Part shown: piece by piece, positions 1 through 64,000 of the stretch
Position numbering within the stretch: position 1 is the first letter of the stretch
Layout: each line of letters starts with the position of its first letter
Origin: Streptomyces rimosus
Lineage (GTDB): Bacteria > Actinomycetota > Actinomycetes > Streptomycetales > Streptomycetaceae
DNA length: 64,000 bases
NCBI RefSeq assembly: GCF_008704655.1
Contig: NZ_CP023688.1
Location: forward strand, 2,294,001-2,358,000
Reading direction: 5' to 3'
The notes under the pieces: model-generated
Told to the model about the DNA's origin: nothing
Seen by the model: only the letters and a program-made list of their open reading frames with translations
The model's database searches: none
Program-made: the position numbers and the translations under genes

Positions 1-525
1 GTACTCCACCGCCATCATCCCGGCCTTGGCCTGGCCCCACAGGCGCGGCACCACCCACAGGTGGGGGTCGGCCTCCTTGAGGTGGTACAGGGACCGCTGG
101 GCCGCGTACTCGCGCAGGTGCCACAGTTCGCCCTCGTCGCGCAGGAAGTACGACACGCCGGTGCCGTCGGCGGGCTCCACCAGCAGGCCGTCGAGCAGCT
201 CGGTCACCTCGCCCGGCCGTGGGAGGTCCGCGCGCAGCGCGTCGAGGAAGCCCTTCTCCAGCGACGCCCGGAAGCGCAGCAGCTCCGGGTCCCACTCCCA
301 GGTGTCGGGCACGGCGTCGAAGCCGCGGTAGTGCAGTTCGTAGCAGAGGGCCAGGGCGAGGTGGAGGTCGTCGCCGTACGGGTCGGCGGCGGCCACCGTA
401 CGGGCGTCCGGCAGCCGTACGGTGCCGGGCGGCCGCTCCAGCGCGGAGACGACCGCCGCCGACAGGTCTCCGCGTGCCGGGGGGCGTCGCACGTCGCGGT
501 CCTTCCCTTCACCCGACCGGGGCAT
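1..525 (-). CDS. Iron-containing redox enzyme family protein (haem-oxygenase-like fold), 3' truncated by window edge
   Basis: The minus-strand frame is open from an ATG at 525 to the left edge, 175 codons, so the C-terminus is missing. The visible protein is helix-rich and acidic, with segments such as LALCYELHYRGFD, DTWEWDPELLRFR and LWHLREYAAQRSLYHLKEADPH. These are typical of the haem-oxygenase-like, iron-containing redox enzymes common in Streptomyces, where Glu and His residues on the helices bind iron. The E in CYELHYRGF and the HLREY/HLKEADPH segments are candidate ligands. Substrate unknown. The family call is from sequence feel rather than a search, and the missing end prevents checking the full ligand set. 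Confidence 0.6.
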   Translation of the reverse strand, partial: MPRSGEGKDRDVRRPPARGDLSAAVVSALERPPGTVRLPDARTVAAADPYGDDLHLALALCYELHYRGFDAVPDTWEWDPELLRFRASLEKGFLDALRADLPRPGEVTELLDGLLVEPADGTGVSYFLRDEGELWHLREYAAQRSLYHLKEADPHLWVVPRLWGQAKAGMMAVEY

Positions 526-626
526 GGTGTGCCGTGTGGCTCACGGGTGCCCCGGGCGTGCCGGGGAAAACGCGGGCGGCCCGTCCGTACGCACGGCGGG
601 TGCCCTGCCCGTACGCCCTGCCGGGG

Positions 627-1811
627 TCACCCGGCCCGCCGCTCTTCCTCCTCCGGTTCGCCGGTCAGGTCCGAGCGGGCGAAGTTGGTCAGCTCGTACA
701 GCAGCTGCTTCATCTCCACGAGCAGTTCGCCACCGGCAGCGGCGGCCGAGGGGTCGCCCAGCTGCCGGAACTCGTCCGCCAGCTCGTCGTACAGCTCCTG
801 GGACCGGCGGCGGGCCGCGCGGTAGCGCTCTTCCGCTTCCGCCCGCTCGTGGTCGGCCAGCAGGTCCGCCTCGGCCTCGCAGAGCGTCGCCGCCTCGTCC
901 GCGAGATCGGCGTAGCGCCGCAGGAACCCGGCGCCGGGCGTGGTCAGGCGGGCCCGGTCCCCGGAAGTGCCGGACAGGGTGCGGGTGATGGCCGCGAGGT
1001 GGTCGGCGGCGCGTTCCCACACGGCGTCGGCCTTCTCGGGCGGCGGTGGGGGCGGCCCGGTACGGCGCAGCCGGAAGCCGGGGTTGAAGCGGGAGCTCTC
1101 GGCGGTCCACTGCCGGGCGCTGGCCAGCGCTTGCAGCACCTGGCCGAGGCGGCGCGCGCGGTCGTGCCAGCCGGCCGCGTCCCTCGCGCTCCACTCCTCG
1201 TCGCGCAGTCCCCCGGCCATCGTCCGCAGCAGTTCGGCGGACTCCCGGGGCAGCCGCCGGAGCTGGTCGTGCACGTTGCGCAGGTGCACCGGCGGCAGGA
1301 CGAGGGCGTTGACGGCGACGCCGATGACCGCGCCGATCGCGGTCTCGACGAGCCGGTGGCCGACCTCGGTCAGGGAGTAGGCGCCGTAGGTGATGACGAA
1401 CAGGGCGGTGGTCGCCCCGTAGATGCCCTGGGCACCCAGTCTGCGGTGGGTGCCGACCAGCGTCATCACCGGCAGCACCAGAAGCATGGCGCCCAGCGTG
1501 CTGCCGTCGGTCGCGGCCATCGCGGCGGACGCGAGCAGCGCGCCGAGCACGATCACCACGAGCTGCTGGAGTCCGGAGCGCAGCGAGCGGTAGACGGTGG
1601 CGTCGACCAGCGCCAGCGCCGTCCAGGGCGCCATCAGGGCCAGCGGCGCGTTCAGCCACCAGCCCGTCAGCGCCCACGCGATGGTCGCCGCGCCGGCCGC
1701 CTTCAGCGACTGGACGACGGTGTCCCGCTCAGGGCCTGAGTGCCGTACCGCGGTCCGCACCGTACGGCCGACCGCCGTCGCCTCCCACCACAGCCGCCGC
1801 CACGCGGTCAT
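627..1811 (-). CDS. FUSC / aromatic-acid-exporter-like integral membrane protein
   Basis: A 394-residue protein. The N-terminal half has about six hydrophobic segments (for example LMAPWTALALVDATVYRS, LVVIVLGALLASAAMAA, GAMLLVLPVMTLVGT, ETAIGAVIGVAVNALVLPP). The C-terminal half is soluble, helical and charged, ending in a Glu/Arg-rich tail. This layout fits the fusaric-acid-resistance/aromatic-acid-exporter family in the cytoplasmic membrane. The open frame extends up to 2042, but the ATG at 1811 is preceded by AAGG at good spacing and begins MTAWRRLWWEA, so it is taken as the start. Substrate unknown. It is not obviously tied to the neighbouring biosynthetic genes. Confidence 0.7.
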   Translation of the reverse strand: MTAWRRLWWEATAVGRTVRTAVRHSGPERDTVVQSLKAAGAATIAWALTGWWLNAPLALMAPWTALALVDATVYRSLRSGLQQLVVIVLGALLASAAMAATDGSTLGAMLLVLPVMTLVGTHRRLGAQGIYGATTALFVITYGAYSLTEVGHRLVETAIGAVIGVAVNALVLPPVHLRNVHDQLRRLPRESAELLRTMAGGLRDEEWSARDAAGWHDRARRLGQVLQALASARQWTAESSRFNPGFRLRRTGPPPPPPEKADAVWERAADHLAAITRTLSGTSGDRARLTTPGAGFLRRYADLADEAATLCEAEADLLADHERAEAEERYRAARRRSQELYDELADEFRQLGDPSAAAAGGELLVEMKQLLYELTNFARSDLTGEPEEEERRAG

Positions 1812-2103
1812 GGCCCGCACCTTCGCCAACTCCGCCTCCCGGGCCGCTCCCACGCTGGTCAGGGCCGGGCGGTGCCCGGTGGTCCGGCGCGCTGGGTACC
1901 CATGATCGGCGGGAGTAGTCGTACGGCGGGCGCGCGCCGCCCTCGAACACGTTCGCCGCCTTCTCGGCCGCCCGGGTGATCCCCGGCCCCCGTAAGGGTG
2001 GTCACGCGGGCCGGGGCGCTTCGCCGGCGCGTCCGTCCGCATTGACTGGGGGGCACCCCGCGTGCCCTCCCCCGCCCCCGACCTCCGTGGAAGTCACGTT
2101 CTG
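1812..2103. promoter_or_regulatory. Divergent intergenic region
   Basis: This 292 bp stretch separates the leftward FUSC-type gene from the rightward small secreted protein and must carry both promoters. No clear -10/-35 pair or operator palindrome was recognised. GGAAG at 2089-2093 is the probable ribosome-binding site of the rightward gene. Confidence 0.35.
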
Positions 2104-2346
2104 ATGCGTATTCGCTCCGCCGTCATCACCGCGGTCGCCGCTGCCGGTGCCGCCGCCCTGGTCCCGCAGCCCGCCGCCGCCTCCTCGGGATCGAGCCCGG
2201 TGGTCTCCTCCCTCACCGACTCCAAGGCCGTGCGGCTGCTGCGCATCCCGTTGAGCGAGCGCAACGTCGAACTGGCCCTGGACACCGTGGAGACGCTCGC
2301 CCGGCCGCTGAACATGGAGAAGGGCGCCTCGTTCACCGGCCGGTGA
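2104..2346 (+). CDS. Small secreted protein
   Basis: An 80-residue protein starting at ATG 2104 with GGAAG ten bases upstream. The frame is open further left, but the upstream part reads as low-complexity Pro-rich sequence. The N-terminus MRIRSAVITAVAAAGAAALVP, followed by AAAS, is a classical signal peptide. The mature part is about 50 residues (LTDSKAVRLLRIPLSERNVELALDTVETLARPL) without cysteines. Export is predicted; function unknown. A perfect 10-bp stem-loop follows just downstream. Confidence 0.6.
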   Translation: MRIRSAVITAVAAAGAAALVPQPAAASSGSSPVVSSLTDSKAVRLLRIPLSERNVELALDTVETLARPLNMEKGASFTGR

Positions 2347-2361
2347 CGCCCGGCACCCGCA

Positions 2362-2399
2362 GGGCGCACACACGTGCGAGTCACCGCGCGTGTGCGCCC
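2362..2399 (+). terminator. Stem-loop terminator after the small secreted protein
   Basis: GGGCGCACAC (2362-2371) pairs perfectly with GTGTGCGCCC (2390-2399) around an 18-nt loop, 15 bp after the stop codon at 2346. There is no U-tract, as usual in Streptomyces. Confidence 0.6.
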
Positions 2400-2483
2400 C
2401 CGTCTGCGCCTGTCCGCCCCCTCGCCCCGGCGGGACGGTGGTGTCCGAGACCGGTACACCGGCCCGCGGACGAGGAGAGCGAA

Positions 2484-3140
2484 GTGATCCACATCAGTGA
2501 GACGCTCATGCTGCAGACGGTCGAGGAGTTCCTGACGGAGGAGGAGATCTCCCGGCTGGTCAAGATCATGGACAGCGAGGCGGCCTGGTGGCGGCCCCGC
2601 CACCAGGCCGAGGTGCTCCCGGCCCCGGCGACCGCACAAGAGGTGCTGGGCGAGGCCACGCTGCGGGCACTGCCCGCCATCCGGCGCAGCATGCCGTCCA
2701 TCGCCGGGTCCGGGCACTGGGGCTACACCGAACTGGCCGTGGGCCAGGGCGTACCGACCCATCTCGACGGGATCAGCAGCCCGCGGACCCCGCCCCGGCG
2801 CATCGGCCGGATCGGCGTGACGATCGCGGACGCGGCCGAAGGCGGCCGCTTCTACATCGAGACCACGTCGGACAGCGCGCCCTGGACCGACACACTGCTG
2901 GGCGCGGCCGACGGGTACGAGCCGGGCACCCCGATGAGCCGCAGCCTGCCGCACGGCCCCGCGGCCCACGAGCAGACGCCGCAATGGCTGAGCGCGCCGC
3001 GCAAGAGCCGGTGGCTGACCGACGCCGGTCCGGGAGTGGCCGTCGCGTACGGCGCCCAGGTCATCCACGGGGTGACGCCGGTGCTCCGCGGCCGGGTGCG
3101 CAAGTTCGTCGCCGACCTCGTGGACACGGCGGCGGCCTGA
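2484..3140 (+). CDS. 2-oxoglutarate/Fe(II)-dependent oxygenase-like protein
   Basis: A 218-residue protein. GTG 2484 is chosen because GAGGAG lies at 2472-2477; the open frame upstream is non-coding in character. It shows the double-stranded beta-helix iron site of the 2OG oxygenase superfamily: an HxD motif in VPTHLDGISS and a distal His/Arg pair in QVIHGVTPVLRGRVRKFVAD. The reaction would couple 2OG decarboxylation to hydroxylation of an unknown substrate in the cytoplasm. It converges on the atropopeptide P450 and is separated from it only by a bidirectional terminator. It could act on the same peptide or be unrelated; the sequence does not decide. Confidence 0.7.
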   Translation: MIHISETLMLQTVEEFLTEEEISRLVKIMDSEAAWWRPRHQAEVLPAPATAQEVLGEATLRALPAIRRSMPSIAGSGHWGYTELAVGQGVPTHLDGISSPRTPPRRIGRIGVTIADAAEGGRFYIETTSDSAPWTDTLLGAADGYEPGTPMSRSLPHGPAAHEQTPQWLSAPRKSRWLTDAGPGVAVAYGAQVIHGVTPVLRGRVRKFVADLVDTAAA

Positions 3141-3158
3141 CGGCGCACGGCCGGGTGC

Positions 3159-3181
3159 GTGCGGGCTCGCGGAGCCCGCAC
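3159..3181. terminator. Bidirectional terminator hairpin
   Basis: GTGCGGGCTC (3159-3168) and GAGCCCGCAC (3172-3181) form a perfect 10-bp stem with a 3-nt loop. It lies between the convergent oxygenase (ends 3140) and P450 (ends 3214) genes. Confidence 0.75.
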
Positions 3182-3213
3182 GGGGCCGCTCCCCTGTCGG
3201 GCTGTCCGGCGGC

Positions 3214-4269
3214 TCAGCGCCGTACGACCGACACCCGCGACACCCCGAGCAGCCCGGCCAGCGGCACCTCGGCGGACTTCTGCTCCGGGCTCACCGCCAG
3301 GCCCTGTTCCCGCACCAGGTCCAGCAGCCGTTCGGCCAGCGGCATGACCATGTGCCGCCCCCAGCACCGCTCGTTCGCGTGCCCGAAGGGCAGGTAGCCG
3401 GGCTGGTCGTCGGCGTCGAGGGCCGCCCAGCGCTCGGGCCGGAACGCGTCCGGCGCGTCCCACAGCCGCGGATCGCGGTGGCTGAGCAGCGGCAGCAGCA
3501 GGACGTCGTCGCCCGCGCCGATCCGGTCGTCGAGGGCCGCGAACTCCGGTGACGCCACGCGCAGGAGGTTCCACGAAGGCGGCAGCAGCCGCATCGACTC
3601 GTACAGGATGTGACGGTTCGGTATGTGGTCCTCGAAGGGCGACCCGAGCCAGAGGGCGTTGGCGACCAGCGTGGACACGGTGAAGCACACCGGTGCCGCC
3701 GCCCGCCGGTACAGGCCCATCGCGTACCGCCGGTCCCCGTAACCGGCCGCGGCGGCGGCGAGACCCGCCAGCCGGGACACCGGCGCACCGGCCCCCGGGC
3801 AGCCCGGCAGCGCCGCGCCCGCCGCGATCACGGTCCACGTCAGTTTGGGCGTCCATTCCAGCTTGCGGTCCACGAGTACGCGCAGCCGCATCGGATCGGA
3901 CCCGAAAACCAGGTCCCGCAGATAAAGGTGTGCCACCCGCGGCCATTCCCCCGACAGATCGGCCGCCGGGCCGCCTTTCCCGTCGGGCTTTTCCAGTGCC
4001 GCGCGCACGTCCAGGGAAACGGCCCGCATGACCGCGGAGGATTCGGGGCGGCTGATGGGCCGGCCCTGTAGGGGTTTGAAAGTGGGCCGTTCGGCCGCGT
4101 TGGCCGGTCTGCTGCGCAGCACGGCGTCGATCAGCCCGGGTCCGGCGACGCCGACCGTGTCGGCCTCCAGCCGGAAGACGTCCGCGCCGCGGTGCTCACT
4201 GAGGAGCCGGCCGAGCCGCGGCGTGAAGACCGTGACCCGGTCGCTCCGTTCCGTACCGTACGTACGCAT
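3214..4269 (-). CDS. Cytochrome P450, atropopeptide (tryptorubin-type) cross-linking enzyme
   Basis: A 351-residue P450 starting at ATG 4269, with GGAGG six bases upstream. The heme-binding loop is FGHANERCWG (Cys at about residue 302) and the K-helix ExxR is in YESMRLLPP (about residue 222). It is shorter than the usual ~400 residues and no clear I-helix AGxxT motif is visible. It lies 49 bp downstream of, and on the same strand as, a precursor peptide ending AWYIWY. In tryptorubin biosynthesis a single P450 installs all the aryl C-C and C-N bonds between the Trp and Tyr side chains of that core, so the same role is inferred here. The operon ends at a bidirectional terminator. Confidence 0.88.
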   Translation of the reverse strand: MRTYGTERSDRVTVFTPRLGRLLSEHRGADVFRLEADTVGVAGPGLIDAVLRSRPANAAERPTFKPLQGRPISRPESSAVMRAVSLDVRAALEKPDGKGGPAADLSGEWPRVAHLYLRDLVFGSDPMRLRVLVDRKLEWTPKLTWTVIAAGAALPGCPGAGAPVSRLAGLAAAAAGYGDRRYAMGLYRRAAAPVCFTVSTLVANALWLGSPFEDHIPNRHILYESMRLLPPSWNLLRVASPEFAALDDRIGAGDDVLLLPLLSHRDPRLWDAPDAFRPERWAALDADDQPGYLPFGHANERCWGRHMVMPLAERLLDLVREQGLAVSPEQKSAEVPLAGLLGVSRVSVVRR

Positions 4270-4318
4270 CGGCGGCCTCCGAGAGCCTGGATGAGGGAAC
4301 TACCGGGTCACGTGCCGA

Positions 4319-4399
4319 TCAGTACCAGATGTACCAGGCGTAGGCCTTCAGGCTCTTCTCCGCCTTCATCTTCTTCTTGAGGGAGTTGATGAGCTTCAT
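4319..4399 (-). CDS. Atropopeptide precursor peptide, core AWYIWY (tryptorubin type)
   Basis: A 26-codon gene, ATG at 4399 and TGA at 4319-4321, with a strong GGAGG (4407-4411 on the plus map) seven bases upstream. The leader is short and highly basic, starting MKLINSLKKKMK and continuing to a Lys-Ala-Tyr just before the core. The last six residues are AWYIWY, identical to the hexapeptide backbone of tryptorubin A. No separate protease gene is visible nearby, so leader removal probably uses general proteases. The P450 gene follows 49 bp downstream, giving the minimal precursor plus P450 layout known for atropopeptides. Every codon was read directly, so the call rests on the exact core match and the adjacent P450. 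Confidence 0.95.
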   Translation of the reverse strand: MKLINSLKKKMKAEKSLKAYAWYIWY

Positions 4400-4793
4400 G
4401 ACAGCACCTCCGGGACAGGCGAACCGACTGAACCGAACACCGACTCCGGCGGACCGGGACACGGAAAAACACTGCTCCGCCACTGAATCCGGCTTTCCGC
4501 TTTTCGTCAGGGCAAAGTGAAGCCCAGCGGCGAAAGGTACGTCAATGTGGTCAAGGTCACCGTAAATTCAGGGTATTGGGGGTTTCGCCGCCGAACGGGG
4601 GCGAAGGGCCGGGGTGTACGGAACGCGCGCCCCCGCGTGGGAAATCGCCGCCGCGACCGCCCTCGGAGGCGGATAACGCCACTTGCCCGGCGGTGACTGC
4701 GACCCGCGGGTGCCGCCTTCCACGCTGGTCCGCGACCGGCCCCGGGCCCTCCGCCCGGGGCCGAGGCGTCGACGACGGTGGAGGGGATTTCCG
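4400..4793. promoter_or_regulatory. Divergent control region between the atropopeptide operon and the MFS gene
   Basis: This 394 bp stretch has no gene. On the minus strand two TTGAC motifs lie nine bases apart (4541-4545 and 4550-4554). TTGACG, then TTCACT (4516-4521) at 18-bp spacing, is a weak candidate -35/-10 for the precursor operon. GAGGGG at 4781-4786 is the ribosome-binding site for the rightward MFS gene. Confidence 0.35.
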
Positions 4794-6237
4794 ATGACCG
4801 CTGAGCGTGTGCTCGCGCCGCCCGGGGCGGCGTACCGATGGCGGTGGTGGGCGCTCGCCGCCCTGCTGCTCGCCGAGGCGATGAACCTGCTGGACGCGAC
4901 CATCGTGCAGGTCGCGGCGCCGGCCGTACACGCCGATCTGGGCCGGCCCGGTGTCCGACGTCCAGTGGTTCACGACGGCCTACACCCTGCCGTTCGCGGT
5001 GCTGCTGATCACCGGTGGGCGCCTGGGCGACATCGCCGGGCGGCGTCGGGTGTTCGTCGGCGGCGTCACCGGCTTCCTGTTTGCGTCCGTCGCCTGCGCC
5101 CTGGCGCCCGGCACCAGCGCGCTGATCGCCTTCCGTGTGGCGCAGGGGGCCGCGGCGGCCCTGGTCATTCCGCAGACCATCGGCCTGATCAAAGCGATGT
5201 TCGCCGGTGCGGAACTGGCCCGCGCCCTGGGCGCCATCGGCCCGGTGATGGGGCTCGCCGCCGTCTGCGGGCCGGTGCTCGGCGGCTTCCTCACCCACGC
5301 CGACCTGTTCGGCTCGTCCTGGCGGGCGGCGTTCCTGGTGAACGTCCCCCTGTCGCTGCTCGTCCTCGCCCTGGCACCCAAGCTGGTGGACCACCGCGCC
5401 CCGCGGCGCCCCACCCTCGATCTGACGGGCACCCTGCCGGCCATGGCGGGCGTCGGGCTCATCGTCCATCCGCTGATCGGGGCCGACCTCGCCGCACTGT
5501 CCGGGTGGAACTGGGCCTCCATCGGGGCCGGGCTGATGCTGATGGCCGTCTTCGTACGTCACCAGCGCGGCGCCGTCGCCGCCGGGCGCAGCCCGCTGGT
5601 GGAGCCGAGCCTATTTGCACACCGCGGTTTCCCGGCCGCGCTGGTGGCCTCGGCCTCGTTCTTCGCGGTGACCAACGGCCTGATGATGGTGATCGTGCTC
5701 CAGCTCCAACTGGGCTTGCACGTGGGCGTATTGGCGGCAGGGCTCACACTGGCACCGTGGTCGGCCGGTCTGGCCTTGGCGTCCTGGGCGGCCGGTGCCC
5801 GCCTCGTCCCGCGCTTCGGGCACCGGACGATGCCGCTCGGGCTCGCCGTGCTCCTGGCCGGCGCGCTGGCCGCCATCGCCGTGTACCGCACCGCGGACCC
5901 GACGGCCTACCCCGCACCACTGCTTCCTGCACTCGCGGTCGTCGGCCTGGGAGTCGGCCTCTTCACCCCGGCGTTCTTCACCGTCGCGCTACGGCCGTTG
6001 CGGCCGCAGGAAATCGGCTCGGCCGCCGGGCTGCTGAACGCGGTCCAGCAGCTGGGCGCGACCCTAGGCGTGGCGGTTCTCGGCAGTGTCTACCTCCACG
6101 CCGCCGGGCCCGGCGGCGCCGCGGCCTCGCTGCACGCCGTGCAGCTCGCGTTCTGGGCCGCCGTGGCGCTGACGGTGGTCAGCCTGGTGGCGGCCGGGAT
6201 GATGACCGGCGGGCCGGAGGCGGGAACGGTTCGCTGA
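4794..6237 (+). pseudogene. MFS drug exporter (DHA2/EmrB-like) with a one-base frameshift
   Basis: Translation from ATG 4794 gives the first exporter helix (WALAALLLAEAMNLLDATIVQVAAPAVHADLG) and then loses homology. The family sequence resumes one frame over as VSDVQWFTTAYTLPFAVLLITGGRLGDIAGRRR and runs to the stop at 6237. The junction is CTGGGCCGGCCCGGTGTCC near 4938-4956. Removing one C from GGCCGG restores a continuous DLGGPVSDVQW and a normal length of about 480 residues with 12-14 membrane segments. Either the gene is newly inactive or the base call is wrong. Being divergent from the precursor/P450 operon, it may have exported the atropopeptide. A GTG at about 4951 could restart translation but would lack the first helix. 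Confidence 0.8.
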
Positions 6238-6445
6238 TCCGGCCCGTACTGCACTCCCCCGACCCGACCGGTACGCGTGAACCTTTCGCCGCACGCGGCT
6301 GATCGGCGTACGGAACGGCGTTTCCCGGGACGTATCGGCTCGTTGGGCGTGGACGAGCCTTGTCCTGCACACCGGCCTCCGCCGGGCCGCGGGAAGGCTC
6401 TCGCGTCCGGGGCGCTGGGCTCCGGCGCCAGAGAGAGGACGACCT

Positions 6446-6682
6446 GTGCGAAAGATGAGCTACGCCCTGGCCGCGGCCGTCGCGCTGAGCGGCGTGCTGT
6501 TCACGGGAGCGGCCGCCGAGGCCGCCGCCACCGCCCGCCCGCAGGCGCAGGCGAGCGGTCCGCCGTTCCCGTACGCCGACTGCGTCAAGGAAGTGAAGAG
6601 GCAGTACAAGGGCAAGAAGGACCCGAAGGCGACCTGCGACGCGCTGGTGCGCAAGGGCTACATCAAGAAGCCGGGAACCTGA
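6446..6682 (+). CDS. Small secreted basic protein with two cysteines
   Basis: A 78-residue protein. GTG 6446 is preferred because GAGAGGA ends about six bases upstream; ATG 6455 is an alternative. The N-terminus MRKMSYALAAAVALSGVLFTGAAAEAAA is a signal peptide. The mature ~50 residues are Lys-rich and contain two cysteines (YADCVKEV and KATCDALV) that could form one disulphide. Function unknown. Confidence 0.6.
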   Translation: MRKMSYALAAAVALSGVLFTGAAAEAAATARPQAQASGPPFPYADCVKEVKRQYKGKKDPKATCDALVRKGYIKKPGT

Positions 6683-6703
6683 TCCGGCCGCTCCTTCCGA
6701 CAC

Positions 6704-6746
6704 CGGGCCCCGCGCCCCGGGCTCCGCGCCCGGGCCGCGGGGCCCG
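6704..6746. terminator. Terminator hairpin
   Basis: CGGGCCCCGCG (6704-6714) pairs perfectly with CGCGGGGCCCG (6736-6746), and the loop contains a further CCCGGG/CCCGGG stem. It follows the small secreted protein gene by 22 bp. Confidence 0.7.
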
Positions 6747-7117
6747 ACCGGAGTCCGGTACGGGACCGGTCCGGGCGCCCGCGCGCACGTCTGTCAGACG
6801 GTGGCGCGCGCACTCTCACGGTGAACGCCGCGCACGCCCCTTGTGCGCCGGTGGCGGCCGGGGCAAGCTTCGTTGATGGTGAAAGCAACCCGGTTCTGAG
6901 AAACGGCCGCAGCTCGCGAGGATAAGGGACAGTATTTGGGCGGCCTGTTGCATGACGCTTACGGGGGCCGGGAGCGCGGGAACGACTCCTCCTTTCGTCG
7001 ATTCCCTTGTGGACGCATGGTCAGAAGCGTCCTGCCCTATTGGTACTGGCCGACCGGCCGGCGAGGAACGCGCGCAGTACGGCGAAACCACGTACCCGGG
7101 ACAGGGAAAGGGGTTCC
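6747..7117. promoter_or_regulatory. Gene-free leader of the prenyltransferase operon
   Basis: About 370 bp with no convincing gene. It presumably carries the promoter of the prenyltransferase/aminotransferase pair. A Shine-Dalgarno-like GGGAAAGGGG lies just before the ATG at 7118. No operator could be identified by eye. Confidence 0.35.
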
Positions 7118-8224
7118 ATGTCGTCTCCAGGCACGGTTCCACCAGTATGCGGCGGCGTGACGTTCATGGACTACGGAGTTTCCACCCTCAGGCGGCTGCT
7201 CGGCAGCTCGGGCCTGAACGTCGAGCAGGGCGCGAGGGTTTTGCGCAGGATGCTCTCACCGTGGGGAGAGCGGCGGATAGGGACACGGCCCAACTGGCGT
7301 TCCGATGTCTGCGCCGACGGTTCGCCGATCGAGTTCTCCGCCGCCTTTTCGCGCGAGCGCACCCAGATACGGGTGCTCGTGGAGGCCGTACCGGACCGGC
7401 TGAGCACATCGGCCGCACAGAAATCGGCACTCGGCCTCACCCGCGGGCTGACCGAGGAATTCGGCGCCGTCGACGACCGTCTCGCGGCGGTCCACGACCT
7501 GTTCCTGCCGGACGGCGGCCCGGCCGGATTCGCGATGATGCACGCCGTCGTCTTCTCGCCGGACGGCGACCCCGAGTTCAAGGTCTATCTGAACCCGGAC
7601 GCCGACCGGCGCATGACCGCCGTCGAACGGACCCGCGAGGCACTGGACCGCCTGGGATTCGGCAAGGCGTGGAACGCGATCAGCGAATACGCCCGCCGGG
7701 GATTCGACCTCGACAGGATCGTCTACCTGGGCCTCGATCTGGTGGACGGCCCCCAGTCGCGCGTGAAGGTGTACTTCCGCCATTACGACATTCCCCCGGC
7801 CGAACTGGACGCCCGCATGCGGATATCGCTCCAGCACGAGCCCGGTTTCCTGGAGGACTTCTGCCAGGCGCTGACCGGAAACGGCGGCGAGGCGCGGCCC
7901 CAGCCGCTCGTCAGCAACCTGACCTTCACGGCGGTCGGCGAGCACACACCGGTGTCCGCCACGCTGTACGTCCCGCTGTGGGTGCACGCGGAGAGCGACC
8001 GGACCATACGGGACCGCATCAGCTCCGTCATGGCCCGTATGGGCCTGCCCGCCGGCCGTTACCGGGCGCTGCTGAGCCAGGTGGCGCGGCGCCCGCTGGC
8101 AGGTGGCCGCGGCATCCACACGTACGCGTCGGCGCGGATGCAGCACGGCCGCCCTCGTATGACCACGTACTGGTCCCCGGAACTCTACGACCGGTATCCG
8201 CCCGCCCGTTACCAGCGGGGGTGA
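7118..8224 (+). CDS. Aromatic prenyltransferase, tryptophan dimethylallyltransferase (DMATS/ABBA) family
   Basis: A 368-residue protein. ATG 7118 follows GGGAAAGGGG; the longer upstream frame lacks coding character. Segments such as EFKVYLNP, RVKVYFRHYDIPP, ATLYVPLWVHAE and GIHTYASARMQHGRPRMTTYWSPELY show the alternating Lys-x-Tyr strand motifs of the alpha-beta-beta-alpha barrel DMATS family. In that family Lys, Arg and Tyr bind the diphosphate of dimethylallyl-PP. It would attach a prenyl group to an indole or other aromatic ring in the cytoplasm. It is coupled to the next gene by an overlap. Substrate unknown; free tryptophan or an indole derivative is most likely. Confidence 0.82.
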   Translation: MSSPGTVPPVCGGVTFMDYGVSTLRRLLGSSGLNVEQGARVLRRMLSPWGERRIGTRPNWRSDVCADGSPIEFSAAFSRERTQIRVLVEAVPDRLSTSAAQKSALGLTRGLTEEFGAVDDRLAAVHDLFLPDGGPAGFAMMHAVVFSPDGDPEFKVYLNPDADRRMTAVERTREALDRLGFGKAWNAISEYARRGFDLDRIVYLGLDLVDGPQSRVKVYFRHYDIPPAELDARMRISLQHEPGFLEDFCQALTGNGGEARPQPLVSNLTFTAVGEHTPVSATLYVPLWVHAESDRTIRDRISSVMARMGLPAGRYRALLSQVARRPLAGGRGIHTYASARMQHGRPRMTTYWSPELYDRYPPARYQRG

Positions 8225-9474
8225 CCGCCGTGCCGCGACACGACGTGCTCCGTTCGCTGTTCGACGACGCGCGGGTCCGCCCGGATCTGCTGCGGCGACG
8301 CTCGCCCGTCCGCTGGGGCGCGGTCCCGTCCGACGTCATTCCGCTGACGGCGGCCGAGCCGGATTTCCCGGGGCCCCGAGTGGTCCGGGACGCGGTGGTC
8401 GAGGCGGTCGCCGACGGCTATTTCCCCTATGCGGCACCCGAGGGGTCCGAGGAACTCCGGGAAACCTTCGCGGAAGTGGCCGAGGCCCGCCACGGAATCG
8501 GAAATCACCCCGATCGCGTGGTGCCGGCCCCCGGCACGGCGGCGGCATTGTGGGGCGTGGTCCGCCTGCTCTGCGGAGAGGGTGACGAATGCATCGTGCT
8601 GGACCCGGTGGACCTGCTGTTCGGCCAGGCTGTCGATGCCGTGGGGGCCCGGCGCGTCTACTGCCCGGTGGACAAGAACACCGGGCAACTGGACACGGAC
8701 CGGCTCGCCTCACTGGTGAATGCGCGCACCGCGCTGATCTGCCTGTGCAATCCGCACAATCCCTTGGGCACGGTCTTCGACGAGGCGACGCTCCGGGCGG
8801 TGGAGGAGATAGCCGCCGCCCACCGTGTCCCGATACTTTCCGACGAGGTGTGGAACGAAATCGTGTACCCGCCCGGGAAGCACATCAGCATGGCGCGCCT
8901 GGACACCGGGAACAGCCGGCGCATCTACACGGTGACCGGTCTTTCCAAGACGTTCGCGCTCCCAGGGCTGCGCATGGGCTTTGTCATCGCCCCGACCCCG
9001 GGGGCCGCGGACGCTTTGCGGCTCGCCTTCCAGCGTCTGGGCGCCGCGTACAGCATGACGCCCTGCACCCAGGCCGGTGCCCTGGCCGCCCTGCGCCACG
9101 GCTGGCCCTGGCGCGACGCATTCCTGGAACACCTGCGGGACATGCGGGATTACTGTGTGGAACGGCTGAATGCGATACCGGGCTTCTCCTGCGGTCGCCC
9201 GGACGGTACGTACGTCCTGTTCCCCGATGTGTCGGCGCTCGGGCTGAGCAGCCGGGCGATGGGCGAATTCCTGCTGGCGAAAGCGCGGGTGGCCGTGGTG
9301 CCCGGCACGGCCGAGTGGTTCGGCCCGGCCGCCGAGGGCAATATCCGTATCAGTTACGCCACGTCGCGGGCCGTGCTGGAAGAGGCGCTGCACCGCATAG
9401 CGGGCGCCGTCGCAGAACTCGTACCCGGTGGCCCGGCCGGGCTCCAGGCCACCGGGGCGCCGCAGCGGGCGTGA
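8221..9474 (+). CDS. PLP-dependent class I/II aminotransferase (MalY/PatB-like)
   Basis: A 417-residue fold-type I PLP enzyme. The start GTG 8221 overlaps the prenyltransferase stop (GTGA); GTG 8230 is an alternative. Motifs: cofactor-loop region APGTAAALWGVVRLL, ICLCNPHNPLGTVF, ILSDEVWNEI, and the Schiff-base lysine in VTGLSKTFALPGLRMGF. C-terminal Arg region NIRISYATSR. CNPHNP and the overall layout resemble MalY/PatB C-S lyases as well as aminotransferases, so transamination or beta-elimination are both possible. Tight coupling to the prenyltransferase suggests that both work on one aromatic amino acid. The gene is convergent with the conservon P450, 25 bp away. Confidence 0.8.
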   Translation: MTAVPRHDVLRSLFDDARVRPDLLRRRSPVRWGAVPSDVIPLTAAEPDFPGPRVVRDAVVEAVADGYFPYAAPEGSEELRETFAEVAEARHGIGNHPDRVVPAPGTAAALWGVVRLLCGEGDECIVLDPVDLLFGQAVDAVGARRVYCPVDKNTGQLDTDRLASLVNARTALICLCNPHNPLGTVFDEATLRAVEEIAAAHRVPILSDEVWNEIVYPPGKHISMARLDTGNSRRIYTVTGLSKTFALPGLRMGFVIAPTPGAADALRLAFQRLGAAYSMTPCTQAGALAALRHGWPWRDAFLEHLRDMRDYCVERLNAIPGFSCGRPDGTYVLFPDVSALGLSSRAMGEFLLAKARVAVVPGTAEWFGPAAEGNIRISYATSRAVLEEALHRIAGAVAELVPGGPAGLQATGAPQRA

Positions 9475-9499
9475 CCGGCGTACCGGCCTCGTCCGGGCA

Positions 9500-10966
9500 T
9501 CAGCCGCGCAGCCAAGCCTTCAACGCGGCCCACCAGGACGTACGCCCCCTGGGCACGGGAGCCGCCGGAGGCGGGCCGGGCGGGGGCGTGGCCGGGGGCT
9601 CGGCCGCGGGCAGGGAGCCGTCGTGCGGGGTGGTGCCCGGCGGGCGTTCGAAGGCCGTACCGGCGGTCGCGCCGGAGTGCGCGGGCCGGGAGGCGCTGAA
9701 CGTCACCGGAAGGCTGGTCAGATGGCGCGTCATCCAGCCCGACGTCCAGCGCAGCTCCTCCTCGGGGATGCGCAGCCGTACGTCGGGCAGCCGTGCCATC
9801 AGCGTGTCGATGCCGGTGTCGGCGATGGCGCGGCCGATGTTCTGGCCGGGGCACTCCTGCGGGCCGCTGCTGAAGGCGAGGTGCGAGCGGTTGCCGTGCA
9901 GCGGGATCGACGGGTCCGGCCGGACGGCCGGATCGTGGTTCCCGGCGGCCAGGCTGAGCAGCAGCATGTCCCCCGCCTCGATCTTCTGGCCGCCGACCTC
10001 CGTGTCCACCGCGGCCCAGCGGCCGGGGATGGTCATCAGCGGCGGTTCGCTCCACAGCACCTGCTCCACCACGTCGGGCAGCGTCATCTGCCCGCCGGCC
10101 AGCGACGCGTGGCACCGGGGGTCGGTCAGCACCATCCGCAGCGTGCTCTTGAGGAGGTTGACGGTGGTCTCGTTCGCGGCGATCAGGACGACCCGCAGGT
10201 GGTTCCACACCTCCTCGTCGGTCAGCCGGGAGGAGTGGTCGATCAGCCAGGACGTGATGTCGTGCCCGCGGGTGGTGTGCTTGCTCCGTACCAGCTCCAT
10301 GAGGGTGTCCACGATGAACGCGTTGCTGGCCACCGAGGTCGCGGTGCCCGCCACCATGTCCCGGCTGGCCGCGACCAGCCGGGGCCCGTACTCGTCCGGC
10401 ATGCCCAGGAGCTGGGTCAGCACGAGCATGGGCAGGTGTTCGCAGAACTCCTCGGCCAGGTCCGCCTCCCCGCGCTCGATGAAGCCGTCCACCAGCTGGT
10501 GGGTGAAGCGGGTGATGTGCCGCCGGATGCCCCGGCGGTTGAAGCGGTCCAGGCTGTCGGTGACGGCCAGGCGCAGCCGGTTGCGCTCCTCCCCGTCCAG
10601 GAACAGGCACACCGGCTGCCAGGCGATCATCGGGAGCAGCGGCGAGTCCGGCGGGACCCGCCCCTCCCTGAACCAGCGCCAGTTGCGCGAATCGCGGCTG
10701 AAACGGGCGGGCGTACCGGCGACCTCCAGGATCTCTCGGTAGCCGAGGACGAGCCAGGCGGGCAGGTCGCCGTCCAGCAGGACGGGCGCGACGGCCCCGT
10801 GCCGGGCGCGCAGGCGCTCGTACAGGCCCATGGGGTCGGCGGCCGCCTCGGGGCCGAAGAGCCGCGCCAGCCCGTCGGCGGCGCCGGGCCGGGCGTGTGC
10901 CGGGCACTCCGGAGGCGGCGTGGCGGCCCACGTGGTGCCGGGCTGTTCGGGAAAAGGGAAAGTCAC
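9500..10966 (-). CDS. cvnE: Conservon cytochrome P450, CYP157-like, without the ExxR arginine
   Basis: A 488-residue P450. GTG 10966 overlaps the cvnD stop (GTGA). The heme loop FSSGPQECPG is intact (Cys near residue 371) and the I-helix reads IAANETT. The K-helix, normally ExxR, is EQVLW (near residue 300), so the supposedly invariant Arg is Leu. This is the known hallmark of the CYP157 family of Streptomyces conservons (CYP157C1 has EQSLW). The C-terminus carries a Pro/Ala-rich linker of about 50 residues ending in an amphipathic SWWAALKAWLRG, which could dock it to the membrane or to the conservon complex. Substrate unknown. Confidence 0.88.
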   Translation of the reverse strand: MTFPFPEQPGTTWAATPPPECPAHARPGAADGLARLFGPEAAADPMGLYERLRARHGAVAPVLLDGDLPAWLVLGYREILEVAGTPARFSRDSRNWRWFREGRVPPDSPLLPMIAWQPVCLFLDGEERNRLRLAVTDSLDRFNRRGIRRHITRFTHQLVDGFIERGEADLAEEFCEHLPMLVLTQLLGMPDEYGPRLVAASRDMVAGTATSVASNAFIVDTLMELVRSKHTTRGHDITSWLIDHSSRLTDEEVWNHLRVVLIAANETTVNLLKSTLRMVLTDPRCHASLAGGQMTLPDVVEQVLWSEPPLMTIPGRWAAVDTEVGGQKIEAGDMLLLSLAAGNHDPAVRPDPSIPLHGNRSHLAFSSGPQECPGQNIGRAIADTGIDTLMARLPDVRLRIPEEELRWTSGWMTRHLTSLPVTFSASRPAHSGATAGTAFERPPGTTPHDGSLPAAEPPATPPPGPPPAAPVPRGRTSWWAALKAWLRG

Positions 10967-11586
10967 CGTGGCTCCGGAGTCGTGGTGGTGAGGGTGTGCA
11001 GATAGCGCATGAGGGTCAGCAGACCGTCGCGGCTGGAGCCGCGTTCGCGGGCGTCGCAGTCGATCACCGGCACCTCGGTGGGGATGTCCAGGGCCTGCCG
11101 GAGCTCGGAGACCGGGTACGAGGGGGCGTCCGGGAAGGCGTTGACGGCGACGATGAAGGGCACGCCGCGCTCCTCCAGGCGGCCCATCACATCGAAGCTG
11201 TCCTCCAGCCGCCGGGTGTCGACGAGGACCACGGCGCCCAGCGCGCCTTCGAAGAGCCCGTTCCACAGGAACCAGAAGCGCTGCTGGCCCGGGGTGCCGA
11301 AGACGTACAGGACCAGCCGGTCGTTGAGGGTGATCCGGCCGAAGTCCATCGCCACGGTGGTCTCGCTCTTGCGCTCGACACCGGCGATGTCGTCCACGCC
11401 GGCCCCGGCCTGCGTCATGATCTCCTCGGTGGTGAGCGGTCTGATCTCGCTGACCGAGCCGACCAGGGTGGTCTTGCCGACGCCGAAGCCGCCGACGATC
11501 ACCACCTTCACCGCCGTGCTGACCGACGCCGGCAGGACGTCCTCGCCCCGCGGGCCCACGACGGGTTCAGAGATTCTGTAGTCCAT
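10963..11586 (-). CDS. cvnD: Conservon small GTPase-like ATP/GTP-binding protein
   Basis: A 207-residue protein with Walker A GGFGVGKTT near residue 32, a switch-like MDFGRITL, FGTPGQQRFWFLW (DxPG replaced by GTPGQ) and AVNAFP in place of NKxD. This is typical of the MglA/Ras-like conservon GTPases, which work with a roadblock protein in a G-protein-like membrane complex. The start at 11586 overlaps cvnC by 20 bp, and the end overlaps the P450 start by 4 bp. Confidence 0.92.
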   Translation of the reverse strand: MDYRISEPVVGPRGEDVLPASVSTAVKVVIVGGFGVGKTTLVGSVSEIRPLTTEEIMTQAGAGVDDIAGVERKSETTVAMDFGRITLNDRLVLYVFGTPGQQRFWFLWNGLFEGALGAVVLVDTRRLEDSFDVMGRLEERGVPFIVAVNAFPDAPSYPVSELRQALDIPTEVPVIDCDARERGSSRDGLLTLMRYLHTLTTTTPEPR

Positions 11587-11938
11587 GCATCACCGCCTCC
11601 AAGAGTTCGATGTCGGGCAGCGACTTGGCCGGCACCGACGCCCGGGCCTCGACGTGGCCGCTCGCCAGAAGTTCCGTCAGCAGTACGGTGACCACGCTGA
11701 CCGGCAGGTGGAGGTACGCGGAGACCTCGGCGACGGACAGCGGGTAGTCGCAGATGCGGACGATGGCGGCAAGCTCCGGCTGCATGCCGGGACCGGCCTC
11801 GCCGCGGCTAACGATCAACGTGACCATGTCGAGGGGGGTCTGCCGTCCGGCCGGTTTGCGGCCGGACGTGAGGACGTAGAGCCGTTCGGGCCCGCCCTCT
11901 TCCCAGGCCCGTCCCTTCTTCTGCTCCGGGTCGCTCAT
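11567..11938 (-). CDS. cvnC: Conservon DUF742 protein
   Basis: A 123-residue protein from ATG 11938, which overlaps the cvnB stop as ATGA. It has the DUF742 pattern: RLYVLTSGRKP near the N-terminus, then a winged-helix-like part (ICDYPLSVAEVSAYLHLPVSVVTVLLTELLASGHVEAR) and the conserved tail DIELLEAVMHGLQNL. The family always sits between the roadblock and GTPase genes of conservons. Its helix-turn-helix-like fold may mediate protein contacts rather than DNA binding. Confidence 0.92.
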   Translation of the reverse strand: MSDPEQKKGRAWEEGGPERLYVLTSGRKPAGRQTPLDMVTLIVSRGEAGPGMQPELAAIVRICDYPLSVAEVSAYLHLPVSVVTVLLTELLASGHVEARASVPAKSLPDIELLEAVMHGLQNL

Positions 11939-12357
11939 GGGATCTGCCGGTCGGACCGCGGCGGACTGGAGAGATGCTGGCCGATCCGGGCGACCAGGTC
12001 GCGCATCCGCTGCCCCATCAGGCCGGCGTCCACGTCGTCGTCGGCCAGCACCGCCAGATACGCTCCGGCGCCGGCCGCCATCAGGTAGAAGAAGCCGCCG
12101 TCGACCTCGACGACGACGAGTTTCATCCGGCCGTCGCGGTGCGGGAACTCGGCGGCGATGGCCGCCGACAGGCTCTGCAGCCCGGCGCACGCGGCGGCGA
12201 GGCGGTCGGCGGTGTCGGTGTCCGTACCGCACTGCGCCATGCACAGGCCGTCCGAGGACAGCACCACGACGTTGCGGGTCTGCGGGACGCTGGACGCCAA
12301 CTCCTCCAGCATCCAGTCCATGTTGAGCCGCTGCTGTGTGGCCACTTGCTCACTCAT
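11935..12357 (-). CDS. cvnB: Conservon roadblock/LC7 domain protein
   Basis: A 140-residue protein starting at ATG 12357. It is a single roadblock/LC7 domain (LEELASSVPQTRNVVVLSSDGLCMAQC ... LVVVEVDGGFFYLMAAGAGAYLAVLADDDVDAGLMGQRM). In this family it is the regulator or GAP-like partner of the cvnD GTPase. It follows cvnA by 18 bp and overlaps cvnC. Confidence 0.93.
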   Translation of the reverse strand: MSEQVATQQRLNMDWMLEELASSVPQTRNVVVLSSDGLCMAQCGTDTDTADRLAAACAGLQSLSAAIAAEFPHRDGRMKLVVVEVDGGFFYLMAAGAGAYLAVLADDDVDAGLMGQRMRDLVARIGQHLSSPPRSDRQIP

Positions 12358-12375
12358 CCTTATCTGCTGGCTCAG

Positions 12376-13860
12376 TCACTGTTCGCGCTCCGTGTCGCCC
12401 TGGCCCTCGGGACCGTGTGCCGGGGGCTCGTCCGGGGTCGCTCCGGAGGCACCGTCGAGGAAGGCGGACATCCACAGCCCGGCCGGCGGGGCCGGGGTGC
12501 GGGGTTCGGTGGCGGAGGGGGCGGCCTGCCGCGGCCCCGCCGACGGGAACAGGGGGCGGGTGGTGCGCCGCCTGCGCTGCGGGAGCCCGTTGGTGGTGCG
12601 CGGGGCGTGGGCGGGCACCGACTCGTCGGCGGCCGCCGTGGCGCGGTGCCTGGGGCCGCCGGGGTAGCGGGGCGGCGGCAGGCTGGGCGCCTTGGCGATG
12701 GCCCCGCCGGGTGCCGGGGTCACGGTGATCAGTTCGGGCGGTACGACCAGGACGACGCGCACGCCGCCGTACGCGGACACGCGCAGCGACACGGTGAAGT
12801 GGTTGGTGTGGGACAGCCGGCCGACCACCGCCAGGCCGAGCCGTGGCGACTCGCCCAGGTCGTCCAGGTCGAGTCCGCTGGTGGCGTGCTGCGCCAGGGA
12901 CCGTTCGGCGCGGATCCGGGCCTCGTCGGTCAGGCCGAGTCCGGCGTCCTCGATCTCGACGGCCACCCCGGTCTGGACCTCGGTGGCGGTCAGGTGGACC
13001 CGGGTCTGCGGTGGTGAGTAGCGCGTGGCGTTGTCCAGGAGCTCGGCCACGGCGTGGATCAGCGGTTCGGCCGCGCGGCCGAGGATGCCGACGTCGGCCA
13101 CCGAGTGCAGATCGACGCGCTGGTAGTCGGTGATCCGGGACATGGCCCCGCGCAACACGTTGAACAGCGGGATGTCCTTCTGCCACTGCCGCCCCGGGCG
13201 GGCGCCGCCGAGGACGGCGATGCTGTCCGCCAGCCGGCCGATCAGCGCGGTCCGGTGGTCCAGGTGCAGCAGGTCGTGGAAGACGTCCGGGTCCTGCCCG
13301 TGCTTGTCCTCCAGCTCGCGCAGTTCCAGGGCCTGTTGGTGCACGATGGCCTGCACGCGCCGGGCGATGTTGACGAAGGCCCGGCGGGCGGAGTCGCGCA
13401 GGTCCTCCTCCGCGTCGACGGTCTGGAGGATGTAGCGCACCACCGCGTGGTGCGCGGTCTCGAACCGGGGGCTGACCCGGGACACCGGTCCGGTGGTGCG
13501 CAGCACGTCCTCGATGGACGTGCCCTGCTGGAGCCTGGCCAGGGCCTCGGGCAGGGTCTCCTTGGCCAGCCGGACCGTCTCGGTCTCCTGCTCGGCGAGC
13601 AGCCGTTGCAGGAATGCCTCTCGTTCGGCGTACTGCTTGCGCAGCGCGTCGATCGCGCGGCCCCGGCGGGCCGCCTCGGCGGCCGCGACGGCGACGGCCG
13701 CGGTCGCCAGGACGCCGATCCAGGCGGCGTGGGCGCGGGCCACCGGCGGCAGCAACGACACGGCCACGGCCGTACATATGGCCAGCAGGGCGGGTGGCAG
13801 CAGCCACGGTGCGGTGGCGGCCGGCCCCGGCCTCCCGGGTGGCGAATCAGCACGAGCCAT
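12376..13860 (-). CDS. cvnA: Conservon sensor histidine-kinase-like membrane protein
   Basis: A 494-residue protein. ATG 13860 is preferred over the in-frame ATG 13866 because GAGG lies six bases upstream of it. Two hydrophobic segments near the N-terminus (WLLPPALLAICTAVAVSLL and AWIGVLATAAVAVAAAEAA) are followed by a coiled region rich in Glu/Gln. A HATPase domain comes next (HAVAELLDNATRYSPP, VEIEDAGLGL, LGLAVVGRLS) and then a disordered Pro/Arg-rich tail of about 130 residues. Conservon A proteins resemble nitrate/nitrite sensor kinases and recruit the B, C and D proteins to the membrane. It is the first gene of the five-gene operon. Confidence 0.92.
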   Translation of the reverse strand: MARADSPPGRPGPAATAPWLLPPALLAICTAVAVSLLPPVARAHAAWIGVLATAAVAVAAAEAARRGRAIDALRKQYAEREAFLQRLLAEQETETVRLAKETLPEALARLQQGTSIEDVLRTTGPVSRVSPRFETAHHAVVRYILQTVDAEEDLRDSARRAFVNIARRVQAIVHQQALELRELEDKHGQDPDVFHDLLHLDHRTALIGRLADSIAVLGGARPGRQWQKDIPLFNVLRGAMSRITDYQRVDLHSVADVGILGRAAEPLIHAVAELLDNATRYSPPQTRVHLTATEVQTGVAVEIEDAGLGLTDEARIRAERSLAQHATSGLDLDDLGESPRLGLAVVGRLSHTNHFTVSLRVSAYGGVRVVLVVPPELITVTPAPGGAIAKAPSLPPPRYPGGPRHRATAAADESVPAHAPRTTNGLPQRRRRTTRPLFPSAGPRQAAPSATEPRTPAPPAGLWMSAFLDGASGATPDEPPAHGPEGQGDTEREQ

Positions 13861-14333
13861 CGGCATCCTCAGAGCGCTAATGGAAGGGACAGGGCGTCAT
13901 ACGCGGCGTTCTCGGGTGGAAAGGCAGCGGGAAGACAAAAGGCGACGTGCCGCGCGCGAAGCCGGGTCCCAGGACGCCCGTGCCCTCGTGCGGCGGCGGC
14001 TTGGCGACAGCCGTCGGCGGCTTGTCGCAGCCGTCACAACTCGCTGCGCGGCAGGAAGCATAGTCCGGGCGGAATGGCTCTGTGGGGCATGTGCATACAC
14101 CACATGAATGTACTCACGTACGATATTCAGAAGAATCGTTTGGCGCTGGTATTTCTCCGGCACCGCGAAATGCGGACGCCGCTGACCTGCACCGACAGGA
14201 ATTCTGCGGTCTTTCGGGGCGTACGTCGGCGGGCGAAAAAGACAGAAGTGCCCGCACGCCGGGAAAAGCGTGCGGACACCGGTCTTCCGCGGCCGGTCCG
14301 GTGGATTTCACCGCCCGGCGATCGCCGGCCGCC
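13861..14333. promoter_or_regulatory. Upstream region of the conservon
   Basis: 473 bp without a gene. An imperfect ~20-bp direct repeat of CGGCGGCTTG/CAGCCGT type lies at 13994-14034. An AT-richer block at about 14085-14165 is the likely promoter area for cvnA, and a terminator hairpin for the upstream gene lies at 14252-14275. Confidence 0.4.
14252..14275 (-). terminator. Terminator of the DUF2637-like gene
   Basis: CCGCACGC (14252-14259) and GCGTGCGG (14268-14275) form an 8-bp stem with an 8-nt A/G-rich loop. It lies about 60 bp past the stop of the leftward gene ending at 14334. Confidence 0.6.
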
Positions 14334-15293
14334 TCATCCGCCGGACCGGTGCCGGTGCTGCCCCCGGCTGCTCTGCGCGTGCCGGGCCGCGGGCTGGGGG
14401 GCGCCGGCGAGGTCGAGTTGGCGTACGAACTGGTGGAAGCAGAGCAGGACGGTCAGCGGCGGCAGGCCCGCCACGGCGATGCCGGACGGCGAGGGGTGGA
14501 CGCGGGCGATGCACAGCATCATGGCGACGGCGGCGAAGAAGATGACGACGGCCCAGGAGTGCAGGGTGCGGCGCCGGTGGACGCGGGCGCGGAGGATGGA
14601 CAGGGTGGCCACCACCCAGGGGCCGTAGATCAGCAGCGGCCACAGCGCCGCTACGTCCGACGGGGCCACGCCGTCCGCGATGGCGCGCAGCGGCGGGTAG
14701 GACGCCACCGCGCCCAGCGCGGAGACGGCGATCCCGATCACCGCTGTCAGCAGCACGGACGACGCGCTGAGCAGCCGCCGCCAGGTCCAGGCGACGCGTC
14801 CGGCGCCGGGCATCGCGCGCGCTTCGGCGGCCTGCGGGCCGGGGGCGGCGGGCACGGTGGGCGCGGCGGGCCGGTGGGCGGACTCGGCGTGCGGGTAGGC
14901 CGTCTCGGCGTACGGGTAGCCGGCCTCCGCGTGCGGGTAGCCGGCCTCCGCGTGCGGGTACGCGGGTTCGGCAGGCGGGTGGACGGCCTCGGCGTGCAGG
15001 TACGCGGGTTCGCCGGGCCAGTACACGGCCCCGCCGGGCGGGAACAGGGGATCCGGGCCGTCGGGCACGGCGGGCTGCTCGGCCGTGTCCCACAACTCCG
15101 CCATCTCGGGACCGAGTTCTTGTACGACGGCGGCGTCCCACCCGTCGTCGATGATCTCCCGCACCAGGGGCAGGTCGTGCGCGAACGGCACGCCCGCGCC
15201 GCCGGGGAAGGAGACGGCCTCCTCCGTGCTCTGACGTGGCAGCCGGTGCCGGCCGGTACCGGGAGGCACGGGGACCCGCGGGATGTCGTTCAC
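14334..15293 (-). CDS. DUF2637-like membrane protein with a repetitive Tyr/His/Glu linker
   Basis: A 319-residue protein; GTG 15293 is preferred over GTG 15305 because GAGAG lies just upstream. The N-terminal ~75 residues are soluble and acidic. The middle consists of imperfect 7-residue repeats of the form YPHAEAG (PAYPHAEAG, YPHAEAG, YPYAETA, YPHAESA), seen in DNA as 21-bp tandem repeats near 14892-14990. The C-terminal half has about four membrane segments (SSVLLTAVIGIAVSALGAVAS, LLIYGPWVVATLSI, SWAVVIFFAAVAMMLCIA, AVAGLPPLTVLLCFHQFV), as in DUF2637 proteins often found near conservons. Function unknown. Confidence 0.65.
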   Translation of the reverse strand: MNDIPRVPVPPGTGRHRLPRQSTEEAVSFPGGAGVPFAHDLPLVREIIDDGWDAAVVQELGPEMAELWDTAEQPAVPDGPDPLFPPGGAVYWPGEPAYLHAEAVHPPAEPAYPHAEAGYPHAEAGYPYAETAYPHAESAHRPAAPTVPAAPGPQAAEARAMPGAGRVAWTWRRLLSASSVLLTAVIGIAVSALGAVASYPPLRAIADGVAPSDVAALWPLLIYGPWVVATLSILRARVHRRRTLHSWAVVIFFAAVAMMLCIARVHPSPSGIAVAGLPPLTVLLCFHQFVRQLDLAGAPQPAARHAQSSRGQHRHRSGG

Positions 15294-15380
15294 TGCAGCT
15301 CTCACTGGAATCGGTGGTGGCCGGTGGACAGGGGCCGGCCGACGCGCCGCCCTCGGGGGCGGCGGGCGCCGGGGGTGCCG

Positions 15381-15575
15381 TTACCGGTCGTCGTCGCTGC
15401 CGTCGAGGGTGGCCAGCAGCTGTTCCAGCAGGTCGCCGGTGTACTCCAGCCGGACGCGCTGTCCGGCGCGCAGCAGGTGGACGTCGGGCCGGACGCCGGG
15501 GGTGGCGCGCGGCACGGTCGCGCGCAGTTGCCAGGCGCCGAGCTGACGGGTGGGGGAAACGCTCGTCTCGGTCAT
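15381..15575 (-). CDS. Small hypothetical protein upstream of the DUF2637-like gene
   Basis: A 64-residue protein starting MTETSVSPTRQLGAW and ending in an acidic tail (LDGSDDDR). It has no signal peptide, membrane segment or recognised domain. The region VHLLRAGQRVRLEYTGDLLEQLL reads as a small beta/alpha unit. It is co-oriented with and 87 bp upstream of the DUF2637-like gene, and an AT-rich palindrome lies about 55 bp before its start. Confidence 0.55.
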   Translation of the reverse strand: MTETSVSPTRQLGAWQLRATVPRATPGVRPDVHLLRAGQRVRLEYTGDLLEQLLATLDGSDDDR

Positions 15576-15628
15576 ACGTCGTCAACGAACAGGCGTCGAG
15601 GGGGGTGACTGCGGCATACGGGCGAATC

Positions 15629-15647
15629 AGAATTAAGATAACTAATT
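15629..15647. promoter_or_regulatory. AT-rich inverted repeat, possible operator/promoter
   Basis: GAATTA (15629-15634) and TAATTC (15642-15647) form a perfect inverted repeat with 7-bp spacing in an unusually AT-rich block. It lies 54 bp upstream of the small gene starting at 15575. Confidence 0.35.
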
Positions 15648-16853
15648 CCTCATAACGGCTCTCCGGGACGAACCGGAAGCAGTCGCACGGTCACGAGTCG
15701 ACCAGATCCCGCGCCGCGCGGCCGCTTCATCGGACCGCCATCCACTCAGGCGCCGCTGACCAGCACCAATACCATAAGCGGAGAGTTACGGACATAACGC
15801 CAGGAACCCCGGCGACTCGGGCGCGTTTCCCGACCCGTTCGCCGCCACGGTGAACCTCGCGTACGCACAGATGGACAGCACCACAAGTTTCCTTCACCCC
15901 AGTTGAAACACGCCACTCACCGGGCTAGGGTTCCTACGCCGTGCCTCAACCGTGCCGCACACCCGAACCGCCGGACGTCAGCGCAGAGTTGACATCGGCG
16001 GTACGAGCCCCCGCACGACCGCCGGACGCCCCGGCCGAGGCCCCCCACCGGCACCCTTTCAGGACGACGCGTCCCGCCGAGGGCCGCGGACACTGCGCCA
16101 CCCCTTGCACCGGAGCCGATCTGTCAGCAGCGGGCGAAAGGAAGAGCGACGACCATGGAGTTCCGCGCCCTGGGACCGGTCGACCCCCGGGCGCGCCCGT
16201 GCATCACAAAGGGGCGTGCCTCATCGGCCCGTTGGGCGGGACGGGTCCGCCGGGAGGCCGGCGGAACCGCCGGGCGGAGCCGGTGTCCCGACGGTGGCGA
16301 TGATGCTGAACAGCGCCGGCTCGCCCAACTCGCCGCAGAAGGCGCGTGGTTGCGGGTCGCCTGTCGTCTGTACCTGTTGCGGCAGCACCCCCACCCACGG
16401 CAGTTGACCGGCTCCCCTGCGGCCGACACTGCCGAGGCTCCCGCAGACCGGCCATGACCTACCGGGCCATACGGGCCGGGCGCGCGCCCCGATTCCCGTC
16501 GCACGGCGTCCGAGAATGGGCGACTTGGCCTTACGCATATTCATCCGCCCGCCATCGGAACGCAACATGAACGGCGCCCGGAAGGAGGTATTCCACAGCA
16601 TCCCGCACGGCATTGCGGTCGCTGCGGGGCGGCCCCTCTTACACACGTACGACCGAAAACGGAAAACCACCGCTGCCGCATTATTGACGCCCCGTCGAAT
16701 GCCCTTTACGTGATCTTTCCGGGTCGCCCGAACGGGTGATTCCTGTGCTACTCTTCCGCATGCTGCCCGGTATTGGCCAGCTCGCTTTCCACGGCATTCC
16801 AGCACGCTCGGCCCGACGAAGCAGCTCCACCATGTACATCAAGGGGGATGATT
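15648..16853. other. Gene-poor region
   Basis: About 1.2 kb without a convincing intact gene. Several open frames exist on both strands, but they are Arg/Pro/Ala-rich shadows of high GC. The only protein-like signal is a short SARP-regulator-like N-terminus at 16155, listed separately. A promoter for the TTA-containing ArsR-like gene is expected at its right end. Confidence 0.45.
16155..16457 (+). pseudogene. Possible remnant of a SARP (AfsR-type) regulator gene
   Basis: ATG 16155 is preceded by a good GGAAGAG and begins MEFRALGPVD, the characteristic opening of Streptomyces antibiotic regulatory proteins. The frame then degenerates into Arg/Gly-rich sequence. In another frame a short stretch (VPTVAMMLNSAG) weakly recalls the next conserved SARP segment. 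The open frame closes after 100 residues instead of about 270 or more. This looks like a decayed 5' end, but the evidence is only a ten-residue match and it may be chance. Confidence 0.25.
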
Positions 16854-17750
16854 GTGCAGCGGATCGTTTTCACGCCGGAAAGCCTTGCGAAGTTACGGCT
16901 GGCGCCCCGCCCCGAGCAGTTCCGGGAGACCCTGTTCGCCCTGGGCATGCTGAGCACCGGCAGCGGCGGCGCACCGTTCAACGCCTGGCGAAGACGGGTG
17001 GGGGCATGGGCCGGCGCGGGCGGCATCGTCGGACTGGCCCGTACGGTACGCACCTTCCCCGACCTTTACCGCGTCGCCGAAAAAGCCTCCGCCGAGGACA
17101 CCTCCGCCCGGACCGCCACCGCGACGGTACCCGCCGCGTTCAAACCGCGGCTGCTGAAGGACCTGGAGGCTTTTCACCGGGTCGCGGTGGCGCCCTACTG
17201 GTCCCGGATAGCCAGTCATCTGGAGGCGGACCGCAATGTCCGCGGCCAGATCACGCTGAGCGGCGGCATCGACCAATTGCTCGGCACCCTGCACCCGGCC
17301 ATCCGCTGGGACCCGCCGGTCCTCGAAGTGCCCGGCGAGGGCGAGGACATCAAATTGGAGGATTCCGGACTGCTTCTCGCGCCGGCCTTCTTCCTCTTCT
17401 CCCGCGCACCCGTGCTCATCGAGCAGCGCGCCGGTCTGCCGCCCCTGCTGTCGTATCCGGTTCCGGTCAAGCAGGACTGGAGTGACGAGCCGCAGGGCGC
17501 GGGCGCCGGCAGCGATCAGGCGCTGCGCGCGCTCGTCGGCCGGACCCGGGCGGCGGTGCTCCAGACGCTGACCCTGACCTGCACCACGACGCAGGTCGGC
17601 GAGCGGGTGGGGATCTCCACCGCCGCCGCCAGCCAGCACACCGCCGTGCTGCGCGCCGCCGGGCTGATCAGCACCCTGCGCACCCTCAACAAGGTGCAGC
17701 ACACCCTCACCCCCCTCGGCGGGGCGCTGCTGCGGGGCGAAATGACCTGA
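16854..17750 (+). CDS. ArsR-like winged-helix transcriptional regulator, TTA-containing
   Basis: A 298-residue protein. GTG 16854 is preferred because GGGGG (16843-16847) is then six bases upstream; ATG 16848 is too close. The N-terminal ~210 residues are an uncharacterised ligand-type domain (RETLFALGMLSTGS, FHRVAVAPYWSRIASHLEADR, LLGTLHPAIRW). The last ~80 are a winged helix (LVGRTRAAVLQTL, TTQVGERVGISTAAASQHTAVLRAAGLI), as in the large ArsR-type regulators of Streptomyces. Codon 14 is TTA (16893-16895), so translation should depend on the bldA tRNA. A truncated paralogue lies 1 kb downstream, on the other side of an ABC ATPase gene. Confidence 0.82.
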   Translation: MQRIVFTPESLAKLRLAPRPEQFRETLFALGMLSTGSGGAPFNAWRRRVGAWAGAGGIVGLARTVRTFPDLYRVAEKASAEDTSARTATATVPAAFKPRLLKDLEAFHRVAVAPYWSRIASHLEADRNVRGQITLSGGIDQLLGTLHPAIRWDPPVLEVPGEGEDIKLEDSGLLLAPAFFLFSRAPVLIEQRAGLPPLLSYPVPVKQDWSDEPQGAGAGSDQALRALVGRTRAAVLQTLTLTCTTTQVGERVGISTAAASQHTAVLRAAGLISTLRTLNKVQHTLTPLGGALLRGEMT

Positions 17751-17768
17751 TCCGCGGCTGGCGGAAAA

Positions 17769-17795
17769 GGGCCCGGAGGCTAGCATTCCGGGCCC
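17769..17795 (+). terminator. Terminator after the ArsR-like gene
   Basis: GGGCCCGGA (17769-17777) and TCCGGGCCC (17787-17795) form a perfect 9-bp stem with a 9-nt loop, 18 bp after the stop codon. Confidence 0.7.
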
Positions 17796-17941
17796 ATATC
17801 GGGGGTGAAGGTTACTGCACCCTCCCCCTGCTGCCAGCATCATGGTGCTTACCGACCGCCGCATTGTAGTTTTGGTCCGTGGGCCTGGCAGGGCCCCACG
17901 CCGACGAAGGCCGGGGGCCGGATTGTGCGGGTGAATCAGTG

Positions 17942-18661
17942 ATGGGGGGATTCGAGGGTTCGCCACCTCCTTTTGAATCTCAGGAATACGCGGTCACGCT
18001 CGACAACGTCTCGAAGAGATACCCGGAAGCGGAACCGGGCCGCCGCGCTTTGGACGATCTTTCGCTGGGCGTGCGGAAGGGGCGGTTCTGCGCCGTGATG
18101 GGGCCCCCGAAGTCCGGGAAGACCACCCTGTTGCACTGCATGGCCGGCCTTGTGCGCCCGTCCTCCGGAACGGTCCGGTGGGGCCACGCCGAAGCGGATT
18201 CGATCGGTGTCGTGCGCACCGACGACCTTCCGCACCCCGGCGCCAGTGTCCGCGACTTCGTCTCCGCGCGGCCGGAGGGCCCGGAGCGCAGCGACCGCGA
18301 GGTGCGCAACGCCTGCCGGCTCGCCCGGCTGTGGCCGCGGCGCCGTGACGTACGGGAACTGACCCCGGTCCAGCTGAAGAAGGCCACCCTGGCCCGCGCG
18401 CTCGCCGACTCCCCTCGTTTGCTGCTGGTGGACGAACCGCCCTGTACGGCCGGTGAGGAGCATTCGCGGGTGCTCGGGGACATCGTGCGCCGGGCCGTAC
18501 GGACCCTGGAGGTCACGGCGGTGATGGCGACGGACGATCCGCTCGCCGCCTCCCGCGCGGACAGTGTCGTCTTCCTGCGGGACGGCCGCCTGGTGGACGC
18601 GGTGGCGAAGGCGTCGGTCGAGGAGATCACCGACTGTCTGCAGTTCCTCGGCGAGCGCTGA
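17942..18661 (+). CDS. Orphan ABC transporter ATP-binding protein with degenerate signature motif
   Basis: A 239-residue ATPase from ATG 17942 (GTG 17939 is equally possible). It has Walker A GPPKSGKTT and Walker B LLLVDEPP. The C-loop expected as LSGGQ reads LTPVQLKKATLARAL, and the protein is slightly shorter than usual between the two. No permease gene accompanies it. ATP binding is likely; full transport activity is doubtful because the signature glycines are missing. It sits between two ArsR-like paralogues, suggesting a small regulatory or resistance unit. Confidence 0.7.
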   Translation: MGGFEGSPPPFESQEYAVTLDNVSKRYPEAEPGRRALDDLSLGVRKGRFCAVMGPPKSGKTTLLHCMAGLVRPSSGTVRWGHAEADSIGVVRTDDLPHPGASVRDFVSARPEGPERSDREVRNACRLARLWPRRRDVRELTPVQLKKATLARALADSPRLLLVDEPPCTAGEEHSRVLGDIVRRAVRTLEVTAVMATDDPLAASRADSVVFLRDGRLVDAVAKASVEEITDCLQFLGER

Positions 18662-18687
18662 GGCGCGGACGGCGGAGTCCCTGCCCC

Positions 18688-18710
18688 GCCGCGGGCACGG
18701 CGCCCGCGGC
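18688..18710. terminator. Bidirectional terminator between convergent genes
   Basis: GCCGCGGGC (18688-18696) pairs with GCCCGCGGC (18702-18710) around a 5-nt loop, between the ABC ATPase (ends 18661) and the leftward regulator-like gene (ends 18743). Confidence 0.65.
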
Positions 18711-18742
18711 AGCACGTACGGGAACGGGGCGTACGGAAGCGG

Positions 18743-19393
18743 TCAGCCGCCGAGCGCGCCCGCCAGAGCCGAATGCGCCGGTGCCGGCTCGCGGTCGGAG
18801 CGGATCGGGTAGAAGAGCATCGGGCCGGGGCGCAGCGGGGTCTGCCGGATGAGCACGGTGATCCCGGGCGAGAGGAAGAAGGACGGGGCGATCGTCAGGC
18901 CCACCCGGTCCAGGCTCAGATTGCCGCCCTGGCCCGGTACTTCGAGGCCGGCGGCGGACCAGTGGACCTTCGGGTGGAGGCTGCCCAGCAGCCCGTCGGC
19001 GCCGTGCTCGCGCAGCACGGTCAGCCGGGCCGCGCGGTCGCGCTCCAGGCTCCGGGCGATCTGGTCCCAGTAGGGCGCCACACAGGCGTGGTAGAAGTGC
19101 CGCAGCGCCTCGGTCACGCGGTTCGGGCGGGCGCCGGCCGGTGCCGCCCCGCCCCAGTGGTCGCGCTGCACCATGCGGTCGATGTCGGGGAACGGGCGGA
19201 TGACCTTGGCCAGTTCGGTCAGACGCCTGGCCGGCGGCCGGTGGCCGACCGCCCGGCGCCAGCGCTCGACGTCCGGTCCCCCGCCGCCGGAGGCCAGCAG
19301 CTCCAGGGCGAAGAGGGTTTCCCGGATGCGGTCGGCCTCGGGCAGGATGCGGGTTCTGCGGAGGCTGTCGGTGGTGAAATGAAGGTGCGGCAC
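18743..19393 (-). CDS. Truncated ArsR-like regulator paralogue lacking the winged helix
   Basis: A 216-residue protein from GTG 19393 with GGGGGA upstream. It matches the N-terminal domain of the 16854-17750 regulator along its length: RETLFALELLASGG, FYHACVAPYWDQIARSLERDR, LLGSLHPKVHW, SFFLSPGITVLIRQTPLRPGPMLFYP. It stops exactly where the paralogue enters its winged helix (HSALAGALGG then stop). The 80 bp beyond contain only a terminator, so the DNA-binding half is absent rather than frameshifted nearby. It may act as a ligand-binding antagonist of the full-length protein or be a decaying copy. Confidence 0.65.
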   Translation of the reverse strand: MPHLHFTTDSLRRTRILPEADRIRETLFALELLASGGGGPDVERWRRAVGHRPPARRLTELAKVIRPFPDIDRMVQRDHWGGAAPAGARPNRVTEALRHFYHACVAPYWDQIARSLERDRAARLTVLREHGADGLLGSLHPKVHWSAAGLEVPGQGGNLSLDRVGLTIAPSFFLSPGITVLIRQTPLRPGPMLFYPIRSDREPAPAHSALAGALGG

Positions 19394-19719
19394 GGGTCCC
19401 CCATGAACTCAGTCAGCGTCGGCGCCGCGGTCCCGCGGGGGGAGGGTGAGGGGTGTCCGGGGACCGGGTCCGATGCTGTGCTGCCGGTGCGTCGAAATCC
19501 TGAAGTGTTCAACTTCAACAGGGACGACGGTACGCGGCGGCCCGGTGGGCAGCAGTAGAGCTCATGCCCGTTCGCTGGTGCAGTTCTCTGCACCATCCGG
19601 AACCGTTCCCGGGCGTGCCGCAGGGCCCGGCGGCGCCACTCCCGTCTCACGGTACGGGGGTGGGCCGGCCGGCCCCGGATCGCGTGGCAGTGCGCGGGTG
19701 GCACCTGGTGGGGCCGCCC
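19394..19719. other. Gene-free stretch with a perfect palindrome
   Basis: 326 bp holding no credible gene. A palindrome (19576-19595) that recurs in inverted orientation at 20526 is the one clear structure. Confidence 0.4.
19576..19595. promoter_or_regulatory. Palindrome TGGTGCAG-TTCT-CTGCACCA, copy 1
   Basis: Eight-base arms with a 4-nt centre. The 18-bp core GGTGCAGTTCTCTGCACC is the exact reverse complement of a second copy at 20526-20543. The pair frames the membrane-peptide and lipoprotein genes. Probably a regulator-binding site; the regulator is unknown. Confidence 0.4.
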
Positions 19720-19830
19720 TCAGATGGTGATGATGACGTTGATGACCACGGCCACGGCGACGATGGCGGCCACCACCCAGGGCCACATGGGGCGCTCCTG
19801 GGACGGCTTCCAACCGGTGGACTCCGGCAT
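19720..19830 (-). CDS. 36-residue single-pass membrane peptide
   Basis: ATG 19830 to TGA at 19720-19722, with AGGAG six bases upstream. The product opens with a polar segment (MPESTGWKPSQERPMW) and continues as one strongly hydrophobic helix (VVAAIVAVAVVINVIITI) reaching the C-terminus. A good ribosome-binding site and clean topology argue that it is real. It lies downstream of a lipoprotein gene, beyond a hairpin. Function unknown; similar mini-membrane proteins are often missed in annotations. Confidence 0.6.
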   Translation of the reverse strand: MPESTGWKPSQERPMWPWVVAAIVAVAVVINVIITI

Positions 19831-19868
19831 GACTGCTCCTGACGCTGGTTCGTACGGTGATGAGGGGT

Positions 19869-19908
19869 CCGGGCCCCTCGGGCGACGGGGGACACCCAAG
19901 GGGCCCGG
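19869..19908 (-). terminator. Terminator of the lipoprotein gene
   Basis: CCGGGCCCCT (19869-19878) and AGGGGCCCGG (19899-19908) form a 10-bp stem, extended by GGG/CCC inside. It lies about 75 bp past the lipoprotein stop, before the membrane peptide gene. Confidence 0.6.
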
Positions 19909-19983
19909 CGGTGAGGCTCTGGTGGCACAGGCACCCGGGGTGCCGCCGCCGAGCCCGGTTCAGGGGGGCTGCTTTTCGGGGGA

Positions 19984-20418
19984 CTACTTGTAGTCGTCGC
20001 GGTTCAGACAGGTTTTCCGGAGGTCTTCGAGCAGTGCGTTCTGATCGGCGATGTATCCGATCACGGTCCGGCTCGAACCCTTCCCCTTGACTTCCGCGCC
20101 GCGCATTTTCCGGGCGGTTTCCTTGATGGCCGTACGGAGCTTCTCGTCCGACGCCTGGCCGGCCATGGAGTCCAGTTCGTCGGCGCGTTCCCGGATTTCC
20201 TTCTTCGTCTTCTCCACGTCGTCCGGGAACGGATTGGTGAAGGTCTTGCCCACGATCCGCGCGCACAACTCCACGCGGTTGGCGGTCTTCGTGCTGACAT
20301 CCTGGCAGCCGCCGGCGCCCACGGTCAGTGCCGCCGCGGCGAGGACCGCGGCCGCCACGGCGCCCGTCCGGGTACGGCGTCGGCCGCCGCCCCCGGCGCT
20401 CGGTTCCTTCGGTATCAC
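19984..20418 (-). CDS. Putative lipoprotein
   Basis: A 144-residue protein from GTG 20418 with GGGAGG seven bases upstream. The N-terminus is Arg-rich (GGRRRTRTG), then comes a hydrophobic stretch ending LTVGAGGC. The Cys after AGG fits a relaxed lipobox, so membrane anchoring outside the cell is predicted. The mature part is helical and charged (DDVEKTKKEIRERADELDSMAGQ, IADQNALLEDLRKTCL), with further Cys residues that may pair. Function unknown. Confidence 0.65.
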   Translation of the reverse strand: MIPKEPSAGGGGRRRTRTGAVAAAVLAAAALTVGAGGCQDVSTKTANRVELCARIVGKTFTNPFPDDVEKTKKEIRERADELDSMAGQASDEKLRTAIKETARKMRGAEVKGKGSSRTVIGYIADQNALLEDLRKTCLNRDDYK

Positions 20419-20525
20419 CTGCCGGCCTCCCTGTCGTGGTCCAGCGCGGTTGGCGGACCTTTCTGCGATGTCTCCATGCTGCGCCGCCGGGCGCCGCCGC
20501 GCAGTGGGACAGGCTCCCCAATCGA

Positions 20526-20543
20526 GGTGCAGAGAACTGCACC
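20526..20543. promoter_or_regulatory. Palindrome GGTGCAG-AGAA-CTGCACC, copy 2
   Basis: Exact reverse complement of the core at 19577-19594. It lies 108 bp upstream of the lipoprotein start, a position compatible with an operator or activator site. Confidence 0.4.
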
Positions 20544-20665
20544 AGGGCGGCCGTGCGTACCGCCGGTCCGGGGGCGGGCGCCGGGCCCGAAGTGCGCACG
20601 GCCAGGCGTATTTCGCGTCGGCTTAAAGACATGGTGATCCCGGGTTCCAGGCCGCAGGCTGGGGG

Positions 20666-20687
20666 CCGGCCGCGAATACGCGGCCGG
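20666..20687 (+). promoter_or_regulatory. Hairpin directly upstream of the leuC ribosome-binding site
   Basis: CCGGCCGCG (20666-20674), loop AATA, CGCGGCCGG (20679-20687): a perfect 9-bp stem ending about 10 bases before the GGAGGAGAGG Shine-Dalgarno of the leuC-like gene. It could be an upstream terminator or a leader structure that tunes the operon. Confidence 0.4.
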
Positions 20688-20710
20688 TGAGGTGACGGAG
20701 GAGAGGTCCC

Positions 20711-22111
20711 ATGGGTTCACCGATGACTCTGGCGGCGAAATTGTGGGAAAGCCACGTCGTCAGCTCGCCGCCCGGTGGACCGGACCTCCTGTACATCGAT
20801 CTGCACCTGACCCACGAGGCGACCTCGCCGCAGGCGTTCGACGGTCTGCGGCTGGCCGGGCGGTCCGTACGGCGGCCGGAGCTGACGCTGGCCCTGGAGG
20901 ACCACAACGTGCCGACCAGCCCGCTGGCCGTCGCCGACCCGGTCAGCCGTACGCAGCTGGAGACGCTGCGCCGCAACTGTGAGACGCACGGCATCGAGCT
21001 GTACTCCCTCGGGCACCGCCGGCAGGGCATCGTCCACGTCGTCGGGCCCGAACTCGGTCTGGTGCACCCCGGTATGACCGTGGTGTGCGGTGACAGCCAC
21101 ACCTCGACGCACGGCGCCTTCGGTGCGCTGGCCTTCGGCATCGGCACCAGCGACGTCGAGCATGTGCTCGCCACGCAGTGCCTGGAGCTGCCGCGCCCGA
21201 AGACGATGGCGGTGGACTTCGACGGTGAGCTGCCCCGTGGGGTGGGCGCCAAGGACCTGGTGCTGGCCCTGATCGCGGAGATCGGGCCGAACGGCGCGCA
21301 GGGGCACATGGTCGAGTACCGCGGCGCGGCCGTACGGGGCCTGTCCATGGAGTCCCGGATGACGCTGTGCAACATGAGCATCGAGGCGGGCGCGCGGGCC
21401 GGTCTGGTCGCGCCGGACGCGACGACGCTCGCGTACCTCAGGGGCCGGCCGTACGCGCCGGGTGCCGCCCACTGGGACGCGGCCGCCGCGCACTGGTCGA
21501 CGCTGCACAGTGACCCCGGCGCGCGCTTCGACCGCTCCGTACGGATCGATGTCTCCGCGCTCACCCCGTGGGTGACGTGGGGCACCAACCCGGCGCAGGC
21601 GGCGCCCCTGGCCTCCGAGGTGCCCGCCCCGGACGCCTTCGCCGATCCGCTGGAGCGCGCCTCGGCCCAACGCGCCCTGCGCTACATGGACCTGGCCCCG
21701 GGCACTCCGCTCCGCGACATCCCCATCGACGTCGTCTTCCTCGGCTCGTGCACCAACGGGCGGCTGGAGGACCTGCGGGCCGCGGCCTCCGTGCTCAAGG
21801 GCCGCAGCGTCGCCGACAGCACCCGTCTGCTCGTCGTCCCGGGCTCCATGGAGGTCCGCGCGGAGGCCGAGGCGGAGGGGCTGCACGAGGTCTTCCTGGC
21901 GTCCGGCGCCGAGTGGCGCTCCCCCGGCTGCTCGATGTGCCTGGGCATGAACACCGACCGGCTCGTCGGCACGGTGCGCAGCGCGTCCACGTCCAACCGC
22001 AACTACGAGGGCCGGCAGGGCGCCACCGCGCGCACCCATCTGGTCTCGCCGGAGGTGGCCGCCGCCACGGCGGTCACCGGCCGGCTCGCCGCCCCCGCCG
22101 ACCTGGCATGA
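20711..22111 (+). CDS. leuC: 3-isopropylmalate dehydratase large subunit homologue
   Basis: A 466-residue aconitase-superfamily protein from ATG 20711 with GGAGGAG upstream. It has the three 4Fe-4S cysteines (FLGSCTNGR and [11 protein letters not shown]), [21 protein letters not shown], and full family length. With LeuD it isomerises 2-alkylmalates by dehydration and rehydration. Here it heads an operon with leuD, an aminotransferase and a hydroxylase, inside a hexapeptide NRPS cluster that also contains a LeuA homologue. It is therefore inferred to extend a branched 2-oxo acid by one carbon per cycle to make a homologated leucine-type building block, rather than (or as well as) serving leucine synthesis. 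Confidence 0.9.
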
Positions 22112-22125
22112 GAGGTACCGAGCCC

Positions 22126-22752
22126 GTGGAACCCTTCACCGAGCACACCGGCACGGCGGTGGCCGTGCGCCGCGACGACATCGACACCGACCAGATCCTG
22201 CCCGCGGAGTTCTGCAAGCGGGTGGTCAAGTCCGGTTACGCGGACGCGCTGTTCAAGCGCTGGCGGGAGCGGGGCGACTGCGTCATCGACCGGCCCGAAC
22301 ACCGTGGCGCGACGATCCTGCTGGCCGGCAAGGACTTCGGCATCGGCAGCTCCCGCGAGCACGCCGTCTGGGCCCTGCGCGACGGCGGCTTCCTGGCCGT
22401 GGTGGCCACCGGCTTCGGCGACATCTTCCGGCGCAACGCGCTGAACAACGGGCTGATCCCGGTCGATCTGCCGGCGCCGGTGGTCGAGGAGCTGATGGAC
22501 CGGGTGGAGGACGATCCCGGCTTCCGGATCACCGTGGACCTGCGGGCCTGCCGGCTGCGCTGGGCGGATGGCAGAGCGGACTTCGTGGTCGACGACCGGG
22601 CGCGCCGGATGCTGCTGGAGGGCAAGGACGCCATCGAGCAGACCCTGCTGCGGCAGGACGCCATCGCCGCGTACGAGGCGCGCCGCGCGCCCTGGATGCC
22701 GGCCGTGCCGCGGGGCGCGTTCGACGCCGCGTCCGCGACGGTGGCCCCGTGA
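22126..22752 (+). CDS. leuD: 3-isopropylmalate dehydratase small subunit homologue
   Basis: A 208-residue swivel-domain subunit. GTG 22126 is preferred: AGAGG lies nine bases upstream and the product then begins MEPFTEHTGTAVAVRRDDIDTDQILPAEF, like canonical LeuD. ATG 22108, overlapping the leuC stop, is the alternative. GKDFGIGSSREHAVWAL, the conserved active-site loop, is intact. It pairs with the adjacent LeuC. Confidence 0.9.
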   Translation: MEPFTEHTGTAVAVRRDDIDTDQILPAEFCKRVVKSGYADALFKRWRERGDCVIDRPEHRGATILLAGKDFGIGSSREHAVWALRDGGFLAVVATGFGDIFRRNALNNGLIPVDLPAPVVEELMDRVEDDPGFRITVDLRACRLRWADGRADFVVDDRARRMLLEGKDAIEQTLLRQDAIAAYEARRAPWMPAVPRGAFDAASATVAP

Positions 22753-23963
22753 TGGCCGCCGCCGTCCAGGGCGCGCGCGAGGTGCTCGGGGCCGCGCGGG
22801 TGCGGCAGTTGCCCGGCGGCGGCCTGGCCGGGCTGCTGCGCGACGGCGTACCGCCCGGCACGGTGAACCTCGCGGTGGGCACGCCCGCCTTCCCCGACAC
22901 GCCCCCGGAGCTGGTGGACGCGGCCTGTGCGGCGCTGCGCGCGGGCGTGCACCAGTACCAGGACCCGGCCGGTGTCCCGGCCCTGCGCGAGCGGATCGCC
23001 GCCGGGCTGCCGGCGGCCCCCGACCCGGACACCGAGATCACCGTGACGGTGGGCGGCAGCGAGGGCCTGTGCGTGGCCCTGCTGGCGGCCGTCGATCCCG
23101 GTGACGAGGTGATCGTGCTGGAGCCGTGCTACGAGAACTTCCTCAGCGCGGTGGCGCTGGCGGGCGGCCGGGTGCGCCCCGTACCGCTGCGGGCACCGGA
23201 CTGGAGCCTGGACCCGGCGGAGCTGGCCGCCGCGATGGGCCCGCGGACCCGGGCGATCATCCTCAACAGCCCCAGCAACCCCACCGGGCAGTTGCTCGGC
23301 CACCAGGACCTCGCGGTGATCGCCGAGTTGTGCGAACGGTGGGACGTCACGGTCGTCTCCGACGAGGTGTACGCCGACTACGTCTACGACGGGCGGCAGC
23401 ACTGCTCGGCGGCCGAGGTGCCGGGTCTGGCCGAGCGCTCCATCGTCGTGGGCAGCTTCTCCAAGAGCCATGCGATCAGCGGCTGGCGGCTGGGCTTCCT
23501 GCGGGCCCCGGCGCGGTGGACGGAGCTGCTGCGCCAGATCCACGTCGCCACGACGGCCGGCGCCCCCGCCGCCTTCCAGCACGCCGCGGCCGCCGTCGAC
23601 CTGCACGGCCCCGGCCGGCAGCAGCGGTCGGCGGCCATGGCCGCACGGCGCGACAGCGCGGTGGCGCTGCTGCGCGACGCCGGTTTCCACTGCGCCGCAC
23701 CCGCCGGCGGCTGTTACGTCCTGGCGGGCATCGACGGCCTGACCGACGAGCCGAGCCCGGCCTTCGTCCGCACCCTGCTCCAGGAGGCCGGGGTGCTGCT
23801 GGCCCCCGCCACCTCGTTCTTCGCCGACCCGCGGCGCGGTGAGCGGCAGGTACGGGTGGCGTTCAACCGGCCGGCCGAGACCCTCGACACCGCCCGGCGG
23901 CGCCTGCTCGCCCGTACGCGCGCCGGCCTCCCGCACCGCATTCAGGAAGGTGAACGAACGTGA
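22752..23963 (+). CDS. PLP-dependent class I/II aminotransferase
   Basis: A 403-residue fold-type I enzyme. ATG 22752 overlaps the leuD stop (TGATG); GTG 22749 is possible. Motifs: TVGGSEGLCVALLA (cofactor phosphate region), ILNSPSNPTGQLL, VVSDEVYADYVYDG, Schiff-base Lys in SFSKSHAISGWRLGF, and RVAFNRPAE for the carboxylate Arg. Its position directly after leuCD suggests that it transaminates the chain-extended 2-oxo acid to the amino acid loaded by the NRPS. A role with the hydroxylase substrate is less likely. Confidence 0.82.
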   Translation: MAAAVQGAREVLGAARVRQLPGGGLAGLLRDGVPPGTVNLAVGTPAFPDTPPELVDAACAALRAGVHQYQDPAGVPALRERIAAGLPAAPDPDTEITVTVGGSEGLCVALLAAVDPGDEVIVLEPCYENFLSAVALAGGRVRPVPLRAPDWSLDPAELAAAMGPRTRAIILNSPSNPTGQLLGHQDLAVIAELCERWDVTVVSDEVYADYVYDGRQHCSAAEVPGLAERSIVVGSFSKSHAISGWRLGFLRAPARWTELLRQIHVATTAGAPAAFQHAAAAVDLHGPGRQQRSAAMAARRDSAVALLRDAGFHCAAPAGGCYVLAGIDGLTDEPSPAFVRTLLQEAGVLLAPATSFFADPRRGERQVRVAFNRPAETLDTARRRLLARTRAGLPHRIQEGERT

Positions 23964-24988
23964 CAAGCACGATGGATCTGGTGACCGGGCCCCGGCACGG
24001 CGGCCTGGTGCTCGGTATCGAGGCCGGCTCCCCGGGGGCCGCGCTGACCGAGGTGGGGGCGCGGCACGGCGAGCGCATCCGCGAGGGTGTGATCGAGCAC
24101 GGCGCCGCCCTGCTCAGCGGGTTCTCCTGGGCCGACTGGCCGGAGCTGGACGCCTTCGTCAACAGCGTCGTCGGCAGACCGCTGGACTACACCGAGCGCT
24201 CGTCACCGCGTACGGAGCTGCACCCCGGGGTGTTCACCGCCACCGACCACCCGCCGACCGAGGAGATCTTCCTCCACACCGAGCAGTCCTACAACCTCAA
24301 CGTCCCGCGCCATCTGTTCTTCTTCTGCCGCCGGGGGGCGCCCGAGGGCGGGGCCAACACGCTCGCCGACTGCCGGGCCCTGTACGACGCGCTGCCGCGC
24401 ACCATCGCCGACCGCTTCGACGAGGAGGGCTACCTGCTGGTGCGCAACTTCCTCCCGGGGCTCGGCCTGTCCTGGCAGGACGCGTTCGGTACGAAGGACC
24501 GTGCGGAGGTGCAGGCGTACTGCGACGCCAACGCCATCGAGGCCGAGTGGGTCGACGAGGACCATCTGCGCACCCGGCAGCGGCGCTGGGCGGTGGCCAC
24601 GCACCCGGTGACCGGCCGGCGCTCGTGGTTCAACCACATGACGTTCTTCCACGCGCGCACGCTGCGCCCCGAGGTGGGCGAGTTCCTGCTGGAGGAGTAC
24701 GGCCCCTGGGGCATGCCGACCAACACCTTCCACGCGGACGGTTCGCAGATCCCCGACGAGGTGGTGGCCGGTCTCCAGCAGGCGTACCGGGACCACGCGA
24801 TCGAGGTGACCGCCCGTACCGGCGAGGTGCTGATCGTGGACAACCTCGCGGTGGCGCACGGCAGGCTGCCGTTCGTACCGCCCCGTGAGCTGTTCGTGAG
24901 CATGTCGGACGCGCTGCCGTGGTCGGCGCTGCGTCCGGTGGAGCGGACCTCCGCCCCCGCGGGCGGGGTCGCGGCGCCGGCCGGATGA
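23960..24988 (+). CDS. TauD/SyrP-like Fe(II)/2-oxoglutarate hydroxylase with HxE metal site
   Basis: A 342-residue protein. GTG 23960 overlaps the previous stop and is preceded by AGGAAGG. The metal-binding facial triad is HTE in IFLHTEQSYN (Glu in place of Asp) and the distal His in DNLAVAHGRLPF. Other family marks are GAPEGGANTLADCRALYDAL and WFNHMTFFH. HxE is the form seen in SyrP-type beta-hydroxylases, which act on amino acids tethered to NRPS carrier proteins. In this cluster the best-fitting substrate is the residue of module 5, whose specificity code looks Glu/Gln-like, giving a 3-hydroxyglutamate-type unit. That substrate is inferred. Confidence 0.82.
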   Translation: MTSTMDLVTGPRHGGLVLGIEAGSPGAALTEVGARHGERIREGVIEHGAALLSGFSWADWPELDAFVNSVVGRPLDYTERSSPRTELHPGVFTATDHPPTEEIFLHTEQSYNLNVPRHLFFFCRRGAPEGGANTLADCRALYDALPRTIADRFDEEGYLLVRNFLPGLGLSWQDAFGTKDRAEVQAYCDANAIEAEWVDEDHLRTRQRRWAVATHPVTGRRSWFNHMTFFHARTLRPEVGEFLLEEYGPWGMPTNTFHADGSQIPDEVVAGLQQAYRDHAIEVTARTGEVLIVDNLAVAHGRLPFVPPRELFVSMSDALPWSALRPVERTSAPAGGVAAPAG

Positions 24989-26253
24989 GCACCGGCGCGG
25001 ACCTGGCCGCCGCGCGTCCGGCCCCGCCGCCCCGCCCGCTCTCCCGCAACCGGGAGTACAACCTGCTGTGGAGCGCCAACATGGTCTCCCAGCTGGGCGC
25101 CCAGGGCACGTTGATCGCCTACCCGATGCTGGTCCTGGCGCTGGGCGGCTCGGCCCTCCAGGCGTCGCTGGTGGAGTTCGCCATCGGTACTTCGCGAGCG
25201 CTGGCCGCGGTGCCGGCCGGGGCCCTTGCGGACCGCTGGAACCGTAAGACGGTGCTGCTGGCCGCCGAGCTGGGCCGGGCGGTGGCCCTCGGGCTGCTCG
25301 CCCTGACGGTCGCGTTCGGGTCGGGCGGCTTCGGGGCGATCCTGGCCGTGGCGGTGGTCGAGGGAGTGTGTACGGCGCTGTTCACCACCACCGACCAGGC
25401 ACTGCTGCCCGGTGTGGTGCCGCGCTCGCAGCTGGGCACGGCGGTGGCCCGCAACACCGCCCGCTACCACCTCGCCACGGTGGTCGGTCCGGGCCTCGGC
25501 GGCGTCCTGTACGGGGTGCAGCGGCTGCTGCCGTTCGTGGCCCAGTCGGTGGCCTCGCTGCTGTCCTTCGTGACGCTGCTGTTCCTGCGGGTGCCGCCGC
25601 GGCCGTCCGGCGAGCCGGAGGCGCGCGAGGGAATGGCGGGCGCGATGCGCTCGGGGCTGCGGTGGCTGGCCGCCAACCGGCCGGTGCGCACCACGGTGCT
25701 GGTCGCCACGGTCTTCAACCTGGCCTTCAGCGGGATGCTGCTGGTGGTCGTGGTGATGGCGCAGCAGGCCGGGCGCCCGGCCGGTGAGATCGGCGCGATC
25801 GGCGCGCTGCTCGGGGCCGGCGGGGTGGTGGGCGCGGTCCTGGCGCCCCGGCTGCGGCACCTGCTCACGCCGTACGCCGCCCTGATGCTGCTGACGTGGG
25901 GCGCGGCGGCGCTGGTGCCGCTGCTGGCGGTGGTGCCGCTGGGGTACGCGAGCGGGCTGGTGCTGGCGGGTGTCGCCCTGCTGGCGCCCACCGCGAGCGC
26001 GATCGTGACGACGTACCAGATGCTCGTCACGCCCGACCGGATGCGCGGGCGGCTGGCCGGGGTGATCGGCATCTCCATGAGCGCGGCCTCCGCGCTGGGG
26101 CCGCTGATCGGCGGTGTGCTGCTGGAGACGGCGGGCGGCACGGCCACCGTCCTGGTGTGCACGGCGGTGTTCGGGGTCCTCGCGCTGGTGGTGTCCTGCG
26201 CGCCGGCCGTACGGACCTTCCCGCGGCCGAAGGAGCTGGAGGCGGCCGAGTAG
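24985..26253 (+). CDS. MFS exporter
   Basis: A 422-residue protein. ATG 24985 overlaps the hydroxylase stop as ATGA. It has about 12 membrane segments, the loop-2/3 motif GALADRWNRKTVLLAAELGRA, and NTARYHLATVVGPGLGG, as in enterobactin-exporter-like (EntS/MFS_3) proteins. As last gene of the leuCD operon, it probably exports the peptide product. Confidence 0.85.
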   Translation: MSTGADLAAARPAPPPRPLSRNREYNLLWSANMVSQLGAQGTLIAYPMLVLALGGSALQASLVEFAIGTSRALAAVPAGALADRWNRKTVLLAAELGRAVALGLLALTVAFGSGGFGAILAVAVVEGVCTALFTTTDQALLPGVVPRSQLGTAVARNTARYHLATVVGPGLGGVLYGVQRLLPFVAQSVASLLSFVTLLFLRVPPRPSGEPEAREGMAGAMRSGLRWLAANRPVRTTVLVATVFNLAFSGMLLVVVVMAQQAGRPAGEIGAIGALLGAGGVVGAVLAPRLRHLLTPYAALMLLTWGAAALVPLLAVVPLGYASGLVLAGVALLAPTASAIVTTYQMLVTPDRMRGRLAGVIGISMSAASALGPLIGGVLLETAGGTATVLVCTAVFGVLALVVSCAPAVRTFPRPKELEAAE

Positions 26254-26265
26254 GCCCGGTGTGCG

Positions 26266-26298
26266 GCGGGGACCGGTCCGTTGCGGACCGGCCCCCGC
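26266..26298. terminator. Bidirectional terminator
   Basis: A 15-bp stem (26266-26280 with 26284-26298, one A·C mismatch) around a TTG loop lies between the convergent MFS and response-regulator genes. It is one of the strongest hairpins in the window. Confidence 0.8.
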
Positions 26299-26304
26299 AG
26301 GCGT

Positions 26305-26949
26305 TCATGCCCGCAGGTACGTCAGGACCGCCAGCACGCGCCGGTGGCCGCTGGCGGAGGTGGGCAGGTCGAGCTTGGTGAAGATGCTGCCGATGTGCTT
26401 GTTGACCGAACTCTCGGCGATGAACAGGGACTTCGCGATCACCGGGTTGCTCTGTCCCTCGGCCATCAGCGCCAGCACCTCGCGCTCGCGCTGGGTGAGG
26501 GTGCTCAGGGGGTCGTCGCCGGCCCGGCGGATCATCAGCTGGGAGATCACCTCCGGGTCCATGGCGGTGCCGCCGGCCGCGATCCGGTCCAGCGCCTCCA
26601 GGAACTCCTCGGTGTTGCCCACCCGGTCCTTGAGCAGGTAGCCGACGCCCGAGGCGCTCTGGGCGAGCAGTTCGCCCGCGTACGCCCGTTCCACGTACTG
26701 CGACAGGACCAGGACGGGGAGTTCGGGGATCTGGCGGCGGGCCTCCACCACCGCGCGCAGGCCCTCGTCACGGAAGGACGGGGGCAGCCGGACGTCCACC
26801 ACGGCGGCGTCGGGGCGGTGTTCGAGCAGGGCGGGCAGCAGGTCGGTGCCGTTGTCGACGGTGGCGCAGATCTCGTGGCCCTCGTCCGCCAGCAACAGGA
26901 CCAGCCCCTCCCGGAGCAGCGCGTTGTCTTCGGCGATCAGGATCCGCAT
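26305..26949 (-). CDS. NarL/LuxR-type response regulator
   Basis: A 214-residue protein. The receiver has acidic pocket AEDN, phospho-acceptor Asp in AAVVDVRLP and Lys in YLLKDRV. The C-terminal LuxR helix-turn-helix is LTQREREVLALMAEGQSNPVIAKSLFIAESSVNKHIGSIFTKL. It overlaps its kinase gene by 13 bp. It is predicted to control the divergent ABC/FtsX exporter operon. Confidence 0.93.
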   Translation of the reverse strand: MRILIAEDNALLREGLVLLLADEGHEICATVDNGTDLLPALLEHRPDAAVVDVRLPPSFRDEGLRAVVEARRQIPELPVLVLSQYVERAYAGELLAQSASGVGYLLKDRVGNTEEFLEALDRIAAGGTAMDPEVISQLMIRRAGDDPLSTLTQREREVLALMAEGQSNPVIAKSLFIAESSVNKHIGSIFTKLDLPTSASGHRRVLAVLTYLRA

Positions 26950-28226
26950 GGAATCTCCACTCTGAGTACGGTCGGGCCCCCGGGCGGGCTGACCAGTTCT
27001 GTCGTGCCGTCGAAGGCCGCGACCCGGCGGCGTACGCCCATGATTCCGCTGCCCGCGTGCTCCGAGGCGCCGCCGCGGCCGTTGTCCTCCACGTGGATGG
27101 AGATGCTGCGGTCGCTGATCCGCAGCCGTACCAGGGCGCTGTCCGCGCCGCTGTGCTTGGCGACGTTGGTCAGCGCTTCGGAGACGACGAAGTACGCGGC
27201 AGCCTCCACGGCGGCGGGGGCGCGGGGCGCGGTCGCCGCGTCGTCCTCGATGTCGATCGAGGTGGGCACCTCGTTCAGCGCGGTCAGCGCCCGTACGGCG
27301 TCGATCAGGCCGCGGTCGATCAGGACCGGCGGGTAGATGCCGCGGACCAGCTGGCGCAGCGACTCCAGGGCCTGCTGGGCGAGTTGCTGGGTGGCGTCGA
27401 CCATCTCGGGGACCTGTTCGGGCCGTGCCTTGAGGGCCCTTTTGATCATGCCCAGGCGCAGCGACACCGCGACGATCCCGGCCTGCGCCCCGTCGTGCAG
27501 GTCCCGTTCGATACGGCGCAGCTCCGCGTCGTGCGCGTCCAGCGCCTCGGCGCGGGTGACGGACAGCTCCTGCACCCGCTGCTCCAGCGGGACCCGCGCC
27601 CGGGTGACCAGGACCTTACGGGAGCCCAGCGCGTGCACCCGGGCCAGCGCCACGACGATCGCGGCGGCCACCGCCGCGTAGACCACCCCGACGAACATGG
27701 CGCCGATCGCCTTCGGCCAGGAGTCGACGGTGATGACGATGACGGCGTCCCGCTCGCGCGGCGCGAGGCGCCACCACAGCGGCGCGGAGAGCCAGTTGAC
27801 GGCGCCCCCGCAGGCGCTGATGGCGGTGACGCACAGGGTGGTGCCCAGGATGCTGTGGGCGAGCAGCCAGACGATGTCCTTGCGCACGGCCGGATCGCGC
27901 AGCGACAGCTTCGGGCGGCGGGTTTCGCCGTCCACCCCGCGGTAGTACGTGACGACGTCGGCGCCCAGGACGCGGGAGACCCGGCGGCGGTGGAATTCGG
28001 CCACCCGGCGCAGCAGCCGCAGGACGATCGGCAGCAGCAGGAAGCCGGTGCCCACCAGGCACAGGGCGAGGGTCACGAGGAGCAGGTAGAAGAGGCCGAG
28101 GCCGGCCAGGCCGGTGCCCAGACAGAGCACGACGTAGCCGATGGCTTGCGGGAAGCGGCCGAACAGCCGGCGCGAGAGCTCCCGCGCGGGCATCCGTCGC
28201 AGTGTCGTGAACAGCGGTAAGGACAT
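26937..28226 (-). CDS. NarL-type sensor histidine kinase, TTA at codon 3
   Basis: A 429-residue protein. ATG 28226 is used; the frame extends upstream but without coding character. There are about four membrane segments in two pairs (residues ~25-75 and ~125-205), then HisKA_3 with the phospho-His in RIERDLHDGAQAG. The HATPase domain has VVSEALTNVAKHSGA and DNGRGGASEHAGSGIMGVRRRV. Codon 3 is TTA (28218-28220), making translation dependent on the bldA leucyl-tRNA. Signal unknown; cell-envelope stress or the cluster product is likely, given the adjacent ABC exporter. Confidence 0.92.
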   Translation of the reverse strand: MSLPLFTTLRRMPARELSRRLFGRFPQAIGYVVLCLGTGLAGLGLFYLLLVTLALCLVGTGFLLLPIVLRLLRRVAEFHRRRVSRVLGADVVTYYRGVDGETRRPKLSLRDPAVRKDIVWLLAHSILGTTLCVTAISACGGAVNWLSAPLWWRLAPRERDAVIVITVDSWPKAIGAMFVGVVYAAVAAAIVVALARVHALGSRKVLVTRARVPLEQRVQELSVTRAEALDAHDAELRRIERDLHDGAQAGIVAVSLRLGMIKRALKARPEQVPEMVDATQQLAQQALESLRQLVRGIYPPVLIDRGLIDAVRALTALNEVPTSIDIEDDAATAPRAPAAVEAAAYFVVSEALTNVAKHSGADSALVRLRISDRSISIHVEDNGRGGASEHAGSGIMGVRRRVAAFDGTTELVSPPGGPTVLRVEIPCGS

Positions 28227-28458
28227 GACCGAGTGAACCCCCCGACGCAACGGCGCGATCACGGTACCACCGGCGGTGACGCCCGAACCGGGCCTCGGGG
28301 CCCTCCCGGAGCGCCGGTCCGGGGGCCTGCCACAGGCCGCAGGGGCACTTATCTGCACCTTTGAAGCTCCAGTTCACGTGGTGGTCCCCCGGGTGGCCGG
28401 AGATCTAGCGTGCTGGAGCGGAAAGACCGAAGACGGACTGCGCAGCGAGGGGTCGGAC
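28227..28458. promoter_or_regulatory. Divergent control region of kinase and ABC exporter
   Basis: 232 bp. TTGAAGCTCCAGTTCA (28371-28385 area) contains a TGAA-N7-TTCA inverted repeat, and CTAGCGTG follows at 28415-28422. Such an arrangement upstream of ABC exporters next to NarL-type pairs in Streptomyces suggests the response-regulator site and promoter of the rightward operon. GAGGGG is the ribosome-binding site before GTG 28459. Confidence 0.4.
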
Positions 28459-29292
28459 GTGAGCAGAAGGGACCGGGCGGCACGGGGCGCGACGGAGGCG
28501 GCGCCGCCTCCGCGGCCGGACGAGGCCACGCCCTTGGGCAACGGAGACGGCCGGCGGGCGGGCGAAGGACCGGTGGTCAGCCTCAGCGGCGTCCGCAAGA
28601 CCTACGGCAGGGGCGCCGGCGCGGTGCACGCGCTGCGCGATCTGTCCCTCGACTTCACCCGGGGCTCCTTCACCGCGGTGATGGGCCCCTCGGGCGCGGG
28701 CAAGAGCACCTTCCTGCACTGCGCGGCGGGCCTGGACCGGCCGGACGCCGGGACGGTGGTACTGGGCGGCACGGACCTCGCGAGCCTGAACGAGGTCGAG
28801 CTGACCATGCTGCGCCGGGAGCGCGTCGGCTTCGTCTTCCAGGCGTACAACCTGATGTCGGCGCTGACCGTGGCGGACAACATCACGCTGCCGCTGATGC
28901 TGGCGGACCGCCGGCCCGACCCCGCCTGGCTGGACCGCGTGGTGGCGCAGGTGGGGCTGAGCGACCGGCTCGGACACCGGCCGTCGGAGCTGTCCGGCGG
29001 CCAGCAGCAGCGGGTGGCCATCGCCCGCGCCCTGGCGCCCCGCCCCGAGGTGGTCTTCGCCGACGAGCCCACGGGCGCGCTGGACACCCGTACCGCCAAG
29101 CAGGTGCTGCAACTCCTGCGCGACGTGGTCGACTCGACCGGGCAGACGGTGGTCATGGTGACCCACGACCCGGTCGCCGCGTCCTACGCGCACCGCGTGG
29201 TCTTCCTCGCGGACGGCCGGTACGCGGAGGAGATGACGCGGGCGACGCCGGAGCTGATCGCCGAGCGGATGACCCGGCTGGGAGAGTGGTGA
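28459..29292 (+). CDS. MacB/LolD-type ABC transporter ATP-binding protein
   Basis: A 277-residue ATPase from GTG 28459 with GAGGGG upstream. It has a disordered N-terminal ~40 residues, then Walker A GPSGAGKST, Q-loop FVFQAYNLM, signature LSGGQQQR, Walker B VVFADEPTGALD and switch His in VMVTHDP. All motifs are intact. It pairs with the FtsX-type permease starting 5 bp downstream. The operon is a typical peptide-efflux or self-resistance unit under the divergent two-component system. Confidence 0.92.
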   Translation: MSRRDRAARGATEAAPPPRPDEATPLGNGDGRRAGEGPVVSLSGVRKTYGRGAGAVHALRDLSLDFTRGSFTAVMGPSGAGKSTFLHCAAGLDRPDAGTVVLGGTDLASLNEVELTMLRRERVGFVFQAYNLMSALTVADNITLPLMLADRRPDPAWLDRVVAQVGLSDRLGHRPSELSGGQQQRVAIARALAPRPEVVFADEPTGALDTRTAKQVLQLLRDVVDSTGQTVVMVTHDPVAASYAHRVVFLADGRYAEEMTRATPELIAERMTRLGEW

Positions 29293-29296
29293 TCCC

Positions 29297-31867
29297 GTGT
29301 TCGCCCTCGTGCTGAAGACGGTCAAGGAGCGCAAGAGCGGCTTCGTGGGCGCGTTCGTCGCGCTCCTCGGGGCGTCCATGCTGATCACCGCCTTCGGCAT
29401 CATCCTCCAGTCGGGCATCGACTCCGGTGTCCCGGCGCAGCGCTACAGCGACGCCGCGGTGGTGGTGGCGGGCAAGCAGGAGTTCTCGGTCACCGAGGGC
29501 AAGAGCACCAAGACGAAGGCGCTGGACGACGCCGTCGGGGTGCCGCGCTCGCTGGTGGCCAAGGTCGCGGCGGTGCCGGGGGTCCGGCAGGCCGTGGCCG
29601 ATCTGCGCTTTCCCACCCAGCTGGTGGACAGGGACGGCGGTGTGCTCAAGGGCGAGGACGGCGAGGGGGCGCTGGGCACATCCTGGCCCGGCTCCGTCCT
29701 CGGTCCGTTCCACCTGGTGGGCGGGCGGGGCGCGGAGCGGCCCGGCGAAGTGGTGCTGGAGAAGTCGCTCGCCGAGCGGGCCGGGGTCAAGGCCGGCGGC
29801 ACCGTACGGCTGGCGACCACGCAGGCCGCCGCGCACTACACGGTGGCCGGTGTGGTGGAGTACCGCGGCCCCGGTGACGGCCTGCGCACCCCGCCGGTGT
29901 TCTTCTCCGAGGCGCAGGCACGGCAGTTGTACGGCCGGGACGACCAGGTCTCGGCGATCGGCGTGCTCGCCAAGGACGGCACCGATCCGGAGGAGCTGGC
30001 GGAGCGGATCGAGGGCAAGCTCGGCGGCACCCCGGCGGACCTCTACACCGGGGACGCGCTGAGCAGCGTGGAGAACCCGGACGTGGCCTCGGCGCGGGGC
30101 AGTCTGAAGGAGCTGGCCGGTTCGCTGGGCGGCACGGTCATCCTGATCACCCTGATGGTGGTGAGCAGTACGCTCGCGCTCGGCGTCCACCAGCGGCGGC
30201 GCGAACTGGCGCTGCTGCGCGCGGTGGGGGCGACGCCCAAGCAGATCCACAAGATGATCGCCGGTGAGGCGCTGGTGATCTCCCTGCTGGCGTCGGTCAT
30301 CGGCTGTCTGCCGGGGGCACTGGCGGCCGGGGTGCTGCGCGGGGCGCTGTCGGTGATCGGCGTGGTGCCGGACGACTTCGCGTTCTCCTACGGGCCGGTG
30401 CCGATGATCGCGGCGGTGGCCATCGGGGTGGCGACCGCGCAGATCGCGGGGTTCGCGGTGGCCCGCAAGGTGGTGGCCATCCGCCCGGTGGAGGCGCTGA
30501 GCCAGTCCCGTACGGAGGAGCCGACGCTCGGCAGGGCGCGGGTCACCTTCGGTGTCATCCTGCTCGTGCTGGGGCTCGCGGCCTCGATGCTCCCGCTGTT
30601 CTTCGGCAGCATCTTCGCCGTGGCGGGGGCGGGCAGCGGCGGCCTCATCATGGTCATCGCGATCCTGATGCTGGCGCCGCCGGTGGTCGGACGGGCGACC
30701 CGGCTGCTGGCCCGGCCCTTCCAACGGCGGTTCGGCACGCTGGGCTATCTGGCGGTGGCCAACACCCGTGCCAACGCCCGGCGGCTGGCGGCCGGCATCG
30801 GCCCGCTGATCCTGGCGATCGGCTTCGCCTCCGTCCAGCTGTTCATCCCCACCACGACCAACGAGGCCGCCAAGGACCAGGCCGCGGCGGGCGTGGTGGC
30901 CGACTACACGCTCGGCAGCGATCTCGGCGGGGTGCCCGTGACCGCCGCCGGGGACATCGCGCGGCTGCCCGGAGTCTCGGCGGCGGCCGGGGTGGTGCGC
31001 ACCAAGCTGTTCGCGTCCCGGAAGCTGCTGGACTCACCCGAAGTCTTCGACTACGAGGCGCAGGGCGTGACGCCCGGGAAGCTGGACCAGCTCTTCGACC
31101 TGAAGGTGGACAAGGGCGACCTGAACGGCCTGGGCGCGTCGCCGGACACGGTCGCCCTGAGCAGCGGCGCTGCGAGCACCCTCGGGGCCGGTGTGGGCGA
31201 CCGGGTGCGGCTGCACCTGCCGGACGGCGCGCAGCAGGAGTCCAAGGTCGTCGCCGTCTACCGGCGGGGGCTGGGCTTCGGGGACGTGACGCTGCCGCAC
31301 GACACGGTGATCAAGCACAGTTCCAAGCGGCTGGACGACTCGGTCCTGGCACGGCTGGCACCGGACGCGGACCGGGACAAGGTCGCCGACGGGCTGTCCA
31401 AGCTGGCCGCGCGCTATCCGGGACTGAAGGTCGCCGACGACGAGGGCGTGGCGCAGGAGAAGAGCGCGATGGCGGGGCTGGTCGGCAGCGCGCTGCCGCT
31501 GGTACTGGTCTTCGGCTACATCGCGGTGGCGGTGGCCAACACCCTGGTGATGACGACGCTGAGCCGCATCAGGGAGTTCGCACTGCTGCGGCTGGTCGGC
31601 GCGACGCCGGACCAGGTGATGCGGATGATGCGCACGGAGACCCTGATGGTCATCCTGATCGCCGTAGTGGTCGGCACGGTCGTCCCGCTGCTGCCGCTGA
31701 TAACGGTAAGCGTCGGCCTGACCTCCTCCCCCGTGCCCTACATCCCGCCGCTGCTGTACCTGGGCATCGTCGCAGCCACGGCGGCCCTGGCCGCAGCGGC
31801 AGTCCTGCTGCCGACCAAGCTCGCCCTGCGCTCGCGCCCCGCCGACGCCATCGGGATGCGCGAATAG
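29297..31867 (+). CDS. FtsX-like ABC transporter permease
   Basis: An 856-residue protein from GTG 29297. One membrane helix near the N-terminus is followed by a large extracytoplasmic domain. Three helices (LGGTVILITLMVVSSTLALGVHQRRRELALLRAVGAT and on) lead to a duplicated second half of the same design, ending in LVGATPDQVMRMMRTETLMVILIAVVVG. This is the 10-helix layout with two FtsX domains seen in actinomycete MacB-like exporters. Its 3' end is the source of decayed tandem duplicates just downstream. Confidence 0.9.
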   Translation: MFALVLKTVKERKSGFVGAFVALLGASMLITAFGIILQSGIDSGVPAQRYSDAAVVVAGKQEFSVTEGKSTKTKALDDAVGVPRSLVAKVAAVPGVRQAVADLRFPTQLVDRDGGVLKGEDGEGALGTSWPGSVLGPFHLVGGRGAERPGEVVLEKSLAERAGVKAGGTVRLATTQAAAHYTVAGVVEYRGPGDGLRTPPVFFSEAQARQLYGRDDQVSAIGVLAKDGTDPEELAERIEGKLGGTPADLYTGDALSSVENPDVASARGSLKELAGSLGGTVILITLMVVSSTLALGVHQRRRELALLRAVGATPKQIHKMIAGEALVISLLASVIGCLPGALAAGVLRGALSVIGVVPDDFAFSYGPVPMIAAVAIGVATAQIAGFAVARKVVAIRPVEALSQSRTEEPTLGRARVTFGVILLVLGLAASMLPLFFGSIFAVAGAGSGGLIMVIAILMLAPPVVGRATRLLARPFQRRFGTLGYLAVANTRANARRLAAGIGPLILAIGFASVQLFIPTTTNEAAKDQAAAGVVADYTLGSDLGGVPVTAAGDIARLPGVSAAAGVVRTKLFASRKLLDSPEVFDYEAQGVTPGKLDQLFDLKVDKGDLNGLGASPDTVALSSGAASTLGAGVGDRVRLHLPDGAQQESKVVAVYRRGLGFGDVTLPHDTVIKHSSKRLDDSVLARLAPDADRDKVADGLSKLAARYPGLKVADDEGVAQEKSAMAGLVGSALPLVLVFGYIAVAVANTLVMTTLSRIREFALLRLVGATPDQVMRMMRTETLMVILIAVVVGTVVPLLPLITVSVGLTSSPVPYIPPLLYLGIVAATAALAAAAVLLPTKLALRSRPADAIGMRE

Positions 31868-31894
31868 CCCACCGCCCGTGCGCATTCCGGCCGG

Positions 31895-31920
31895 CGGTCC
31901 CCAACGGGGCTGTCGGCCGG
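31895..31920 (+). terminator. Terminator of the ABC/FtsX operon
   Basis: GGCCGGC and GCCGGCC arms surround a CCCC/GGGG inner pairing about 25-50 bp after the permease stop. A closely similar hairpin, GGCCGGCGG/CCGCCGGCC, recurs in the duplicated copy at about 32106-32135. Confidence 0.55.
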
Positions 31921-31956
31921 CCCGTTTGCCCGGGGCCCGGACCCGCCCGGTCGGGT

Positions 31957-32290
31957 GCGGAGGCCCTGATGGTCATCCCGATCGCCGTGCGGTCGGCACG
32001 GCCGTACCGCTGCTGCCGCTGATAACGGTAAGCGCCGGCCTGGCCTCCTCCCCCGTCCCCTACATGCCGCCACTGCGCGAATAGCCCACGCCCGTGCGCA
32101 CGACGGCCGGCGGTCCCGACGAGGCCGCCGGCCGGCCCGATTGTCAGGGCCCGAACCCACCCGGTCGGGCACGGAGACCCTGATGGTCATCCCGATCGCC
32201 GTGCGGTCGGCACGGCCGTACCGCTGGTGACCGTGGGCCTCGGACTCACCTCTGGCCGGTCCGTTTGCCGGGGCCCGGGCCCGCCCGGTT
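31957..32290. repeat. Decayed tandem duplicates of the permease gene 3' end
   Basis: The segment from GGAGACCCTGATGG (31636) through the permease stop to its terminator recurs twice. Copy 2 begins at about 31957 and lacks about 110 bp of the gene's end. Copy 3 begins at about 32170 and is shorter still. Copies 2 and 3 share GATGGTCATCCCGATCGCC and the following GTGCGGTCGGCACGGCCG and are offset by 214 bp. Copy 2 retains the GCGCGAATAGCCCA stop context. Both carry frame-breaking changes, so they are non-coding. Confidence 0.85.
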
Positions 32291-32479
32291 CGGCAACCTG
32301 CGTTATTTGCCTGCCGCTTAACGTCCCTACCTGGCCCAACTCCCCGGTGTTAGCCTGCTTTCACCAACGAGCTCGTATCGAAGAGCCTTCACTTTCCCGG
32401 GACTTTCGAAGCCGCGGACCGTCTGCCGCGCCTTTCCGGATTCCGGGCTCACTGCCTACTGCCTTCTGGGGGATGTGCC
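32291..32479. promoter_or_regulatory. Probable promoter region of the assembly-line operon
   Basis: 189 bp, relatively AT-rich for the window (for example around 32300-32400), between the repeats and the PBP-type thioesterase. TCGAAG occurs twice about 30 bp apart near 32377 and 32406. No confident -35/-10 was assigned. GGGGGA precedes GTG 32480. Confidence 0.35.
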
Positions 32480-33772
32480 GTGGATGCACGACGGCTGGGC
32501 GAAATGCTCGGTGAACTGGCGCACCGCCATCGGATATCCGCGGTGCAGTGCGCATTACGGGGACCTGGTGGTACTTCCGTGGCGCGGGCCGGTGAATTCT
32601 TCGCGGGCGAAGGCAGTACGGCGGAATCCGTAACGCTGCCCTTCGCCTCGGTCACCAAGCTGTTCACCGCCACCGTCGCCATGCAGCTGGTGACCGACGG
32701 CGACCTCGATCTCGACGAGCCGGTGCGCGACCGCCTGTCTTCCTGGGCCGACGCGGCCTCCGGCGTGACGTTGCGGCATCTGCTGAGCCACTGCTCCGGG
32801 CTGGTCTGCGACGCGCCGGGCGAGCCCGGTTCGGCCGCGCGGGCCGCGACGGCCACCGCCGCCGCCGGGCTGCTCTTCCCGCCCGGCAGCGCCTTCTCTT
32901 ACTCCAACGCCGGGTTCACCGTGGTGGGCCGCCTGATCGAGACGGCGACCGGGATGTCCTGGCGGCAGGCCGTGACCGACTTCCTGCTGGGGCCGCTGGA
33001 CATCGCGCCCGCGTTCCTCGGCGGCGCCGTCCGCGGCGGCCACGTCGTCACGCGGAACGGGACGGTGCCGATCGCGCCGGCCGTGCCCCGGGCGGCGGAG
33101 CCCGCCGCCGCGCTGGCCGGCCGGGTCGAGGACCTGGCCGCCTTCGGCGGTCTTTTCCTGGACGACCGCGACGGCGCCTCGCGCGCCCTGCTGGACGACG
33201 AGGCCGTGGCCGCCATGCGGCAGCCGCCGTTCGACGCCGCGCCGTTCGGACTGGCCGACGCCTGGGGCCTGGGCTGGGCCCTGTACGGGGCGGGGCCCGG
33301 CCGGTGGCTGGGGCTGGACGCGGCCGGTGCGGGCACCGCCTGTCACGTACGGGTGCATCCGGCGAGCGGCACCGTGCTTGCCTTCCAGGCCGATTCCGCC
33401 GCCGGTGCCGCGGCGTGGGGCGACCTGGTGACGCTGCTGCGCGGCGAGGGGCCGGCGGTCGGCATGCCGCCGGCCGGGGCGGCGGCCCCGAGCACGGCGA
33501 CCGGCGGCGACCGTGCGCTGCCCGACTGCACCGGCCGGTGGGTCAACGGCGAAACGGTCTACCGGATTTCCCGTACCGCTTCCGGCACCGCGGTGCTGGA
33601 GGACGACGACGGAACCGAGTACCACCTCTCCGGTCACGGCGTCCGGGTGTTCTCCGCCCGGCCCGCCGAAAAGCCGGACACGGAACACCTGGGGCGTTTT
33701 CTTACCGACCCGGAATCCGGGCGGGCCACCCTCATGCAATTCGCCGGCCGCTTGATGCGACGCGCCGCCTGA
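32480..33772 (+). CDS. PBP-type thioesterase / peptide cyclase (SurE/Ulm16-like)
   Basis: A 430-residue serine hydrolase of the beta-lactamase/penicillin-binding protein family from GTG 32480. It has the SxxK nucleophile motif SVTK (Ser57, Lys60), YSN (Tyr141) and a C-terminal beta-rich lipocalin-like domain (about residues 355-430). Stand-alone enzymes of this type release and head-to-tail cyclise NRPS peptides carrying a C-terminal D-residue or Gly. This fits here because the last NRPS ends in an epimerase and has no thioesterase. Codon 26 is TTA (32555-32557), suggesting bldA control of product release. It precedes the first NRPS by 73 bp. Confidence 0.88.
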   Translation: MDARRLGEMLGELAHRHRISAVQCALRGPGGTSVARAGEFFAGEGSTAESVTLPFASVTKLFTATVAMQLVTDGDLDLDEPVRDRLSSWADAASGVTLRHLLSHCSGLVCDAPGEPGSAARAATATAAAGLLFPPGSAFSYSNAGFTVVGRLIETATGMSWRQAVTDFLLGPLDIAPAFLGGAVRGGHVVTRNGTVPIAPAVPRAAEPAAALAGRVEDLAAFGGLFLDDRDGASRALLDDEAVAAMRQPPFDAAPFGLADAWGLGWALYGAGPGRWLGLDAAGAGTACHVRVHPASGTVLAFQADSAAGAAAWGDLVTLLRGEGPAVGMPPAGAAAPSTATGGDRALPDCTGRWVNGETVYRISRTASGTAVLEDDDGTEYHLSGHGVRVFSARPAEKPDTEHLGRFLTDPESGRATLMQFAGRLMRRAA

Positions 33773-33791
33773 TCCGGACCGGCGCACCGCG

Positions 33792-33819
33792 GCCCGGCCG
33801 GGCATTTCACCGGCCGGGC
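33792..33819 (+). terminator. Hairpin between the cyclase gene and the first NRPS
   Basis: GCCCGGCCGG (33792-33801) and CCGGCCGGGC (33810-33819) form a perfect 10-bp stem with an 8-nt loop, just before the NRPS ribosome-binding site (TTTGGAGAG). It may attenuate read-through into the NRPS genes or protect mRNA ends. Confidence 0.5.
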
Positions 33820-33845
33820 GTCCCGCAATCCTTTGGAGAGCAGAC

Positions 33846-36800
33846 GTGACAGCAACAAGTGACGGTTTTCCTCGCGACGGTGTGCGGGAGTCCGTGGGCA
33901 TCGCGGACGGCACGGCCGGACTCTCCCCCGTGCAGCAGCGGCTGTGGTTCCTCAACCGGTTCCAGGAGGGGCGGCCGGGGCAGACCCGCACGCTGTCCGT
34001 ACGGCTGGGCGGCGCCCTGGACCTGTCCGCGCTGCGGGCCGCGCTCGGCGCGATCGTCCAGCGGCACCGGGTCCTGGGCACGGTGCACCGCGAGGTGGAG
34101 GGGCGCTGCCGTCCGGAGTTCCGGCCGCCGGAGCGGACGTTCACCGCGCTGCGCGCCGAGCCGGTGTCCCCGGCCCGCCTGAACCGCGTCCTGGCGCAGG
34201 CGGCGGGCGAGGGCATGGACCTCACCGCGGAGTGCCCCCTGCGCGTCCGGCTGCTGGGCCTGGCGCCGGACGACCACGTCCTGGTCCTGGTCGTGCACGA
34301 GATCGCGGCGGACGAGCGGTCGCTGACGCTGCTGGCCGAGGAGCTGGCGGGGGCGTACGCGGAGGCCGTACGGACCGGCGGCACGCCGCGTACCGAGCCC
34401 GGACCGCAGTACGCGGAGGTCGCCGCCGCAGCGGGGACCGCACTCGGCGATCCGCAGGTACCGGACAGCCGCGCCGCCGAACAACTCGCCTACTGGCGTG
34501 ACACGTTGGACGGCGCACCGGAACAGCTCCAGCTGCCGCTGGACCGGCCCCGCCCGGCCGCCACCGACTACCGGAGCACCACGTACCACGGCTTCCTGGA
34601 CGCCGCCCTGCACCGGAAGCTGGACGGGCTGGCGCGGGACGCGGGAGTGCCGCTCGACGCGGTGCTGCTGGCCGGCGTCTCGGCGCTGCTGCACCGCTTC
34701 GGCGCCGGTACGGACATTCCGCTGGCCGTCTCCCTGCCGGGACGGGCGGACGCGGGGTCGGCCACGGTCATCGGGCCGCTGGCGAACACCGCCGTCGTAC
34801 GGACGAGCCCGGCGCCCGGCCACGGCTTCCGCGCCCTGGTACGGGACTGCGCCACGGCCAACGCCGCGGCGCGGCGGCACAGCGCGGTGCCGTTCGAGCA
34901 GGTGGTGGACGCGCTGCGACCTGAACGCGCGCTGAACCGGCACCCGTTGGCGCAGGTAGCCGTCGAGGTGCGGGAAGCGGAGACAGCACGGCGGCCGTTC
35001 GGCCCGCTCACCGCACGGATCACCCAACTGCCTGCCCAGCACTGCCGGTTCGACCTGCGCTTCGGCTTCCGTATGCGAGCCGGCACCACCACGCCGGACG
35101 GTACGCACGGCATCGACCTGATCGTCGACTTCGGCACCGAGCTGTTCATGCCCGCCACCGTGCGCCGGATGACCGACGGGCTGCTGCGGCTGCTGCGGGC
35201 GGCCGCCGACGCGCCCGATGAGGCGTACACCGCGTACGACGTGCTCGGCCCCGAGGAGCGGCAGCGGCTGCTCAGCGACTGGAACGCCACCGCGCGGCCG
35301 GTGCCGGGCGCCGGGGTGAGCCGCCTGTTCGAGGAGCGGGTGCGCCACCACGGCGACCGCACCGCCCTGGTCTGCGGCGCGACCCGGCTGACGTACGCGC
35401 AGCTCGACGCGCGCGCCAACCGGCTGGCCCGCGCCCTGGTGGACGGCGGCGCGCGGCCCGGCACGCTGGTGGCGCTGGCGCTGCCGCGCGGCCCGGAGCT
35501 GGTGGTCGCGCTGCTCGCGACGGCGAAGGCGGGGGCGGCGTACATTCCGCTCGACCCGGAGTACCCGGCCGACCGGATCGGCTACATCCTCGGCCACGCC
35601 GCCCCGTCCGCACTGATCACCGACGACGCCACGGCGCGGCGGTTGTCCGGGGCGCCGGACCGGGTGTTCGTCCTGGACGACCCCGCGCTGCGGGACCGGC
35701 TCGCGGCGCTGCCCGGCACGGCCCTGGCCCCGGACGAGCTCCCGGCCACCGCCACCGGCGCCGACCCCGCGTACGTCATCTACACCTCCGGCTCCACCGG
35801 GCGCCCCAAGGGCGTGGCCGTCGGCCGCCGCGCGCTGACCAACTTCCTGGTGTCCATGGGCGACCTGTTCCCGCTGACCGGCGACGACGTATGGCTGTCG
35901 GTCACCACCATCGCCTTCGACATCGCGGCCCTGGAGCTGTATCTGCCGCTGATCAGCGGCGCGGCCGTGGTGCTCGCCGACCGGGAGACGACCACCGATC
36001 CCGGCGCGCTGGCCCGGCTGCTGACCGCCTCCGGGGCCACCATCATGCAGGCCACCCCGAGCCTGTGGCAGGCGCTGTGCGAGGCGGAGCCGGAGGCGCT
36101 GCGGGGGCTGCGGATGCTGGTGGGCGGTGAAGCGCTGCCGTCCGCGCTGGCGGAGCGGATGCGCGCGCTCGGCTCGGAGGTCACCAATCTCTACGGGCCC
36201 ACCGAGACCACCATCTGGTCGACCGCCGCCCGGCTCGACGACCGTCCGGGGCCGCCCACCATCGGCCGTCCCATCGGCAACACCCGGGTCTACGTGCTCG
36301 ACGCGGACCGGCAGCCCGTACCGGTGGGTGTCACGGGCGATCTGTACATCGCGGGCGCCGGGGTGGCGATCGGCTACCTCCACCAGGAGGAGCTGACCCG
36401 CGAGCGCTTCGTCCCGGATCCGTTCGCGCCCGGCATGGGGGTCCCCCCGGCCGAAGGCTGGGGGAGGATGTACCGCACCGGCGACCTGGCGCGCTGGGCC
36501 GCCGACGGCAATCTGGAGTTCCTGGGCCGCTCCGACTTCCAGGTCAAGATCCGCGGGTTCCGTATCGAACTCGGCGAGATCGAGGCGGTGCTGGAGCGGC
36601 ACCCGGGCGTCGGCAAGGCGGTCGCGGTGGCCCATGCGTACGGGCCCGGGGACACCCGGCTCGTGGCGTACGTGGCCCCGGGCGGCGCCGACGCCGCCGA
36701 GCTGCGCGCCTTCGCGGGCACCCAGCTGCCCGCGTACATGGTCCCCGCTACCGTGGTGGCGCTGGACGAGATCCCGCTGACGCCGAACGGCAAGACCGAC

Positions 36801-39800
36801 CGCGCCGCGCTCCCGGCACCGGGCGCCGACGCGGCCCCGCGCGGGCGCGGCCCGCGGATCGCCCGCGAGGAGCAGCTGTGCGACCTCTTCAGCGAGGTGC
36901 TGGGCCTGAGCGCGGTCGGCGTGGACGACAGCTTCTTCGACCTGGGCGGGCACTCGCTGCTGGCCACCCGGCTGATCGGCCGTATCCGTGCCGTGCTGGG
37001 CGTGGAGGTGTCCATCCGGGCGCTGTTCGAGACGCCGACGGTGGCGGGGCTGGCCGGGCGGCTGGACGGGGCACGGGCCCGAGAGACCGGGCTGAAGCCG
37101 GTGGGCCGGGACGGTGACCTGCCGCTCTCGTACGGTCAGCAGCGGCTGTGGTTCCTCTACGACTACGAGTCCCAGGGCAGCGAGTACAACTCGGCGTTCG
37201 GTCTGCGGCTGACCGGGCCGCTCGACGTGCCCGCGCTGCGGTCGGCGATCAGTGCGCTCGTGGCCCGGCACGAGGCGCTGCGCACCACGTTCGGTTCGCG
37301 CGGCGGGCAGGGCGTGCAGATCGTGCACGAGCCGGGCGAGGTGCCAGTTCGGGTGATCGGTCTTGCCGGCGCGGACGCCGGTCCCGGGGCGGACGGAGAG
37401 GACCGCGAGGCCGCGCTGACGCGGGTGCTGCGCACCGCGCTCAGCGAGCCGTTCGACCTGCGTGCGGGTCCGGTGCTGCGGCCGCTGCTGGTCCGGGTCG
37501 CCGAGGAGGACCACGTCCTCGTCCTGGACATGCACCACATCGTCACCGACGGCTGGTCGAAGGACGTGATGGCCCGCGAGCTGGGCGTGCTCTACGAGGC
37601 GGCGCACAGCGGCCGGACCGCGGAGCTGCCGCCGCTGCCCGTCCAGTATCCCGACTTCGCCGTCTGGCAGCGCGCCCCGCGCGCGGACGCCTACGCCGCC
37701 GACCTGGACTACTGGAAGCGGCAGCTGGATGGCGTCGTACCGCTGGAAATGCCCACCGACCGGCCCCGCCCGGCCACCCGCAGCACCCGGGGCGCGGCAC
37801 ACCGCTACACGCTCCGCCCCGGCCTGGTCACCGAGCTGACCGCGCTGTGCTGGCGGGAGGGCGTCACCCTCTTCGCGACGCTGGCCGCCGGGGTGCAGCT
37901 GCTCCTGTCGCGCTACGGCCGGCAGCAGGACATCGCGCTCGGCACCATCGTCTCCGGCCGCGACCACAGCGAGCTGGAGAACGTGCTCGGCTTCTTCGTC
38001 AACACGCTGGTGCTGCGCGCGCGGGTGCGGCCCGAGCTGACGGTCGCGGAGTTCCTGGCGGAGGTCCGCGGCACCGTGCTGGACGCCTTCACGCACCAGA
38101 ACGTGCCGTACGACCGGCTCATCGAGGAGCTGCGGCCGGACCGCGACCCCAGCCGTACCCCGCTGATCCAGGCGGCGATGCTCCTCAAGCGCCCGCAGGG
38201 GCCGGTGCCGGGGCCCGACGGGCTGCGGATGGCGGAGTTCGGACTGCCCCGGCTCAACGCGCTGTTCGACCTCGGCTTCGAGTTCGAGGAGCGGGACGGG
38301 GAGCTGGCCGGGCTGATCGAGTACAGCACGGCGCTCTTCGACGAGGAGACGGTCGCCCGGCTCGCGCGGCACCTGGTGGTGCTGCTGGAGAACATGGCCG
38401 CCGGTCCGCAACGGTCGCTGGGGCAGCTGCCGATGATGGACGAAGCGGAGCGGCGCCAGGTCACCAGCGGCTGGAACGCCACCGACGCGGCGGGCCGCGC
38501 GCACCGTACGACCGTGCACCAGCTGGTCGCCGAGCAGGCGGCCCGCACCCCGGACGCCACGGCCGTCGTCACCCCGGACACCCGGCTGACCTTCGCCGAG
38601 CTGGAGGACGCCGCCGGACGGCTGGCGCACCGGCTGCTGGCGCACGGCGTGCGGCCTGGCGAGGTGGTGGCCGTACGCACCGGGCGCGGTGCCGAGATGG
38701 TCATCGCCCAGCTCGCGGTGCTCAAGGCCGGGGCGGCCTATCTGCCGCTGGACCCCGCGCTGCCGGACGACCGCACCACGTACATGCTCCGGGACGCCTC
38801 CGTACGGCTGCTGCTGGTACGGGGCGGGCCGGCGGACCTGCCGGTGCCGGAGGGCGTGACGGTGCTCCGCGTCGAGGACGAATCCGACGGTGAAGCGCCT
38901 CCGGCCGGGCCCGTCCGGGTGCCGGTGTCGGCCGGTGACCTGGCCTACGTGATCTACACCTCCGGGTCCACCGGGCGCGCCAAGGGCGTGCTCATCGAGC
39001 ACCGTGGGGTGATCAACCTCTGCGACTGGTACCGGGACTACTACCGGATCGGCCCCGGCGACCGGGCGTCGCAGATCGTCGGTCCCGGCTTCGACCCGAC
39101 GATTCTCGAAGTGTGGGCGAACCTCGCCTGCGGGGCCTCGGTGCACTTCGCGCCTCAGTCCGCGCTGGACGATCCGCACGAGTTCGCGGACTGGCTGGTC
39201 GCGGAGGGCATCACCGTGACGCTGGTGCCGGCGCCGCGGCTGGACTCCGTACTGGATCAGCGCGCGCTGTGGCACAGCGCGCTGCGGTACGTGCTGACCG
39301 GCGCGGACGTGGTGCGGCGCAGGCTGCCGGCGGATGCCCCGTTCACGCTGGTCAACCAGTACGGGCCGACGGAGATCACGGTGCTGGCCACCGCCGTCTT
39401 CCTCGAGCCGGAGGACGAGGCCGCGGCCGGACGGCTGCCCTCGATCGGGGCGCCGGTCACCAACACCCGTACGTACGTGCTCGACGAGCACCGCGACCCG
39501 GTGCCGGTCGGGGTGCCCGGCGAGCTGTACATCGGCGGCATCGGGGTGGCGCGCGGCTATCTCGGGCGCCCGGAGCTGACCAAGGAGCGGTTCGTCCCCG
39601 ACCATCTGGGGCCGGACCCGGACGGGCGGCTCTACCGCACCGGCGACCTGGTCCGGTGGCTGCCGGACGGCACGCTGGACTTCCTGGGCCGGATCGACAA
39701 CCAGGTCAAGATCCGCGGCTACCGCGTGGAGCTGGGCGAGGTGGAGACGGCGCTGCTGCGGGAGGAGAGCGTCGCGCAGGCGGTGGTCCTGGCCCGGCAG

Positions 39801-40316
39801 CAGCGCAGCGGCCACCACGACCTGGTCGGGTATGTGACGGGCCAGGGCGACGGGGCCATCGATCCCGAGGCCGTGCGCGCCCGGCTCGCGGCCGGACTGC
39901 CCGATTACATGGTGCCGTCGGTGCTCGTCGTGCTCGACGCGTTCCCGATGACCACCACCGGCAAGATCGACCGGCGTGCGCTGCCGCTGCCCGAGGAGCG
40001 GGCCGCTGCCGTCGCGGAGACCACCGCGCCGCGCGACCCCACCGAGGAGGCGCTCGCCCGGATGTGGGCCGAGGTCCTCGGGGAGCCGGTGGTGGGGGTC
40101 GAGGACGACCTGTTCGACCTCGGCGCCAATTCCGTCCTGACCCTGCAGATCACCTCCCGCATCCGGGAGCGGTTCGGCATCCGGGTCTCCGTGCGGGAGA
40201 TCTTCACCGCGCGCACCGTAGCCGCACTGGCGGAGGACGTCCGCCGCAAAGTACTCGACGACTCGCGCCGCGTGCCGGCCGACACCACGGCGCGCGGCAG
40301 CGCGCGGGGGGAGTGA
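33846..40316 (+). CDS. NRPS, modules 1-2 (C*-A-T-C-A-T)
   Basis: A 2156-residue synthetase from GTG 33846. Domains: a degenerate condensation domain (about 20-450), A1 (480-960), T1 (LGGHSLL, ~1031), C2 (1090-1520, intact MHHIVTDG), A2 (1545-2035) and T2 (LGANSVLT, ~2093). In the first C domain HHxxxDG reads HEIAADE, so it should not condense, consistent with an initiating module. By-eye ten-residue codes: A1 D-I-L-Q-V-G-L-I-W-K, close to Gly-type codes; A2 D-P-L-L-L-G-Q-V-L-K, matching no code known to me. There is no epimerase, so residues 1 and 2 should be L or achiral. The second NRPS starts 4 bp after the stop. Confidence 0.93.
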   Translation: MTATSDGFPRDGVRESVGIADGTAGLSPVQQRLWFLNRFQEGRPGQTRTLSVRLGGALDLSALRAALGAIVQRHRVLGTVHREVEGRCRPEFRPPERTFTALRAEPVSPARLNRVLAQAAGEGMDLTAECPLRVRLLGLAPDDHVLVLVVHEIAADERSLTLLAEELAGAYAEAVRTGGTPRTEPGPQYAEVAAAAGTALGDPQVPDSRAAEQLAYWRDTLDGAPEQLQLPLDRPRPAATDYRSTTYHGFLDAALHRKLDGLARDAGVPLDAVLLAGVSALLHRFGAGTDIPLAVSLPGRADAGSATVIGPLANTAVVRTSPAPGHGFRALVRDCATANAAARRHSAVPFEQVVDALRPERALNRHPLAQVAVEVREAETARRPFGPLTARITQLPAQHCRFDLRFGFRMRAGTTTPDGTHGIDLIVDFGTELFMPATVRRMTDGLLRLLRAAADAPDEAYTAYDVLGPEERQRLLSDWNATARPVPGAGVSRLFEERVRHHGDRTALVCGATRLTYAQLDARANRLARALVDGGARPGTLVALALPRGPELVVALLATAKAGAAYIPLDPEYPADRIGYILGHAAPSALITDDATARRLSGAPDRVFVLDDPALRDRLAALPGTALAPDELPATATGADPAYVIYTSGSTGRPKGVAVGRRALTNFLVSMGDLFPLTGDDVWLSVTTIAFDIAALELYLPLISGAAVVLADRETTTDPGALARLLTASGATIMQATPSLWQALCEAEPEALRGLRMLVGGEALPSALAERMRALGSEVTNLYGPTETTIWSTAARLDDRPGPPTIGRPIGNTRVYVLDADRQPVPVGVTGDLYIAGAGVAIGYLHQEELTRERFVPDPFAPGMGVPPAEGWGRMYRTGDLARWAADGNLEFLGRSDFQVKIRGFRIELGEIEAVLERHPGVGKAVAVAHAYGPGDTRLVAYVAPGGADAAELRAFAGTQLPAYMVPATVVALDEIPLTPNGKTDRAALPAPGADAAPRGRGPRIAREEQLCDLFSEVLGLSAVGVDDSFFDLGGHSLLATRLIGRIRAVLGVEVSIRALFETPTVAGLAGRLDGARARETGLKPVGRDGDLPLSYGQQRLWFLYDYESQGSEYNSAFGLRLTGPLDVPALRSAISALVARHEALRTTFGSRGGQGVQIVHEPGEVPVRVIGLAGADAGPGADGEDREAALTRVLRTALSEPFDLRAGPVLRPLLVRVAEEDHVLVLDMHHIVTDGWSKDVMARELGVLYEAAHSGRTAELPPLPVQYPDFAVWQRAPRADAYAADLDYWKRQLDGVVPLEMPTDRPRPATRSTRGAAHRYTLRPGLVTELTALCWREGVTLFATLAAGVQLLLSRYGRQQDIALGTIVSGRDHSELENVLGFFVNTLVLRARVRPELTVAEFLAEVRGTVLDAFTHQNVPYDRLIEELRPDRDPSRTPLIQAAMLLKRPQGPVPGPDGLRMAEFGLPRLNALFDLGFEFEERDGELAGLIEYSTALFDEETVARLARHLVVLLENMAAGPQRSLGQLPMMDEAERRQVTSGWNATDAAGRAHRTTVHQLVAEQAARTPDATAVVTPDTRLTFAELEDAAGRLAHRLLAHGVRPGEVVAVRTGRGAEMVIAQLAVLKAGAAYLPLDPALPDDRTTYMLRDASVRLLLVRGGPADLPVPEGVTVLRVEDESDGEAPPAGPVRVPVSAGDLAYVIYTSGSTGRAKGVLIEHRGVINLCDWYRDYYRIGPGDRASQIVGPGFDPTILEVWANLACGASVHFAPQSALDDPHEFADWLVAEGITVTLVPAPRLDSVLDQRALWHSALRYVLTGADVVRRRLPADAPFTLVNQYGPTEITVLATAVFLEPEDEAAAGRLPSIGAPVTNTRTYVLDEHRDPVPVGVPGELYIGGIGVARGYLGRPELTKERFVPDHLGPDPDGRLYRTGDLVRWLPDGTLDFLGRIDNQVKIRGYRVELGEVETALLREESVAQAVVLARQQRSGHHDLVGYVTGQGDGAIDPEAVRARLAAGLPDYMVPSVLVVLDAFPMTTTGKIDRRALPLPEERAAAVAETTAPRDPTEEALARMWAEVLGEPVVGVEDDLFDLGANSVLTLQITSRIRERFGIRVSVREIFTARTVAALAEDVRRKVLDDSRRVPADTTARGSARGE

Positions 40317-40319
40317 ACG

Positions 40320-52829
<12,510 letters not shown>

Positions 52830-52866
52830 CGGCGGTGCCGCAGTCAAAGGAAGGAGTGTCACCCTG

Positions 52867-55800
52867 ATGTCCCCCTCGCGTGAGGAACGCATAGCGGCGC
52901 TGCCCGAGCATCTGCGAGCGCTGCTGCGCAGCAGGCTCTCCGGCGCCGCCGGGACCGACGAGGCCCCCGAGGCCGACGCGGTCCGCCCGGTGCCGCGCGG
53001 CGGCCCCCTGCCCATGTCCTTCGCCCAGCAACGCATGTGGTTCCTCCAGGAGTTCGATCCGCTGGCGGTCGGCTACAACTCCAGCTTCGCGCTCCGGCTG
53101 CGCGGCACGCTGGACACCGCCGCGCTGCACCGGGCGGTGAACGCGGTGGTGGCCCGCCACGAGTCGCTGCGCACCACCTTCGACTCCATCGACGGCGCAC
53201 CCGTGCAGATCCCGCACGCGCTGGTTGCCATCGACCTGCCGGTGGTGGACCTGACCTGCGCCGATCCCCTCGAACGGGAGCAGGAGCTGCGGACAGCGGT
53301 GGAGCGGGAGAACGCCCGGCCGTTCGACCTGCGGACCGGCCCGCTGCTGCGGACGCTGCTGGTCCGGACGGGCGAGCGGGACCACGTCCTGGTGCTGAGC
53401 CTTCACCACATCATTCACGACGGCTGGTCGCTGGGGCTGTTCACGCGGCAGCTCGGCGAGGCGTACGACACCGCGCTGTCCGGCGGTGACCCGCACATCG
53501 CGCCCGCCCCGGTGCAGTACGCGGACTTCGCCGTACGGCAGCGGGAGCGGATGTCGGGCGGCGCCCTGGACGACTCGCTCGCGTACTGGAAACAGCAGCT
53601 GGACGGGGTCGCCCCGCTCCAGCTGCCCACCGACCGGACGCGTCCGGCGGTGCTGTCGGGGGCGGGCGGCGCGCATATCTTCGAGGTGCCCGCCGGCGTG
53701 GTCGCGGGCCTGCGCACGCTCACCGCGCAGACCGGCGCCACCCTCTTCATGACGCTGACCGCCGCGGCCCAACTGCTGCTGGCCCGTTACTCCCGCCAGG
53801 AGGACATCGCCGTCGGCACCCCGGTGGCCGGCCGCGGCGGCAGCGGGGAACTGGACGAGCTGATCGGCTGCTTCCTCAACACGCTGGTACTGCGCGGCCG
53901 GGTCGAACTGGAGCAGTCCTTCCGGGAGTTCCTGCTGCGAACCCGGGAGACGGTGCTCACCGCCTTCAGCCATGAGGAGGTGCCCTTCGAGCAGATCGTG
54001 GACGCGGTCCAGCCGGACCGCGACCCGAGCCGGATGCCGCTGGCCCAGGTCCTCGTCGTCCTCCAGAACATGCCCGAGGCGACGCTCGAACTGTCCGGGG
54101 TGACGGTCGAGGTGCTGCAACTCCCGCAGGCCAGCACCGGTTTCGACCTCGTGTGGGCCTTCGAGGAGCGGCCCGACGGCACCCTGTGGGCGGCGGCCGA
54201 GTACAGCGCGGACCTCTTCGACGCGGAGACGGTGCGCCGGATGTCCGGCCACCTGGTGAACCTCCTCCGGTCGGTGGCCGCGGCGCCGGACTCCCGTATG
54301 GGCCGGCTCGGCCTGCTCGACCCGGCCGAGCACGAGCGGCTGACCCGCGACTGGGCCCGCAACCCGCTGCCGCCCACCGAGGCCGGGCCCGTGCACGCCA
54401 TGGTGGCCCGGCGCGCCACCGAGCGCCCCGACGCGGTCGCGGTGCGCTGTGGGGACCGGCGGGTGACGTACGGGGAGCTGGACGCCGGAGCCAACCGGCT
54501 GGCCCGCCGCCTGGGCGACGAGGGCGTACGGCCCGGTGACGTGGTGGGCGTGTGCTGCGAGCGCGGCCCCGACCAGGTGCTGGCCACGCTCGCCGTACTG
54601 AAGGCCGGTGCCGCGTTCCTGCCGCTGCACCCGGCGTTCCCGGCCGCCCGCCGGGCCCTGATGCTCTCGGAGACCGGCGCGTCGCTGGTACTGACCGGGA
54701 CCGCGCTGCTCGACGGGCTCACCGACGCCGGGGTACGGACCCTCGCCGTCGACGCCGAGCGGCCCCGGCTCGCCGCGTACGACGCCACCGAGCCGGACAC
54801 CGCCCGTACGGACCCGAAGGACCTGGCGTACATCATCTACACCTCGGGCTCCACCGGCACTCCCAAGGGCGTGCTGCTGCGGCACGGGGGCCTGGCCAAC
54901 ATGATCGACGCGTCCCGGCGGAAGCTGGACGTGGGGCCGGACATGACGGTGTGCCAGCTGTCCGCGCCGAGCTTCGACGGAGCGGTCTGGGAGACCTTCA
55001 CCGGCCTCGCCTCGGGCGCCGTGCTGGCGCTGCCGGACGACCCGGCGGAGGCGCTCGGCTCCGCGCAGATCACCCGGCTCGCCGACGGGCGGCCCACGGT
55101 GCTCAGCCTGCCCCCGGCGGCGCTGGCCGCGGTGGAGCCGCGGGCGCTGCCCGGCGGGTCGGTGATCCTCGCGGTGGGCGACCGCTGCCCCGCCGACCTG
55201 GCCCGTACGTGGTCGCGCAGCCACCGCTTCATCAACGGCTACGGGCCGACCGAGAACAGCGTCGGCGCCACCATGTACGAGGGCGACGGGACCGAGCGCG
55301 CCGACGCGGCGGATCGCCTGCCGATCGGGCGCCCGCTGCCCAACGTCGAGGTGCACGTCCTGGACGGCTTCGGTAACCCGGTGCCCGCCGGGGTGACCGG
55401 CGAGATCCACCTCGGCGGCGCCCAGGTCGCCGCGGGCTACCTGGGGCGCCCCGACCTCACCGCGCGGCGCTTCGTCGCGCACCCCTTCAGCGACGATCCC
55501 GAGGCCCGGCTCTACCGGACCGGGGACCTGGCCGCCTGGCTGCCCGACGGGAAGCTGGACTTCCGCGGCCGGGTGGACGACCAGGTCAAGATCCGCGGCT
55601 TCCGGATCGAGCCGGGCGAGATCGAGGCCGCGATGGCGCGCCACCCGCGGGTGGCGCAGGCGGCGGTCGTGGTCCGTCCGGGCCCGCGCGGCAAACGGCT
55701 GGCGGGCTATGTGGTCCCGGCGTCCGGGGAGGGCACGTCGCTGGCGGCTGAGGTGCACGAGCTGCTGTCCGGCGAGCTGCCCGCCTTCATGGTGCCGAGC

Positions 55801-57465
55801 ACCCTGACCGTACTGCCGGAGCTGCCGCTGACCACCAACGGGAAGGTGGACCGGGCCGCGCTGCCGGAGGAACAGCCGGGCGACGGGCGGCCGGTGACGC
55901 GGCCCAGCGGGCCGGTGGAGACCGCGCTGGCCGAGGTCTTCGCGTCCGTGCTGGGCGTCGGGGAGGTCGGCGCGGACGACGACTTCTTCGCGCTGGGCGG
56001 TGACTCGATCCTCTCCACCCAGGTCGTCGCGCGCGCCCGGCAGGCCGGGCTGCGGATCACCACGAAGGAGCTCTTCCAGTTCAAGACCGTCGCCGGGCTC
56101 GCCCGGGTGGCGCGGGCCGAGGACGCCGGGGGCGGCGCGGACGACGACGCCCACCGGACCGGGCCGGTGCCGCTCACCCCGGTGCAGCACTGGTTCTTCG
56201 CCCACCACACCGTCAATCCGCACCACTTCAACCAGTCGGTGCTGCTGGAGCTGGTCCCCGGGGCCGACATCGAGGCGCTGCGCCACGCGCTGGGGCTGCT
56301 CATGGAGCGGCACGACGCTCTGCGTACCCGCTTCTCGTACGAGGACGGGGCCTGGCGGCAGGAGATCGGCGCCGAGGCGGACGGCCGGTGGCACTTCCGG
56401 CGGGTGGATCTGGCCGGGTTGGACGAGGCGGACGTGGCCGCGCGGACCGAGGAGGAGACCGTCGCCGCGCAGCGCGGGCTGCATCTGACCGACGGGCCGC
56501 TGGTACGGGCCGTCCTGTTCGACCGCGGCCCCGGGCACGCCCGACAGCTCTTCCTCACCGTGCACCACTTGGTCGTGGACGGGGTGTCCTGGCGCGTCCT
56601 GCTGGACGACCTGCGCCGGGCGTACACCCGGCTCGCCGCCGGGCAGGACGCGGACCTGGGCCCGCGCAGCACCTCCTTCGGGCAGTGGGCGCACCGGCTG
56701 CGCGAGCACACCGCCACCGGCGGGTTCGACGACGAACTGGCCTACTGGCGCGGCCTGCCGGCCGCCGACGAGCCGGCGGACACCGGAACCTTCGCCGAGC
56801 GCCGTACCGTGCACGACGGCCTCGACGCGGCCGACACCGAGGTGCTGCTGCGCCGGGTTCCGGGCGTGCTGCGGGCCAAGGTGGACGAGGTACTGCTGGC
56901 CATGCTCGGCCAGGCGCTCAGCGGCTGGGACGGCACCGTACCGGCCCTCGTGGACCTGGAGGGACACGGCCGGGAGGACATCCTCGACGGCGTCGATCTC
57001 AGCGGCACCGTGGGCTGGTTCACCACCATCCACCCCGTCGCGCTCGACGTGCCCAAGGACGCGGCCCCCAAGGACGCCGTACGGGCCGTCAAGCGGCAGC
57101 TGCGCACCCTGCCCCGGCACGGCATCGGGTACGGCGCCCTGCGCCACCTGACGTCCGGTACGGGTCCGGCCGAACCGGCCCTGCCGCCCGCCCACGCCCG
57201 GATCGCCTTCAACTACCTCGGCCAGTGGGACGGGCAGCTCCCCGACGGCGACGCCCTGGTGGCCCGCCATCTCGACCACGGCGGCCAGGACCACGAACCG
57301 GCCGAACGGCGGCTGTACGAGCTGGAGATCGCCGCCGCGGTCGAGCACGGCCGGCTCGACCTGAGCTGCGCCTACTCCCCCGCCCGGCACGACGCGGCGG
57401 TGGTCGCCGGTCTGCTGCGGACGGTGGCCGACGGCCTGAGGGAGCTGGTGCGCTCATGCGCCTGA
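52867..57465 (+). CDS. NRPS, module 6 (C-A-T-E), terminal
   Basis: A 1532-residue synthetase from ATG 52867 with AAGGAAGGAG upstream. Domains: C (LHHIIHDG ~179), A (~495-1000), T (LGGDSILSTQ ~1042) and E (VHHLVVDG ~1235) at the C-terminus, with no thioesterase. The by-eye code D-G-W-S-L-V-G-V-G-K has the Gly-Trp start seen in some Trp-activating domains, fitting (5-chloro)tryptophan. The terminal epimerase gives a D-residue on the final carrier, the substrate form preferred by PBP-type cyclases such as the one at 32480. No MbtH-like helper was found in the window. Confidence 0.93.
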   Translation: MSPSREERIAALPEHLRALLRSRLSGAAGTDEAPEADAVRPVPRGGPLPMSFAQQRMWFLQEFDPLAVGYNSSFALRLRGTLDTAALHRAVNAVVARHESLRTTFDSIDGAPVQIPHALVAIDLPVVDLTCADPLEREQELRTAVERENARPFDLRTGPLLRTLLVRTGERDHVLVLSLHHIIHDGWSLGLFTRQLGEAYDTALSGGDPHIAPAPVQYADFAVRQRERMSGGALDDSLAYWKQQLDGVAPLQLPTDRTRPAVLSGAGGAHIFEVPAGVVAGLRTLTAQTGATLFMTLTAAAQLLLARYSRQEDIAVGTPVAGRGGSGELDELIGCFLNTLVLRGRVELEQSFREFLLRTRETVLTAFSHEEVPFEQIVDAVQPDRDPSRMPLAQVLVVLQNMPEATLELSGVTVEVLQLPQASTGFDLVWAFEERPDGTLWAAAEYSADLFDAETVRRMSGHLVNLLRSVAAAPDSRMGRLGLLDPAEHERLTRDWARNPLPPTEAGPVHAMVARRATERPDAVAVRCGDRRVTYGELDAGANRLARRLGDEGVRPGDVVGVCCERGPDQVLATLAVLKAGAAFLPLHPAFPAARRALMLSETGASLVLTGTALLDGLTDAGVRTLAVDAERPRLAAYDATEPDTARTDPKDLAYIIYTSGSTGTPKGVLLRHGGLANMIDASRRKLDVGPDMTVCQLSAPSFDGAVWETFTGLASGAVLALPDDPAEALGSAQITRLADGRPTVLSLPPAALAAVEPRALPGGSVILAVGDRCPADLARTWSRSHRFINGYGPTENSVGATMYEGDGTERADAADRLPIGRPLPNVEVHVLDGFGNPVPAGVTGEIHLGGAQVAAGYLGRPDLTARRFVAHPFSDDPEARLYRTGDLAAWLPDGKLDFRGRVDDQVKIRGFRIEPGEIEAAMARHPRVAQAAVVVRPGPRGKRLAGYVVPASGEGTSLAAEVHELLSGELPAFMVPSTLTVLPELPLTTNGKVDRAALPEEQPGDGRPVTRPSGPVETALAEVFASVLGVGEVGADDDFFALGGDSILSTQVVARARQAGLRITTKELFQFKTVAGLARVARAEDAGGGADDDAHRTGPVPLTPVQHWFFAHHTVNPHHFNQSVLLELVPGADIEALRHALGLLMERHDALRTRFSYEDGAWRQEIGAEADGRWHFRRVDLAGLDEADVAARTEEETVAAQRGLHLTDGPLVRAVLFDRGPGHARQLFLTVHHLVVDGVSWRVLLDDLRRAYTRLAAGQDADLGPRSTSFGQWAHRLREHTATGGFDDELAYWRGLPAADEPADTGTFAERRTVHDGLDAADTEVLLRRVPGVLRAKVDEVLLAMLGQALSGWDGTVPALVDLEGHGREDILDGVDLSGTVGWFTTIHPVALDVPKDAAPKDAVRAVKRQLRTLPRHGIGYGALRHLTSGTGPAEPALPPAHARIAFNYLGQWDGQLPDGDALVARHLDHGGQDHEPAERRLYELEIAAAVEHGRLDLSCAYSPARHDAAVVAGLLRTVADGLRELVRSCA

Positions 57466-57520
57466 CCCGCTCCGGGCCCCTTCACACGATCGGCTCCTCC
57501 CGACGACAGGAAGACACCTC

Positions 57521-58273
57521 ATGACGACTCCCCACCCGTGGCTGGTGACTCCGGCCAGACGTCCCGCCGCGGGAACCCGGCTGGTCTGCCTGCCGCACGC
57601 CGGCGGCAGCGCCAGCTTCTACCGGCGCTGGGCCCAGCACCTGGACTGCGACGTCGAGTTGCAGATCGTCCAGTACCCCGGCCGGGAGGAACGGGTCGAC
57701 GAGCCGTTCCTCACCGATCCGGAGGCGCTGGTGGAGGCCGTCGCCGGCGCGGTGCTGGAGACCGCGCGGCCGGACGTGGAGACGGTCCTGTTCGGCCACA
57801 GCATGGGAGCGCTGATCGGGTACGAGACGGTCCGCACCCTGGCGGCGCGCGGCCTGCGCGTGGGCCGGCTGTTCGTCTCCGGCCAGGCGGCCCCGGACGA
57901 GCGGATCGGCCGGGAGCCCGCCACGGCGCTGTCCGACGACGCCATCCTGCACGAGGTCGAGACGCACGGCGGCACACAGATGAGCGTCTTCGACGACCCG
58001 GAGATCCGGGAGATGGTGCTGCCGATCCTGCGCAACGACTACCTGCTGATCGACTCCTACAGCCCGCGCGCGACGCCCCCGGTCGACGCCTCGGTCATCG
58101 CGCTCGCCGGCGACCGGGACACCAGCGTCAGCGTGGCGCGGGTGCGGCGATGGGAGGGTGTGGCCGGCAAGGAGTTCCACCTGCACACCTTCCCCGGCGG
58201 GCACTTCTTCCTGGCCGAGCAGCGCGCTCAGGTCATCACCGTGCTGCACCAGTACCTGCGCACCGGGGCCTGA
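57521..58273 (+). CDS. Type II (editing) thioesterase
   Basis: A 250-residue alpha/beta hydrolase from ATG 57521. It has LVCLPHAGGSASFYRRW, the nucleophile elbow GHSMG and the late catalytic His in FPGGHFFL. Free-standing enzymes of this type remove misloaded acyl groups from NRPS carrier domains. It is the last gene of the NRPS operon, with two hairpins downstream. Confidence 0.92.
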   Translation: MTTPHPWLVTPARRPAAGTRLVCLPHAGGSASFYRRWAQHLDCDVELQIVQYPGREERVDEPFLTDPEALVEAVAGAVLETARPDVETVLFGHSMGALIGYETVRTLAARGLRVGRLFVSGQAAPDERIGREPATALSDDAILHEVETHGGTQMSVFDDPEIREMVLPILRNDYLLIDSYSPRATPPVDASVIALAGDRDTSVSVARVRRWEGVAGKEFHLHTFPGGHFFLAEQRAQVITVLHQYLRTGA

Positions 58274-58276
58274 GAA

Positions 58277-58303
58277 CAGCCGTACGGCACAGCCGTACGG
58301 CTG
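58277..58303 (+). terminator. Hairpin after the type II thioesterase
   Basis: CAGCCGTACGG (58277-58287) and CCGTACGGCTG (58293-58303) form a perfect 11-bp stem with a 5-nt loop immediately after the stop codon. Confidence 0.6.
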
Positions 58304-58360
58304 AGCCCTACAGCACAACCGGCAGCGAAATGCCGGCGCATTGCGCGAGAACTTAATGAC

Positions 58361-58410
58361 GCACTCCGGGCGGCACCGCACCGAGCGAAATGCGGCGCCG
58401 CCCGGAGTGC
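58361..58410 (+). terminator. Strong terminator of the NRPS operon
   Basis: GCACTCCGGGCGGC (58361-58374) pairs without mismatch with GCCGCCCGGAGTGC (58397-58410), a 14-bp stem. It separates the assembly-line operon from the halogenase operon, so the latter probably has its own promoter within 58411-58570. Confidence 0.75.
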
Positions 58411-58580
58411 TGCCGTTTCCCGTAATCCGCCGCCGCGCACCGCCCTTTCGGGCACCTGGAGTGCAGGTTTCCACCGAGCCTTAAAAGCTTGTCCTGATCT
58501 CGCGGTCTGCTGAAGGATTCCGACGGTGCCGGCGACCGAATCCATCGCCGGGGTACACGACTTCACACGGGAGGGCCTCA

Positions 58581-60143
58581 GTGCTCACAAACGTCGTCAT
58601 CGTCGGTGGAGGCACCTCCGGCTGGATGAGCGCATCGTATTTGAAGGCCGCGTTCGGCGACCGCCTTTCGGTCACGGTGCTGGAATCCAAGCGGATCAAG
58701 ACGATCGGGGTCGGCGAGGCCACCTTCAGCACGGTGCGCCATTTCTTCGACTACCTGGGGCTGCCCGAGCACGTGTGGATGCCGAAGTGCAACGCCACGT
58801 ACAAGCTCGGTATCCGCTTCGAGAACTGGCACCGCAAGGGCAGCTACTTCTACCACCCCTTCGAGCGGCTGCGGGTCGTCGACGGGTTCCCGCTCACCGA
58901 CTGGTGGCTGCACCGCAAGCCGGGCAACAGCGAGCGGTTCGACCAGGACGTGTTCCTGATGTCGGCGATCTGCGACGCCGAGCGCTCCCCCCGCTACATG
59001 GACGGCACCCTCTTCGAGCAGGACTTCAAGGAGCAGACTGACCCGAAGGACCGGAAGCCGGAGCGCAGCACCCTCACCGAGCAGGACACCCAGTTCCCGT
59101 ACGCCTACCAGTTCGACGCCAGCCTGCTGGCCGACTACCTCTGCGCGTACTCCACCGAACGCGGGGTGCGGCACATCGAGGACGACGTCGTGGAGGTCGC
59201 CAGGGACGACCGCGGCTGGATCGGCCACCTGCGGACCCGTGAGCACGGGGAGGTCACCGCGGACCTCTTCATCGACTGCACCGGCTTCAAGGGCCTGCTG
59301 CTGAACGAGGCGCTGGAGGAGCCCGTCATCTCCTTCCAGGACACGCTGCCCAACGACCGGGCGGTGGCCCTGCGGGTGCCGGTCGACATGGAGAAGCGCG
59401 GGCTGCGCCCGTGCACCACGGCCACCGCGCAGGACGCCGGGTGGATCTGGACCATTCCGCTCTTCGGGCGCATCGGCACCGGTTATGTGTACGCGAGCGA
59501 CTACACCACACCGGAAGAGGCCGAGCGCACCCTGCGCGAGTTCGTCGGCCCGGACGCCAAGGACGTGGAGGCCAACCACATCCGCATGCGCATCGGCCGC
59601 AGCCGGAACGCCTGGGTCAACAACTGCGTGGCCGTCGGGCTCTCCAGCGGATTCGTGGAGCCGCTGGAGTCGACCGGCATCTTCTTCATCCAGCAGGGCA
59701 TCGAACAGCTCGTCAAGCATTTCCCGGGCGCGGACTGGAACCCGCAGCTCCGCGATTCCTACAACCGCGCCATCGGGAACACGATCGACGGTGTACGGGA
59801 ATTCCTGGTGATGCACTACCGGGGGGCCGGCCGCAACGACAACCAGTACTGGAAGGACGCCAAGACGCGCGCCCTGCCGGACGGACTCGCCGAGCGCCTG
59901 GACATGTGGCGCTCCAAGCTCCCCACCACCGAAACCATCTTCCCGAATTACCACGGCTTCGAGCCGTATTCGTACCACTCGATGCTGCTCGGTCTCGGCG
60001 GTGTCGACCTCAAGGCCCCGCCCGCGCTGGCCCTGATGGACGACTCGGCGGCGCAGGCGGAGTTCAAGCTGCTGCGCGCCCAGTCGCAGGAGCTCGCCAA
60101 GCGCCTGCCGAGCCAGTACGAGTACCTGGCCCAGATGCATTGA
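58581..60143 (+). CDS. FAD-dependent tryptophan halogenase, PyrH-like (5-halogenase)
   Basis: A 520-residue protein from GTG 58581 with GGGAGGG upstream. It has the FADH2-binding GGGTSGWM, the halogenase signature WIWTIP, Lys75 that carries the haloamine, and Glu363 in PLESTGIFFI. Stretches such as VGEATFSTVRHFFDYLGL, KLGIRFENW, YFYHPFERLRVVDGF and NDRAVALRVP closely follow PyrH, the tryptophan 5-halogenase of pyrroindomycin biosynthesis (as recalled, including Lys at position 75). It should make 5-chlorotryptophan for module 6. A flavin reductase two genes downstream supplies FADH2. Confidence 0.92.
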   Translation: MLTNVVIVGGGTSGWMSASYLKAAFGDRLSVTVLESKRIKTIGVGEATFSTVRHFFDYLGLPEHVWMPKCNATYKLGIRFENWHRKGSYFYHPFERLRVVDGFPLTDWWLHRKPGNSERFDQDVFLMSAICDAERSPRYMDGTLFEQDFKEQTDPKDRKPERSTLTEQDTQFPYAYQFDASLLADYLCAYSTERGVRHIEDDVVEVARDDRGWIGHLRTREHGEVTADLFIDCTGFKGLLLNEALEEPVISFQDTLPNDRAVALRVPVDMEKRGLRPCTTATAQDAGWIWTIPLFGRIGTGYVYASDYTTPEEAERTLREFVGPDAKDVEANHIRMRIGRSRNAWVNNCVAVGLSSGFVEPLESTGIFFIQQGIEQLVKHFPGADWNPQLRDSYNRAIGNTIDGVREFLVMHYRGAGRNDNQYWKDAKTRALPDGLAERLDMWRSKLPTTETIFPNYHGFEPYSYHSMLLGLGGVDLKAPPALALMDDSAAQAEFKLLRAQSQELAKRLPSQYEYLAQMH

Positions 60144-60180
60144 CCACGAGCCGAACCGTCGCGTCCTGGAAGGAGGAGCC

Positions 60181-61440
60181 GTGGAGGCGCTGACGTACGT
60201 CCCCGCCGTGGTGCTGGTGGCGTCCGTGGCCCCGGCCGTGTGGCTCGGCAGGCGGGCCGCCCGCCTGCTCGGCCAGCCCGCCATCGTCGGGGAGATCATG
60301 GCCTGTCTGCTCCTCGGGGCCGTGCTGGCCGGTCGGTTCGGCTGGGGCGGGGAAGCCACCGACGGCTTGCCGGTGCTGGAGAAGGCCGGGCACCTGGCCC
60401 TCGCGCTCTTCGTGGTCGGCGCCGTGCAGGAGATCCGCGCCGGCGCCGGCAAGCTCGGCGGCCGCGTGGTGGCCTGGACGGCGGCCGGTTCCGCGCTGCT
60501 GCCGATGGCCTGCGGCACGCTGCTGGCCGTCTGGATCCTCCTCGGGGGCGATCCCGCGCTGCGCGGTACGGCTCCCACCACCGCGTTCGTGCTGATGCTG
60601 GCGGGCGCGCTGTCGGTCACGGCGGTTCCGGTGCTCGCGGGGGTCCTCCAGGACCGCGGGATGCTGCACACCCGTACCGGACGGCTGGCGATGGCCGCCG
60701 CGGTGACCATGGACGCGGTCAACTGGGCCCTGCTGGCGGTGGCCGTCGGCCTGGCCACCGGCGGCGGACAGGCCACCCCGGCCCTGGTGTTCACGGCCGG
60801 GCTGCTGCTGGCCCGGGGCCTGCGCCGGCTCGGTGAGCTGCCCGCCGCCCGCGCCCTGGCGCACCGGGCGCGGCCCGCGCTCCCCACCGCGCTGGTGGCG
60901 CTGACGACGGTGGCGGCGGCGCTGCTCACCGCCGGTCTGGGCCTGACCGATGTGCTGGGCGCCGTCCTGGTCGCGCTGGCCCTGCCCGCCGACGGCGGCA
61001 CCGGCCCCTGGACGCGGGCCGCCCGTACCGTCGGGCAGTGGGGCCGGACCGTACTGCCGCTGCTGTTCGTGCTGACCGGCGCGGGCCTCGGCGGCGGCCC
61101 TGCCGGGATCTTCTCCTGGCAGGCGACGATCCTGGCCGTCGCCCTGGCCCTGGCCGGCAAGCTCGTCGGCTCCTACCTCGGCGCCCGGGCCGGCGGCCAG
61201 GACACCCGGACCAGCATGCGGCTCGCGGCGCTGCTCAACACCCGCGGCCTGACGGAGATCACCTTCCTCCAGATCGGCTACCAGGCGGGCATCCTGACGC
61301 CCGCCCTCTACCTCGCACTCGTCGTCATGGCACTCGTCACGACGGCGCTGGCCGGCCCGCTTCTGTGGGCCGTCGGCCGCGGTGCCCCGGGGCGCACCCC
61401 GGAGGCCGCGGACCACTCCCTCCACCCAGTCGAGCGGTGA
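60181..61440 (+). CDS. Kef-type cation/proton antiporter
   Basis: A 419-residue protein from GTG 60181 with GGAGGA upstream. It has about 12-13 hydrophobic segments, including GQPAIVGEIMACLLLGAVLAG, MLAGALSVTAVPVLAGVLQDRGM and NTRGLTEITFLQIGYQAGIL, typical of monovalent cation:proton antiporter-2 proteins. It lies between halogenase and flavin reductase. Similar genes occur in other peptide clusters and may support export or ion balance; its exact role is unknown. Confidence 0.85.
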   Translation: MEALTYVPAVVLVASVAPAVWLGRRAARLLGQPAIVGEIMACLLLGAVLAGRFGWGGEATDGLPVLEKAGHLALALFVVGAVQEIRAGAGKLGGRVVAWTAAGSALLPMACGTLLAVWILLGGDPALRGTAPTTAFVLMLAGALSVTAVPVLAGVLQDRGMLHTRTGRLAMAAAVTMDAVNWALLAVAVGLATGGGQATPALVFTAGLLLARGLRRLGELPAARALAHRARPALPTALVALTTVAAALLTAGLGLTDVLGAVLVALALPADGGTGPWTRAARTVGQWGRTVLPLLFVLTGAGLGGGPAGIFSWQATILAVALALAGKLVGSYLGARAGGQDTRTSMRLAALLNTRGLTEITFLQIGYQAGILTPALYLALVVMALVTTALAGPLLWAVGRGAPGRTPEAADHSLHPVER

Positions 61441-61445
61441 GTCAC

Positions 61446-61958
61446 GTGGAACTCGTCACCCCCATCAGCCAGGTCAGCACCCCCACCGGATTCCGCGACT
61501 TCATGGCGGGCTTCCCCAGCGGGGTCGCCGTCGTCACGGCCACCGACGCCCAGGGCAGGCCCTGGGGCATGACCTGCTCCTCCCTGTGCAGCGTCACCCT
61601 GGACCCGCCCACGCTGCTGGTCGGCATGCGCCTGGAGAGCCCCACCCTGCGCGCGGTCATGCTCAGCGGCTCCTTCGCCGTGAACCTGCTGCACCACAAG
61701 GGGCAGGCGACGGCCGAGCTGTTCGCCTCCGGCGCGCCGGACCGCTTCGAGACCACGCCGTGGCACACCCCCGAGGAGGCCGCGGGACCGCATCTGTCCC
61801 GCGACGCCCACGCGGTGGCCGACTGCCGGGTCCGCCAGTCCGTGCGCGTCGGCGGACAGCGGATGGTCTTCGGCGAGGTCCTGCGGATCAGCGGGCCCAC
61901 CGACGAGCCCCCGCTGCTGTACGGAAACCGCCGGTTCGGCGTCTGGCCGGCCGGCTGA
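61446..61958 (+). CDS. Flavin reductase (halogenase partner)
   Basis: A 170-residue protein from GTG 61446, 5 bp after the antiporter. FPSGVAVVTATDAQGRPWGMTCSSLCSVTLDPPTLLVGM is the canonical NAD(P)H:flavin oxidoreductase (HpaC/RutF-like) opening. It reduces free FAD for the tryptophan halogenase. Confidence 0.92.
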   Translation: MELVTPISQVSTPTGFRDFMAGFPSGVAVVTATDAQGRPWGMTCSSLCSVTLDPPTLLVGMRLESPTLRAVMLSGSFAVNLLHHKGQATAELFASGAPDRFETTPWHTPEEAAGPHLSRDAHAVADCRVRQSVRVGGQRMVFGEVLRISGPTDEPPLLYGNRRFGVWPAG

Positions 61959-62010
61959 CCCCCTCCGCGCCCCCCCGCGCGGCCCTCCAGCAACAGGAGA
62001 CACCTCCCTC

Positions 62011-62838
62011 ATGAGCGCAACCACGCGCACCCGCACCCCCGGACCACGTCACTACCTGATGTGCCGCCCCACCCACTTCGACGTCACCTACGCCATCAAC
62101 CCGTGGATGGACCCGGCCAAGCCGGTCGACACCGGGCTGGCGGTGGCCCAGTGGGAGAGCCTGCGCGACCTCTACCTCTCCCTCGGCCACACCGTGGAGT
62201 TCATCGAGCCGGTGCCCGGCCTGCCCGACATGGTCTACGCCGCGAACGGCGCGACCGTCGTCGACGGCAAGGTCCTCGGCGCCCGCTTCCGCAACGCCGA
62301 GCGCGCCGCGGAAGGCCCCGCCTACCTGGACTGGTTCCGTGACCGGGGCTTCGAGGTGCACGACCCGGCGCACATCAACGAGGGCGAGGGCGACTTCCTC
62401 GTCACCGGGCGGTACGTCCTGGCCGGCCACGGCTTCCGCAGCTCCCGCGACGGGCACGCCGAGGCGCAGGAGTTCTTCGGCCGTCCGGTCATCGGCCTGG
62501 AGCTGACCGACCCCGCGTACTACCACCTGGACACCGCGCTCGCCGTCCTGGACGACGACGAAGTCATGTACAACCCGGCCGCGTTCGCCCCGGGCAGCCG
62601 CGCGGTGCTGGAGCGGCTCTTCCCCGGCGCCGTGCTCGCCACGCCGCGCGACGCCGCCGTGTTCGGCCTCAACGCGGTCAGCGACGGCTACCACGTGGTG
62701 CTGCCCGAGGCGGCCACCGGGCTGGCCGGGCAGCTGCGCGCCCGGGGCTTCCACCCGATCGGGGCGGGCCTGACCGAACTGCTCAAGGGCGGCGGCAGCG
62801 TCAAGTGCTGCACGCTCGAACTGCGCGGTCCGCGCTGA
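62011..62838 (+). CDS. Dimethylarginine dimethylaminohydrolase (DDAH)-family hydrolase
   Basis: A 275-residue guanidine-modifying enzyme from ATG 62011. It has the N-terminal CRPTHFDVTYAINPWMD, DMVYAANGATV, the catalytic His in YYHLDTALAVLDDDE and the nucleophilic Cys in GGGSVKCCTLEL. The family hydrolyses (methyl)arginine-type guanidines to citrulline through a Cys-thiouronium intermediate. Inside a peptide cluster it may supply citrulline or ornithine-like material for the basic module 4, or modify an Arg side chain. Substrate not determinable here. Confidence 0.85.
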   Translation: MSATTRTRTPGPRHYLMCRPTHFDVTYAINPWMDPAKPVDTGLAVAQWESLRDLYLSLGHTVEFIEPVPGLPDMVYAANGATVVDGKVLGARFRNAERAAEGPAYLDWFRDRGFEVHDPAHINEGEGDFLVTGRYVLAGHGFRSSRDGHAEAQEFFGRPVIGLELTDPAYYHLDTALAVLDDDEVMYNPAAFAPGSRAVLERLFPGAVLATPRDAAVFGLNAVSDGYHVVLPEAATGLAGQLRARGFHPIGAGLTELLKGGGSVKCCTLELRGPR

Positions 62839-62881
62839 CCTTCCGCCCCGTACCCGCCCCGAGAACCGCAGTGGAGGAGAG

Positions 62882-64000
62882 ATGACGACGATCCTGACCG
62901 GCGCGGACCGAGCCCCGGGCACCGCCGACCGCGGAATCCAGCGCCCCGGCGGGATGCCGGTGGACAAGTACCCGCCGTACGAGGCGGTCGGGCTGCCCGA
63001 CCGGACCTGGCCGGGGCGCCGCGCCGAGCGGGCGCCGCTGTGGTGCAGCGTGGACCTGCGCGACGGCAACCAGGCGCTGACCGACCCGATGGACCCCGAC
63101 CGCAAGATGCGGATGTTCCGCCTGCTGGTGGCGATGGGGTTCAAGGAGATCGAGGTGGGCTACCCGACCGCCTCCCGCGACGACCACGACTTCCTGCGCC
63201 GGCTCATCGAGACCGACGCCATTCCCGAGGACGTGGTCATCCAGGTGATGACGCCGATCCGCGGCGACTTCATCGAGCGGACCGTCAAGGCGCTGGAGGG
63301 GGCCCGGCGGGCGGTGCTCCAGGTCTTCAACCCCACCTCGGCGATCCAGCGCCGGGTGGTGTTCCGCACGGACCGCCGGCAGACCCTCGGCCTGGCCCTG
63401 GAGGGCGCCGAACAGGCCCTCAAGCTCCAGGAGTCGATACCGGGCACGGACATCTTCCTCCAGTACGCGCCGGAGTCCTACACCCACACCGAGCCGGACT
63501 TCGCGCTGGAGATCCTCAACTCCGTCCTGGACTTCTGGGCGCCGCGGGCCCGGCACACCCTGCGGGTCAACCTGCCCGCCACGGTGGAGTGCTTCCCGCC
63601 GCAGGAGTTCGCGGACCGGATCGAGTACACCCACCGCAACCTGGCGCACCGCGAGCGCACCATCCTCGGCGTGCACCCGCACAACGACCGGGGCAGCGGG
63701 GTGGCGGCGGCGGAGCTGGCGGTGCTGGCCGGTGCCGACCGGGTCGAGGGCACCCTGTTCGGCAACGGCGAGCGCTCGGGCAACGTCTGCCTGGTCACGC
63801 TGGCCATGAACCTCTTCTCGCAGGGCATCGACCCGATGCTGGACCTCTCCGACATCGACGGCATCCGGCGGGCGGCCGAGCACTGCACCCAGCTGCCGGT
63901 GGGCGCCCGCCACCCGTGGGCCGGGGACTTCGTCTACACCTCGTTCGCCGGTACGCACCAGGACGCCATCGCCAAGGGCCTGCGCGCCCGCGAGGAGTCG
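62882..64000 (+). CDS. leuA: 2-isopropylmalate synthase homologue, 3' truncated by window edge
   Basis: ATG 62882 with GGAGGAG five bases upstream; 373 codons to the right edge. It has VDLRDGNQALTDPMDP (metal/substrate Arg-Asp), FKEIEVGYPTAS, the metal-binding HPHNDRG and the FGNGERSGNVCL loop of the type II alpha-isopropylmalate synthases. Acetyl-CoA is condensed onto a 2-oxo acid. With the cluster's LeuC/LeuD it completes all but the dehydrogenase step of a chain-extension cycle, so a homologating role in supplying a longer branched amino acid is inferred. The regulatory C-terminal domain lies outside the window. Confidence 0.9.
   Translation, partial: MTTILTGADRAPGTADRGIQRPGGMPVDKYPPYEAVGLPDRTWPGRRAERAPLWCSVDLRDGNQALTDPMDPDRKMRMFRLLVAMGFKEIEVGYPTASRDDHDFLRRLIETDAIPEDVVIQVMTPIRGDFIERTVKALEGARRAVLQVFNPTSAIQRRVVFRTDRRQTLGLALEGAEQALKLQESIPGTDIFLQYAPESYTHTEPDFALEILNSVLDFWAPRARHTLRVNLPATVECFPPQEFADRIEYTHRNLAHRERTILGVHPHNDRGSGVAAAELAVLAGADRVEGTLFGNGERSGNVCLVTLAMNLFSQGIDPMLDLSDIDGIRRAAEHCTQLPVGARHPWAGDFVYTSFAGTHQDAIAKGLRAREES

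Follow-up and report, generated by a model that had tools for sequence, protein, structure and literature searches.

Streptomyces rimosus carries what we consider, with a probability of about 85%, to be a minimal two-gene atropopeptide cluster, in which a cytochrome P450 is predicted to cross-link the sequence AWYIWY at the end of the adjacent precursor and a host protease likely frees tryptorubin A together with its alanine-less form, tryptorubin B. The cluster lies within the window, that is, the whole stretch of 64,000 nucleotides analyzed here (positions 2,294,001 to 2,358,000 of contig NZ_CP023688.1), and all coordinates below are those of the window. The locus is not novel: it is an ordinary further member of a two-gene RiPP family that is already published, and its core is known from nature. 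In PMC11450843, 683 atropopeptide clusters, the KSLK motif and the recurrence of the tryptorubin core are already reported, and the locus probably belongs to that set; no paper naming it was found in the open-licence literature.

The precursor gene is found at 4319 to 4399 on the minus strand and consists of 26 codons followed by TGA. Its translation, MKLINSLKKKMKAEKSLKAYAWYIWY, comprises a leader (residues 1 to 20) with KSLK at residues 15 to 18, and the core AWYIWY at residues 21 to 26. A GGAGG ribosome-binding site is located at 4407 to 4411 on the same strand, 7 nt ahead of the ATG, and is kept in four related loci (L010, L011, L039, and L040). The initial annotation had described a 26-codon reading frame with a GGAGG site and an AWYIWY end, and both the translation and the site agree with it. 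A loose core pattern, W..[WY] with zero to two further residues before the stop, occurs at 9 of the 1355 stop codons in the six frames of the window, yet this precursor also matches the NCBIfam model NF038372 ("tryptorubin family RiPP precursor") over its full length, with residues 1 to 26 aligned to positions 1 to 26 of the curated model and a score of 55.8 bits versus a cut-off of 33 (E 4e-15). We saw no difference from the model that matters. The precursor is therefore more than a chance occurrence, and relatives also have theirs upstream of the P450.

Atropopeptides are defined in PMC11450843 by a KSLK motif and an xWxxxx core in a precursor of 10 to 40 amino acids. The peptide encoded here has a leader motif of this type, a tryptophan at core position 2, a length of 26 amino acids and a stop codon at the end of the core, in addition to its match to the curated precursor model. 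The second tryptophan, at core position 5, also places it in the bitryptides, the subfamily that PMC11450843 defines by an xWxxWx core. It is not a biarylitide; these are described in PMC13417212 as having a five-residue precursor encoded by an 18-bp gene, and the precursor here has 26 residues.

The P450 gene (3214 to 4269, minus strand) encodes an atropopeptide-modifying enzyme of 351 amino acids, with the heme loop FGHANERCWG and an ExxR motif at E224-R227. It starts 49 bp downstream of the precursor gene, as initially annotated, and the gap (4270 to 4318) contains its own GGAGG site at 4276 to 4280 on the minus strand, 6 nt ahead of the ATG, which is kept in the same four loci. Among the matches listed, the closest P450 was P0002 (98%), labelled Streptomyces griseoflavus and Streptomyces rimosus. 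None of the NCBIfam P450 models came near its cut-off with this protein, the best reaching 66 bits of 525. The enzyme is short for a P450, and internal shortening was considered and rejected, since the 120 listed of 446 homologues span 343 to 386 amino acids; the shortness is thus a family trait. The G+C content of the gene matches that of the window (0.728 versus 0.730), so there is no sign of recent import of the P450. In the I-helix region (VCFTVST), C195, F196, and T197 are invariant in 37 rows, and by eye the phenylalanine seems to replace the acid of the acid-threonine pair found in most P450s. To judge from the residues, this replacement might fit a cross-linking rather than a hydroxylating enzyme.

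The two genes occur together across the genus. In a set of 295 genomes, one per species, the P450 had matches at E <= 1e-20 in 33 genomes, 30 of them full length at 62 to 100% identity. NF038372 found precursors in 30 genomes, one in each, with the window's own genome counted; 29 of these matches exceeded the cut-off of the model, and the one in G276 fell below it. These 30 genomes are exactly those in which the P450 match is full length and at least 62% identical, and the other 265 have neither. The three remaining P450-positive genomes, two with C-terminal pieces (G204 and G253) and one with a match at 41% identity (G241), had no precursor match, and none was found in 14 control genomes. A second P450 copy, 39% identical, is present in G166. 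In the 30 loci, the distance from the end of the precursor frame to the aligned start of the P450 was 49 to 183 bp. That a P450 of this family adjoins the precursor is given by this 30/30 co-occurrence and by the grouping of the enzyme described below, rather than by comparison with the published reference P450 for tryptorubin, WP_007820080.1. Together with the match to NF038372, they bear out the original reading of the locus as an atropopeptide precursor with a tryptorubin A core next to its P450.

A wider sample of 110 P450 loci was drawn from two collections (30 and 80), with a few species present twice. In 109 of the 110, the P450 is preceded by a short reading frame that closes with a W..[WY]-type core; the odd one out is L110, where the match is partial. 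Five frames (L041, L058, L092, L103, and L104) were found by the core pattern alone, their leader motif departing from the search motif, and the list of precursor frames contains an additional, spurious second one for L077. In Xanthomonas sp. GPE 39 (L114), two precursor-like frames, ending in SWPHWY and AWEGYISY, precede a single P450; paired precursors in atropopeptide clusters are mentioned in PMC11450843.

Among close relatives, the precursor gene is identical in L010, L011, and L039. Compared with L040, it differs by three synonymous and two amino-acid-changing codons, the latter pair being confined to the leader. L012, L013, L041, and L048 differ by five to seven amino acid changes, every one of them in the leader and, in L041, one of them inside the motif, giving KNLK. 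Across these eight relatives, the AWYIWY core thus stays constant and the leader drifts. The P450s encoded in L010 and L039 are the same, and these two loci probably represent one species; within the S. rimosus locus L039, nine further compared genes are kept at 88 to 96% protein identity.

Many clusters of this kind are silent in culture, and on that general ground the precursor and P450 could be present here in a degenerate, unexpressed or inactive form. Both frames are open, however, four relatives retain the ribosome-binding sites and all eight that were compared have an unaltered core, which makes a dead or silent locus scarcely credible.

The initial annotation had proposed the phylogeny of the P450 as a check, and the window P450 indeed groups with enzymes that stand beside KSLK/xWxxW precursors. 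The tree was built from 94 distinct proteins, collapsed from 108 (L095 is represented by L038, and L039 by L010), without L070, which is interrupted by a stop codon within its aligned part, and the partial L110. The window P450 (L009) forms a subgroup with L010, L011, and L040 at a support of 100/99. The next group out adds L012, L013, L041, and L048, and all eight of its rows have the AWYIWY core; its support of 92/82 is below the mark that the tool sets for strong. Over the whole tree, AWYIWY is found in 26 of the 94 rows. These are scattered, so that the tree needs 12 changes of label, and the strongly supported branches alone force at least 11, with gains and losses counted alike. A split of tryptorubin-core precursors and P450s over several clusters is also in print (PMC11450843).

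The P450 of another AWYIWY locus, L095 from Streptomyces sp. SPB074, which we take to be a tryptorubin producer, shares about 61% identity with the window P450. Over the compared stretch the L095 P450 equals that of L038, and L038 and L094 group together, remote from the group of the window. This distance counts in favor of a variant of our reading, in which the cluster is of the same kind and its P450 bridges AWYIWY differently, by a single Trp-Trp bond or through other atoms, yielding an isomer of tryptorubin. PMC12352619 and PMC11450843 lend it some further weight, as they describe bridge patterns that vary with the P450 on related cores and a single P450 that can yield two. Against it, PMC11450843 reports that the jum P450 is 59% identical to the amyxirubin P450, yet gives an identical product, and that LauB1 yielded tryptorubin B. 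We therefore regard a tryptorubin isomer as unlikely. That the P450 of the S. rimosus group, as a lineage distinct from the SPB074-type group, folds AWYIWY into a differently bridged shape is likewise doubtful; if true, one peptide sequence would lead to different three-dimensional products according to the lineage of the enzyme.

By analogy with known clusters, tryptorubin A/B is the most likely product. The tryptorubin A/B cluster (trp/try) has the same AWYIWY core, the same KSLK leader motif and the same order of a precursor followed by one P450, although its leader differs at several positions and the product here is a prediction from genes. On the model of published relatives, the basic, KSLK-containing leader would dock the precursor on the P450, which would join aromatic side chains to one another through biaryl and carbon-nitrogen bridges and would link the backbone through one carbon-nitrogen bridge; the leader would then be removed by an enzyme encoded elsewhere, likely a general host protease. 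Members of the family are characterized by such side-chain and backbone cross-links in a single atropisomeric form. For the relatives, PMC11450843 and PMC12352619 describe a leader that recruits the P450, KSLK as the proposed anchor, and C-C and C-N bridges added to the core by the P450. According to PMC11450843, a general protease is believed to release the hexapeptide, and another enzyme may trim the alanine; tryptorubin B is the pentapeptide WYIWY, which arises by loss of the N-terminal alanine (PMC11450843 and PMC12352619). The scan of neighboring genes named no protease family.

The lau cluster of Streptomyces laurentii, which makes laurentirubin B, or tryptorubin B without its second P450, is similar in its WYIWY core region and its family P450. 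When LauA (WYIWY) was coexpressed with LauB1 as the only P450, tryptorubin B was obtained (PMC11450843 and PMC12352619). Unlike the window, lau carries a second P450, which adds an aryl ether (PMC11450843). No second P450 stands beside the family P450 here: the next gene downstream is the convergent gene at 2484 to 3140, which has no Pfam match, and the other P450 (9500 to 10966) is 5 kb off, beside nucleotide-binding and histidine-kinase-type genes. The varsorubin, scabrirubin, and amyxirubin clusters belong to the same family by its published definition, but the cores given for them are different (SWYQWL and TWFIWYS), as are some of the bridge patterns (PMC11450843).

Against tryptorubin as the product, the sequence of a core does not fix what is made from it: with the LauA core, ScaB forms no more than one bridge (PMC12352619), and from one core SvaB gives two bridge patterns that differ (PMC11450843). 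The 61% identity to the L095 P450, the distance from its group in the tree, the 92/82 support and the low NCBIfam P450 scores also count against our reading. Varsorubin B1 is reported in PMC11450843 with three bonds, a loss of four hydrogens and an observed value of 791.3540, compared with 791.3511 calculated for WYQWL -4H. Three cross-links would thus cost four hydrogens by this precedent and not six, and a tryptorubin-type product is therefore expected at m/z 897.393 (AWYIWY) and 826.356 (WYIWY), both calculated for -4H.

We also evaluated whether the cluster extends beyond these two genes. At 2484 to 3140 on the plus strand, convergent with the P450 gene, lies a gene for a protein of 218 amino acids in which an HxD...H...R pattern like that of 2-oxoglutarate oxygenases can be recognized by eye. 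At E 0.001, neither Pfam nor NCBIfam gave a match for it, and its homologues outside the S. rimosus group are 36 to 64% identical; the sequence suggests a 2-oxoglutarate-oxygenase-like family without a name in these databases. On the other side, the Pfam/NCBIfam scan found a DMATS-family aromatic prenyltransferase (7118 to 8224, plus strand) and, overlapping it, a PatB-like PLP enzyme, either a C-S lyase or an aminotransferase (8221 to 9474, plus strand). For this pair, PF11991 and PF00155 were over their cut-offs, and TIGR03429 and TIGR04350 were below theirs.

These enzymes could tailor the peptide further, for example by prenylating its tryptophan. All three genes are no further than about 5 kb from the precursor, and G048 (L010/L121), G036 (L011/L120), and L039 retain them; the oxygenase-like gene adjoins the P450 in L040 as well as in L010, L011, and L039. 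DMATS enzymes act on tryptophan. Tailoring genes are described for a subset of atropopeptide clusters in PMC11450843. However, the three genes are on the strand opposite to the precursor and P450, and neither type of enzyme tracks the P450 in the 295 genomes: oxygenase-like homologues were found in 37, namely, 6 of the 30 P450-positive versus 31 of the 265 others (Fisher p 0.24), and any DMATS in 7/30 versus 54/265 (Fisher p 0.64). Outside the S. rimosus group, G019, G093, and G247 have both the P450 and an oxygenase-like homologue, but the two are separated by millions of bases. The DMATS/PatB pair dissociates in both directions, as it is present without the P450 in G086, G090, and G263 (loci L122 to L124), and the 17-kb locus L040 has the precursor and P450 without the pair. 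A larger, tailored cluster was rejected on these grounds and is very improbable; the oxygenase-like gene and the DMATS/PatB pair, all judged to lie outside the cluster, are probably bystanders. Thus, since the neighboring enzymes do not follow the P450 across genomes, the minimal unit is the precursor and the P450.

Other features of the neighborhood are noted here in their own right. The recurrence of the DMATS/PatB pair in L122 to L124 suggests that the two genes form a separate small pathway, perhaps one leading to a prenylated tryptophan or indole product. An MFS transporter gene occupies 4794 to 6237 on the plus strand; its main frame (4951 to 6237, 428 amino acids) starts late, and an ATG further upstream, at 4794, is out of frame with it. 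The counterpart in L039 has a longer open frame of 480 amino acids, and the break reflects either a true frameshift or an error in the sequence. Further away, an NRPS region (20723 to 26253 and 33882 to 61958, plus strand) contains a thioesterase, a tryptophan-halogenase family gene, a flavin reductase and, at 40320 to 52829, a reading frame of 4169 amino acids. Ahead of it lie genes for the two subunits, large and small, of an aconitase-like enzyme, for an aminotransferase, for a TauD-like dioxygenase and for an MFS protein, which look as if they serve to make an unusual amino acid.

One expectation of the initial annotation does not hold, and another has been overtaken. It held that a gene this small would be missed by automatic annotation; the NCBI model NF038372 exists, and records with a "tryptorubin family RiPP precursor CDS" are mentioned in PMC11450843. 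It also offered the Lys-rich leader as a search template, which is already in print as the KSLK motif (PMC11450843). In practice, the locus is a warning that genes of this kind, with as few as 26 codons, are already within reach of the NCBI models. The published atropopeptide family gains one firm instance. The occurrence of AWYIWY with P450s on many branches is, moreover, a natural experiment, and a comparison of the products would show whether the core or the enzyme sets the bridging.
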